Part shown: piece after piece, positions 1 to 41,041 of the stretch
Layout of the letters: the number at the start of each line of letters is the position of its first letter
Position numbering within the stretch: the stretch's first letter is position 1
Origin: Anaerolineae bacterium CG2_30_57_67
Lineage (GTDB): Bacteria > Chloroflexota > Anaerolineae > Anaerolineales > Villigracilaceae
Assembly: GCA_001872455.1 (NCBI GenBank)
Contig: MNXJ01000036.1
Location: 1-41,041, forward strand
Direction of reading: 5' to 3'
DNA: 41,041 bases
Translations under genes and position numbers: made by a program
The notes under the pieces: generated by a model
What the model saw: only the letters and a program-made list of their open reading frames with translations
What the model was told of the DNA's origin: nothing
Databases searched by the model: none

Positions 1-1371
1 GTCGTGCAACCCGGTTCAACCGTGACGACCGGCAACATTATTGTCACCGTCAATGGGCTGGCGAGCAATCCACTGCCGTTCACCATTCGCAGCGGACAAA
101 TCTACTTTGTCATTCCCGGCGCCGAGAATGCGGCGGACACGAATCCCGGCACATATACCGAGCCATTCAAAACCATTTATCATCCGCGGCAGGTCATGCA
201 ATCCGGCGACATCGTTTATATCAAAGGCGGCACCTTTAGCGAGATGGATCCCAACAATCCAGGCTGGGATACAATTCTGATTCTCGATGCAGACACGGCA
301 GCTAACGGCACAATTGACCGACCCATCGCCTATATAGGATATCCGGGGGAGAGCCCTGTTTTTGCCAATCCAGCGGCGCGGCGCGGGATTCTTTTGGACA
401 CGTCAGGACAGCCGCGCGAGTATTACATCCTTGCCAACTTGACATTTACCCAATCTTGGAGTCCACTGCCTGTGACCGGAAACGGACACCGTGTGGTTGG
501 CAACTACTTGTACGACGGCGCGTTTGACGACAGCGGCACGATCGGTGTCAATGGAAACAGCAGTCAGATCAAGATCCTGGGTAATCTACTGCGCAACAAT
601 GGCACTCCCGATGTCAAGTTCCACCACGGTGTGTACATTGGCGGCTTTGGAATCAACCAGGGGATTGAGGTTGGATGGAACCAGATACAAGACCAGAACG
701 GTGGACGAGGCATCCAGCTTTTTGGTCACTTGGACGGCGATTTCATGGACAACATTCGCATCCACGACAACCTCATCTCCGGTTCCGAGTTGAACAACAT
801 CGTTTTGGGCGGCACTGATGGTAGCACTGAAGTGCTTGGCACAGTCTATGTGTACAACAACATCATCGTGGGCGCTGGCAACCCGGGACTACGCGTTGAC
901 GATCCGCAGGGAACGGTAATCATCCAGAATAACGTACTCTACAACAATGGTACACCGGGGTTTGATGGTAATGCGCAAATTTACATTCAGCGAGCCGGTA
1001 CCGGTCTAATCACTTTGCAGAACAACATTCTGTACGCAGCATCCGGACAAACCTACTATCTGTTTGAGCCGGGCGTAGATTCTTCAGTGTTCAATGCCGC
1101 CAACAATAACCTGGTCTACAATGCCGGCGCCTGCCCCGCCTGGGATACAGGTTGCATCAACGCAGACCCGTTGTTTGTGAACATGGCGTCCGCGGATTTT
1201 CGTCTTCAGGCCGGGAGTCCGGCGATTGATGCCGGCGTCAACACCGGTATCGAGCTGGATTACGTCGGCGTCTCACGACCGCAAGGCGGCGCGTATGACA
1301 TTGGCGCGTACGAGTGGCAGTCGCCAGCGGTCGCTTGGGTTTATGTTTACCTGCCGCTAATACGACGCTAG
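1..1371 (+). CDS. Secreted right-handed beta-helix protein, 5' truncated by the window edge
   Basis: The reading frame is open to base 1, so the real start lies upstream. The visible first ~30 residues (ending VNGLASNPLPFTI) look like the last strands of an IPT/TIG immunoglobulin-like domain. Then comes a parallel beta-helix of pectate-lyase type with many short Asn-rich turns (NNGTP, NNIIVG, NNVLYNNG), characteristic of DUF1565/choice-of-anchor-Q proteins. The C-terminal part carries the usual SPAIDAG and GAYDIGAYEW signatures of that group. The protein ends in VYVYLPLIRR, a tail shared with the small protein ending at 2755. Probably exported and involved in polysaccharide binding or cleavage, but no catalytic residues can be named. 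Family assignment is fairly sure; function is unknown. Confidence 0.85.
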   Translation, partial: VVQPGSTVTTGNIIVTVNGLASNPLPFTIRSGQIYFVIPGAENAADTNPGTYTEPFKTIYHPRQVMQSGDIVYIKGGTFSEMDPNNPGWDTILILDADTAANGTIDRPIAYIGYPGESPVFANPAARRGILLDTSGQPREYYILANLTFTQSWSPLPVTGNGHRVVGNYLYDGAFDDSGTIGVNGNSSQIKILGNLLRNNGTPDVKFHHGVYIGGFGINQGIEVGWNQIQDQNGGRGIQLFGHLDGDFMDNIRIHDNLISGSELNNIVLGGTDGSTEVLGTVYVYNNIIVGAGNPGLRVDDPQGTVIIQNNVLYNNGTPGFDGNAQIYIQRAGTGLITLQNNILYAASGQTYYLFEPGVDSSVFNAANNNLVYNAGACPAWDTGCINADPLFVNMASADFRLQAGSPAIDAGVNTGIELDYVGVSRPQGGAYDIGAYEWQSPAVAWVYVYLPLIRR

Positions 1372-1540
1372 AACGCAGGACGAATTTCGGAGTTTGCCCA
1401 AACCAGATAAACGTAGGCCCGCCATGAACGCGTAATATTGAGCGAAACCAACCCAACCCATCCAACACAGAGAATAGGCATGAACGCACGACCGTTGCTT
1501 CAATCTGTCCAATCAACCATTCACACGCAAGGAGTATAAA

Positions 1541-2461
1541 ATGAAAACCGAACGAATTTTCAATGTCTTGCTGGCGCTGGTGTTGGCGCTCTCTGTTGGT
1601 GTGCAACTCAGCCAGGCGCAGGCGAAAGGCCAGGCGCCGATGCCGCAACAGAACCTCCCGGCCGCAGCCGCCCTAACAGATCAGATCCCCATTCAGGGGC
1701 GGCTGACCGACGCGAACGGTATTCCTCTCAACGGCACCTACACCGTCACCTTCTTCGTCTACGATGCCGCTGCTGGTGGAAATCCCTTGTGCGGGAACCT
1801 GGATGCCTCAGTGGAGGTGACCAATGGTTTGTTCAACAGCACGCTGGATCTCTGCGATCTCGTGGATGCCTTCGAAGGCGACCAAATGTACTTGGGCGTG
1901 AAGGTGGGAGATGACCCGGAGATGACCCCGCGCCAACCGATCCAGGGAGTACCCTATGCCTTCAATCTCAAGCGCGGCGCAGTCATCAAGGGCGCCGACT
2001 CGTATCTCTTCGTGCCCGGCAGCGCGTTTGTCAAAAACACTGACACCGATACGACGCGTTGGGACATGCAGGTTAATGGCGCAACCCGAGTGTATAGAGG
2101 CGCTACAGCAGGAGCCAAGTACATCTTCATCCCCATCACCTTACCAGGAGTCCTGTATGGACAGGCCGTGACCGTGAAGAGCATCACGATTTACTACAAG
2201 TGCCAGAACGGCGCGAACAACTATATCGCGGGCACCTCGCTAACCAAACAGACGGCGGCTGATTTATACGACAGCATCATTGGCGATGGTACAGACCGCA
2301 TCAGTAACACAGCCACGAGTTACACATTGACCCTCACAGCCAACAACATGCTGTCCAGCAGTCAAGGCGTCCTGGGCGTCTACCTGACATTGGCCTTCGC
2401 CAACGATACCGATTACATCCAGATCGGCGGGGTGCGCTTGACGCTGGACCATACACCCTAA
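1541..2461 (+). CDS. Secreted protein of unknown function
   Basis: A 306-residue protein with a clear Sec signal peptide (a short basic start, a hydrophobic LLALVLALSV core, and probable cleavage after AQA near residue 28). The start is supported by AAGGAG about 8 bases upstream. After the signal comes IPIQGRLTDANGIPLNGTY, a module recurrent in secreted Chloroflexota and Bacteroidota proteins in which a beta-sandwich precedes a PIQGVPYAFNL motif (residues ~140-150). The second half is beta-rich with no catalytic motif I recognise. It lies 16 bases before the next small secreted gene, so the two are probably co-transcribed. It lacks the LPLI tail of its neighbours. No function is proposed beyond surface or extracellular location. 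Confidence 0.8.
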   Translation: MKTERIFNVLLALVLALSVGVQLSQAQAKGQAPMPQQNLPAAAALTDQIPIQGRLTDANGIPLNGTYTVTFFVYDAAAGGNPLCGNLDASVEVTNGLFNSTLDLCDLVDAFEGDQMYLGVKVGDDPEMTPRQPIQGVPYAFNLKRGAVIKGADSYLFVPGSAFVKNTDTDTTRWDMQVNGATRVYRGATAGAKYIFIPITLPGVLYGQAVTVKSITIYYKCQNGANNYIAGTSLTKQTAADLYDSIIGDGTDRISNTATSYTLTLTANNMLSSSQGVLGVYLTLAFANDTDYIQIGGVRLTLDHTP

Positions 2462-2476
2462 CCCAGGAGGCACACG

Positions 2477-2755
2477 ATGAAACGAAAGACGATACTCCTG
2501 GCCCTGCTCATCATCTTCCTGCTCTCGACCGGCAGCGCGCTGGCGATGTCTTCTTCCAGCTATAAGCTGGATTGGTTTGTGCCGTTGACCGGCAGCGGCG
2601 GGAGCGAGATGATCTCCACCAACTACAAAGCGTACGTCACCATTGGCCAAACCGCCATCGGCGCATCCGCCAGCACAAACTATGGCGCCTGCCTGGGCTA
2701 TTGGTGCGGTCAGTTGCCGGGCGGCAGGCTCCACCTGCCACTGATCATGCGGTAG
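2477..2755 (+). CDS. Small secreted protein with C-terminal HLPLIMR tail
   Basis: A 92-residue protein beginning MKRKTILLALLIIFLLSTGSA, a signal peptide probably cleaved after ALA (residue 23). The RBS is strong (CCAGGAGG, about 7 bases before the ATG). The mature part (about 69 residues) contains SSSYKLDW and an ISTNYKAYVTIGQTAIG segment, then a two-cysteine loop (ACLGYWC), and ends GGRLHLPLIMR. Short proteins of this make-up are common downstream of larger secreted proteins in Chloroflexota. I know of no assigned function. The shared tail with the beta-helix protein at 1-1371 suggests a common sorting or anchoring fate, which is an inference. Confidence 0.75.
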   Translation: MKRKTILLALLIIFLLSTGSALAMSSSSYKLDWFVPLTGSGGSEMISTNYKAYVTIGQTAIGASASTNYGACLGYWCGQLPGGRLHLPLIMR

Positions 2756-2765
2756 CCCAAGCCCC

Positions 2766-2820
2766 AGACCTGACAGGCGAAGCACTGCTGAAGTGTTTCC
2801 GAAACCTGCCCGGTCTTTTC
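2766..2820 (+). terminator. Imperfect hairpin, probable terminator/intergenic repeat
   Basis: AGACCTGACAGGC (2766-2778) pairs imperfectly with ACCTGCCCGGTCT (2804-2816), with a smaller inner stem between them and CTTTT at the end. It sits just after the small secreted gene. The sequence resembles AGACCTGACAGG-type intergenic hairpins that I associate with Chloroflexota genomes. Confidence 0.45.
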
Positions 2821-2944
2821 AACTCGTTCGAAGCACGCTAAAATCAAAGTAGTGGGTCAGGTTCAAACCCAAATTGTCCAAAGGAACAGGAGACTGCCAA
2901 TGAAATGTGCCTTTGAAATGTAAGCGACGCAAGGCTGGCGCTGA

Positions 2945-3864
2945 CCTTTAGCGTCATCGGAGGCCACCTCCACGCACGCGGCTGAAGCGCCGTCATTACT
3001 GCAATTCACCTCGGGCAGACACGCCCTCGGCTTCACGCCGCAAGGCATGGTCGCCGCCACCGGCAGTCACGCCCTGCGCGTGGACTTTGTGAACGCGAAC
3101 AGCATCCAACCGCAAGCGGAGGCATCTGCCAGCACGGACAGCCAGTCCGCCACCCTGGCCCGCGTCACCTACGCGGGCCTGTGGGAGAAAGTCAGCCTCG
3201 AATACGCCGCCAGCGCCGGAAGCATCTACACCACTACTTACACGCTGGCGCCCGGCGCGGACGCGAAAAATATCCGCCTGCGCTCTATAACACCCCGTTG
3301 CGTGTGGATGAGGCGGGCAACCTGCGCCTCGCGTTCGAGATGGCCGAATCCGCGCCGATTGCCTGGCAGGAGATTGACGGCAGGCGCACATCCGTAAATG
3401 TTTCTTTCCGTGTAGATGGGCAACAAGTGGCATTCACACTGGGCAAGTATGATCCGCGCCATGCCCTGATGATTGATCCATCCCTGACCCGGAATACCTT
3501 TCTGGGCGGAAGCGCGGAAGATGACGGCAGGGCCATCACCGTGGACGGAAGCGGGGGCGTCTACGTAACAGGTGAAAGCACTGGCGACTGGGATTGCATG
3601 GATGCGTTCAACTGTACCGTGTCTGCTTACGTTGGCGGCGTGGATGCCTATGCCGCCAAACTAAATTCGTCCGGCCATTTGGACTGGAACGCCTTCCTGG
3701 GCGGGGAAGGAAATGATTCTGGCCACGGTATCACCGTCAAGGGCGGAAACGTTTATATGACTGGCTACGTGTGGTACAACTTCACTCTCACTCCCCACAG
3801 GGGCGCTTCCCTAAAGGGACGCTGCGCGATCGAGAAGTACAGTCGAAGTGTTGCGCGCCGGTGA
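2945..3864 (+). pseudogene. Decayed SBBP beta-propeller protein (DUF7948 plus SBBP repeats)
   Basis: Two overlapping frames together encode the start of a known architecture. The frame open from 2945 gives a DUF7948-like N-domain (LQFTSGRHALGF, then VAATGSHALRVDFV) up to about 3283. The frame from there to 3864 continues it (NTPLRVDEAGNLRLAFEMA) and then gives SBBP propeller blades (NTFLGGSAEDDGRAITVDGSGGVYVTGES and a second blade near 3690-3775). An extra TC around 3281-3284 accounts for the frameshift: without it the text reads RLRYNTPLRVDE. No signal peptide or start codon precedes 2945 (in-frame stop at 2942). After YMTGYVWYN (~3780) homology ends in unrelated sequence and a stop. Intact members are large secreted proteins, so this is a three-way broken remnant. 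Confidence 0.75.
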
Positions 3865-4065
3865 AGCGGCACGCGGTGTTTTTGCTCACAGCGAGGCGCG
3901 CGCAATTCGAACGCGCCCTCGTTCTGCTGGAATCCGCCAGCAAGCCCCTGCAAAAACCCAAGGAGGCCGCCGCGCACCAGCGCCTGCGCATCGAGGCGCT
4001 GGAAATTTGCTGGCGCTCGACATAAACGCAGCCAGTTTTTTCTACCTTGCAACCCGGGTAGTTAG
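3865..4065 (+). other. Unassigned decayed sequence between two gene remnants
   Basis: This stretch connects the SBBP remnant to the glycosidase remnant. One frame, ending in a stop near 4025, encodes a helix-like, Ala/Leu/Lys-rich run (ERALVLLESASKPLQ and so on) that could be the tail of another lost gene. I do not recognise it, there is no start with an RBS, and I would not call it a gene. Confidence 0.35.
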
Positions 4066-4352
4066 ACCAGTAGACAGCCGTAGGCATCAATAAAAATGGA
4101 ACGGGAATCATCTTGCTGGTCGTGGATGGCCGTCAACCCGGTTACAGCGAGGGCGTAGACCGGTACGAACTGGTAGAAATGTTGCTCTCATTTGGCGCGT
4201 ACCAGGGCATCAACATGGATGGCGGCGGATCTTCGACGCTCGTCATTCGCGGTGTAGATGGCTTACCGCGCGCGCTGAATCGGCCAATTGACAACAACAC
4301 CCCCGGCCAGGAGCGTGAAGTCGCCAATCATTTGGGCGTTTTTATCAAGTAG
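4066..4352 (+). pseudogene. 3' fragment of a phosphodiester glycosidase (NAGPA domain) gene
   Basis: From about 4066 the frame encodes TAVGINKNGTGIILLVVDG, then GRQPGYSEGV, INMDGGGSSTLVI and a C-terminal NHLGVFIK. These are the hallmark blocks of the phosphodiester glycosidase (NAGPA, PF09992) domain; the DGGGSST loop is its most conserved element. An in-frame stop lies just upstream of 4066, so the N-terminal two thirds of the domain (normally about 170-200 residues) and the signal peptide are missing. A well-formed terminator follows at 4368, showing that the original 3' end is preserved. In intact proteins this domain removes sugar-1-phosphodiester caps outside the cell. This fragment is very unlikely to be functional. 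Confidence 0.7.
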
Positions 4353-4367
4353 AAGCGTCACTTTTGG

Positions 4368-4404
4368 AAATGCCCATTGCCAAGTGCTGGCAATGGGCAT
4401 TTTA
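4368..4404 (+). terminator. Intrinsic terminator after the NAGPA remnant
   Basis: A perfect 14-bp stem, AAATGCCCATTGCC (4368-4381) with GGCAATGGGCATTT (4389-4402), closes a 7-base loop and ends in a short T run. It could also serve the convergent GGDEF gene, although that gene ends 130 bases away. Confidence 0.75.
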
Positions 4405-4533
4405 TGGATATACAGGCGCGCATTCAGCCCACCAGCGGCAATTTACTCTGGCTGGTGGAACAATCGGCTCTCCCGGATTTTCCGTGAGGCGGGGTCACAC
4501 CACAAAAACGCTCAAGGAGGTGCTTTTATCGCC

Positions 4534-6660
4534 TCAATCGCTGGAGACGATGGCCGCGCCGCCTTGGCGTTTGGCGCGGTACATACGCAGGTCAGCTTTT
4601 TCGAGCAGGGCGCGGGGGTCTTGCGCATCAGCGGGAAAGGACGCAACACCAATACATGAGGTCAGATAACGCTGGGTTTCGTTGGGCAGGTGTAACCCGG
4701 TAGAAGCCAAAGCAACGTTAATCTTTTGGGCAACATGAACAGCCTGTAACAAGTCGGTATCTGGCAAGATGACGGAAAATTCATCGCCGCCATAGCGGAA
4801 AACGCTATCGGCGGAGCGAATGGCGCCTTGCAGAGCAATCGCTACTTGCTGTAGAACACTATCGCCGATAGCATGACCAAAGTTATCATTCACCGCTTTG
4901 AAGCCATCCAGGTCAATCATCAACAGGCTAAAGATGCGTTGACCCACGCGCAGGCATTCTTCTTCCAAACGCAAATCGAGGTCGCGGCGATTGGCGAGGC
5001 CGGTAAGAGAATCGGTGAGCGAGGCCTCCGTGGCGCGAGCGTAAAGTTGGGCATGGTGCAACAGTCCCACGGCGCGCTGGGCGAAAAGTCGCGCCACCGC
5101 CACTTCTTCGGCAGAAATGGCGTGAGGTTTGTCCCAGTAGAGTGAAAGTGCGCCAATTTGGCCTTGCTGGCCTTGCAGGGAGAAAACGCCATAGGCGCGG
5201 AATTTTTCCAAGGCGATCAGGTCTTGAATCGGGCCGGTGCGGCTATCCTGATTCACGTCGGGGATGAGCACCACGCCCTGAGTCTCCAGCGTACGCGCAA
5301 GCAAGGTCTGATTGAAACGGTGAGTCATTTGCACCAAATAATTACTGGAAAGACCGGTGGAATACTGACAGGTGAGTTGATGGGTTTCGGCTTCAAGTAA
5401 GTGCAAGGCGGCTCGTTGCGCACCCAGCAATGAGCGCGCCGATTCAACGATAGCGGGCAGCAAGGTCGTTTGTTGCAAATTAGAGGTAAGCGCAGTGACC
5501 TGAGCGGCAAATTTCTCCAACAAGTCTGCGCGGCGCACGGCTTCGTTGTGTAGACGCAAGCGTGAAATCAAAAGTGCGGTCAAATCGGCAACCTGGTGGG
5601 CGCGTTCGATATATTCTGGTGAGAAATAGTGTGGATGATGACTGAAAGTGACCAGAAGCGCCCCAAAAAAATGACGGCTGGGAAGCCCAACTAACGGCAG
5701 CGCCAGGGCAGAACGTTCAGGGAAATTGAGCGCCACTCGCGCCGAGACATAGGGCGAAAGCAAGGAATTTTCAGCTACGACCGGGCGTCCAAGCCGCATA
5801 ACGCTGGCAGTAAAGGTGGTCTCGTTGCGCGTATTGGGAGGTAGCGCCAAATAACGGGAATGGCTATTGCCCGAAGCGGCTAGCGAGAAAACATCGCCAC
5901 TTTCTTCGTCCACGCGCGTCAGATAAATGCAATCGGCATCAAGCGCCTCGCGTATCAGATTGGCAAGCAAAGCGTACATATCGCCGCTTTCCGTATTTTC
6001 CAGACCGATGGTGGTAATTTTTTGCATTCGTTCCAGAAAAAAGCCCTGCGAATCAGCCTGTTTCCAGCGCAGATAAGCGTGCCGGGATTGGACAGAAACA
6101 AAAACACCGTTGACCAGCATGGCCGCAGCAGCAATCAAGGCGATATTCCAGCGCGCCGAATCCGTCGCCTGCAATCCGACATTCACCAAAAGCGCTGACG
6201 GAATCAGCCAACTATAAATGTACACTAACACTGCACTCAGATATAAAATCACCGACAGCCCAATCAACATACTCAAAAAACGCGGCGGGAAAAGCGTCGC
6301 AATGACTCCCATGTAAATAATAAAAAACGCCGCCACCGGGCTGATCGCTCCACCCGTGGAATGCATCGAAACCGTCAGCAAAACCAGGTCCAACGCCGAT
6401 TGAGTCAGCCCAGCATGAAGCAGCCCTTTACTCTTATGGGTTAAATCGGGTTTAAAACGCCGATACAGTTTTTCAAAGCCCCAGGCGCTCAGCATCAATA
6501 CCACAATTGGGAACAACGCCAAAATCAAATCCGTGGTAAAGCCGTGCAATTTTAGCGCTACAAACGCCAAAATAACACCAAGCCAACAGCGTAAGCGGTT
6601 GTTGGCATTCAGTTGTTGCCATAAATCAGAAACGGGAACATAAGACTCGGTTTTGCTCAT
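4534..6660 (-). CDS. Membrane-bound GAF-GGDEF diguanylate cyclase
   Basis: A 708-residue sensor enzyme that should convert two GTP to cyclic di-GMP. The N-terminal ~190 residues hold about six hydrophobic helices (a MASE-like sensor region). Two GAF-type domains follow (about 195-370 and 380-535), then a GGDEF domain (about 545-708). The active-site motif is an intact GGDEF at residues 624-628. An RxxD inhibitory site (RSAD, 615-618) lies exactly five residues before it, so product feedback inhibition is expected. I chose the ATG at 6660 (MSKTESYVPV) rather than the one at 6693, because a GATAAT -10 box (6691-6686) overlaps the upstream ATG. The gene is divergent from the DUF3090 gene. A PilZ receptor gene lies at 11187. 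Confidence 0.92.
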   Translation of the reverse strand: MSKTESYVPVSDLWQQLNANNRLRCWLGVILAFVALKLHGFTTDLILALFPIVVLMLSAWGFEKLYRRFKPDLTHKSKGLLHAGLTQSALDLVLLTVSMHSTGGAISPVAAFFIIYMGVIATLFPPRFLSMLIGLSVILYLSAVLVYIYSWLIPSALLVNVGLQATDSARWNIALIAAAAMLVNGVFVSVQSRHAYLRWKQADSQGFFLERMQKITTIGLENTESGDMYALLANLIREALDADCIYLTRVDEESGDVFSLAASGNSHSRYLALPPNTRNETTFTASVMRLGRPVVAENSLLSPYVSARVALNFPERSALALPLVGLPSRHFFGALLVTFSHHPHYFSPEYIERAHQVADLTALLISRLRLHNEAVRRADLLEKFAAQVTALTSNLQQTTLLPAIVESARSLLGAQRAALHLLEAETHQLTCQYSTGLSSNYLVQMTHRFNQTLLARTLETQGVVLIPDVNQDSRTGPIQDLIALEKFRAYGVFSLQGQQGQIGALSLYWDKPHAISAEEVAVARLFAQRAVGLLHHAQLYARATEASLTDSLTGLANRRDLDLRLEEECLRVGQRIFSLLMIDLDGFKAVNDNFGHAIGDSVLQQVAIALQGAIRSADSVFRYGGDEFSVILPDTDLLQAVHVAQKINVALASTGLHLPNETQRYLTSCIGVASFPADAQDPRALLEKADLRMYRAKRQGGAAIVSSD

Positions 6661-6685
6661 AAAAAATGCCCCAGACAGGTTGGCT

Positions 6686-6692
6686 ATTATCA
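6686..6692 (-). promoter_or_regulatory. Extended -10 box of the GGDEF gene
   Basis: On the minus strand this reads TGATAAT. Transcription would begin near 6679, giving a leader of about 19 bases before the ATG at 6660. It overlaps the alternative ATG at 6693 and argues against it. Confidence 0.5.
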
Positions 6693-6743
6693 TTTATTTT
6701 TCGCCAGCGTGCGATAACAAAAACCTTACAATCTAATTTCTGG

Positions 6744-6749
6744 TATACT
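6744..6749 (+). promoter_or_regulatory. -10 box (TATACT) of the DUF3090 gene
   Basis: TATACT is preceded by TGG, giving an extended -10 (TGGTATACT). No good -35 box is visible at the normal spacing. The leader would run about 20 bases to a CAGGAAG ribosome site and the ATG at 6777. Confidence 0.5.
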
Positions 6750-6776
6750 CGCCCAAATTCTCTTCAGGAAGTCCTT

Positions 6777-7301
6777 ATGCCTCGTTTTGAAGTTGATGTA
6801 GACCCTTGCGACCATATCACCGCCGACGCCATCGGCCAGCCCGGCCAGCGTGTGTTTTATTTGCACGCCTGGCAGGCCGCCCGCGCGGTGACGGTGATTT
6901 TGGAAAAAATTCAGCTGCAATCCCTGGCCGTCAGCATGGAACAATTTCTGGCGCAGTTGGTCACCGAACGCCCGGAGCTGGACGAGATTTCTGCCGAATA
7001 CAGCGAAGCGAAAATGCGCATCAGTCCGCCGCTGGAACCTGTTTTCCGCGTCGGCGAAATCGGCCTGGGCTACGACCCGGCGCGCGACCTGGTGGTCATC
7101 ATCACTCACGAGATTTTGGCGGAAGGCGATGACCCCGAAGAAGCGGCAGTCGTGCGCTTTTGGTGCAGCCGCAATCAGGCGCTGGCGCTGGCGCGCTGGA
7201 GCAGCGTCGTCGTTCAACGCGGACGCCCGATTTGCACGCAGTGCGGCCAGCCAATTGACCCCGCCGGTCATTTTTGCCCCAAAAAGAACGGACACCGGTA
7301 G
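6777..7301 (+). CDS. DUF3090 (TIGR03847) family protein
   Basis: A 174-residue cytoplasmic protein matching the DUF3090 family known mainly from Actinobacteria. Typical blocks are the opening FEVDVDPCDHITADAIG, then GQRVFYLHAW, a central LAVSMEQFLAQL and PVFRVGEIGLGYDPARDLVVI. It ends with a small zinc-ribbon-like segment, CTQCGQ...FCPKKNGH (three Cys and a terminal His). CAGGAAG precedes the ATG by 4-5 bases and supports this start over the longer upstream frame. The next gene is the SCO1664-type partner that accompanies this family in actinomycetes, so a joint function is likely. The biochemical role is unknown. The family assignment is confident. Confidence 0.88.
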   Translation: MPRFEVDVDPCDHITADAIGQPGQRVFYLHAWQAARAVTVILEKIQLQSLAVSMEQFLAQLVTERPELDEISAEYSEAKMRISPPLEPVFRVGEIGLGYDPARDLVVIITHEILAEGDDPEEAAVVRFWCSRNQALALARWSSVVVQRGRPICTQCGQPIDPAGHFCPKKNGHR

Positions 7302-7317
7302 AGGCAGAGAAGAAGAA

Positions 7318-7369
7318 AGATGATGAGTGAGGAGATGCGGAGAGAAGGAGAGAAAAAATCTCATCATCT
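7318..7369 (+). repeat. Purine-tract/pyrimidine-tract fold-back
   Basis: AGATGATGAG (7318-7327) is the exact reverse complement of CTCATCATCT (7360-7369). The left half is almost pure A/G and the right half is C/T-rich. The region forms the leader of the next gene. Confidence 0.55.
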
Positions 7370-7401
7370 CCCCATCCGCTATTCTCATACTCTCCTTCCC
7401 C

Positions 7402-8100
7402 ATGCCTTCGTTCACTGAAATTCTCGCGTGCGGCACGCTGACGCTGCAAGGACAGTTTACACTCGGCTCGAATTACACCTTTTTGGTGGAAGCGGCGCTG
7501 GAAGGTGAAACTTGCCGGGGCGTCTACAAACCCCAAAAGGGCGAACAGCCCCTGTGGGATTTCCCCGCCAACAGCCTGGCCGGGCGCGAAGTGGCCGCCT
7601 ACCGCCTGAGCGAATTTCTCGGCTGGAACTTGGTGCCGCTGACTGTTTTTCGCGCCGAGGGGCCGTTTGGCCCCGGTTCGCTGCAACAGTACATCGAATA
7701 CAACCCGAATTACCATTACTTCAACTTCAAGCCCGCCGATAAAGAGCGGTTGCGCCCGGTGGCGCTGTTTGACCTGCTCATCAACAACGCCGACCGCAAG
7801 GGCAGCCACGTTTTCTTTCAAAAACGTACCCGCCACCTGTACGCCATTGACCACGGCCTCTGTTTTCACGCCGAAGACAAACTGCGGACCGTCATTTGGG
7901 ATTTTGCCGGAGAACCGCTTCCCGCCGAGTTGCTGCCCGGCCTGCAAGCCGTCAGTCAGAACCCGCCCGCCGAACTGGCCGAATGGCTTCAGCCGGATGA
8001 GTTTTCTGCCCTGCCAGCGCGCGCTCAACGCCTGTTGGCCGAAAAAACCTTCCCCCCGCCTCCCGCCGACCGGCGCGCCTTTCCTTATCCACCGTTGTAA
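7402..8100 (+). CDS. SCO1664-family (TIGR03843) kinase-fold protein
   Basis: A 232-residue protein of the SCO1664/TIGR03843 group, which shares the PI3/PI4-kinase/HipA-like fold. Matching blocks are GSNYTFLVEA (nucleotide-loop region), GVYKPQKGEQPLWDFP with the probable ATP-contacting Lys, GREVAAYRLSEFLGW, LFDLLINNADRKGSHV (a catalytic-loop-like N..DRK) and HLYAIDHGLCFH (an Asp-His metal-binding-like motif). No substrate is established. It follows the DUF3090 gene by 100 bases. In actinomycetes the same pair lies beside mshC (mycothiol ligase), but no mshC is present here. The ATG at 7402 matches the family's N-terminus, although it is preceded by a pyrimidine tract with no Shine-Dalgarno sequence. 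Confidence 0.87.
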   Translation: MPSFTEILACGTLTLQGQFTLGSNYTFLVEAALEGETCRGVYKPQKGEQPLWDFPANSLAGREVAAYRLSEFLGWNLVPLTVFRAEGPFGPGSLQQYIEYNPNYHYFNFKPADKERLRPVALFDLLINNADRKGSHVFFQKRTRHLYAIDHGLCFHAEDKLRTVIWDFAGEPLPAELLPGLQAVSQNPPAELAEWLQPDEFSALPARAQRLLAEKTFPPPPADRRAFPYPPL

Positions 8101-8105
8101 AGGAA

Positions 8106-8296
8106 GAATGATGGTAACTGCTCAGGCATATATTTTTCCGCCACCTTGCGGCGAGATGGAAGCCCTTCCTCAGTACAAAAAAGCCCTTCGGGCTATAAGA
8201 CCGAGTCGGCTTCAGCCGACTTCCATGAACTGAGGCAGGAATTTATCCCGCCGGTGTATGAATGCAAGGCAAATGCCTGAGCAGTTACGAATGATG
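8106..8296. mobile_element. IS66-like MITE with 8-bp target-site duplication
   Basis: The element spans 8114-8288 (175 bp). Its ends are perfect 16-bp inverted repeats: GTAACTGCTCAGGCAT at 8114-8129 and its reverse complement at 8273-8288. Immediately outside lie identical 8-bp direct repeats GAATGATG (8106-8113 and 8289-8296). Ends starting GTAA plus 8-bp duplications are, from what I know of the family, typical of IS66 elements. There is no transposase; the inside holds nested palindromes (agccc/gggct around 8182-8194, agtcggct/agccgact at 8204-8221, atggaag/cttccat at 8156-8226). It inserted 13 bases after the SCO1664-family stop. Confidence 0.85.
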
Positions 8297-8310
8297 AATA
8301 ATGAATGAAA

Positions 8311-8358
8311 AAACAACCGGAAAACTGGATAACTGAACAACCGGAGAACTGGAAAACC
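8311..8358 (+). repeat. Octamer tandem repeat, six units
   Basis: Six consecutive 8-base units follow the pattern GGANAACY (for example GGAAAACT, GGATAACT, GGAGAACT, GGAAAACC). They end two bases before the ATG of homoserine dehydrogenase. The same repeat family occurs as ten units at 33321-33400. Confidence 0.75.
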
Positions 8359-8360
8359 CC

Positions 8361-9386
8361 ATGACCCACTACAAATTGGCCTTCTTGGGATTTGGCAACG
8401 TAGGCCGCGCGCTAGCGGAGTTGCTACTGCGCAAACGCGCCGAACTGCGCGATGAGCGCGGCATCACCTTCAGCGTGACTGGCATCGCCACTGCCCGGCA
8501 TGGCATGGTCGCCAACCCCAACGGCCTCGACCTGACCGGCGCGCTCGACCTGCTGCGGACGGGCCGCCCGCTGACCCTGCTCACCAACAGCCTGGTCAGC
8601 GACTCGCTCGACTTCATCCGCAAATGCGGCGCAGACGTACTGTTTGAAAATACGCCCGTTAATTATGAAAACGGCCAGCCCGCCATTGACCATGTGCGCC
8701 TGGCGCTCGAAAACGGAATGCACGTCGCCACCGCCAACAAAGGCACCATCGTCCACGCCTACCGCGAACTGCGCGACCTGGCCGCCGCGCGGGGACGCAA
8801 ATTTTATTTTGAATCGACCGTGATGGACGGCGCGCCAATTTTCTCGCTCTTCCGCGAGGCGCTGCCCGGCGCCACCCTGAAAGGTTTTCGCGGCGTGCTG
8901 AACTCGACCACCAACCTGATTTTGACGCGCATGGAAGACGGCGACTCCTTCGACGAGGCCGTGCGCTACGCCCAGGAAATCGGCATCGCCGAAACCGACC
9001 CCTCCGGCGATATTGACGGCTGGGACGCGGCCATCAAAATCTCGGCGCTGGCAACCGTGCTGATGGACAGCCCGCTGCGCCCGCAGGATGTGCGCCGCCA
9101 GGGCATTCGCGCCATCACCCCGCAGATGGTGGCTGAAGCCAAAGCCCAGGGCAAACGCTACAAACTGGTCTGCGCCGCCCGCCGAATCGGAGAACGCCTG
9201 GAAGCCAGCCTCGCCCCCGAACTGGTCCCCGTCACCTCGCCGTTTTACGGGCTGGAAGGCACCTCCTCCGTCATCGAATTTCAGACCGACGTGCTCGGCG
9301 ACCTGACCGTGCTGGAAGCCAACCCCGGCCCGCAAACCACCGCCTACGGCCTGCTGGCCGACTGGCTCAACATCGCAAAGCTTTGA
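8361..9386 (+). CDS. hom: Homoserine dehydrogenase
   Basis: A 341-residue NAD(P)-dependent oxidoreductase that reduces L-aspartate semialdehyde to L-homoserine, on the route to threonine and methionine. The Rossmann motif GFGNVG is at residues 10-15. The conserved ANKG block (125-128) and the family signature DIDGWDAAIKIS (about 217-228, with the catalytic Lys at 226) are intact. The length fits the short form without a C-terminal ACT domain, so feedback control through that domain is not expected. The octamer repeat occupies the bases just before the ATG, and only GGA-like units could act as a ribosome site. The stop overlaps the next ATG (TGATG), so it heads a translationally coupled run reaching ubiE. 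Confidence 0.93.
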   Translation: MTHYKLAFLGFGNVGRALAELLLRKRAELRDERGITFSVTGIATARHGMVANPNGLDLTGALDLLRTGRPLTLLTNSLVSDSLDFIRKCGADVLFENTPVNYENGQPAIDHVRLALENGMHVATANKGTIVHAYRELRDLAAARGRKFYFESTVMDGAPIFSLFREALPGATLKGFRGVLNSTTNLILTRMEDGDSFDEAVRYAQEIGIAETDPSGDIDGWDAAIKISALATVLMDSPLRPQDVRRQGIRAITPQMVAEAKAQGKRYKLVCAARRIGERLEASLAPELVPVTSPFYGLEGTSSVIEFQTDVLGDLTVLEANPGPQTTAYGLLADWLNIAKL

Positions 9387-9901
9387 TGAGCGCCGCCTTC
9401 CTGCTCTCCGCCGCCCGCGCCACCAGCCTGGCGGCAGCCTGCGCCCAAGCGCTGACCACCGCCCCGCAAGACGCGCTCTTCGGCTTCGACTCGCCCGCCG
9501 CAGCAGACTCCCTGCCCGCCCTGCCCTGCCCCAGCGTCACGCTCAACTCCAGCCTGCGCGCGCTGGCCTACGCCGCCCAAACCCTGGAAAACGCGCAAGC
9601 CAGCCTGATTCTGACGGCGGGCGGCCTGCCCGGCGATTACGCCGCTTTTTTGCTGGCCGCGCCCGAAATCATCGGCGCGCGCAACCTCGACCCGTTGGCG
9701 CAACTTTCGGCCTGGAGTTTTGACGGCCTGCCGCGCGCCCTCGCCAAAGCCGAAATTTCGGAAGAGGACCTGGCCGCGCGCCTTTCCGGCCCTTCGGGCG
9801 CACTGGCGGTTTATGAACTTTTGACCGCCCTGCAACGCGACCACACCCGCTGGGGCCTGGCCGCCGTTGACGGAGCCTTTCTGCTGCTGGAGCGCAACTG
9901 A
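9386..9901 (+). CDS. Short thiolase-like protein lacking catalytic residues
   Basis: A 171-residue protein. I read it as a shortened thiolase fold: FLLSAARATS at the start resembles thiolase N-termini. SSLRALAYAAQTLENAQASLILTAGG matches the nucleophile region and the following helix of thiolases. GPSGALAVYELLTAL with RWGLAAVDGAFLLLER matches the C-terminal HPxGxxGAR and RYGLATxCxGxGxG...LLER blocks. The active-site Cys position is occupied by Ser/Asn (LNSS) and the His of the HPxG loop is missing, so thiolase chemistry is unlikely. True thiolases have about 390 residues. It overlaps hom by one base and sits one base before folK. It is kept in frame with normal codon use, so it is probably expressed. 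Confidence 0.7.
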   Translation: MSAAFLLSAARATSLAAACAQALTTAPQDALFGFDSPAAADSLPALPCPSVTLNSSLRALAYAAQTLENAQASLILTAGGLPGDYAAFLLAAPEIIGARNLDPLAQLSAWSFDGLPRALAKAEISEEDLAARLSGPSGALAVYELLTALQRDHTRWGLAAVDGAFLLLERN

Positions 9902-9902
9902 C

Positions 9903-10418
9903 ATGCCCACCGCCTACCTGGCGCTCGGCAGCAACCTGGGCAACCGGCTGGAAAACCTGCGCGCCGCGTTGTACGCCCTGCCCCCCGCCATTTTGCTGAA
10001 GGATGTTTCCCACGTTTACGAAACCGCGCCCTGGGGCTACACCGACCAGCCGCATTTTCTCAACCTGGCGGCGCGCGTCGAAACCGAACTCAGCCCGCAG
10101 GCGCTGCTGACCTTTCTCAAGGCGCTGGAAATCCGCCTGGGGCGCGTCCCCACCTTTCAAAACGGCCCGCGCCTGATTGACCTCGACCTCCTGTTTTACG
10201 ACGACCTGATTCTCGACACCCCGCCGCTGACGATTCCGCACCCGCGTCTGCACGAGCGCGGCTTTGTCCTGCTGCCCCTGGCCGACCTGGCCCCCGACCT
10301 GGTTCACCCGCTGTTGGGCGAAACCATTTGGCAACTGCTGGGAAAAATCAGCCTGGCAGGCATTCAGCACGCGGCGGCAGATATTTCCCTTTCTTCTCTT
10401 TTCCCGGAGATTCCATGA
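9903..10418 (+). CDS. folK: 2-amino-4-hydroxy-6-hydroxymethyldihydropteridine diphosphokinase
   Basis: A 171-residue HPPK that transfers pyrophosphate from ATP to 6-hydroxymethyl-dihydropterin in folate synthesis. Family blocks are present: LALGSNLGNRLENL at residues 6-19, SHVYETAPWGYTDQPHFLNLA in the substrate loop, and the diagnostic RLIDLDLLFYDD with metal-binding aspartates, followed by IPHPRLHERGFVLLPLADLAP. Length is normal. It starts one base after the thiolase-like gene, and its stop overlaps the next ATG (ATGA). Neither folP nor folB is in the window, so it is separated from the rest of the folate pathway here. Confidence 0.95.
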   Translation: MPTAYLALGSNLGNRLENLRAALYALPPAILLKDVSHVYETAPWGYTDQPHFLNLAARVETELSPQALLTFLKALEIRLGRVPTFQNGPRLIDLDLLFYDDLILDTPPLTIPHPRLHERGFVLLPLADLAPDLVHPLLGETIWQLLGKISLAGIQHAAADISLSSLFPEIP

Positions 10419-11122
10419 CCCACTTGAGCGGTACCGAAAAATCACACTATGTCCAGGGCTTATTCACCCGCATCGCGCGCCGTTACGACCTGATGAACCG
10501 GCTGATGACCGCCGGGCAGGATGTCGTCTGGCGCAAGGAAGTCATCCGCCGCGCCGGGCTGCGCCCCCAAGCGCGCCTGCTCGACCTGGGCGCGGGCACC
10601 GGCGACCTGGCGCGCGAGGCGCAAACCCAGCAGCCGAAGGCGGTCATCACCGCCGCCGACTTCACCCTGGCGATGATGCAGGCCGGGCGCAAACCAAGCG
10701 ACCGTTTCGGCTGGGCAGTCTCCGACGCGCTGACGCTGCCGTTTGGCGAGGCGCAATTTGACGCGGTTGTCTCCGGTTTTCTGATGCGCAACGTCGTCGA
10801 CTCAATGGCCGCCCTGCGCGAACAATTCCGCGTGCTGGTTCCCGGCGGGCGCATCGTCATTTTGGATACCACCCGCCCGCGCCGCAACCTGCTCTCACCC
10901 TTCATTTGGATTCACATGCACGTCATCATCCCCGCGCTGGGAACTTTGCTCTCCGGCCAGAGCGACGCCTACACCTACCTGCCGGATTCCACCGAAGCCT
11001 TCCTGACCGCTGAAGATTTGGCAACGCGCATGGCCGCCGCCGGGTTTGAAAAAATTGGCTACAAGCGCGTCATGTTTGGGACGATTGCCATTCACTGGGG
11101 CGAAAAATCAGCCAACGGATAG
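10415..11122 (+). CDS. ubiE: Demethylmenaquinone methyltransferase (UbiE/MenG family)
   Basis: A 235-residue SAM-dependent C-methyltransferase for the last step of menaquinone (or the equivalent ubiquinone) synthesis. The N-terminal signature FTRIARRYDLMNRLMT is typical of UbiE/MenG. The SAM-binding motif I is LLDLGAGTGDLA (residues 55-66). The later blocks FLMRNVVDSMAALREQFRVLVPGGRIVILDTTRP and TYLPDSTEAF are also conserved. A start at 10415 gives an ATGA overlap with folK and a CGGAGA ribosome site five bases upstream. A longer upstream frame exists but would overlap folK heavily. In an Anaerolineae-like organism menaquinone is the expected quinone, so MenG is the more probable role. Confidence 0.93.
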   Translation: MTHLSGTEKSHYVQGLFTRIARRYDLMNRLMTAGQDVVWRKEVIRRAGLRPQARLLDLGAGTGDLAREAQTQQPKAVITAADFTLAMMQAGRKPSDRFGWAVSDALTLPFGEAQFDAVVSGFLMRNVVDSMAALREQFRVLVPGGRIVILDTTRPRRNLLSPFIWIHMHVIIPALGTLLSGQSDAYTYLPDSTEAFLTAEDLATRMAAAGFEKIGYKRVMFGTIAIHWGEKSANG

Positions 11123-11153
11123 CGAGTGCAAACTAAAACTTGTAATCTGTGCG

Positions 11154-11180
11154 TTGCGCAGCTCTGCTGTATTGTATAAT
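11154..11180 (+). promoter_or_regulatory. Promoter of the PilZ gene, leaderless type
   Basis: TTGCGC (11154-11159), a 15-base spacer and a consensus TATAAT (11175-11180). The ATG begins six bases later, so the predicted transcript start coincides with the start codon. Confidence 0.55.
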
Positions 11181-11186
11181 AAAGCC

Positions 11187-11561
11187 ATGTTCAACTTTCT
11201 GAAGCCCAAAAACCAAAAACCATCCGACAAGCGTTCCACTCCACGGCGCAAGTTTTCATATTACATGTGCGTCACCGATGATGAAACTGATGAAATTTTG
11301 GGGCAGTTGACCGACATCAATCCACTTGGCTTTCGTATTGACAGCCGCAAGGCCATCCCTATTGGCAAAGGCTACCGACTGCGAATGGAACTAACCAGCG
11401 AGGTCTCAGATCAACTCTATATGGTCTTCCTTGCGCGTTGCAAATGGAGCGCGCCTGACCAGCTGGAGCCGAATGTTAACAACGTCGGTTTTGAAATAGT
11501 CAAAATTGCGCCACACGAGGCCGAAATTTTCAAGAACATCGTAGAACGCTATGGGGAATAA
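11187..11561 (+). CDS. PilZ-domain protein, probable c-di-GMP receptor
   Basis: A 124-residue single-domain PilZ protein. The c-di-GMP-binding RxxxR is present near the start of the domain (RSTPRRKF, about residues 17-24). The second motif DxSxxG appears as DINPLGF, with Asn replacing Ser, around residues 46-52. The remaining sequence (PIGKGYRLRMEL, FLARCKWS, NVGFEIV) has the usual beta-barrel pattern. The ATG at 11187 was chosen because a consensus -10 box ends six bases before it and no ribosome site is visible; an upstream in-frame start would overlap ubiE. With the diguanylate cyclase at 4534-6660 it indicates c-di-GMP signalling. The binding partner is unknown. Confidence 0.85.
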   Translation: MFNFLKPKNQKPSDKRSTPRRKFSYYMCVTDDETDEILGQLTDINPLGFRIDSRKAIPIGKGYRLRMELTSEVSDQLYMVFLARCKWSAPDQLEPNVNNVGFEIVKIAPHEAEIFKNIVERYGE

Positions 11562-11572
11562 AAAAAAGACGC

Positions 11573-11761
11573 ATGGTAGATGGCACGTTGTTAGGCGAAT
11601 GGCAACCCGCCAACGCCATCCGCGATGATACGCTGGAAGTTCAAAAGCATGTTCGTGGCCTGCTGTCAAAGAAATACGGTCTGGCGTTTCACCTGTTTGC
11701 GCTGATGGGGAAAATGCAAAAAGCGAAACATACCGTTTTACGCGTGACTTTGAGCCGCTAA
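11573..11761 (+). CDS. Hypothetical 62-residue protein
   Basis: A small ORF twelve bases after the PilZ gene, on the same strand and ending just before a good terminator. Codon use (mostly GC-ending, few rare codons) resembles neighbouring genes. The sequence (TLLGEWQPANAIRDDTLEVQ, then a Lys-rich stretch) matches no family I recognise. No Shine-Dalgarno site precedes the ATG; only an A-run does. It may be a real small protein or the tail of a decayed gene. Confidence 0.35.
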   Translation: MVDGTLLGEWQPANAIRDDTLEVQKHVRGLLSKKYGLAFHLFALMGKMQKAKHTVLRVTLSR

Positions 11762-11764
11762 ACC

Positions 11765-11800
11765 ATGAACGCCGGTCTTTTAACCGGCGTTCATGCAATT
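11765..11800. terminator. Intrinsic terminator between convergent genes
   Basis: A perfect 12-bp stem, ATGAACGCCGGT (11765-11776) with ACCGGCGTTCAT (11783-11794), has a six-base loop and a T-rich tail on the plus strand. It lies between the PilZ-side genes and the convergent pseudouridine synthase gene. Confidence 0.75.
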
Positions 11801-12927
11801 TATTTTTCAGTTTGCCCACGACGTCTCTGCGGCGAACGTTTTTTACTGCCTGCGCCGGGCAGCGTTGAGCGCGAATTACGCCCCTTGCCGTAGGAGCTCC
11901 TTTTGCGCGGCGCACCCGATTCAGTTGTATCGCGCTCTGGGCGCGGGCTATGACCGCGGCTGAAGGGTTTTTTCTTCTCGTCGCCTGCGCTAGAATCAGC
12001 AGATGAATACTTCTTGTGTTCCGCGCCAGATGGCGTTGAGCGTGAACCGCCACCCTTACCGTAGGGGTTACGTTTGCGCGGCGCACCAGATTGAGTCACA
12101 TTGCGCTCTGGACGCGGGCTATGATCACGATTTAATGGTTTTTTCTTCTCGTCATCTGCGCCTGCATCACCTTCGGCGCGTTTCTTGACCCACGGTTTCG
12201 CGCGCGGCGTGTCGCGGTGGCGCAGGGCATCCACCTCTGCCGAGGTCAAGTAACGCCACTCCTTCGGCTTGAGACTGCCCAGTACCAGCGAGCCAATCCG
12301 CACACGCACAATTCGCACAACCGGCAGAGCCAACAAGGCCCCAATCTCACGAATCTGGCGCTTGCGGCCTTCCTTCATCACAATCCGCACCCAGGCGCCC
12401 TTTCCCACCAACGTCTCAATGCGCACGTCAGCGGGTTGAGTTTTGTAGCCTTCTTCCAAGACCACGCCACGCCGCCAGGTTTCCAACTGCTCAGCATCGG
12501 GGTGACGCGCAAACAAAACGCGATATTCTTTTTCGTGCCCGTAGCGCGGATGTGAGAGTTGTTGCGCCAGATCGCCGTCATTCGTCAATAACACCAACCC
12601 TTCGCTCTCAAAATCCAACCGTCCGACCGGAAAAATCCGCTCCGGCACGGGAACAGCATCCAACACGGTCGGGCGCGAATCGCCCCGCTCTGGCTCCACC
12701 GTTGTCAACATAAAACGCGGCTTGTGCAAGACAATGTAAACTTTGGCTTCGGGCGGTTTAATCACCCGTCCATCCACGTCAATACGGTCTTGAGTCGCAT
12801 CGGCCTTTTGACCAATTTCGGCAATTTTGCCGTTGACGCGCACGCGCCCGGCTAAAATGAGTTCTTCGCTGGCGCGCCGCGAGGCAATGCCAGCCTGAGC
12901 AAGTATTTTCTGTATGCGTTCTTCCAT
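11800..12927 (-). CDS. RsuA/RluB-family rRNA pseudouridine synthase with repetitive basic tail
   Basis: A 375-residue enzyme that isomerises uridine to pseudouridine in rRNA. An S4 RNA-binding domain occupies residues 1-60 (RIQKILAQAGIASRRASEELI). The catalytic domain runs to about 240 and contains the signature GRLDFESEGLVLLTNDG with catalytic Asp105. KEGRKRQIREI (about 184-194) is the conserved substrate-loop block. Ordinary members end near residue 240. Here a 130-residue Lys/Arg/Ser/Pro-rich tail follows, built from two copies of a 57-residue unit starting DEKKKP at residues 259 and 316. Start at 12927 matches the family, with a TATAAT box six bases upstream. Which rRNA site is modified cannot be told. 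Confidence 0.9.
   Translation of the reverse strand: MEERIQKILAQAGIASRRASEELILAGRVRVNGKIAEIGQKADATQDRIDVDGRVIKPPEAKVYIVLHKPRFMLTTVEPERGDSRPTVLDAVPVPERIFPVGRLDFESEGLVLLTNDGDLAQQLSHPRYGHEKEYRVLFARHPDAEQLETWRRGVVLEEGYKTQPADVRIETLVGKGAWVRIVMKEGRKRQIREIGALLALPVVRIVRVRIGSLVLGSLKPKEWRYLTSAEVDALRHRDTPRAKPWVKKRAEGDAGADDEKKKPLNRDHSPRPERNVTQSGAPRKRNPYGKGGGSRSTPSGAEHKKYSSADSSAGDEKKKPFSRGHSPRPERDTTESGAPRKRSSYGKGRNSRSTLPGAGSKKRSPQRRRGQTEK
11830..12153 (-). repeat. Two-copy 171-bp in-gene tandem repeat
   Basis: Unit 1 is 12153-11983 and unit 2 starts at 11982. Both encode DEKKKP, HSPRPER, SGAPRKR, YGKG and SRST in the same order with a period of 57 codons. The second copy is diverged by substitutions only and fades into the C-terminus. 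Confidence 0.8.
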
Positions 12928-12933
12928 GCTTCA

Positions 12934-12939
12934 ATTATA
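12934..12939 (-). promoter_or_regulatory. -10 box of the pseudouridine synthase gene, leaderless type
   Basis: On the minus strand a consensus TATAAT is followed by six bases and then the ATG at 12927. No ribosome site fits in between, so a leaderless transcript is predicted. No clear -35 box was found. Confidence 0.5.
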
Positions 12940-12961
12940 GTGCATATAAGTGTATCGCCTG

Positions 12962-12967
12962 TATAAT
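12962..12967 (+). promoter_or_regulatory. -10 box of the methyltransferase-glycosyltransferase gene
   Basis: TATAAT on the plus strand, divergent from the box at 12934-12939. It gives a leader of about 25 bases with TTAGGAT as a weak ribosome site before the ATG at 12999. Confidence 0.45.
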
Positions 12968-12998
12968 TGCCAACAAACAAACCCACTTAGGATTTCCC

Positions 12999-14450
12999 AT
13001 GGCCCCATTACCCAATAATTTTTTCCAGCCTAAAAATCAAGCCGAATATACCTCTCAGCGCCAACAAAATTGGGAGATGCTCGCCCGACGCGGCGACTCG
13101 CGTTCACCCTTCAGCGCTGAATATCACCACCGCCTGACGGAACTCCACCGTCAGATTGTCTCTCCGGGCCAGCGCGTGCTGGAAATCGGCTGCGGGCGCG
13201 GCGACTTGCTGGCCGCGTTGCAGCCATCCTACGGCCTCGGCGTAGATTTTTCGCCCCTGATGCTTGCCGCCGCCCGCAACCGTCACCCCGGCCTAAATTT
13301 TCTTCTGGCGGAAGCGCACAGCCTGCCCGTCAACGAAACCTTTGACGTCATCCTGCTCTCCGATTTGGTCAACGACCTGTGGGATGTACAAACCGCGCTC
13401 GAACAGTTGCGCCCACTTTGCCAGCCGCACACCCGCCTGATTGTCAGCCTGCACAGCCGGCTGCACCAACCAGCAATCAGCCTGGCCGGGAAAGTTGGTC
13501 TGGCGCAAAACGTCTTACCGCAAAACTGGCTAACCCCCGAAGATCTGGAAAATCTGTTACACCTGGCCGGGTTTGAAGTCATCCGCCGCCAGCGAGAAAT
13601 GCTGCTGCCAGCGCCGATTCCGCTCATCAACGATTTCTGCAATAAATTTTTGGTCAAGCTGCCACCCTTCGACAGCCTGGCGTGGATCAACTTGCTCACC
13701 GCCCGCCCGCAGGCGCAACCCGCCGCCACAGCCCCGCGCGTATCAGTCATCATCCCCGCCCGCAACGAAGCCGGAAATATCGAAAACGTCTTCCGCCGCC
13801 TGCCGCGCATGGGCGCCGAAACCGAAATCGTCTTCGTTGAAGGCCACTCGCGCGACAATACCTACGAAACGATTGAAAAAGCCATCGCCGCCCACCCCGA
13901 ATGGAAATGTCAGCTGCATAAACAAAACGGCAAAGGCAAGGCCGACGCCGTGCGCCTGGGTTTTGACCAGGCCAGCGGCGACGTGCTGATGATTCTTGAC
14001 GCCGACCTAACCGTTCGCCCCGAAGATTTGCCGCGCTTCTATCACGTCATCGCCAGCGGCGCAGGCGAATTCATCAACGGCGTGCGCCTGGTCTACCCCA
14101 TGCAAGAACAGGCCATGCGCTTCCTTAACCTGCTTGGTAATAAATTTTTCAGCCTGGCCTTCTCATGGATACTCGGCCAGTCACTCAAAGACACCCTGTG
14201 CGGCACCAAAGTTCTCTACAAGCGCGACTATCAGCGCATCGCCGCCAACCGCGCCTACTTTGGCGAGTTCGACCCCTTCGGCGACTATGACCTGATCTTC
14301 GGCGCGGCCAAACAAAACCTAAAAATCATTGATTTGCCCATCCGCTACCAAGAACGCACCTACGGCTCCACCAACATAGACCGCTGGCGGCACGGCCTTT
14401 TGCTAATACGCATGGTCATCTTCGCCGCCTTCCGACTCAAATTTATTTAG
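12999..14450 (+). CDS. Fused SAM methyltransferase-glycosyltransferase (GT2)
   Basis: A 483-residue two-domain protein. The first ~235 residues are a class I methyltransferase with motif I RVLEIGCGRGDL (59-70), then GVDFSPLMLAAA and a DVILLSDLVNDLWD block. The second half begins VSVIIPARNEAGNIENV (248-264), a GT2 family start resembling dolichol-phosphate-mannose-type synthases. Its DADLTVRPEDLP has the metal-binding DAD at 334-336, and it ends with a YQERTYGSTNI block and a hydrophobic C-terminus. It probably adds a sugar to a lipid carrier or an envelope molecule and methylates the same product. That coupling is inferred from the fusion; the acceptor is unknown. It is followed eight bases later by a membrane hydrolase gene, so the two are probably co-transcribed. 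Confidence 0.88.
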   Translation: MAPLPNNFFQPKNQAEYTSQRQQNWEMLARRGDSRSPFSAEYHHRLTELHRQIVSPGQRVLEIGCGRGDLLAALQPSYGLGVDFSPLMLAAARNRHPGLNFLLAEAHSLPVNETFDVILLSDLVNDLWDVQTALEQLRPLCQPHTRLIVSLHSRLHQPAISLAGKVGLAQNVLPQNWLTPEDLENLLHLAGFEVIRRQREMLLPAPIPLINDFCNKFLVKLPPFDSLAWINLLTARPQAQPAATAPRVSVIIPARNEAGNIENVFRRLPRMGAETEIVFVEGHSRDNTYETIEKAIAAHPEWKCQLHKQNGKGKADAVRLGFDQASGDVLMILDADLTVRPEDLPRFYHVIASGAGEFINGVRLVYPMQEQAMRFLNLLGNKFFSLAFSWILGQSLKDTLCGTKVLYKRDYQRIAANRAYFGEFDPFGDYDLIFGAAKQNLKIIDLPIRYQERTYGSTNIDRWRHGLLLIRMVIFAAFRLKFI

Positions 14451-14457
14451 GAGATTT

Positions 14458-15882
14458 ATGCGCCCGCTCGAAATTTTGCTTCCCATCGTTTCAGCCTTTA
14501 CCCTGCTCTGGCCGCTCGCCCAATTTGGACGACGCGAAATTCTCGGCCTGCTGCCCACCTTCGCCCTGCTGATTGTCATCACCCACGCCCGCGTTGAGGG
14601 TATGCGCTGGCAAATGTACCCGCTTTACGCCATCACCGGCATCCTTTTTTTGATGAGCCTGCCCACCTACCTGCGCGCCGCCAAACCAGGAGAAACTACC
14701 CTGGCAGTGAATCGCCCCAGTGTGGGAATAACCATCGCCAGTTTGGGCTTGCTCGCCGTTGCGACAGCGTTACCCATCCTGCTGCCAGTTCCCAGCCTGC
14801 CAACGCCGGGCGGCCCCTACGCCATCGGCACGCGCGCCTACGAGCTGATTGACACCTCGCGCGAAGAGATTTACGCCAGCATCCCCGGCCAACCGCGCCG
14901 CATCATGGTACAGGTCTGGTACCCGGCCGTTCCACCACCGCTCAACAGTGCGCCCGCGCCCTGGCTGCCCGAAGCCGCTGCCAACGCTCCGCTCCTGTCT
15001 GGCTTCTTCAACCTACCCAACTTCTTCTTCAGCCACGTTGCGCTGGCAAAAACGCACAGTTACAACGACCTACCCGTTTTGTCCGGCGGCCGCTACCCGG
15101 TGCTGGTCTTCTCACACGGCTGGGACGGCTTCCGCCAGCAATCCACCTATCAAATGGAAGAACTTGCCTCACGCGGCTACATCGTTCTCGCCCCCGATTA
15201 CGCCTACGGAGCACTTGTCACCCGCTACCCCAACGGCGATGTGGCTTACAACAACCCCGCCGCCCTGCCCAAAGACGTTCCGCCTGACCAGTACGAAATC
15301 GCCGCCCGCAAATTAGTTGCCCAGTGGTCAGATGATATTGGCTATACGCTTGATTATTTTGCCGCGCAAAACGCCGATGCAAACAGCCCGTTCTACCAGG
15401 CGCTTAACTTGGAAAAAGTCGGCGCATTTGGTCACTCCACCGGCGGCGGCGCGACGATTCAATTCTGCGCCACTGACCCACACTGCAAAGCCGGTTTCAC
15501 CGAGGACGCCTTCGTGCGCCCGCTGGCAATCGCCACACTCGAAAACGGAACGACCCAACCTTTCTTTTATCTCTTCAGTGAGGCCTGGCCGTTTGCGCGC
15601 AACATCGAACTTTTTGACCAGTATTACAGCCATGTTCCACTCGAAAATCACGTCGCCGTTTTGATGGGAACCGCTCACTACGACTTCAGCGATCTGCCCG
15701 CCTTCAGCCCGCTGGCCGCCGCGATGGGGTTAAAAGGCCCGCTCAACGGCGCGCGCGTGCAAAAAATCATCAACACTTATCTGGTCGCCTTCTTCGACCA
15801 AACACTCAAAGGCAGCGCATCCCCACTTCTCACCGGCCCTTCGCCCGATTATCCCGAATTGCAATGGCGCGCGCCAAAATAA
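14458..15882 (+). CDS. Membrane-anchored PAF-acetylhydrolase-like alpha/beta hydrolase
   Basis: A 474-residue protein with about four N-terminal hydrophobic segments (residues 1-115) followed by an alpha/beta hydrolase domain. The domain resembles the PAF-acetylhydrolase isoform II/dienelactone hydrolase group. It starts with YELIDTSREE...RIMVQVWYPA, a typical family opening. YPVLVFSHGWDGFRQQSTYQMEELASRGYIV is the oxyanion region. The nucleophile elbow GHSTGG has Ser327. AHYDFSDLPAF near the C-terminus is the likely place of the catalytic His. The domain probably faces outward and cleaves an ester, substrate unknown. Its AGGAG ribosome site overlaps the stop of the preceding gene, indicating translational linkage. 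Confidence 0.83.
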   Translation: MRPLEILLPIVSAFTLLWPLAQFGRREILGLLPTFALLIVITHARVEGMRWQMYPLYAITGILFLMSLPTYLRAAKPGETTLAVNRPSVGITIASLGLLAVATALPILLPVPSLPTPGGPYAIGTRAYELIDTSREEIYASIPGQPRRIMVQVWYPAVPPPLNSAPAPWLPEAAANAPLLSGFFNLPNFFFSHVALAKTHSYNDLPVLSGGRYPVLVFSHGWDGFRQQSTYQMEELASRGYIVLAPDYAYGALVTRYPNGDVAYNNPAALPKDVPPDQYEIAARKLVAQWSDDIGYTLDYFAAQNADANSPFYQALNLEKVGAFGHSTGGGATIQFCATDPHCKAGFTEDAFVRPLAIATLENGTTQPFFYLFSEAWPFARNIELFDQYYSHVPLENHVAVLMGTAHYDFSDLPAFSPLAAAMGLKGPLNGARVQKIINTYLVAFFDQTLKGSASPLLTGPSPDYPELQWRAPK

Positions 15883-15911
15883 TTGACTTTTATCCAGCTT
15901 AATCCTATACT
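15883..15911 (+). promoter_or_regulatory. Promoter of the acyl-CoA ligase gene
   Basis: TTGACT (15883-15888), a 17-base spacer and TATACT (15906-15911). The same hexamers and spacing occur upstream of the SWIM gene at 37604-37632. Confidence 0.75.
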
Positions 15912-15959
15912 ATTGAGTAGCCTACGTAAGTCAAAACATATTCTGGAGGAGGAGACATC

Positions 15960-17672
15960 ATGACCCAACAACCCTGGCTGGAGCATTACGACAAGGGCGT
16001 TCCGCAACACATTGACTACCCGCAAGAACCGCTTTTCTACCTGCTGGAAGAAGCAGCGCGGAAATACCCGGAACGCGCCTGCACTGTTTTCAAAGGCGCA
16101 GTTATTACCTACCGGGAAATGAACGCCATCACCGACCAGGTTGCGGGGGCGCTGGCGGCCATGGGCGTCAAAAAAGGTGACCGGGTGGGCGTTTTCATGC
16201 CCAACACCCCACAATTTGTGATGGCCTACTACGGCATTCTCAAAGCCGGGGGCGTGGTCGTTGCCACCAATCCGCTCTACACGCCGTCAGAAATTGAGCA
16301 TCAGGTCAATGACGCGGGCATCGAAATCATGTTCGTCATGTCGAACTACTACAAGACGATGAAGACCGCCCAGCCCAAGACCAAACTCAAGACGCTGATT
16401 GTCACCAATCTGAAAGAAACCCTGCCGCCCGTTCTGCGCCTGCTGTTTACACTGGCAAAAGAGAAAAAAGGCGGTTTTCGCATTGAGGGCGGTCTGCAAA
16501 GCGGCGATGTCTGGTTCCAGGAATTGCTTAAAAAATATACGCCCGCCGACCGTCCAAAACTGGCGATTGGTCCTGATGATACCTGCCTGTTCCAGTATTC
16601 TGGCGGCACAACTGGTGTCTCTAAAGCCGCCGTCGCCTTGCACCGCAACATCATCGCCAACGCCCTGCAAATTCGGCGCTGGTTCGTCTCAGCAAACGAC
16701 GGTGAGGAAATCGTCCTGATGGCGATTCCACTCTTTCACGTCTACGGCATGGTGGCAGGCATGAACTTCGGCTTCGCCTGTGGCGCCAGCCTGATCATGG
16801 TTCCCAACCCGCGCGACCTGAAAGATGTGCTGGAAACCATTGACAAATACAAACCCACCGTCTTCCCGGGCGTTCCCACCCTCTACAACGCCATCAACAA
16901 TCACCCCGACGTAGCCGCCGGAAAGTATGACCTGAAATCCATCAAAGCCTGCATTTCTGGTTCTGCCCCACTCCTGCGCGAAACCAAGGAAAAATTTGAA
17001 GCCCTGACCGGCGGCGTGGTGTTTGAGGGCTTCGGCCTTTCGGAAGCGCCTACCGCCACACACTGCAACCCCATTCAGGGCATCAACAAAACCGGCTCAG
17101 TGGGCATGCCCCTGCCAGATGTCGAGTGCAAAATCGTCAGCCTGGATGATGGCGTTACCGAAATGGCGCCCGGCGAAATAGGCGAAATCGTCATCCGCGG
17201 GCCGCAAGTGATGAAAGGCTACCACAACATGCCCACCGAAACCACCAACACCCTGCGCGACTTGGGCGATGGCGGCAAACCCTGGCTCTTCACTGGTGAC
17301 ATCGCCCGCATGGACGAAGACGGCTACTTCTACATTGTTGACCGCAAGAAGGAACTGATCAAACCGGGCGGCTATCAAGTTTGGCCGCGCGAAGTGGAAG
17401 AGGTGCTGATTACCCACCCGAAGGTGATGGAAGTCGGCGTCGCTGGTATCCCCGACCCATATCGCGGCGAAACCGTCAAAGCGTGGATCGTGTTAAAGCC
17501 GGGCGAAACCGCCACCGAAGAAGAAATTCGCGCCTTCGCCAAGGAAAAACTGGCGCCCTTCAAAGTTCCCACCCACGTCGAATTTCGCACTGAATTGCCC
17601 AAGACCACCGTCGGCAAAATCCTGCGCCGCGAGTTGGTGCGCCAGCACAAAGAGGGCAGTGGAAGCAAGTAG
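15960..17672 (+). CDS. Long-chain fatty acid-CoA ligase (AMP-binding)
   Basis: A 570-residue ANL-superfamily enzyme that activates fatty acids to acyl-CoA through an acyl-adenylate. The P-loop-like motif appears as YSGGTTGVSKAAV, with the usual SG(S/T)TG start altered to SGGTTG as in FadD proteins. IPLFHVYGM and GFGLSEAPT are the A4/A5 region motifs. WLFTGDIARMDEDGYFYIVDRKKELIKPGGYQVWPREVEE contains the FACS signature. The C-terminal lysine block PKTTVGKILRREL is complete. A strong GGAGGAGGA ribosome site lies about 7 bases before the ATG, and a near-consensus promoter precedes it, so the gene is probably well expressed and independent of the upstream hydrolase. It resembles FadD, but the chain-length preference cannot be read. 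Confidence 0.93.
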   Translation: MTQQPWLEHYDKGVPQHIDYPQEPLFYLLEEAARKYPERACTVFKGAVITYREMNAITDQVAGALAAMGVKKGDRVGVFMPNTPQFVMAYYGILKAGGVVVATNPLYTPSEIEHQVNDAGIEIMFVMSNYYKTMKTAQPKTKLKTLIVTNLKETLPPVLRLLFTLAKEKKGGFRIEGGLQSGDVWFQELLKKYTPADRPKLAIGPDDTCLFQYSGGTTGVSKAAVALHRNIIANALQIRRWFVSANDGEEIVLMAIPLFHVYGMVAGMNFGFACGASLIMVPNPRDLKDVLETIDKYKPTVFPGVPTLYNAINNHPDVAAGKYDLKSIKACISGSAPLLRETKEKFEALTGGVVFEGFGLSEAPTATHCNPIQGINKTGSVGMPLPDVECKIVSLDDGVTEMAPGEIGEIVIRGPQVMKGYHNMPTETTNTLRDLGDGGKPWLFTGDIARMDEDGYFYIVDRKKELIKPGGYQVWPREVEEVLITHPKVMEVGVAGIPDPYRGETVKAWIVLKPGETATEEEIRAFAKEKLAPFKVPTHVEFRTELPKTTVGKILRRELVRQHKEGSGSK

Positions 17673-17692
17673 GAAAGAAGAGAAGAAGATGA

Positions 17693-17734
17693 GAATAAAA
17701 AAAGAGCCTCCACAAGGAGACTCTTTTTTTATTC
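17693..17734. terminator. Bidirectional terminator between the acyl-CoA ligase gene and ftsH
   Basis: AATAAAAAAAGAG and CTCTTTTTTTATT flank CCTCC/GGAG arms with an ACAA loop. One internal mismatch breaks the stem. T runs face both ways, serving both convergent genes. Confidence 0.8.
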
Positions 17735-17748
17735 TGCATTATCATTTT

Positions 17749-19614
17749 CTACGCCACTTGCGGAGTGCCACTTTTCTTCGGCGCGGGGGGCGGGAAGATG
17801 GCTTCAAATTCCTCACGGGTAAGGTTTTCCTTTTCCAGCAAGGCCTGCGCCACTTCATCCAGTTTTTGGCGGTACTCCTTCAATAGAGCACCAGCCATCC
17901 GGTAGGCTTCGTCCACCAACTTGCGAACTTCGCGGTCAATTTCTTCCGCCACCGAATCTGAGTAATCGCGCTGTTCCGAAATCTCACGGCCAAGGAAAAT
18001 CATCTCTTCCTTCTGCCCATACGTCCGATTGCCGAGCGTGTCGCTCATGCCCATGCGGGTCACCATGGAGCGCGCCATGCGCGTCACCTGTTCAATGTCA
18101 TTGGCCGCGCCCGAAGTGATGTCGTCGAAAACTTCTGCTTCAGCGGCGCGACCGCCCATGGCATACGCCAAAGTCGCCATCATTTTCTTGCGGCTCATCA
18201 AAATTCGGTCTTCTTCTGGGCGGAACCACGTCACGCCACCCGCCTGCCCGCGCCCAACAATGGTCACTTTTTGCACCGGGTCGGCCTCGGGAATGGCATT
18301 TGCCACCACCGCGTGACCGGCTTCGTGGTAGGCAATAATGCGCTTTTCTTCGTCACTGATCAGGCGGCTCTTACGTTCTGGACCCATGACAACGCGTTCA
18401 ATGGCTTCCTCCAGATCAGACTGACAGATGGATTTCTTATTGCGGCGGGCAGCCAAAATCGCGGCTTCATTGACCATGTTTTCCAAATCGGCGCCGACAA
18501 AGCCGGGGGTGCCACGCCCCAACGAGGCCAGGTCCACCTGCGGGTCGAGCGGCTTGCCTTTGGCATGAACTCGTAAAATGGCTTCGCGCCCCTTGACATC
18601 CGGGCGGTCAAGCGTCACGCGCCGGTCGAAACGGCCAGGGCGCATCAGAGCCGGGTCCAAAATATCGGGGCGGTTGGTGGCAGCGATGATGATGACGTTG
18701 GTATCGGTATCGAAACCATCCATTTCCACCAACATCTGATTAAGGGTTTGTTCGCGTTCATCATGCGAACCGCCCAATCCCGCGCCGCGCTGACGGCCAA
18801 CAGCGTCAATTTCATCCACAAAAATAATGCAGGGCGCATGGCGCTTGGCCTGGTCGAACAAGTCGCGCACCCGGCTAGCGCCGACGCCCACAAACATTTC
18901 CACAAACTCAGAGCCGGAGATGGAGAAAAACGGCACGCCCGCCTCGCCAGAGACTGCCTTCGCCAGCAACGTTTTGCCGGTTCCGGGAGGTCCAACCAGC
19001 AGAACGCCCTTGGGAATACGCGCTCCCAGTTGAATGAATTTTTGCGGCTCGCGCAAAAACTCCACCACTTCACGCAATTCTTCCTTCGACTCGTCCGCGC
19101 CGGCTACATCGTCAAACGTCACTGTGGGATGGTCGCCATTAAACATGCGCGCGCGGCTTTTGCCAAACGACATGGCCTGATTGTTGGAGCCTTGCGCCTG
19201 GCGAAAAATCCACCAAAATAGCCCGGCCATCAGAATGAATGGAAAAACATATCCCAGCACACCAGCGGCAGTTAGCCACGAGCTAGGCGGGCGAATATCA
19301 ATCTGCAATTTATCGGCAGACAGGCTTTCGGGGGTAACGCCAAGTAAAATCAATTGTTGAACAAACGGTGTGCCATCTTCCTTGCGCACAGCTTGCTCCA
19401 CGCTGGCGTTTGCCTTATACACCACCCGCACCCGATTATCCGATTCGATAATCAGGCGGCCAACTTTGCCAGCGTTAATATCCGCCGCCAGTTGATTGAT
19501 GGTCAAACCTTCCTGGCTGGTCGGCTGCTGATTGACTTGAAAATACACCATTGTCACAATCGCAATAAACAGTAAGGCGTAAATGATAAGAGATTGGTTA
19601 CGAGTATTATTCAC
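17749..19614 (-). CDS. ftsH: ATP-dependent zinc metalloprotease FtsH
   Basis: A 621-residue membrane AAA+ protease that extracts and degrades membrane and short-lived cytosolic proteins. Helix 1 spans residues 8-26, then a periplasmic/extracytoplasmic domain, and helix 2 spans about 113-137. AAA features: Walker A GPPGTGKT (208-215), pore motif FVGVGA, Walker B IIFVDEID (263-270), second region of homology with arginine fingers (RPGRFDRR, about 325-332). The protease site HEAGH is at 430-434. The start is GTG at 19614, supported by AGGAGG six bases upstream and a TATAAT box at 19646-19641. Full length and all catalytic residues are present. It stands alone, with no hpt or folate genes beside it. 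Confidence 0.97.
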
Positions 19615-19640
19615 AAAGACCTCCTGTACGGTCAGAAGAG

Positions 19641-19646
19641 ATTATA
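19641..19646 (-). promoter_or_regulatory. ftsH: -10 box of ftsH
   Basis: Consensus TATAAT on the minus strand, about 26 bases before the GTG start, with AGGAGG between. No convincing -35 box and no heat-shock (CIRCE) element was seen. Confidence 0.55.
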
Positions 19647-19770
19647 CCAACCGGCAGAACAGAGACGCGCCCCGGCTGAAATACTTATATGATTTTCTAA
19701 TAAACTCCTGCCAAAAAACATCCAAGTTGGGGGAGTAATTCAAAATTCAACGCCGGATGCCGGTTTTTTT

Positions 19771-20532
19771 TTACTCCAAAACCAGCGTCACCGGGCAATG
19801 GTCTGAACCAGTAACGTCATCATGAATCAGCACGTCGCGCACCCGTTCAACCAACTTCTCCGAAACAAGGAAATAGTCAATCCGCCAGCCGATATTCCGC
19901 TGGCGCGCCGCCATGCGATACGTCCACCAGGTATATTGAACCCGTTCCGGATACAGATAGCGAAAAGCATCCACAAAGCCGTTCTCTAAAAATTTTTGTA
20001 CCCAGGCGCGTTCTTCGGGCAAGAAGCCGGAGGTTGTTTCATTTTCGTTCGGGTTTTTCAAATCCATTGGCCGGTGCGCCGTATTAAAATCGCCAGTGAT
20101 GATGATATTTTCACCCTGCGCCAGCAATACGCGGCACTGCTCCAGCAAACGGGCATAAAAATCCAGCTTGTATTCCACCCGCTCCTGCCCGCGCTGGCCG
20201 TTTGGAAAATATATATTATAGAGAAGAAAACCGGGATGCCGGGTGCGGATGACGCGCCCCTCGATATCGAACCGCGCCTCGTCCAGGCCAAATGCCTGCG
20301 GCAGCGCCCCGCCGTTGTGGAAAGTTGCCACGCCGCTGTAACCGGGGCGCTCTGCCGGGTTCCACAACGCCGTATAGCCAGGAAAATCTTGTTGTTCAGG
20401 CGTTAACTGCTCCGGGCGAGCTTTAATCTCTTGCAGGCAAAAAACATCCGGCGACTGAGAAAGCATCCAGTCTTTGAGGCCCTTTCCAAGCGCGGCGCGA
20501 ATCCCATTAACATTCCAGGTGATAATTTTCAT
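19771..20532 (-). CDS. xth: Exodeoxyribonuclease III / AP endonuclease
   Basis: A 253-residue member of the ExoIII branch of the EEP nuclease superfamily, which nicks DNA at abasic sites and removes 3' blocking groups. Diagnostic blocks are MKIITWNVNGIRAA at the start, FCLQEIKA with the metal-binding Glu, GYSGVA, ITGDFNTAHRPMDL with the catalytic Asp/Asn, and a C-terminal WRIDYFLVS...SDHCPVTLVLE with the catalytic Asp-His pair. Length is standard and no residue is missing. The upstream neighbour is divergent, with only 48 bases between the two starts, so the promoters overlap. In the 156 bases between its stop and the ftsH start there is no convincing terminator. Confidence 0.95.
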   Translation of the reverse strand: MKIITWNVNGIRAALGKGLKDWMLSQSPDVFCLQEIKARPEQLTPEQQDFPGYTALWNPAERPGYSGVATFHNGGALPQAFGLDEARFDIEGRVIRTRHPGFLLYNIYFPNGQRGQERVEYKLDFYARLLEQCRVLLAQGENIIITGDFNTAHRPMDLKNPNENETTSGFLPEERAWVQKFLENGFVDAFRYLYPERVQYTWWTYRMAARQRNIGWRIDYFLVSEKLVERVRDVLIHDDVTGSDHCPVTLVLE

Positions 20533-20580
20533 GGCTTTGGCTTTGTGGTAAACTTATTTTGTCGTTTCAAAGGACTTTTT

Positions 20581-20967
20581 ATGGATAACGAACAAAAACG
20601 CATTTTGTGTATCGAAGATGAGCCCGATATGATTGACTTAATTCGAATTATCCTGCAACGGCGTGGATATGAAATTCAGGGCGCTGCCGGCGGGCAGGAA
20701 GGCATTCGTAAAGTACGCGAATGGCTCCCCGACTTGGTTTTGTTGGATTTGATGATGCCAGATATGGACGGCTGGGAAGTATACCAGCAAATGAAAGCCG
20801 AAGAAAAGACACGCAACATCCCGGTGATCGTTGTTACGGCAAAAGCCCAGAACATAGACAAAGTTCTCGGCCTGCACATCGCCAAAGTAGATGATTACGT
20901 GGCAAAACCTTTTAGCCCCAGCGAGTTACTTGCCAGCGTGGAAAAAGTGTTCAAAGGCAAAAAATAG
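20581..20967 (+). CDS. Receiver-only response regulator
   Basis: A 128-residue CheY-like protein consisting of a single receiver domain. The acidic pocket is IEDE (Glu12-Asp13) and the phosphoacceptor is Asp56 in LVLLDLMMPDMDG. The switch Thr is in VVTAK and the conserved Lys in VAKPFSPSELL. There is no output domain, so it must act on another protein; DivK/CheY-like or SpoIIAA-type partners are possible. No sensor kinase is adjacent. AAAGGA precedes the ATG by about 6 bases. A terminator at 21010 separates it from the next gene, making it monocistronic. Confidence 0.93.
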   Translation: MDNEQKRILCIEDEPDMIDLIRIILQRRGYEIQGAAGGQEGIRKVREWLPDLVLLDLMMPDMDGWEVYQQMKAEEKTRNIPVIVVTAKAQNIDKVLGLHIAKVDDYVAKPFSPSELLASVEKVFKGKK

Positions 20968-21009
20968 CCCCAGCCTGCCGCTTTCATTAAATTTCATCAG
21001 CGCGCCCCC

Positions 21010-21055
21010 ACACGAAGATCACGACAAAACTTACGCCCGTGTTCTTCGTGTTTTT
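21010..21055 (+). terminator. Intrinsic terminator after the response regulator
   Basis: ACACGAAGATCACG (21010-21023) pairs with CGTGTTCTTCGTGT (21038-21051) with a single mismatch, followed by TTTTT. Confidence 0.75.
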
Positions 21056-21069
21056 CATAAAAAAAACAG

Positions 21070-21444
21070 ATGAGCCAAAAAATCTTTTCCGTCTCCTGCC
21101 CGTCAAATCTGGCGCTTACGCTCTTGCGCGTGCGTTGGTGTGATACCTTTTTTAGCCGGTTGCGCGGCTTCACTTTTCGCAAAACCCTGGCACTTGACGA
21201 AGGCCTCGTTCTGGTGGAGTCGCGCGAAACCCGGGTGGATAGCGCCATTCATATGCTCTTTGTGTGGAGCGACCTGGCCGTCTTCTGGTTGGACGCCGAT
21301 TTTCGCGTCGTGGATAAGGCCCTGGCAAAATCATGGCGGCCCTTTTACGCGCCCAAACGGCCCGCGCAATACACCCTCGAAATTTTCCCATCGCGCTTGG
21401 AAGATTTTCAAATCGGCGACCCAGTGAGTTTCACGCATGAATAA
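21070..21444 (+). CDS. DUF192 family protein
   Basis: A 124-residue protein of the DUF192 (COG1430) family. Typical blocks are RVRWCDTFFSRLRGFTFRKTLALDEGLVLV, IHMLFVWSDLAVFWLDADFRVVDKALAKSW and PAQYTLEIFP. Family members are often secreted, but this one has no obvious signal peptide and may be cytoplasmic. The role is unknown. The gene overlaps the following peptidase gene by eight bases in a different frame, so the two are coupled. No Shine-Dalgarno sequence is visible in the A-rich bases before its ATG. Confidence 0.82.
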   Translation: MSQKIFSVSCPSNLALTLLRVRWCDTFFSRLRGFTFRKTLALDEGLVLVESRETRVDSAIHMLFVWSDLAVFWLDADFRVVDKALAKSWRPFYAPKRPAQYTLEIFPSRLEDFQIGDPVSFTHE

Positions 21445-22852
21445 AAAAATCATCCTGTTGATGGCAGCCCTGCTACTGACGTTTTTACCCGCGCAACCCG
21501 CGCTGGCGCAAAACGCGACTCCGCCCAACGGCCCGGTCTACATTATCCAACTGGGTGACAGCCTCTCCGGCATCGCCGCGCGGTTCAATATTTCTCTGGC
21601 CGACCTGATGAACGCCAACAGCATCGCCGACGCCAACAACATTGCCGCCGGGCAAAAACTGATTATCCCCGGCCTGCAAGGAATTAACGGCATCCTGGCA
21701 ACTGCCACCCTTAAATATGGCGAAACCATCCAAAACATCAGCCGCCGCTACCAGATTCCCGTCAACCTGTTACAGAAAATCAACCACATCACCAGTCCCT
21801 CCGAAATGTACGCCGGAATCAGCCTGATCGTGCCTCAAGCAGAAAACGCCCAGCCGCTCAGCCGCCGCGTAGAAGTCCCAGCAGGTCAGAGCCTGATGGA
21901 GAGCGCCATGTTGGTCGGGAGCGACCCCTACACCCTGACAGCGCTCAACAACCTGACGGGCGCCTGGGCAGTAATGCCCGGAGACGTGTACTACACCCCC
22001 GGTTCAGCCGCCCAGGGCGCATCCGATGCCAACGGAATGCCGCCCACCTTTGCCAGCGTCGAAATTGACGCGCTCCCGCTTACCCAAGGACGCACCGTCA
22101 AGATCGACATCACCACCCAGCCGGGCGTAATTTTGACCGGAATGCTGGTAGACAAGCCGCTTCATTTTGCCACGCTGGACGAAACCCACGCCGTTGCCTT
22201 GCAAGGCATTCACGCCATGCTCGAACCAGGCCCCTACCCGCTTTCACTCCAGGCTAACCTGCCAGATGGCAGTCAACAATTTTTTGAGCAAATGGTGGTT
22301 GTCCAATCGGGCAGCTACCCTGATGACCCAATCTTGCTGGTCGAACCTGCAACGATTGACCCGGTTACTACCGAAACAGAAGTGAAACAAATCGAGGCCA
22401 TCACCGCCATATTTACCGCTGCGCGCTACTGGGACGGAATTTTCCAGTCTCCCGCCTACTTCACCGATTGTTTCACTTCACGGTACGGCAACCGACGCGA
22501 ATACATTGGGCAAGGCACCGAGCAAAAATATTACTCTTTCCACACTGGGCTAGATTTTTGCGGCGGCGAAGGACTGCCCATCGCCGCGCCCGCTGCCGGA
22601 GTAATTGTCTTTGCCGGGCCGCTGACGATTCGCGGCAATGCCGTCATCATTGATCACGGCTGGGGCGTGTACAGTGGTTTCTGGCACCAGCCCGCCATCG
22701 AGGTTCAAGTCGGGCAGAGCGTGCAAAAGGGTGACGTCATCGGTAAAGTCGGCGGTACGGGGCGCGTCACTGGGGCGCACCTGCACTGGGAAGTATGGGT
22801 CAATGGCATCCAGGTCAATCCCTTGGACTGGCTGGAAACCGTTTATCCATAG
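21437..22852 (+). CDS. Secreted LysM-M23 peptidoglycan endopeptidase
   Basis: A 471-residue exported enzyme expected to cut peptide cross-links in peptidoglycan. The signal peptide ends near residue 25 (ALA-QN). Two LysM modules (about 34-78 and 88-132) bind glycan, and a third degenerate one may lie at 143-188. A linker domain of unknown type covers about 195-330. The M23 catalytic domain occupies the C-terminal ~130 residues, with the zinc motif HTGLD (His369, Asp373), FWHQ (His417) and AHLHWE (His448, His450). All ligands expected of an active LytM-type enzyme are present. The gene is coupled to DUF192 by overlap and ends before a repeat-type hairpin and a terminator. Confidence 0.93.
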   Translation: MNKKIILLMAALLLTFLPAQPALAQNATPPNGPVYIIQLGDSLSGIAARFNISLADLMNANSIADANNIAAGQKLIIPGLQGINGILATATLKYGETIQNISRRYQIPVNLLQKINHITSPSEMYAGISLIVPQAENAQPLSRRVEVPAGQSLMESAMLVGSDPYTLTALNNLTGAWAVMPGDVYYTPGSAAQGASDANGMPPTFASVEIDALPLTQGRTVKIDITTQPGVILTGMLVDKPLHFATLDETHAVALQGIHAMLEPGPYPLSLQANLPDGSQQFFEQMVVVQSGSYPDDPILLVEPATIDPVTTETEVKQIEAITAIFTAARYWDGIFQSPAYFTDCFTSRYGNRREYIGQGTEQKYYSFHTGLDFCGGEGLPIAAPAAGVIVFAGPLTIRGNAVIIDHGWGVYSGFWHQPAIEVQVGQSVQKGDVIGKVGGTGRVTGAHLHWEVWVNGIQVNPLDWLETVYP

Positions 22853-22882
22853 CGCGGCTTCCAGCGGCAGACAACCTGTGCC

Positions 22883-22929
22883 GCGACCTTTATGTCGCCT
22901 TTGCCTGCCAGGAGCGACACAAAGGTCGC
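22883..22929. repeat. REP-like hairpin
   Basis: GCGACCTTTATGTCGC (22883-22898) pairs with GCGACACAAAGGTCGC (22914-22929) with one mismatch and a 15-base loop. It has no T run and lies ahead of the true terminator, so it looks like an intergenic palindromic repeat. Confidence 0.6.
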
Positions 22930-22955
22930 GCTACAGATTTGCGCGGTAATACTAT

Positions 22956-22980
22956 AAAACAGGTTTCGGCCTGTTTTTTT
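22956..22980 (+). terminator. Intrinsic terminator of the M23 peptidase gene
   Basis: AAAACAGG/CCTGTTTT with the loop TTTCGG is followed by a run of T. Confidence 0.8.
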
Positions 22981-22986
22981 GCAATG

Positions 22987-23015
22987 TTGCGCCATTTTTT
23001 CACTTATGCTACACT
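22987..23015 (+). promoter_or_regulatory. Promoter of the cyclic-nucleotide-binding gene
   Basis: TTGCGC (22987-22992), a 17-base spacer and TACACT (23010-23015). It begins within ten bases of the upstream terminator. Confidence 0.5.
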
Positions 23016-23043
23016 GTTTTATAAACAACTTCGGAGGCAAACC

Positions 23044-23547
23044 ATGAGCGAAATCATTACCTACCTGAAACAAGGCGATATTTTTTACCAGTTCACGCAG
23101 ACCCAACTGGAAATGGTCGCCAATTTGTGCCAGGAAAAAACTTTCGGCGCGGGCGAAACCGTTTTTGAAGAAAACAACGCCAGCAAAGAACTCTACATCA
23201 TTGCCCAAGGCGAGGTGGATATTGTCATTAACCCGCGTCTGATTGGTAATCCAGAAAACCGTAGTGAGAAAATGGTAATTGCCACCCTGCGGCGCGGACA
23301 GTCCTTCGGCGAGGTGGCGCTGGTAGATGAAGGCTTGCGCTCAGCCACTGCCCTGGCGCGTCAAAAGGATACCCGCTTGCTGGTTGTCGCGCGCGACAAG
23401 CTAATGATGCTATGCGAGACCTACCCACAGCTCGGATATCATCTCATGTACAACCTGGCCGCCGACCTGGCGATGAAAATCCGCAATACCGACCTGAAAA
23501 TCCGCGAAAAAGTGTTGTACACCCCCGCTAAAGCCACTACTGTTTAG
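23044..23547 (+). CDS. Cyclic-nucleotide-binding domain protein without DNA-binding domain
   Basis: A 167-residue protein made of one cNMP-binding (CRP-type) domain. The phosphate-binding cassette is recognisable as SFGEVALVDEGLRSATALA, with the Glu and Arg that contact the cyclic nucleotide in known family members. KELYIIAQGEVDIV is the preceding beta-roll. The C-terminus has a helix (LMYNLAADLAMKIRNTDLKIREK) like the CRP dimer helix but no helix-turn-helix follows, so it is not a classical transcription factor. TCGGAGG precedes the ATG. The last codons and the stop lie inside the left arm of a palindromic element, so the final residues (about KATTV) may be element-derived. Ligand and partner are unknown. 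Confidence 0.87.
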   Translation: MSEIITYLKQGDIFYQFTQTQLEMVANLCQEKTFGAGETVFEENNASKELYIIAQGEVDIVINPRLIGNPENRSEKMVIATLRRGQSFGEVALVDEGLRSATALARQKDTRLLVVARDKLMMLCETYPQLGYHLMYNLAADLAMKIRNTDLKIREKVLYTPAKATTV

Positions 23548-23635
23548 GTAGCGGTTTCGGAGTCCAAAGTCTCCCGACGTTGGCGCCAACGCTGGGAGAC
23601 TTTGGACTCCTTATCTAAACAGTATTGCCGCTAAA
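23525..23635. repeat. Large palindromic element flanked by CCGCTAAA direct repeats
   Basis: The core is a perfect 17-bp stem (23559-23575 with 23594-23610, GGAGTCCAAAGTCTCCC and its complement) with an inner palindrome CGTTGGCGCCAACG (23578-23591). Outer arms are ACTGTTTAG/CTAAACAGT (23539-23547 and 23615-23623). Identical octamers CCGCTAAA lie outside at 23525-23532 and 23628-23635. It may act as a terminator, but no T run follows. Confidence 0.65.
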
Positions 23636-23672
23636 TCCTGATAAAAATTTCATTAACAAACAAAAGGCTCTA

Positions 23673-23701
23673 TTGACCTTTTGGGCTTGAATCTGTAAGA
23701 T
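23673..23701 (+). promoter_or_regulatory. Probable promoter of the liv-type operon
   Basis: TTGACC (23673-23678), a 17-base spacer and TAAGAT (23696-23701). A leader of roughly 100 bases follows before a strong TAAGGAGG ribosome site and the ATG at 23806. I saw no recognisable riboswitch in the leader. Confidence 0.5.
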
Positions 23702-23805
23702 TTGCCCTGTTTTGTCAGACAACTCCCCAATCCGTTTTGCGGCGTTGCCAGACCAACTTTACCCGGTAGATCCGGGATTCTATTCTTTCCTAAGGAGGAA
23801 GAAGA

Positions 23806-25026
23806 ATGTCTAAACGAATTTTTGCTCTGTTCTCTCTGTTGATTGCGGCCAGCATGTTACTGGCGGCCTGCGGTCCGGCGGCTTCGTCCACTGAAGCCCC
23901 CGCGGCGACTACCCAGACCATCAAAATCGCCACGCAGTCCCCGCTGTCCGGCGACCAGTCGGTGTTGGGCGTAGACATCAAGCGCGGCGCTGAAATGGCG
24001 CTGGAACAAAATAACGCCGCTTTGCTGGCGCTCGGCTTCAAAGTCGAGTTGACCCCGTTTGACGACCAGGCCAATCCTGACACCGGCGTTGCCAATGCCA
24101 AGCAGATTGTCTCTGACCCAGCCATCCTGTGCGGCGTCGGCCACCTCAACTCTGGCGTTATGATCCCGTCGTCGGAAGAGTATCACAACGCTGGGCTGGT
24201 CTTCGTCTCCCCTGGTAACACCAACCCAAAAATCACTGATCGCGGCTATCTCGAAGTCAACCGCATCGTTGGCCGTGATGATGTTCAAGGCGTCGTCGGC
24301 GCCGATTTCGCCAACAAGCAAGGCATGAAGAGCATCTTCATCGTTCACGATAAGACTGCTTACGGTCAAGGCGTGGCTGAATTCTTCAAGCAGGAAGCCG
24401 AAAAACTGGGCATGACAGTGACCGGATTTGAAGGCACGGAAGAAAAAGCTAACTTCGACTCTCTTCTGACCCCCATCCTGGCATCCAACTCCGATATGGT
24501 CTTCTTCGGCGGTCTCTACCCGCAAGCGGGTGTGCTCTTCAAACAGGCCCGTGAGAAGGGTTATGCCGGAACTTTCATGGGTCCCGATGGCATGGACTCC
24601 TCCGCGCTGGTAGACATTGCTGGCCCCACCCTGCTTGATGGTGGCGGGATGGTCTACTCCACCGTTGCCGGCCCTGCCTCTGTCTACCCCGGCACCGCCA
24701 AATTTGTGGCTGATTTCAAGGCCAAGTACAACGCTGACCCGCAACCTTTCTCGGCTCAGAGCTTCGATTCCATGAATATCTGCCTCAAAGCCATTGAAGA
24801 AGCAGTCAAAGCCAAGGGCGGCGCTCTGCCCACCCGCACCGAAGTTGCCAACGCCGTCCGCGCGTTGAAAGATTTCCCCGGTATCACCGGCACCTTCACC
24901 TTCAATGCAATTGGTGACCCGACCTTCGCCAGCTACTTCGTCATCAAAGTCAATTCGGCTGACCCCGCCAAATGGGGCGAAAACGCTGTAATTGAAACCC
25001 TCTCGATTGCTCCTCCGAGCAAGTAA
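23806..25026 (+). CDS. livK: Branched-chain amino-acid-type ABC transporter substrate-binding lipoprotein
   Basis: A 406-residue type I periplasmic-binding-fold protein. The lipobox LLAAC places the lipidated Cys at residue 22, followed by a Ser/Ala/Pro/Thr linker, as in surface lipoproteins of monoderm-like cells. The mature protein opens IKIATQSPLSGDQSVLGVDIKRGAEMAL, the usual LivJ/LivK start, and continues with FVSPGNTNPKITDRG and an IVHDKTAYGQGVAEFFKQEAEKLG block. It delivers ligand to the permeases encoded next. Amino acids are the most common ligands, but amides, urea and aromatic acids are also carried by this family, so the symbol is only indicative. It is followed by an intercistronic hairpin. 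Confidence 0.9.
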   Translation: MSKRIFALFSLLIAASMLLAACGPAASSTEAPAATTQTIKIATQSPLSGDQSVLGVDIKRGAEMALEQNNAALLALGFKVELTPFDDQANPDTGVANAKQIVSDPAILCGVGHLNSGVMIPSSEEYHNAGLVFVSPGNTNPKITDRGYLEVNRIVGRDDVQGVVGADFANKQGMKSIFIVHDKTAYGQGVAEFFKQEAEKLGMTVTGFEGTEEKANFDSLLTPILASNSDMVFFGGLYPQAGVLFKQAREKGYAGTFMGPDGMDSSALVDIAGPTLLDGGGMVYSTVAGPASVYPGTAKFVADFKAKYNADPQPFSAQSFDSMNICLKAIEEAVKAKGGALPTRTEVANAVRALKDFPGITGTFTFNAIGDPTFASYFVIKVNSADPAKWGENAVIETLSIAPPSK

Positions 25027-25044
25027 TCCGCAGTTCAGTACTTC

Positions 25045-25080
25045 CCTCCCGGTCGTTCTTTGGAGCGACCGGGAGGATTT
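25045..25080 (+). terminator. Intercistronic hairpin between SBP and permease genes
   Basis: A perfect 11-bp stem, CCTCCCGGTCG (25045-25055) with CGACCGGGAGG (25066-25076), is followed by ATTTT. It probably allows partial readthrough or stabilises the SBP message, so the SBP is made in excess over the membrane components. Confidence 0.65.
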
Positions 25081-25098
25081 TCAACTCCGGGAGCATTT

Positions 25099-26274
25099 AT
25101 GAAACGTTTTTCAGAAACAATCAACGTGCGGGAGCTGCTTCGTCCAATTGGTCAAATGATTGCATTTTCTCTGGGGGGAGGCGCAGTATTATCGCTGGTT
25201 GTTGTGTTGCTCGCATTGTTACTGGACCAAACTGCTGTGGGACAAAACCTGCAGGCACGTTATAGCGTCTCATTAGTCACGTACACACTGGCCAACCTTC
25301 CACAAGTTTTAATTGACGGGTTGACCATTGGCTTTGTTTACGCCGCCATTGCGCTGGGCTACACCATGGTTTACGGCGTACTAGAATTCATTAACTTTGC
25401 CCACTCTGAAATTTTTGCCGTAGGCGCATTTGTGGGTGTGGAAATTTTAATTGCCCTCAAAAATGCTGGGATTCTCAGCGCCGCATCGCTGGGCGTTGCG
25501 TATCTAATCCTGTTGCTTGCTCTGCTGGCTGGCATGACCGCATCTGGGTTTCTGGCAGTTGCTGTTGAGCGCATTGCCTATCGTCCATTACGAGGCGCTC
25601 CGCGTCTTGTTCCGCTCATCTCAGCCATTGGCGTTTCATTTTTCTTGCAAGACATTATCCGCTTGGTGGAAAGTCTGACCACCGGGCAATTTAATCGCAT
25701 CATCCCCACGTTTGGAAATTTTGACGAGCGCCTTATCTTTGGACAACTTCCCTTGGGCGCAACTACAGTCGTGCTGGGTGTACAAATCAAATCTCTCATC
25801 GTCATCTTGGTCGCTGTCATCATGCTAGTTGGTCTAAATTATCTGGTCAACGCCACCAAAATTGGCAAGGCCATTCGCGCAGTAGCGCAAGACCGTCCCA
25901 CCGCCAGTTTGATGGGCATTGATGTCAACCGCATTATCTCAATTACTTTTCTCATCGGTGGCACGCTGGGCGGCGCTGCAGGGGTTTTATATGCGCTCAA
26001 GTTCACCCGCATCGACCCGTTTGTGGGCTTCTTCCCCGGCCTGAAGGCCTTTACCGCTGCGGTGTTGGGCGGCATCGGCAATTTAACGGGTGCTCTGCTG
26101 GGCGGTATTGTATTAGGGTTGCTGGAAACCTTTGCGGGCGCGTTCATGTCTGCTTTCACAATGGGAGCCGCTGGCGCCGAATACAAAGATATTTTCGCCT
26201 TTGGCATCCTCATCCTGGTACTCATCTTCCGCCCGAACGGGTTGATGGGCGAAAATGTGAGCCAGAAGGCCTAG
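25099..26274 (+). CDS. livH: ABC transporter permease, LivH type
   Basis: A 391-residue polytopic membrane protein with about eight or nine hydrophobic segments. Conserved LivH blocks are QVLIDGLTIGFVYAAIALGYTMVYGVLEFINFAHSEIFAVGAFVG, RIAYRPLRGAPRLVPLISAIGVSFFLQ and GKAIRAVAQDRPTASLMGIDVNRIISITFLIGG, the last being the ATPase-contacting loop. The N-terminus has an extra membrane segment (residues ~18-45) before the usual family start, giving it about 90 residues more than E. coli LivH. The ATG at 25099 has GGGAG about 6 bases upstream. An alternative start 39 bases earlier has no such site. It pairs with the LivM-type permease that follows. Confidence 0.92.
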   Translation: MKRFSETINVRELLRPIGQMIAFSLGGGAVLSLVVVLLALLLDQTAVGQNLQARYSVSLVTYTLANLPQVLIDGLTIGFVYAAIALGYTMVYGVLEFINFAHSEIFAVGAFVGVEILIALKNAGILSAASLGVAYLILLLALLAGMTASGFLAVAVERIAYRPLRGAPRLVPLISAIGVSFFLQDIIRLVESLTTGQFNRIIPTFGNFDERLIFGQLPLGATTVVLGVQIKSLIVILVAVIMLVGLNYLVNATKIGKAIRAVAQDRPTASLMGIDVNRIISITFLIGGTLGGAAGVLYALKFTRIDPFVGFFPGLKAFTAAVLGGIGNLTGALLGGIVLGLLETFAGAFMSAFTMGAAGAEYKDIFAFGILILVLIFRPNGLMGENVSQKA

Positions 26275-26285
26275 AGGAGATACCC

Positions 26286-27629
26286 ATGTTTTCCAAAGAA
26301 AAATTTCAAGATTTCCTCGCCAAATTGAATACCGGCTACACACCCTATGTACTGATTCTGGTTCATATTATGATTGGCGCCATCTGGGTCTATTCCAGCC
26401 CACGCTCCAATGTGGCCTTCGTCGTTTTCATCTCGTCCCTGCTGACGTTATATGGCTTAAACACAAATAAAATTTTCAAACTCAGCGCCGGATTGATTTT
26501 AGCACTGGTGGTGATGCCGGTTTTGGGCGTCCGCAACATTTTCTACCTGGAAATCATGTTCCAGATTAGCGTATTCGCTGCGCTCTCGCTTGGTTTGAAT
26601 ATCGTCATCGGATTTGCCGGATTGCTTGACTTGGGCTATGTGGCCTTTTACGCGGTTGGCGCATATCTGTGGGGCTTTTTTGGCTCACAACAGTTCTACG
26701 CTATTCCCTACGCTCCCGGCATTCAGCCATCCGACTTGCCGTTTCTGCTGCCCGGTGATATGTTCTACCTGTTCATATTCATTGCCATCATCGTCGCGGC
26801 CCTGACGGGTATCCTGCTCGGCCTGCCAGTACTGCGCCTGCGTGGCGATTATCTAGCCATCGTCACGCTTGGTTTTGGCGAAGTCATTCGCGTACTAGCC
26901 AACAACCTGGATAAACCTTGGAATCTCACCAACGGCCCGCAGGGCATTACCCCGGTGCAACGCCCCACCATGCCACAATTTGCAGTGGATGGGTTCAATA
27001 ATTTTTTTGGCGGGATCATTGGTCACACTGTCTCCAAAGCAGATGTCTACAACGTTTTCTTTTATCTTCTAGCGTTGCTGGTTATCGTCACAATCATTCA
27101 GGTAGTCTCCCGGCTCAACGATTCGAAAATTGGCCGCGCCTGGACGGCCATCCGTGAAGATGAAACTGCCGCCATCGCCATGGGCATTCCGCTGGTACAG
27201 ATGAAACTGGCAGCTTTTGCCACAGGCGCTTCCTTTGCTGGCGCTATGGGCGTTCTCATGGCCGCCAGCCGCACCTTTGTCAGCCCGGAAAGTTTCAGCT
27301 TTATGCAGTCAATTGGCGTTCTGACCATGGTTATTTTGGGCGGAACGGGCAGCATTCCCGGCGTTATTTTAGGGGCGGCCACTGTGACGGTGTTGAATCT
27401 GCAAATTTTGCAAGGCTTTTCGCTCTACCTGAGCCAATTGCGCCAGAGCGACGCCGTCATCCCTATCATCAATTTCGCTTGGAAAAATCTATCCACCCAG
27501 CTTGACCCGGCGAAATATCAGCGCCTGCTCTTTGGGGCCATCCTCATCCTGATGATGATTTTCCGCCCGGCAGGGCTCATTCCAGCGGCGCGCCGCCAGC
27601 GTGAGCTTGCCGCCGACGACGAAGAATAG
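26286..27629 (+). CDS. livM: ABC transporter permease, LivM type
   Basis: A 447-residue membrane protein, the second pore subunit. Recognisable LivM motifs are SLGLNIVIGFAGLLDLGYVAFYAVGAYLWGF, LPVLRLRGDYLAIVTLGFGEVIRVLANN and IGRAWTAIREDETAAIAMGIPLVQMKLAAFATGASFAGAMGVL, the coupling loop. AGAGGAG lies eight bases before the ATG and begins at the stop of livH. A periplasmic insertion (about residues 220-250) before the last helices is variable in the family. The C-terminus has an acidic end (ELAADDEE). Confidence 0.92.
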   Translation: MFSKEKFQDFLAKLNTGYTPYVLILVHIMIGAIWVYSSPRSNVAFVVFISSLLTLYGLNTNKIFKLSAGLILALVVMPVLGVRNIFYLEIMFQISVFAALSLGLNIVIGFAGLLDLGYVAFYAVGAYLWGFFGSQQFYAIPYAPGIQPSDLPFLLPGDMFYLFIFIAIIVAALTGILLGLPVLRLRGDYLAIVTLGFGEVIRVLANNLDKPWNLTNGPQGITPVQRPTMPQFAVDGFNNFFGGIIGHTVSKADVYNVFFYLLALLVIVTIIQVVSRLNDSKIGRAWTAIREDETAAIAMGIPLVQMKLAAFATGASFAGAMGVLMAASRTFVSPESFSFMQSIGVLTMVILGGTGSIPGVILGAATVTVLNLQILQGFSLYLSQLRQSDAVIPIINFAWKNLSTQLDPAKYQRLLFGAILILMMIFRPAGLIPAARRQRELAADDEE

Positions 27630-27640
27630 ACGAGGAACCT

Positions 27641-28438
27641 ATGGCATTGCTCCAAGCAATTGACGTAACCAAACGTTTCGGCGGACTGACTGCCGTCAAT
27701 AAAATGAATTTCGAGTTAAAAAAGGGCGAAATTGTCAGCGTGATTGGCCCCAACGGCGCGGGGAAAACCACCTTTTTTAACACACTAACCGGATTGTACC
27801 GACCGGAAGAGGGCAAAATTCTCTTTAACGGCACATCCCTCATCGGCTTGCGCCCCGACCAAATCGCCGCGCGCGGCATCGCCCGCACTTTCCAAAATAT
27901 TCGTCTGTTCGGAAACATGAGTGTTATCGAAAATGTTCTGGTTGGTATGCACTTTCACCTGAAGCAAAACATGGTTTCGGCCATTTTGCGCTTTGATTCG
28001 TTCAAAAAAGAGGAACTTGAAGCGGAAGCGTGTGCCTACGAGTTGATCAAATACGTAGGAATTGATACCAGCTTGAGCAACGAACTGGCGAAAAACCTGC
28101 CCTATGGCGGTCAGCGCCGCGTGGAAATTGCCCGCGCTCTGGCAGCTGATCCCCAATTGCTGTTGCTCGATGAACCCGCCGCCGGCATGAATCCGCAGGA
28201 AACCGAAGAAGTGACCAACCTTTTCCGCCGGATCCGCGATGAAAAAGAAATTACCATTCTGCTGATTGAGCATGATATGCGCGTGGTCATGAGAATTTCG
28301 GAACGCATCAGCGTGATGGACTATGGCGAAAAAATCGCTGAAGGTTCTCCCGCCCAAATTCGTTCCAACTCGCATGTAATTGAAGCCTATCTGGGACGCG
28401 GCGCAGTGGCCGGACAACACGAGGAGATGGTCAAATGA
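27641..28438 (+). CDS. livG: ABC transporter ATP-binding protein, LivG type
   Basis: A 265-residue ATPase subunit. Walker A is GPNGAGKTT (about residues 36-44). The signature region is unusual but family-typical, NLPYGGQRRVEIARAL. Walker B is LLLLDEPAAGMNPQETEE, and the H-loop His is in LIEHDMRVVMRIS. The LivG-specific C-terminal EGSPAQIRSNSHVIEAYLG tail is present. Its stop overlaps the next ATG (ATGA), so LivG and LivF are produced in coupled amounts, as expected for a heterodimeric ATPase. Confidence 0.94.
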   Translation: MALLQAIDVTKRFGGLTAVNKMNFELKKGEIVSVIGPNGAGKTTFFNTLTGLYRPEEGKILFNGTSLIGLRPDQIAARGIARTFQNIRLFGNMSVIENVLVGMHFHLKQNMVSAILRFDSFKKEELEAEACAYELIKYVGIDTSLSNELAKNLPYGGQRRVEIARALAADPQLLLLDEPAAGMNPQETEEVTNLFRRIRDEKEITILLIEHDMRVVMRISERISVMDYGEKIAEGSPAQIRSNSHVIEAYLGRGAVAGQHEEMVK

Positions 28439-29148
28439 GCCTGCTGACCCTGGAAAATGTTCACAGCTACTACGGGCGCATCCATGCCCTCAAAGGCATC
28501 AGTATCGAAATCAATCAGGGTGAAATTGTTACCCTGATTGGCGCCAATGGCGCAGGAAAAAGCACCACCCTGCGCACCATCTCCGGCATCCTGCACCCCA
28601 AACAAGGGCGGGTTCTGCTCAAAGAGCAGGACATCTCGCACATGGAACCGCACAACATCGTTGCCGCGGGCATCGGCCACGTCCCCGAAGGGCGCGGAAT
28701 TTTCCCCAACCTGACGGTGAAGGAAAATATGGAAATTGGCGCTTTCACCTTGAATGACAACGCCGAAATCGCGCGGCGCATGGATCACGCCGTGACGCTC
28801 TTCCCGCGCCTCAAGGAACGTATTAGCCAAAAAGGCGGCACACTCTCTGGCGGCGAACAGCAAATGCTGGCGATTGCGCGCGGGCTGATGTTACAACCCA
28901 GCGTGCTGATGCTGGATGAGCCCTCGATGGGTCTCGCGCCGGTATTGGTGGAACTCATCTTCGACATCATCAAACAGCTGAATGAACAGGGCACCACCAT
29001 TCTGCTGGTTGAACAAAACGCGCTGATGGCGCTCTCCATCGCCCACCGCGGCTACGTCCTGCAAACCGGTGAAATCGTCATCAGCGACACCGCCGCCAAC
29101 CTCAAACAAAACGAAACCGTCCAACACGCCTACCTGGGCGTCGAATAA
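28435..29148 (+). CDS. livF: ABC transporter ATP-binding protein, LivF type
   Basis: A 237-residue ATPase subunit and the last gene of the transporter operon. Motifs: Walker A GANGAGKST, Q-loop region, LivF-typical IGHVPEGRGIFPNLTVKENMEIGAF, signature LSGGEQQMLAIARGLM, Walker B VLMLDEPSMGLAPVLVE and H-loop VEQNALMALSIAHRGYVLQTGEIV. Full family length. A strong terminator follows 15 bases after the stop. Confidence 0.95.
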   Translation: MSLLTLENVHSYYGRIHALKGISIEINQGEIVTLIGANGAGKSTTLRTISGILHPKQGRVLLKEQDISHMEPHNIVAAGIGHVPEGRGIFPNLTVKENMEIGAFTLNDNAEIARRMDHAVTLFPRLKERISQKGGTLSGGEQQMLAIARGLMLQPSVLMLDEPSMGLAPVLVELIFDIIKQLNEQGTTILLVEQNALMALSIAHRGYVLQTGEIVISDTAANLKQNETVQHAYLGVE

Positions 29149-29163
29149 TCACTGTCGCAACAC

Positions 29164-29197
29164 AAAAAGCGCAGGGAAAACATCCCTGCGCTTTTTT
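29164..29197 (+). terminator. Terminator of the liv-type operon
   Basis: A perfect 14-bp stem, AAAAAGCGCAGGGA with TCCCTGCGCTTTTT, has a five-base loop and ends in a T run. Confidence 0.9.
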
Positions 29198-29274
29198 ATT
29201 TTCAAGTACAATACTTTCAGCCACGCCTTCCTCCCATCCTCTTCTCTTCTTCTCTTCTTCTCCTTCCCCCTCTC

Positions 29275-30435
29275 ATGCCAACTGCCGAAATCATCACCAT
29301 TGGAACTGAAATTTTACTGGGCGAAATTGTAGACACCAACTCCGCCTGGCTGGCGCGCAAGCTGCGCGACCTGAACCTCAACATTTTCCGCACCGCCACC
29401 GTCGGCGACAACGCCGAGCGCATCGTCGAAATTTTGCGCGAAACCCTGGCACGCACCGACATCATCATCACCACCGGCGGGCTGGGACCCACCGTGGACG
29501 ACCCCACCCGCGAAGCCGTCGCCCTGGCCTTTGGCCGCCCCACCGAATATCGCCCCGAACTCTGGCAACAAGTTGTCGAGCGCATGGCGCGCTTTGGGCG
29601 CACCCCCGGCGAAAACCAAAAACGCCAGGCCTACATTCCGCAAGGCGGAATCGCCCTCACCAACCCGGTCGGCACCGCCCCAGCCTTCATCGTCGCCGAA
29701 AACGGCAAATGCGTCATCTCCCTGCCCGGCGTCCCGCGCGAAATGGAATACCTGGCCGAAAACGAAGTTTTCCCCTACCTGCGCCGCACTTACAACCTGA
29801 GCGGACTAATCAAAGCCCGCGTTTTGCACACCGCCGGCATGGGCGAATCGGTCATTGACGAAAAAATCGGCGACCTGGAAAGCCTCGCCAACCCGACGGT
29901 GGGTCTGGCCGCGCACGCCGGAGCAGTGGATATACGCATCACCGCCAAGGCCGAAACCGAAGAAAACGCCGACCAAATGATTGCCGCCCTCGAAGCCGAC
30001 CTGCGCCAGCGCCTGGGCAGCATCATCTACGGCGCAGACGAGGAAACCCTGGAAAGCGTCGTCTTGCGCCTGCTCGCCGCGCAAAACGCCCGCCTAAGCG
30101 TCGTCGAAGCCAACAGCGGCGGAGAACTGACCCGCCGCCTGAGCGCCGCCGGACTGCCGCAAATTTTTGCAGGCGGGAAAATCATCTCCGAACAAATCAG
30201 CGTCGCCGCATTGCTGGGCGCGCTTCAGGCCGAATGCGCCGCCTCCGGCGCAGAATACGGCCTGGGGCTGACGGCGCATCCAACCGCCGGAAATTTGGAA
30301 GTTGACCTGGCGCTAATCAGCCCGGCGCGCGCCTGGACGGAAACCCACGGTTACGGCGGGCACCCCAAAAGCCTGGCAGGTTGGGGCGCCACCAGCCTGC
30401 TCAACAATCTTCGCCAAAAAATACTGACCGTATGA
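29275..30435 (+). CDS. cinA: CinA-like protein with degenerate PncC domain
   Basis: A 386-residue CinA homologue. The N-terminal MoaB/MogA-like domain (COG1058) is intact: EIITIGTEILLGEIVDTNSAWLARKL, TTGGLGPTVDDPTREAVA and ISLPGVPREME. This domain is associated with ADP-ribose pyrophosphatase activity in bifunctional CinA proteins. The C-terminal domain aligns with PncC (nicotinamide mononucleotide deamidase), but AESCTGG has become VEANSGG, replacing the catalytic Ser, and the SGIAGP loop reads LTAHPTAG. Deamidase activity is therefore not expected. The ATG is preceded by a long pyrimidine tract without an SD. The stop overlaps the next gene (ATGA). Confidence 0.9.
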   Translation: MPTAEIITIGTEILLGEIVDTNSAWLARKLRDLNLNIFRTATVGDNAERIVEILRETLARTDIIITTGGLGPTVDDPTREAVALAFGRPTEYRPELWQQVVERMARFGRTPGENQKRQAYIPQGGIALTNPVGTAPAFIVAENGKCVISLPGVPREMEYLAENEVFPYLRRTYNLSGLIKARVLHTAGMGESVIDEKIGDLESLANPTVGLAAHAGAVDIRITAKAETEENADQMIAALEADLRQRLGSIIYGADEETLESVVLRLLAAQNARLSVVEANSGGELTRRLSAAGLPQIFAGGKIISEQISVAALLGALQAECAASGAEYGLGLTAHPTAGNLEVDLALISPARAWTETHGYGGHPKSLAGWGATSLLNNLRQKILTV

Positions 30436-31382
30436 AAAAAAAGTTGCCGGGGATTGCCCTGCTGATTTGGGGCGCAAACCTGCTCGGCCTGCTGGCACTG
30501 GGAATTTTTCTCTCCGCCAGCGGCTTTTTTTACCCGCCCGGCCTTGCCGCGCCGCAAAATTTGCCGCCGCCGCGAAAAACCAGCCGCCCCAGCCGCACCC
30601 CCTTCCCCAACGTCACCCTGCGCCCCAGCCTGACCCCCTGGCCGACGCCCAGCCTGGGGCCGTCGGTCACGCCGATGGCGGTCAGCACCAACCGGCAAAT
30701 CATCGGCTACTCGGTCGAAAATCGCCCGCTGGAAGTTTACCGCTACGGCACGGGTCCCAGCGTCAAATTGATTGTGGCCGGAATTCACGGCGGGTACGAA
30801 CACAACACGGTCGAACTGGCCGCGGAACTGATTGCCTACCTGAACGACAACCCGCAAGTCATCCCCGCCGACACCAGCCTGTACATTTTGCCCGACCTGA
30901 ACCCCGATGGCTACGCGCGCGTCAAAGGCGTGGACGGGCGCGCCAACGCCAACAACGTGGATTTAAATCGCAACTGGCCCTACAGATGGCAAAAAGATTG
31001 GAAGCGTGACGGCTGCTGGTTGTATACCCCCATCGAAGGCGGCGCAGCTGCCGCCTCGGAGCCGGAAGTGCAGGCGTTGATTGCCTTTGTGGATTTGATG
31101 CGCCCGCAGGCACTGATTAGTTATCACAGCGCCGCGCTGGGGATTTTTCCCGGCGGGAGGCCCGATTTCCCCGAATCGATACGCCTGGCGGAAGACATCG
31201 CCGCTGTCAGCGATTACCCGTACCCGCCGATTGATACCGGCTGCGACTACACCGGCAACCTGACGGATTGGGCGGCCAACACGCGCAACATTCCGGCGGT
31301 GGATATTGAGTTAACCAATCACCGCGATACCGATTTTGCGCAAAATATGCGTATTCTGCAGGTTTTTTTGGGCTGGCGCTGA
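30432..31382 (+). CDS. Membrane-anchored M14-type zinc carboxypeptidase
   Basis: A 316-residue protein. One N-terminal membrane helix (about 7-30) is followed by a Pro/Ser/Thr-rich linker (41-85), then an M14 metallopeptidase domain facing outward. Probable zinc ligands are His119 and Glu123 in GIHGGYEHN and His232 in ISYHSAALG; the H-to-E spacing is one longer than the classical HxxE. NNVDLNRNWP (175-183) is the substrate-binding block and Glu293 in VDIELTNH is the likely catalytic base. Relatives cleave gamma-D-glutamyl-diamino-acid bonds of cell-wall peptides or C-terminal residues of proteins; which applies is not readable. It is translationally coupled to cinA. Confidence 0.85.
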   Translation: MKKKLPGIALLIWGANLLGLLALGIFLSASGFFYPPGLAAPQNLPPPRKTSRPSRTPFPNVTLRPSLTPWPTPSLGPSVTPMAVSTNRQIIGYSVENRPLEVYRYGTGPSVKLIVAGIHGGYEHNTVELAAELIAYLNDNPQVIPADTSLYILPDLNPDGYARVKGVDGRANANNVDLNRNWPYRWQKDWKRDGCWLYTPIEGGAAAASEPEVQALIAFVDLMRPQALISYHSAALGIFPGGRPDFPESIRLAEDIAAVSDYPYPPIDTGCDYTGNLTDWAANTRNIPAVDIELTNHRDTDFAQNMRILQVFLGWR

Positions 31383-31390
31383 TCCTTGCT

Positions 31391-31409
31391 CCAACGTCGG
31401 GAGACGTTG
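31391..31409. repeat. Short hairpin sharing a 14-mer with the element at 23525
   Basis: CAACGTC/GACGTTG arms (31392-31398 and 31403-31409) surround GGGA. CCAACGTCGGGAGA (31391-31404) is the exact reverse complement of 23570-23583. It sits between two convergent genes. Confidence 0.55.
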
Positions 31410-31427
31410 AAATTCGACATTTTTCAA

Positions 31428-32585
31428 TTACGCCAGCGGCAGGGTGAAGGAAAAGACACTGCCCTGCCCGACGCCCGCACTCTCGGCCCAAATTTTGCCG
31501 CCGTGCGCCTCGACCAATGCTTTGGCAATCGTCAGCCCAATGCCCGAGCCGCCGCCTTCCTGGCGGGAACGCGATTTGTCCACGCGGTAGAAACGGTCAA
31601 AAATGTGAGGAAGATTTTCCGCGGGGATGCCGACGCCGGTATCGGCAATGGAGACGCACATTTCGGCGCCGGTCAACGCGGTAGAAACAGTCACCACGCC
31701 GCCAACCGGGGTGTATTGAATGGCGTTGCTGACCAGATTGGTGAGTACCTGGGTGATGCGGTCGCCATCCACGCGGAGAGGCGGCAGTTCGGGCAGCAGG
31801 ACCAGATTCAGCGTGATGTTTTTCTGCTGAAGGTGCGGCAAAAGCCGTTTGGCGGTGGTTTCCATCAGCGAGGAGAGGCTGATGGGGGCGAAATTCAAAG
31901 AAAATGCGCCGGCTTCCACCCGGCTGAGTTCCTGCAAATCGTCCACCAGGCGCGAAAGACGCTCGGCTTCGGTGTGAATTTGCTGGTAGGTTTCGGCGCT
32001 GGCGGGCAGCACGCCGTCCATCAGGCCTTCCATGTAGCCTTTGATGGCGGTCAGGGGGGTGCGCAGTTCGTGCGAAACGTCGCCGATGAGGCGGCGGCGC
32101 ATGGCTTCGACCTGTTCGAGTTCGGCGGCCATCTGATTGAATTGTCCGCCCAGTTGGGCGATTTCGTCCTGGCCGGAAATTTCGACGCGCTCCGCGTAAT
32201 GCCCGGCGGCGATGCGCTGGCTGGCGCGGGTCATTTGCTGCAAGGGGGCAACGATGCCGCGGCTGAAAAGCAGGCTGACCAGCAGGGCGGCCAGCGAGGC
32301 AATGGCGACGGCCAGCAGCATGGCCTCGGTGACGCCTGCGCGAAAGTTGGCGAAAAGCTGCTGCTGCCCCTGGGCGTTTTGCGGGCTGCCGTAGCCCATG
32401 CCCATGCCGCGCCCGCCGTTTTCTGCAGGAACAGGGGTGCCCATCATTTCCATCATGTGGCGGTTGAAGGATTGCGGCAGGGCGGCTTCGGTGGTGAAAA
32501 TCATGACGACGGCGGCCAGCAAAATGATGGCCAGGTACGAAATGAGCAGTTTTAGGCCGAGGTGGCTTTGCAGGATATTTTTCAT
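31428..32585 (-). CDS. Membrane sensor histidine kinase
   Basis: A 385-residue HisKA/HATPase kinase. Two membrane helices (about 11-31 and 87-109) border a short outer loop (32-86) rich in Met, Gly and Gln. HAMP follows (about 108-160), then the dimerisation domain with phospho-accepting His172 (VSHELRTPLTAI) and the ATPase with NLVSNAIQYTP (N box), DTGVGIP (G1), FDRFYR (F box) and GSGIGLTIAKALVEAHGG (G2). I chose the start at 32585 because it overlaps the regulator stop (ATGA) and begins directly with the first helix. It forms a two-component pair with the upstream regulator. The Met/His-rich loop hints at metal sensing. Confidence 0.93.
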   Translation of the reverse strand: MKNILQSHLGLKLLISYLAIILLAAVVMIFTTEAALPQSFNRHMMEMMGTPVPAENGGRGMGMGYGSPQNAQGQQQLFANFRAGVTEAMLLAVAIASLAALLVSLLFSRGIVAPLQQMTRASQRIAAGHYAERVEISGQDEIAQLGGQFNQMAAELEQVEAMRRRLIGDVSHELRTPLTAIKGYMEGLMDGVLPASAETYQQIHTEAERLSRLVDDLQELSRVEAGAFSLNFAPISLSSLMETTAKRLLPHLQQKNITLNLVLLPELPPLRVDGDRITQVLTNLVSNAIQYTPVGGVVTVSTALTGAEMCVSIADTGVGIPAENLPHIFDRFYRVDKSRSRQEGGGSGIGLTIAKALVEAHGGKIWAESAGVGQGSVFSFTLPLA

Positions 32586-33265
32586 AAGGGTTCGTCCTCG
32601 AAACGGTAGCCAACGCCGCGCACAGTGGCAATCAGGTTTTCGCCGCCGCCCAATTTTTGGCGAACGTGGCCGAGGTGAACATCCACGACGCGCATTTCGC
32701 CAAAATATTCGCCGCCCCACACTTTTTCCAACAATTGTTCGCGGGTCAAAACGCGGCCCCGGTTTTGCGCCAGGGCGTGGAGCAGGTCAAATTCGATGGC
32801 GGTCAGTTCGACGGGTTGGTCGTCCACGCTGACAGTGCGCGCCGCCACGTCGAGCCGCACGCGGCGAAACGACAGGATTTCGCCCGCTTCGGCCGTGGGC
32901 GCGGCATTGATCCGCCGCAGGGCGGCTTTGATGCGGGCAACGAGTTCACGCGGGCTGAAGGGTTTTGTGACGTAATCATCCGCGCCGACCGACAGGCCGA
33001 CGATTTTATCGGTTTCTTCGGTGCGGGCGGTCAGCAAAATGACATAGACGTTGGATTCGCGGCGCAGGCGGGCGAGAATTTCCAGCCCATCCATGCCGGG
33101 GAGCATGATGTCGAGCAGCACCAAATCGGGCTTGAAGGCGCGCGCCGCTTTCAGCCCGGCCAGGCCATCGGAGGCGGTGAACACCTCGTAGCCTTCGGGT
33201 TTCAGATAAGCGCTGATGAGGGTCAGGATGGCGGGTTCGTCGTCAATAACGAGGATTTTGGTCAT
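32582..33265 (-). CDS. OmpR/PhoB-family response regulator
   Basis: A 227-residue regulator. The receiver domain has acidic residues in VIDDEP (8-13), a phosphoacceptor Asp in LVLLDIMLPGMDG (about residue 51), the Thr in LLTART and the Lys in TKPFSPRELVARI. The winged-helix DNA-binding domain covers about 130-225 with ELTAIEFDLLHALAQNRGRVLTREQLLEKVWG and VVDVHLGHVRQKLG. The start at 33265 (MTKILVIDDEP) is the natural family start, although the bases before it are a C/T-rich tract with no ribosome site. Longer in-frame starts would translate the low-complexity repeats upstream and are not credible. The kinase gene follows with overlap. Confidence 0.93.
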   Translation of the reverse strand: MTKILVIDDEPAILTLISAYLKPEGYEVFTASDGLAGLKAARAFKPDLVLLDIMLPGMDGLEILARLRRESNVYVILLTARTEETDKIVGLSVGADDYVTKPFSPRELVARIKAALRRINAAPTAEAGEILSFRRVRLDVAARTVSVDDQPVELTAIEFDLLHALAQNRGRVLTREQLLEKVWGGEYFGEMRVVDVHLGHVRQKLGGGENLIATVRGVGYRFEDEPL

Positions 33266-33316
33266 GGGAGGAGGGGGATGAGGAGAGAAGGAGATAAAGA
33301 GATGAGGAGATAGGAG
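33266..33316 (-). repeat. Low-complexity A/G tract (C/T on the coding strand)
   Basis: Almost pure A/G on the plus strand, built from GAGGAGA/GAAGGAGA-like words, directly upstream of the response-regulator ATG. It is continuous with the octamer repeat at 33321. Similar tracts precede the starts at 7402 and 29275. Confidence 0.7.
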
Positions 33317-33320
33317 AATG

Positions 33321-33400
33321 GGACAACTGGACAACCGGATAACTGGACAACCGCATAACCGGACAACTGGACAACCGCATAACCGGACAACCGGAAAACC
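33321..33400 (+). repeat. Octamer tandem repeat, ten units
   Basis: Ten contiguous 8-base units of the form GGANAACY or GCATAACC (GGACAACT, GGACAACC, GGATAACT and so on). A 24-base higher-order pattern is visible: the triplet ending GCATAACC occurs twice in succession. There are no spacers between units, so this is not a CRISPR array. Same family as 8311-8358. Confidence 0.85.
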
Positions 33401-33461
33401 AATAAAAGAATACGCCATCCCCAAAAACTTCAGAAAAAGGCTGTGTAAAGATTTGGTAAAG

Positions 33462-34715
33462 TTAAATCATCACAGTTGTGCCTTGCAAAAGCGAAGTGTA
33501 GACCTCAATCATTTGGTGGGCAATATTTTCCCAGGCATAGCCGGCGGCGGTTTCAGCGGCGGCGCGCGCCATTTGAGCGCGCAGTTCTGGCTGGTCGAGC
33601 AAGCGCGTCAGACGGTCACACAGCGCTTCAGGGTCGCCGTCCGGCACGGTGAAGCCGGTGACGCCATCCTGCACCAGAAACGCCAGCCCGCCCACCTGCG
33701 AGGCGACTACCGGCGTGCCGCAGGCCATCGCCTCCAGCGCCACCATGCCAAAGGACTCATAATGGGAAGGCATCACCAGAACTTCAGCCGCGGAGTAATA
33801 ATAGGGCAACGTATCCTGCCCGCGTTTTCCGAGGAAAACGACCATGTTGTCCATGCACAATTCTTCGCACAGGGTTTGCAGGCGAGTCATTTCGACCGTC
33901 ATTTGTTCGGGGCTGGCGGTTGGGTCGCCGCCAATCACCGCCAGGCAGGCCGGTTTTTGCATCTCTTTCAGCCGCAGGCACGACATGGCACGAATGAGCG
34001 TATCCACACCCTTCAGGCGCTCAATGCGCCCAACAAAAAGAATCATGCGGTCGCTGCGCGGAACACCGATAAAGTCTTTGGCCTCGTCTGCCGGAATGGG
34101 GTAAAAATGGCCGGTATCCACCCCCGGCGGAATGACGACCATTTTGCGCACATCGGCTTTATACAGCCATTGCAACTGAGCCTGCTCGGCCAGGGTGGCC
34201 GCGATAATCCTGTCAGCGCGGGCCAGCACGCGGCGCTCGCCGTCCAGACGGTAGGCGCCCTCGCGCTCTGAGTCATCGCGGGCGATGCGGTTTTTCATCT
34301 CGCCCAGGGTGTGGAACATGTGAATGATGGGGATTTTCCACTCGTCCGAGAGCAATTCTGCCGCCAGGCCCGACATCCAGTAGTGGCTGTGAATCACATC
34401 GTAGCGAATCCCCTTTTCGGCGGCGAAGTCCTGAATTCCACGCGCAAATTGCGGCAGATAGGCGGCCAATTCCTTTTTCGGCAGCGGCTTTTCTGGCCCG
34501 GCGGGAATGTGAACCACGCGATTGCCGTAGCCCAGGTCATGCAAAACATGCGGCACGTGTTCATCCTGCGAGCGGGTGAAAACATCAACATGGATGCCCA
34601 GTTGCCCCAACGCGCGCGTCAGGTCGCGAACGTAGACATTCATTCCGCCCGTATCCTTGCCGCCCAGCGTCGCCAGCGGGCAAGTATGATACGAAAGCAT
34701 GGCAATATTCAGCAT
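33462..34715 (-). CDS. Glycosyltransferase family 4 (MshA/sucrose-synthase-like)
   Basis: A 417-residue GT-B glycosyltransferase. The N-terminal acceptor domain starts LNIAMLSYHTCPLATLGGKDTGGMNVYVRDL, whose GGMNVYV is characteristic of MshA and sucrose-phosphate-synthase-like enzymes. YDVIHSHYWMSGLAAELL is the next conserved block. The C-terminal donor domain has MILFVGRIERLKGVDTLIRAM, then VMPSHYESFGMVALEAMACGTPVVASQVGGLAFLV, including the E-x7-E motif that binds the nucleotide sugar. The acceptor is unknown. MshA acts on inositol phosphate in mycothiol synthesis, but nothing else here supports that pathway. The gene starts three bases after the adenylation-thioesterase gene ends, so the two are co-transcribed. 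Confidence 0.9.
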   Translation of the reverse strand: MLNIAMLSYHTCPLATLGGKDTGGMNVYVRDLTRALGQLGIHVDVFTRSQDEHVPHVLHDLGYGNRVVHIPAGPEKPLPKKELAAYLPQFARGIQDFAAEKGIRYDVIHSHYWMSGLAAELLSDEWKIPIIHMFHTLGEMKNRIARDDSEREGAYRLDGERRVLARADRIIAATLAEQAQLQWLYKADVRKMVVIPPGVDTGHFYPIPADEAKDFIGVPRSDRMILFVGRIERLKGVDTLIRAMSCLRLKEMQKPACLAVIGGDPTASPEQMTVEMTRLQTLCEELCMDNMVVFLGKRGQDTLPYYYSAAEVLVMPSHYESFGMVALEAMACGTPVVASQVGGLAFLVQDGVTGFTVPDGDPEALCDRLTRLLDQPELRAQMARAAAETAAGYAWENIAHQMIEVYTSLLQGTTVMI

Positions 34716-34718
34716 GGT

Positions 34719-37361
34719 TTATCCTCCGTGCAGCGCGGCCAACTCAGCCAGCAAGCGCGCCACGAGCCCATCGAGATGCGGCGATTTCATAATCGAGTTA
34801 TGCGTGCCTTCCACATTCACAATACGCAGCGCACCGGTAATGTGTTTGCCCCAGCCCAGCGTTTCGTCTGGCACAATATTTTCGGGCTGAATGCTGGCGC
34901 GAAAAAGCAGAATTTCCCCGGCATACGCCTTCGGCTGAAAAGCGCTGCCCGCCTCATCCACCAACCGGGCAATTTCGTTGTAGTGCGCCAGGCGCGGCAG
35001 GGGCAAGTGCAAGAACTTGAGCAAGGCGCTGGAAAGGGCGGAAAAGATTTTTCCCAGCCGCTTGCTGGCGCGCCGCCAAAGATAATTGACCTGACCGAAA
35101 AAACCGTGCAGGCGGAGCGTGTTGCGGTGCACCGAAAGCTTGTACTGCGCCTGAGAAGTCCCCAGCAAAAGGCGCGGATAATCGGGCGGGTAGGCGTCAA
35201 AAAGCGCCACCAGCGCGACGGGTTCGCCCGCTTCGCGCAGCAAACGCGCCATCTCAAAAATCACCACGCCGCCCACCGAAAAAGCGCAAAAATGATACGG
35301 CCCATGCGCCTGCACCGCGCGGACTTCACGCAGATACTGCTCCGCCATCACCTCCACCGTCTTCAGCGGAGCTTCGCGCCGATCGGCCAAACCACGCGCC
35401 TGCAGGCCGTAAATTGGAATATCGGGCGACAGCAATTTGGCAAAATTATAGTAAAACAGCACACCGCCATCCGCGTGAACGCAAAACAGCGGCGGGCGCG
35501 CACCTTCCGGGCGAATCGGCACCAGCGAGGACCATTTTTGCGGCGGCGCATCCGTCGTCAGCAACTGCGCCAGCGCCGTCACCGTCGAGGCCTGCATCAG
35601 CGCAGAAATCGGCAGAAATCGGCCAAATTCTTTTTCAATGCGCAAAACGAGGTCAATCGCCGCCAGCGAATCGCCGCCAACGTCAAAAAAATTATCGTCC
35701 ACGCCCAGCGACTGACGCTGAAGCAGGTCTTCCCACATCAACAAAAGCCGTTTTTCCAGCGGGTTTCTGGGTGGGGTGAGCGGGCGCAGCGCGGAAACCT
35801 GCGCCGGATCAGGCAGATTTTTCAAATCAACCTTGCCATTGGGCGAAAGCGGCAATTGCGGCAGCCACAGCACGGCAGCAGGCACGGCAAAATCGGGCAG
35901 ATTTTCACGCGCATAGGCCAGCAGCGCCTCGGCGGAGGGTGCCTCGGCGCCCCTGGGCGTGCAATACGCCACCAGGCGGCTCTGCCCGCCGAAGGGTTTA
36001 TCGGCCACCACGCACGCGCCGACAGCGGGATGCTGCAAAAAGGCGTTTTCCACCTCGCCCAGTTCCACCCGAAAGCCGCGAATTTTGACCATGCGGTCGC
36101 GCCGCCCGGCATATTCCAAGACGCCGCCGCGGTAACGCCCTAGGTCGCCGGTGAGGAAGAGGCGCGCGTAGTGCCCAGAATCCGCTGATTCAAACGGGTT
36201 GGGCCGCCAGCGGCTGGCATTCAAATCGGGGCGGCCAAAATACTCGCGGAAGAGGCCCTCGCCCGCCAGGGCGATTTCGCCCAATTCGCCCGCCGCCACC
36301 GGCGCGAGATTTTCGTCCACCAGGTAAATCCGGGTATTCGCCACCGGGCGGCCAATCGGCACGGAGGCGGGCTGTGCGCCGGGGGTGACACGCTGGAAAC
36401 AGCCGTCGCCCTCCGTCAGTCCGTAATAATTCAGCAACACCGCTGCCGGAAAGCGCTCAAAAAACTGCTGCGCCAGCGCGCCTGCCAGCGCCTCGCCGCC
36501 GACCAGCCAGGTTTGCAGGGCAGGTAGATTGTGCGCCGCGCCGCCCGCCGCCAAAATCACCCGCAGCAGCGAGGGAACCAGCAAAATGTGCGTCACGGCG
36601 TGACGGGCGAGGGCGGCCAGCAGCAGGCGCGGGTCAATGACGGTTTCGTAAGGCAAAATAGCGGTCTGCCCGCCGCTGATGAGCGGGATGAAAATTTCGT
36701 CAAAAGCATCAATCGAGCTGATGGGCGAAGATTGGGCAAAAACCGACTGGGGCGTAAAGGCGCTGACGTGGATGTTGTTGGTCAGCCGGGCAACCAGGTT
36801 GCGATGGGTGTGCAGCACGGCTTTGGGCAGGCCGGTTGAGCCAGATGTGAACAAAATCAGCGCCGGGTCGGCGGCAGCGGCCAGCGGCGGCAGGTTTTCG
36901 GCGGAAAAATCTAGCGGGCCAGGCAACTCATCCACGAGCAGGCAGGGCAAGGCGGATGCGGGAAAAGCGGGCTGATTGGCGCTATCAGTCAGCAGCGCCG
37001 TCAGCGGCGCACTCTGCAAAATGCGCTCAAGGGCCTCACGCGGATAACGCGGGTCAAAACAAGCCAGCGCGCCGCCCGTTTTGAGCACGGCCAGCTGCGC
37101 CGTTAGCAAATCAAAGCCGCGCGGCAAAAACGCGCCGACAAACTGTCCGGGGACAATTCCACGCTGGCGCAGTTGCGCCGCCAGTTGGTTGGCGCGGCGG
37201 TTGAGTTCGCCGTAGGTCAGTGAATTTTCGCCGCAAACCGCGGCAATCTGCTGCGGAGCCGCCGCAGCCTGTTCTTCAAACAGGCCGTGCAAAGTGGCCT
37301 GGCGCGGATAGTCGCGGGCGGTGTCGTTCCAGGTTGGGTCAGTTTGCCAGAAGAGGAACAT
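34719..37361 (-). CDS. Single-module NRPS-like protein: adenylation, carrier, thioesterase
   Basis: An 880-residue A-T-TE protein without a condensation domain. The adenylation domain (about 20-515) has FTSGSTGLPK (171-180), NYYGLTE (311-317), TGD (404-406), RDRMVKIRGFRVELGEVE (421-438) and the catalytic Lys510 in LSPNGKVD. The carrier domain holds DNFFDVGGDSL with phosphopantetheine Ser565. The thioesterase (about 612-880) has FSVGG with Ser695, Asp722 and His854 as the probable triad. It should activate an amino or carboxylic acid, load it on the carrier, and release or dimerise it; the substrate is not readable. The start at 37361 has GGAGA upstream. Partner genes: glycosyltransferase downstream; no phosphopantetheinyl transferase in view. 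Confidence 0.9.
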   Translation of the reverse strand: MFLFWQTDPTWNDTARDYPRQATLHGLFEEQAAAAPQQIAAVCGENSLTYGELNRRANQLAAQLRQRGIVPGQFVGAFLPRGFDLLTAQLAVLKTGGALACFDPRYPREALERILQSAPLTALLTDSANQPAFPASALPCLLVDELPGPLDFSAENLPPLAAAADPALILFTSGSTGLPKAVLHTHRNLVARLTNNIHVSAFTPQSVFAQSSPISSIDAFDEIFIPLISGGQTAILPYETVIDPRLLLAALARHAVTHILLVPSLLRVILAAGGAAHNLPALQTWLVGGEALAGALAQQFFERFPAAVLLNYYGLTEGDGCFQRVTPGAQPASVPIGRPVANTRIYLVDENLAPVAAGELGEIALAGEGLFREYFGRPDLNASRWRPNPFESADSGHYARLFLTGDLGRYRGGVLEYAGRRDRMVKIRGFRVELGEVENAFLQHPAVGACVVADKPFGGQSRLVAYCTPRGAEAPSAEALLAYARENLPDFAVPAAVLWLPQLPLSPNGKVDLKNLPDPAQVSALRPLTPPRNPLEKRLLLMWEDLLQRQSLGVDDNFFDVGGDSLAAIDLVLRIEKEFGRFLPISALMQASTVTALAQLLTTDAPPQKWSSLVPIRPEGARPPLFCVHADGGVLFYYNFAKLLSPDIPIYGLQARGLADRREAPLKTVEVMAEQYLREVRAVQAHGPYHFCAFSVGGVVIFEMARLLREAGEPVALVALFDAYPPDYPRLLLGTSQAQYKLSVHRNTLRLHGFFGQVNYLWRRASKRLGKIFSALSSALLKFLHLPLPRLAHYNEIARLVDEAGSAFQPKAYAGEILLFRASIQPENIVPDETLGWGKHITGALRIVNVEGTHNSIMKSPHLDGLVARLLAELAALHGG

Positions 37362-37385
37362 TTTTCTCCAATAAAACGCGCTAAG

Positions 37386-37418
37386 GAACAGCCACCGGAT
37401 TATACCCGGTGACTGTTC
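37386..37418 (-). promoter_or_regulatory. 33-bp inverted repeat around the -10 box of the A-T-TE gene
   Basis: Arms GAACAGCCACCGG (37386-37398) and CCGGTGACTGTTC (37406-37418) match with one mismatch. The seven bases between contain ATTATA, that is TATAAT on the minus strand (37404-37399). A possible -35 (TTTAAA) is at 37427-37422 with 17-base spacing. It looks like an operator covering the promoter. Confidence 0.65.
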
Positions 37419-37603
37419 GCATTTAAACCAGGAGGACAAAAAATCGTTCTATCCGCAAGACAACCCAAACCGCTGACAGCGCATCGTAAATCGCCGCGTG
37501 GTGATTTAATTCACACCAGCGACTGAACTGCCGCGCGGAAAACACGGGTGTGTCGCTTTACAGGGTGGAGCAAAAGATGTGGGGTATCACCAGTGGATTC
37601 CTG
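37419..37603. other. Intergenic stretch, no gene seen
   Basis: Between the divergent promoters. It contains an AGGAGG at about 37430 with no start codon after it, and a small fold-back (GTGGTGA with TTCACAC, about 37499-37520). No ORF or RNA family is recognised. Confidence 0.4.
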
Positions 37604-37632
37604 TTGACTCTCCCACTAAAAAGTCTTATACT
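37604..37632 (+). promoter_or_regulatory. Promoter of the SWIM-gene leader
   Basis: TTGACT (37604-37609), a 17-base spacer and TATACT (37627-37632). The hexamers and spacing are identical to those of the acyl-CoA ligase promoter at 15883-15911. Transcription should begin near 37639. Confidence 0.75.
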
Positions 37633-37654
37633 TTCAACATCGGAGTTGAAGCCT

Positions 37655-37696
37655 ATGCATGTGATAACGTTTTTCACCCATTTGAAGCACCCCTAA
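37655..37696 (+). CDS. Possible 13-residue leader peptide
   Basis: An ATG nine bases after GGAG opens a 13-codon frame, MHVITFFTHLKHP, with three histidines. Its TAA (37694-37696) overlaps the first bases of the terminator stem at 37695. The arrangement of promoter, tiny ORF, terminator and gene is that of an attenuation leader. Translation is unproven. Confidence 0.4.
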   Translation: MHVITFFTHLKHP

Positions 37697-37724
37697 AAGC
37701 ACGCGCCTGTCCGCGTGCTTTTTT
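37695..37724 (+). terminator. Intrinsic terminator inside the SWIM-gene leader (attenuator)
   Basis: AAAAGCACGCG (37695-37705) pairs perfectly with CGCGTGCTTTT (37712-37722), loop CCTGTC, followed by further T. It lies between the only visible promoter and the gene at 37751. Confidence 0.8.
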
Positions 37725-37750
37725 ATTCTCACCCAAAAAGGAGATATACC

Positions 37751-37993
37751 ATGAATTACGGACTAATTGGAAAAATTGACAAAGCCAAACGCTATGCCGA
37801 AGAGCCCAAACGCTTTCGCTTCAACTCATTTGACGTGACCTTCCATGGCGATAACAACGATCATCATGTGACTTTTACCAACGGTACTTTCCAGTGTGAT
37901 TGCGAGTTTTTCATCACCAATCAACGTTGCGCGCACAGTATGGCCTTGCAAGATCACCTGCTCAAAAATATGTTACCCGAAAACGCGGCATAA
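37751..37993 (+). CDS. Small SWIM-type zinc-finger protein
   Basis: An 80-residue protein. The only recognisable motif is C49-x-C51-x8-C60-x-H62 (FQCDCEFFITNQRCAHSMAL), the SWIM zinc-finger pattern CxC-xn-CxH, which usually binds DNA or proteins. The part before it (FRFNSFDVTFHGDNNDHHVTFTNG) forms the beta-hairpin that normally precedes the finger, so the protein is a stand-alone SWIM domain. SWIM domains often accompany SNF2 helicases; one such gene begins 1.1 kb downstream, which may be meaningful. The RBS is near perfect (AAGGAG seven bases before the ATG). Expression probably depends on readthrough of the leader terminator. Confidence 0.82.
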   Translation: MNYGLIGKIDKAKRYAEEPKRFRFNSFDVTFHGDNNDHHVTFTNGTFQCDCEFFITNQRCAHSMALQDHLLKNMLPENAA

Positions 37994-38002
37994 CACATAA
38001 CA

Positions 38003-38051
38003 CCGAAAAAAAGATAGGACAGGCCAAAAACCTGTCCTATCTTTTTTTCGG
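38003..38051. terminator. Terminator after the SWIM gene, 21-bp stem
   Basis: A perfect 21-bp stem (38003-38023 with 38031-38051), with A7 and T7 runs inside the arms and a seven-base loop. It terminates in both directions. The next promoter box begins two bases later. Confidence 0.9.
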
Positions 38052-38052
38052 G

Positions 38053-38058
38053 TAAAAT
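38053..38058 (+). promoter_or_regulatory. -10 box of the L,D-transpeptidase gene, leaderless type
   Basis: TAAAAT ends six bases before the ATG at 38065, with no ribosome site between. Any -35 element would lie inside the terminator stem. Confidence 0.45.
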
Positions 38059-38064
38059 TCGCGC

Positions 38065-39111
38065 ATGTCAAAAATCAGCCGCCGCGATTTTCTCAAACTA
38101 AGCTCCGCCGCCCTGGGCGGGCTGGCCTTTTCGCCCTATCTGCCACAAGTCAGCGACTTTGACGACAGCCCGCTGGCGCGCGTGGCAACCACCCAACTCA
38201 GCGTGTACAGCAAACCAACCGATAAAAGCGAAATTGTGCGCCAGGTATTTCGTGATGAAATCTTGCCAATTTACGAGGAAGTCAACTCCGGCACGCCAGA
38301 TTACAATCCGGTCTGGTATCGCGTCTGGGGCGGATTCGTTCACCGGGCGCGGATGCCTAAAGTGCAGGTGCGCTACCAGCAGCCGGTACTTTCCATCGGC
38401 GAAAAAAAACGCCTGGGCGAAGTGACTGTTCCCTACACGCAAGCCCTGTTTCAGGTCGGCGACTCATGGAAGCCGCGCTATCGCCTGTATTACAAAACCG
38501 TACACTGGGTGCAAAACGCAATTACCGGGCCGGACGGACTGCCCTGGTACGCCCTGCAAGACGAGTTGCTCGAAATCACCTACATCATCCCGGCCACGCA
38601 CATGCGCCTGATTTCGGATGAAGAAATTGCGCCCATCTCACCTGACGTGCCCTGGGAAGCCAAACGTATCGAGGTTTCGATTGCCAATCAACGCCTGATC
38701 TGCTACGAAAACGATGCCGTCGTCATGCAAACGCTGATTTCATCGGGGCGGCTAAGCAGCGTCCCCGGCCCAAACGGCATCCCCACCCGCACACCAGCCG
38801 GAAAGTTTAACATCAGCGTCAAAATGCCATCCAAACATATGGGCAACGGCAATTTTCTGGCCGACATCGAAGCCTACGAACTGCCCGGCGTGCCGTGGAC
38901 GTGCTTTTTCACCGCGCAAGGACACGCCTTTCACGGCACCTACTGGCACGATAATTTCGGCGTTCCGATGAGCAGCGGCTGTATCAACATGCGCAACGAA
39001 GAAGCCAAGTGGCTTTTTCGCTGGACCTATCCCATCGCAGGCATGGAAAACCTCGATCAGGGTACGCTTGACCGAAAAGGCAACGGCACGATAGTGACGA
39101 TAAAACAATGA
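38065..39111 (+). CDS. Tat-exported L,D-transpeptidase (YkuD)
   Basis: A 348-residue exported enzyme. The N-terminus SRRDFLKLSSAALGGLAF is a twin-arginine signal. After an SH3-like region (about 40-190) the YkuD domain (about 205-348) carries the active site HGTYWHDNFGVPMSSGCINM, with His290, Ser304, Gly305 and Cys306. The usual SHGC appears as SSGC. GIPTRTPAGKFNISVKMPSKHM is the preceding family block. L,D-transpeptidases form 3-3 cross-links or attach proteins to peptidoglycan; in Chloroflexota, where walls are atypical, the actual acceptor is uncertain. The stop overlaps the next ATG (ATGA), coupling it to a helicase gene of unrelated function. Confidence 0.92.
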   Translation: MSKISRRDFLKLSSAALGGLAFSPYLPQVSDFDDSPLARVATTQLSVYSKPTDKSEIVRQVFRDEILPIYEEVNSGTPDYNPVWYRVWGGFVHRARMPKVQVRYQQPVLSIGEKKRLGEVTVPYTQALFQVGDSWKPRYRLYYKTVHWVQNAITGPDGLPWYALQDELLEITYIIPATHMRLISDEEIAPISPDVPWEAKRIEVSIANQRLICYENDAVVMQTLISSGRLSSVPGPNGIPTRTPAGKFNISVKMPSKHMGNGNFLADIEAYELPGVPWTCFFTAQGHAFHGTYWHDNFGVPMSSGCINMRNEEAKWLFRWTYPIAGMENLDQGTLDRKGNGTIVTIKQ

Positions 39112-41041
39112 ACATTCTGCACGCGCACTACCAGCCCCCGCAAACGCCCGATAACTCGGGCGGCATTTTATTTTGGATGGAAACCTCCGACCTCCCCGCG
39201 CCCAAAAGCGGACGCACCGCGAAAAAGGAAAAATCGCGCCTACACCCATTTTGCGCGGACACCGACACGCTCGGACATCTACTCAATATCAAGGGCGCGT
39301 CCAAAACCGTCACCCTGCGCCTGCCCGCCGTGCGCGGCATTCCCCTGCCGTCGCCGCAACTCATCCACAATTGGAATCTAGATTCCAAGAATCCCAAACT
39401 CGCTCCATTTCTCGTGAATGGGATTTGGACACGCCCCGCCGAGGCGATGCCTGTGCTATTGGCTTTTTCCTCCCAAACAGACGCTTCGCTCTCCCCCGCG
39501 GCGGATACCCGTTTCTGGAGCAGGGTCGGCGCTTTGAGTTTGGAGACTCTCGCGGCGCACAAACTTGTTCCAATCCTCTTGCCTGTCGAAAACGAATTCC
39601 ACGCCCGCTGGCTGCCCGTGCTGGATTCACCCAAAGACGCGGCGCGCTTGAAACAGATGGAAGATGCGATGCCCGCTGTCTGCCGCGCCGCCCTCACCCC
39701 TAGCCCCTTCGCGAAGCACCCAGGCGGGGGGAAAGGGGAGTCGCCGCGTTCCATCCTGACCAGTTTCCTCAACACCTTTTGCGATGCGCTCGCGCGGGAG
39801 TGGGGAAAATCTGCGGCGCCAAAGTTTTATGATGACTCGTCTGCGGCGAGTTGGATCAAAGCGTTGTTCAGCGAAAACGCCGTCATCAAATTATCGTCCG
39901 CGCAGGCGCAAAACCTGGCGGCGAGTCACAAAGCCTGGATGCGAAATCTGCACGTCGCGGGCGACGCCGCCTTCCGAATCGCGTTTCGCTTGGAAGCGCC
40001 TGCCTTGCAACAACAACCCTGGCAGTTGCATTATCTGATTCAAGCAAAGGATGATCCCAGCTTGTTGATCCCCGCCGCCGAAGTCTGGAAAAAGACCAAA
40101 GGCGCGATGACCCATCTCGGTCACCGCTTTGAACAGCCGCAGGAAAAATTATTGGCCGGCTTGGGTTATGCCGCGCGCTTGTTTCCGCCCGTGATGGAAA
40201 GCCTGAAAGGCAAACGTCCCACCGAATTGACAGTGGATACCAACGGCGCGTACACTTTTTTACGCGAGACCGCGCCCCTGCTCGAAGGCGCTGGCTTTGG
40301 GATTCTCGTCCCGCCCTGGTGGAACAAGAAAGGCGCGCGGCTGGGCGTTAAAGTTAAGATGAAGTCGAAGCAGGGCAAGGATGCTGTCGCCAAAGGCAGA
40401 ATGACAATGGAGAGTCTGGTCAATTACCAGTGGAAGTTGTCGCTGGGCGAGACCGAGCTGACCGAAGCCGAGTTCAGGGCGCTGGCAAAGTTGAAGTCGC
40501 CGCTGGTGCAAATCCGCGGGCAGTGGGTCACTCTGGATGCGGAGCAAATCGAAGCGGCAATCAAATTCTGGGAACAGCATCAACTCGAAGGCGAGATGTC
40601 CCTGCTCGAAGCGATAAAACTTGGATTGGGCGGCGAAACATCGGCGGGCGGATTACCGATTGACGGAGTCGAGTCTGATAGTTGGCTGACAGGTTGGCTG
40701 AAAAAATTCCCCAAAGGGGACGCTGTCGAGCAAGCCGGTAAACTCGAACAACTTGAACAACCCAAAGGCTTGGATGGTCAACTGCGCCCGTACCAACTTT
40801 ACGGATATTCGTGGCTGGCATTTCTCCGCAAGTGGGGTATGGGCGCGTGTCTCGCGGATGATATGGGATTGGGTAAGACCATTCAAACGATTTCGCTTTT
40901 GCTGAACGAAAAAGGGACGAAGGAAAAATTACCTGCGCCCGTGTTGTTGATCGCGCCCACGTCGGTGGTGACCAACTGGGAGCGGGAGATTGGCAGATTC
41001 GCCCCAGGGTTGAAGACTTATGTCCATCGGGGAGCGACCCG
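39108..41041 (+). CDS. SNF2-family DEAD/DEAH helicase, 3' truncated by the window edge
   Basis: An open frame of at least 644 codons running off the right edge. The first ~560 residues are the N-terminal region of bacterial SNF2/Rad54-like helicases (the SNF2-associated domain), with an LLEGAGFGILVPPWW block and LTEAEFRALAKLKSPLVQIRGQWV. The ATPase core begins LRPYQLYGYSWLAFLRKWGMGACLADDMGLGKTIQT, with the Walker A lysine at about residue 590, followed by VLLIAPTSVVTNWEREIGRFAPGL (motif Ia). The DEAH box and second RecA lobe lie beyond the window. It should be a dsDNA translocase. Residues about 195-212 are repeat-derived. The start at 39108 overlaps the preceding stop. Confidence 0.9.
   Translation, partial: MNILHAHYQPPQTPDNSGGILFWMETSDLPAPKSGRTAKKEKSRLHPFCADTDTLGHLLNIKGASKTVTLRLPAVRGIPLPSPQLIHNWNLDSKNPKLAPFLVNGIWTRPAEAMPVLLAFSSQTDASLSPAADTRFWSRVGALSLETLAAHKLVPILLPVENEFHARWLPVLDSPKDAARLKQMEDAMPAVCRAALTPSPFAKHPGGGKGESPRSILTSFLNTFCDALAREWGKSAAPKFYDDSSAASWIKALFSENAVIKLSSAQAQNLAASHKAWMRNLHVAGDAAFRIAFRLEAPALQQQPWQLHYLIQAKDDPSLLIPAAEVWKKTKGAMTHLGHRFEQPQEKLLAGLGYAARLFPPVMESLKGKRPTELTVDTNGAYTFLRETAPLLEGAGFGILVPPWWNKKGARLGVKVKMKSKQGKDAVAKGRMTMESLVNYQWKLSLGETELTEAEFRALAKLKSPLVQIRGQWVTLDAEQIEAAIKFWEQHQLEGEMSLLEAIKLGLGGETSAGGLPIDGVESDSWLTGWLKKFPKGDAVEQAGKLEQLEQPKGLDGQLRPYQLYGYSWLAFLRKWGMGACLADDMGLGKTIQTISLLLNEKGTKEKLPAPVLLIAPTSVVTNWEREIGRFAPGLKTYVHRGAT
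39691..39740. repeat. REP-like palindromic segment inside the helicase gene
   Basis: A C-run arm (CTCACCCCTAGCCCC, 39693-39707), a palindrome CTTCGCGAAG (39707-39716) and a G-run arm (39727-39740) resemble common intergenic palindromes, yet are read through in frame. Confidence 0.5.

Follow-up and report, generated by a model that had tools for sequence, protein, structure and literature searches.

The 175 bp at positions 8114-8288 of the window (the whole stretch of 41,041 nucleotides analysed here, which sits on contig C62 of a 2.99-Mb host draft genome in 87 contigs) very probably constitute a non-autonomous MITE whose ends are of the IS66 type, ISBst12 (single-ORF) group, and which is moved in trans by an IS66 transposase. 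The ends are intact, copies at many sites are flanked by target duplications, relatives have empty sites, and the same bacterial family has IS66 elements with matching ends and the same duplication length. Rather than a deleted transposase, the interior is a multi-hairpin repeat that is distributed more widely in its own right. Elements of this kind are already known, and it is the modular interior, found also with other end types, that is the interesting part. The element lies between two genes and has the following layout:

7327-8100, + strand: upstream gene of 257 codons as listed, start codon uncertain, which adjoins the downstream gene in relatives too
8106-8113, no strand assigned: left 8-bp target duplication GAATGATG, from the sequence
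8114-8129, + strand: left terminal inverted repeat GTAACTGCTCAGGCAT, of IS66/ISBst12 type by comparison with IS66 loci and ISDge4
8130-8272, no strand assigned: interior, the 143 nt that separate the arms, showing no similarity to five IS66 transposases
8147-8253, + strand: multi-hairpin core repeat (model R1, 110 bits, the window copy itself being part of the model's alignment)
8168-8235, no strand assigned: closing stem CCTCAGT (8168-8174) / ACTGAGG (8229-8235), enclosing two inner hairpins, seen in folds and partly in the consensus
8182-8194, no strand assigned: inner hairpin AGCCCTTCGGGCT, from the core alignment
8204-8221, no strand assigned: inner hairpin AGTCGGCTTCAGCCGACT, with two-sided changes that keep its pairs across copies of the core alignment
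8273-8288, - strand: right terminal inverted repeat, the exact reverse complement of the left
8289-8296, no strand assigned: right 8-bp target duplication GAATGATG, from the sequence
8361-9386, + strand: downstream gene, which from a reading of its sequence we take to be homoserine dehydrogenase-like

The initial annotation had described perfect 16-bp inverted ends, an 8-bp duplication directly abutting both of them, no transposase within the 175 bp, and interior hairpins unrelated to any transposase fragment, and all of this holds. The arms at 8114-8129 and 8273-8288 are exact, GAATGATG abuts each of them, and 8 is the one duplication length that fits (8/8), the other lengths tried between 6 and 10 giving 0-1 matches. 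The element strand folds better than shuffled sequences both as DNA (z -6.0) and as RNA (z -7.3), with 0/200 shuffles as good in each. Comparison of the interior with five IS66 transposases yielded no tblastn match at E<=10, and blastn against the same five loci returned hits with E values of 0.95 and 3.3 only; an IS66 relic within the element was accordingly rejected. The single ORF of at least 80 aa that reaches into the element (TTG start, 7667-8233) enters from the upstream gene, in another frame. Promoter and terminator scans gave nothing above shuffles; the AGCCCTTCGGGCT hairpin is terminator-like on the - strand, where one such structure was found against 0.6 in shuffles, a difference that is not significant. 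Searches of plasmid and phage collections returned no match to the element. The features by which a MITE is recognised are present together: shortness, lack of a transposase gene, inverted ends with an abutting duplication, dispersed copies and an empty site.

A search of the host genome for additional copies, as proposed at annotation, gave 16 matches to the element DNA at 15 places, the window included, and an additional 41-bp match at C46:52977 without such ends. The core model gave 40 matches there, corresponding to 27 places because the palindromic model matches both strands; 22 of these, plus C9:45089, were inspected, and four weak ones (E above 2e-4) were left out. GTAAC-type ends were present at 16 of the 22 inspected core places, with a perfect 8-bp duplication in 9 of the 16. 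Among 13 host copies that were measured, the duplication was perfect in eight, 7/8 in one, 6/8 in two and poor in two, one of the latter being C32:22597, where the script missed a decayed end and a possible duplication is visible by eye. None of 156 mismatched flank pairs in the control reached 8/8, and lengths from 6 to 10 other than 8 gave no perfect match in any of the 13 copies. Three further host copies were perfect (C38, CGAAAGTC), 7/8 (C59) and without a duplication (C46:82054). The pattern extends across genomes: among 22 copies that have GTAACTGCTCAG-like ends and each represent a different core stretch, the 8-bp duplication was perfect in 14, 7/8 in three and 6/8 or worse in five, and all 14 perfect duplications differ in sequence. 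Since duplications recur in 14/22 copies and in 0/462 mismatched flank pairs of the control, chance is excluded.

Comparison of the flanking genes across relatives identified the empty site. The upstream gene and the dehydrogenase are adjacent in 22 of 30 fetched loci (host included), and the intergenic gap, counted from the stop codon to the aligned dehydrogenase start with some start codons approximate, is 260 bp in the window versus 5-161 bp (median 66) in 21 relatives. The element was not seen in any of the 21 syntenic gaps (0/21). Two of these gaps, that of G015 and that of the same-genus genome G001, align to the window flanks minus the element and one duplication, with 0/500 shuffles as good for each; the flank is rich in GAATGA-like words, and over ATGATGAAT the G015 gap matches the single copy. 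The element was inserted after the split from the sampled relatives. The initial annotation had called the insertion recent, which holds in a relative sense only: it is absent from the syntenic gap in 4/4 same-genus genomes compared; a fresh burst is a different matter and did not occur, because the closest full-length sister copies in the host genome are 92-94% identical.

IS66 ends begin GTAA, and the annotation had accordingly pointed to mobilisation by an IS66-family transposase and to a search of the lineage for full IS66 elements with matching ends. Such elements exist. Of 150 genomes in the bacterial family, 41 have the IS66 domain PF03050. A scan of 30 IS66 loci found one or more GTAACTGCTCAG-like ends (<=2 mismatches, at which single ends can be chance) at 12; the other 18, several of them cut by contig ends, have none at this limit. 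An inward pair of such ends with <=2 mismatches each was found at 7 of the 30 loci, and in four of the seven it is flanked by a perfect 8-bp duplication (L069, CATTATTT; L072, GATTTTTA; L080, CACATGGA; L081, CTTTTTTG). Two others, L070 and L075, have paired ends and no matching duplication, and L076 is cut off by the end of its contig. The element at L069 measures 1559 bp and has a single 493-aa ORF, and the proteins of L069, L070, L072 and L075 score 293-317 bits with the NCBIfam IS66 model (cut-off 180; L069, 317). Its left end has GTAACTGCTCAGGC in common with the window element, as does its right end (GTAACTGCTCAGGC); the first 14 bp of the ends of the window element are as in L069 and 12-14 bp as in L070, and past ~14 bp of the ends nothing clear is common to L069 and the window element. 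These matching ends and 8-bp duplications in the family, together with the near-identical ends of ISDge4, support IS66-type mobilisation.

The IS66 DDE domain PF03050 gave 0 matches in the host assembly. As this assembly is a draft (87 contigs) and drafts often lose repeated transposons, absence of the helper from it does not equal absence from the genome. Next to a GTAACTTCTCAGG end (C37:19469-19481), a stretch resembles residues 469-492 of the L069 protein (C37:19404-19481; 24 residues, 50% identity, E 0.07), and its position and orientation fit while the statistics are weak; that this is an IS66 C-terminal relic is doubtful. The neighbouring 89-aa IS66-like C-terminal fragment at C37:19500-19766 was considered as a partner and rejected, loci of that type showing GTATCTTCTCA beside the fragment. 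The host regions G000:C37:2372-2587, C37:19500-19766 and C72:10146-10436 hold C-terminal pieces of this other IS66-like type, whose elements seem to end in GTATCTTCTCA.

Judging from the shared ends and duplication length, an IS66 enzyme probably acts on the element, by copying or by excision. A TnpC-type IS66 transposase made elsewhere would bind the GTAACTGCTCAG ends in trans and would introduce either a copy or the element itself, once excised, at a staggered cut; repair of the cut would leave the 8-bp direct duplication.

The core repeat (8147-8253, ~107 bp) contains several small hairpins. Of the 25 pairs predicted from an alignment of 19 copies, 8 are kept despite changes on both sides in at least one copy, and some are broken in up to 6 of the 19. 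Within the family the core model matches 26 of 37 genomes (host included), outside it 1 of 24; counted over both strands and among at most 63 scored candidates per genome, the numbers are highest in G008, G027, G006, G020 and the host genome. A search with the core pattern returned 45 stretches in records named Chloroflexi, Anaerolineales, Anaerolineae, Anaerolineaceae and Brevefilum, with one 'bacterium'. Clusters of cores lie at G006:C41:1069-5336 and G006:C5:127791-129311 and look like local tandem amplification, the C41 cluster being partly spaced at ~171 bp.

Across genomes, 90 core places were compared after thinning by core sequence, by which identical copies elsewhere were dropped (e.g., several in G027) and some host places are missing. 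With three places set aside as edge cases, none of the end types was recognised at the limits used at 61 of the 90, a class in which at least three places (C59, C38 and C32:22597) do carry altered GTAAC ends. In a tree of 87 core copies, which has few columns and is poorly resolved, the GTAAC copies do not form one clade; explaining the GTAAC label takes 10 changes, of which at least 4 are forced by starred branches, and end gain is indistinguishable from end loss. Direct flank duplications scoring >=14 (14-71 bp) were found at 10 of 84 core places (6 of the 90 lack 200 bp on a side) versus 4/420 in a mismatched control. Core copies between long duplications are L029, L185, L011, L242, L012, L018, L202, L017, L214 and L191. 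Among them, L191 has GTAAC ends and an 8-bp duplication that falls inside the long repeat, the purine-rich duplication of L242 may be an ordinary intergenic repeat, and those of L012, L018, L011 and L017 look like doubled gene starts or ends. Bare cores between 14-71 bp duplications give hints of a further, non-IS66-like way of moving.

The same core also lies between other ends. Two copies in the host genome, at C67:107 and C32:56078, are enclosed by perfect 17-bp ends, GGTGATTACCCACATCT:

G000:C67:88-246 (L237): core within GGTGATTACCCACATCT ends
G000:C32:56046-56204 (L238): core within GGTGATTACCCACATCT ends

Neither of the two shows a clear duplication (6/8 at the best of 16 offsets). The first 16 bases of the GGTGATTACCCACATCT ends occur 23 times in the host genome and 31 times in the relative G011 at <=1 mismatch, and in four G011 copies a perfect 8-bp duplication lies 1-2 bases beyond the GGTGATTACCCACATCT-type ends (ATATTGAC, CCCTTTCA, ATGTCTCC and TTTGTTCA; best of 16 offsets). 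These four have a common interior unlike the core, and different interiors again are found within GGTGATTACCCACATCT-type ends in the host copies L276 and L284 and in the second copy at L266. In G008:C20 lies a 1449-bp element with ends of this type (GGTGATTACCCA) and a 7/8 flank duplication (L272, 1500-2949). Its product, a 439-aa protein, matches the IS4 family weakly (E 4e-5 at 22.6 bits, where the cut-off is 160), has no Pfam match and has no match in the host genome. A 55% identical relative of this protein, an open frame of 428 codons, is present in G011 and fits the 31 ends there. A third end type, CAAATTGCG, surrounds three core places without a clear duplication (L013, L188 and L216, the last from Brevefilum) and is only a lead. 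The core could be an independent exchangeable module between unrelated transposon ends, a tentative reading to which we give somewhat less than even weight; GGTGATTACCCACATCT-type ends also enclose other interiors. The ends of such a module would be the IS66-type GTAACTGCTCAG with its 8-bp duplications, GGTGATTACCCACATCT with a likely full-length partner that is weakly IS4-like, and perhaps CAAATTGCG.

Could the ends belong to another 8-bp-duplicating transposase family, the likeness to IS66 being convergent? The host assembly lacks IS66, its genome holds a second miniature family whose 8-bp duplications are seen in G011, and the full-length element of this second end type codes for a weakly IS4-like protein. 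However, the ends of the IS4-like element differ (GGTGATTACCCA), an IS66-coding element, L069, has the same 12-14 bp at both ends, 8-bp duplications occur in the same family, and the ends given for ISDge4 in the available part of PMC12898284 are almost the same, which together make convergence very unlikely. A further idea is that the core hairpin is the true mobile unit, moved for example by a hairpin-binding HUH enzyme, with the GTAAC ends as passengers. The 61 core places without recognised ends (at least three of which have altered GTAAC ends) and the excess of long direct flank duplications over the mismatched control would suit this idea, but the duplication in the window lies directly against the GTAAC ends and not the core, so this insertion used those ends, and the probability left to the core as the mobile unit is minimal.

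It is likewise extremely unlikely that the stretch is a structured RNA or an attenuator of the downstream gene with inverted ends by chance. Its location between two same-strand genes and its strong fold are as such an RNA would have them, but 21/21 relatives lack the element in this gap, and it is found at other places with duplications of their own, and these duplications and empty sites contradict a structured RNA as the origin of the stretch. A secondary effect of the element on expression is possible. One cobalamin riboswitch match was obtained on the - strand; an AdoCbl riboswitch was rejected, because this Rfam match (E 0.63) scores 18.7 bits, below the gathering score of 50, and is antisense to the genes.

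MITEs tied to IS66 seem hardly described: none is named in the titles and abstract openings surveyed, a scope that leaves out most of the subscription literature. We found no literature on MITEs in Anaerolineales, and the titles and abstract openings among the matches listed for MITEs in Chloroflexi name no such element; PMC10907252, from its available part, concerns another bacterium. The available part of PMC3281130 tabulates two IS66 members with an 8-bp duplication. The closest known element is ISDge4, an IS66-family member from the ISBst12 group, whose transposition has been observed and for which the accessible text of PMC12898284 gives the ends GTGACTACTCAGCA / GTAACTGCTCAGCA and an 8-base direct repeat, CCTCGATG. 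ISDge4 resembles the window element in its nearly identical ends and 8-base repeat, and the L069 element in its single transposase ORF (PMC12898284, same text); it differs from the window element in coding for its own 449-aa transposase (PMC12898284, same text), whereas the window element codes for none and has an unrelated interior.

Among miniature elements, MITEPsy1 of Pseudomonas syringae is likewise short and non-autonomous, with IS-like inverted ends, and is thought to be moved in trans; it differs in its tentative assignment ('IS5?'), its 4-nt duplication, its length of 100 nt and its observed transposition (PMC3189936, available part). The core itself is like REP repeats in being high-copy, intergenic and palindromic, but REPs, as the available part of PMC3733652 describes them, are 20-40 bp long with GTAG or CGTC tags, whereas the core is ~107 bp with several hairpins. 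The element family analysed here is a clean example: it has multiple copies, target duplications, empty sites and candidate helpers. If its interior has indeed been swapped between unrelated ends, miniature elements would grow by cargo exchange, beyond internal deletion of a single parent. TIMEs of the Tn3 family, going by the available part of PMC4133298, are comparable in that their miniature ends mobilise other DNA and give rise to mosaic elements; TIMEs differ in having Tn3 ends, whereas the window element combines IS66 ends with a hairpin-repeat interior.
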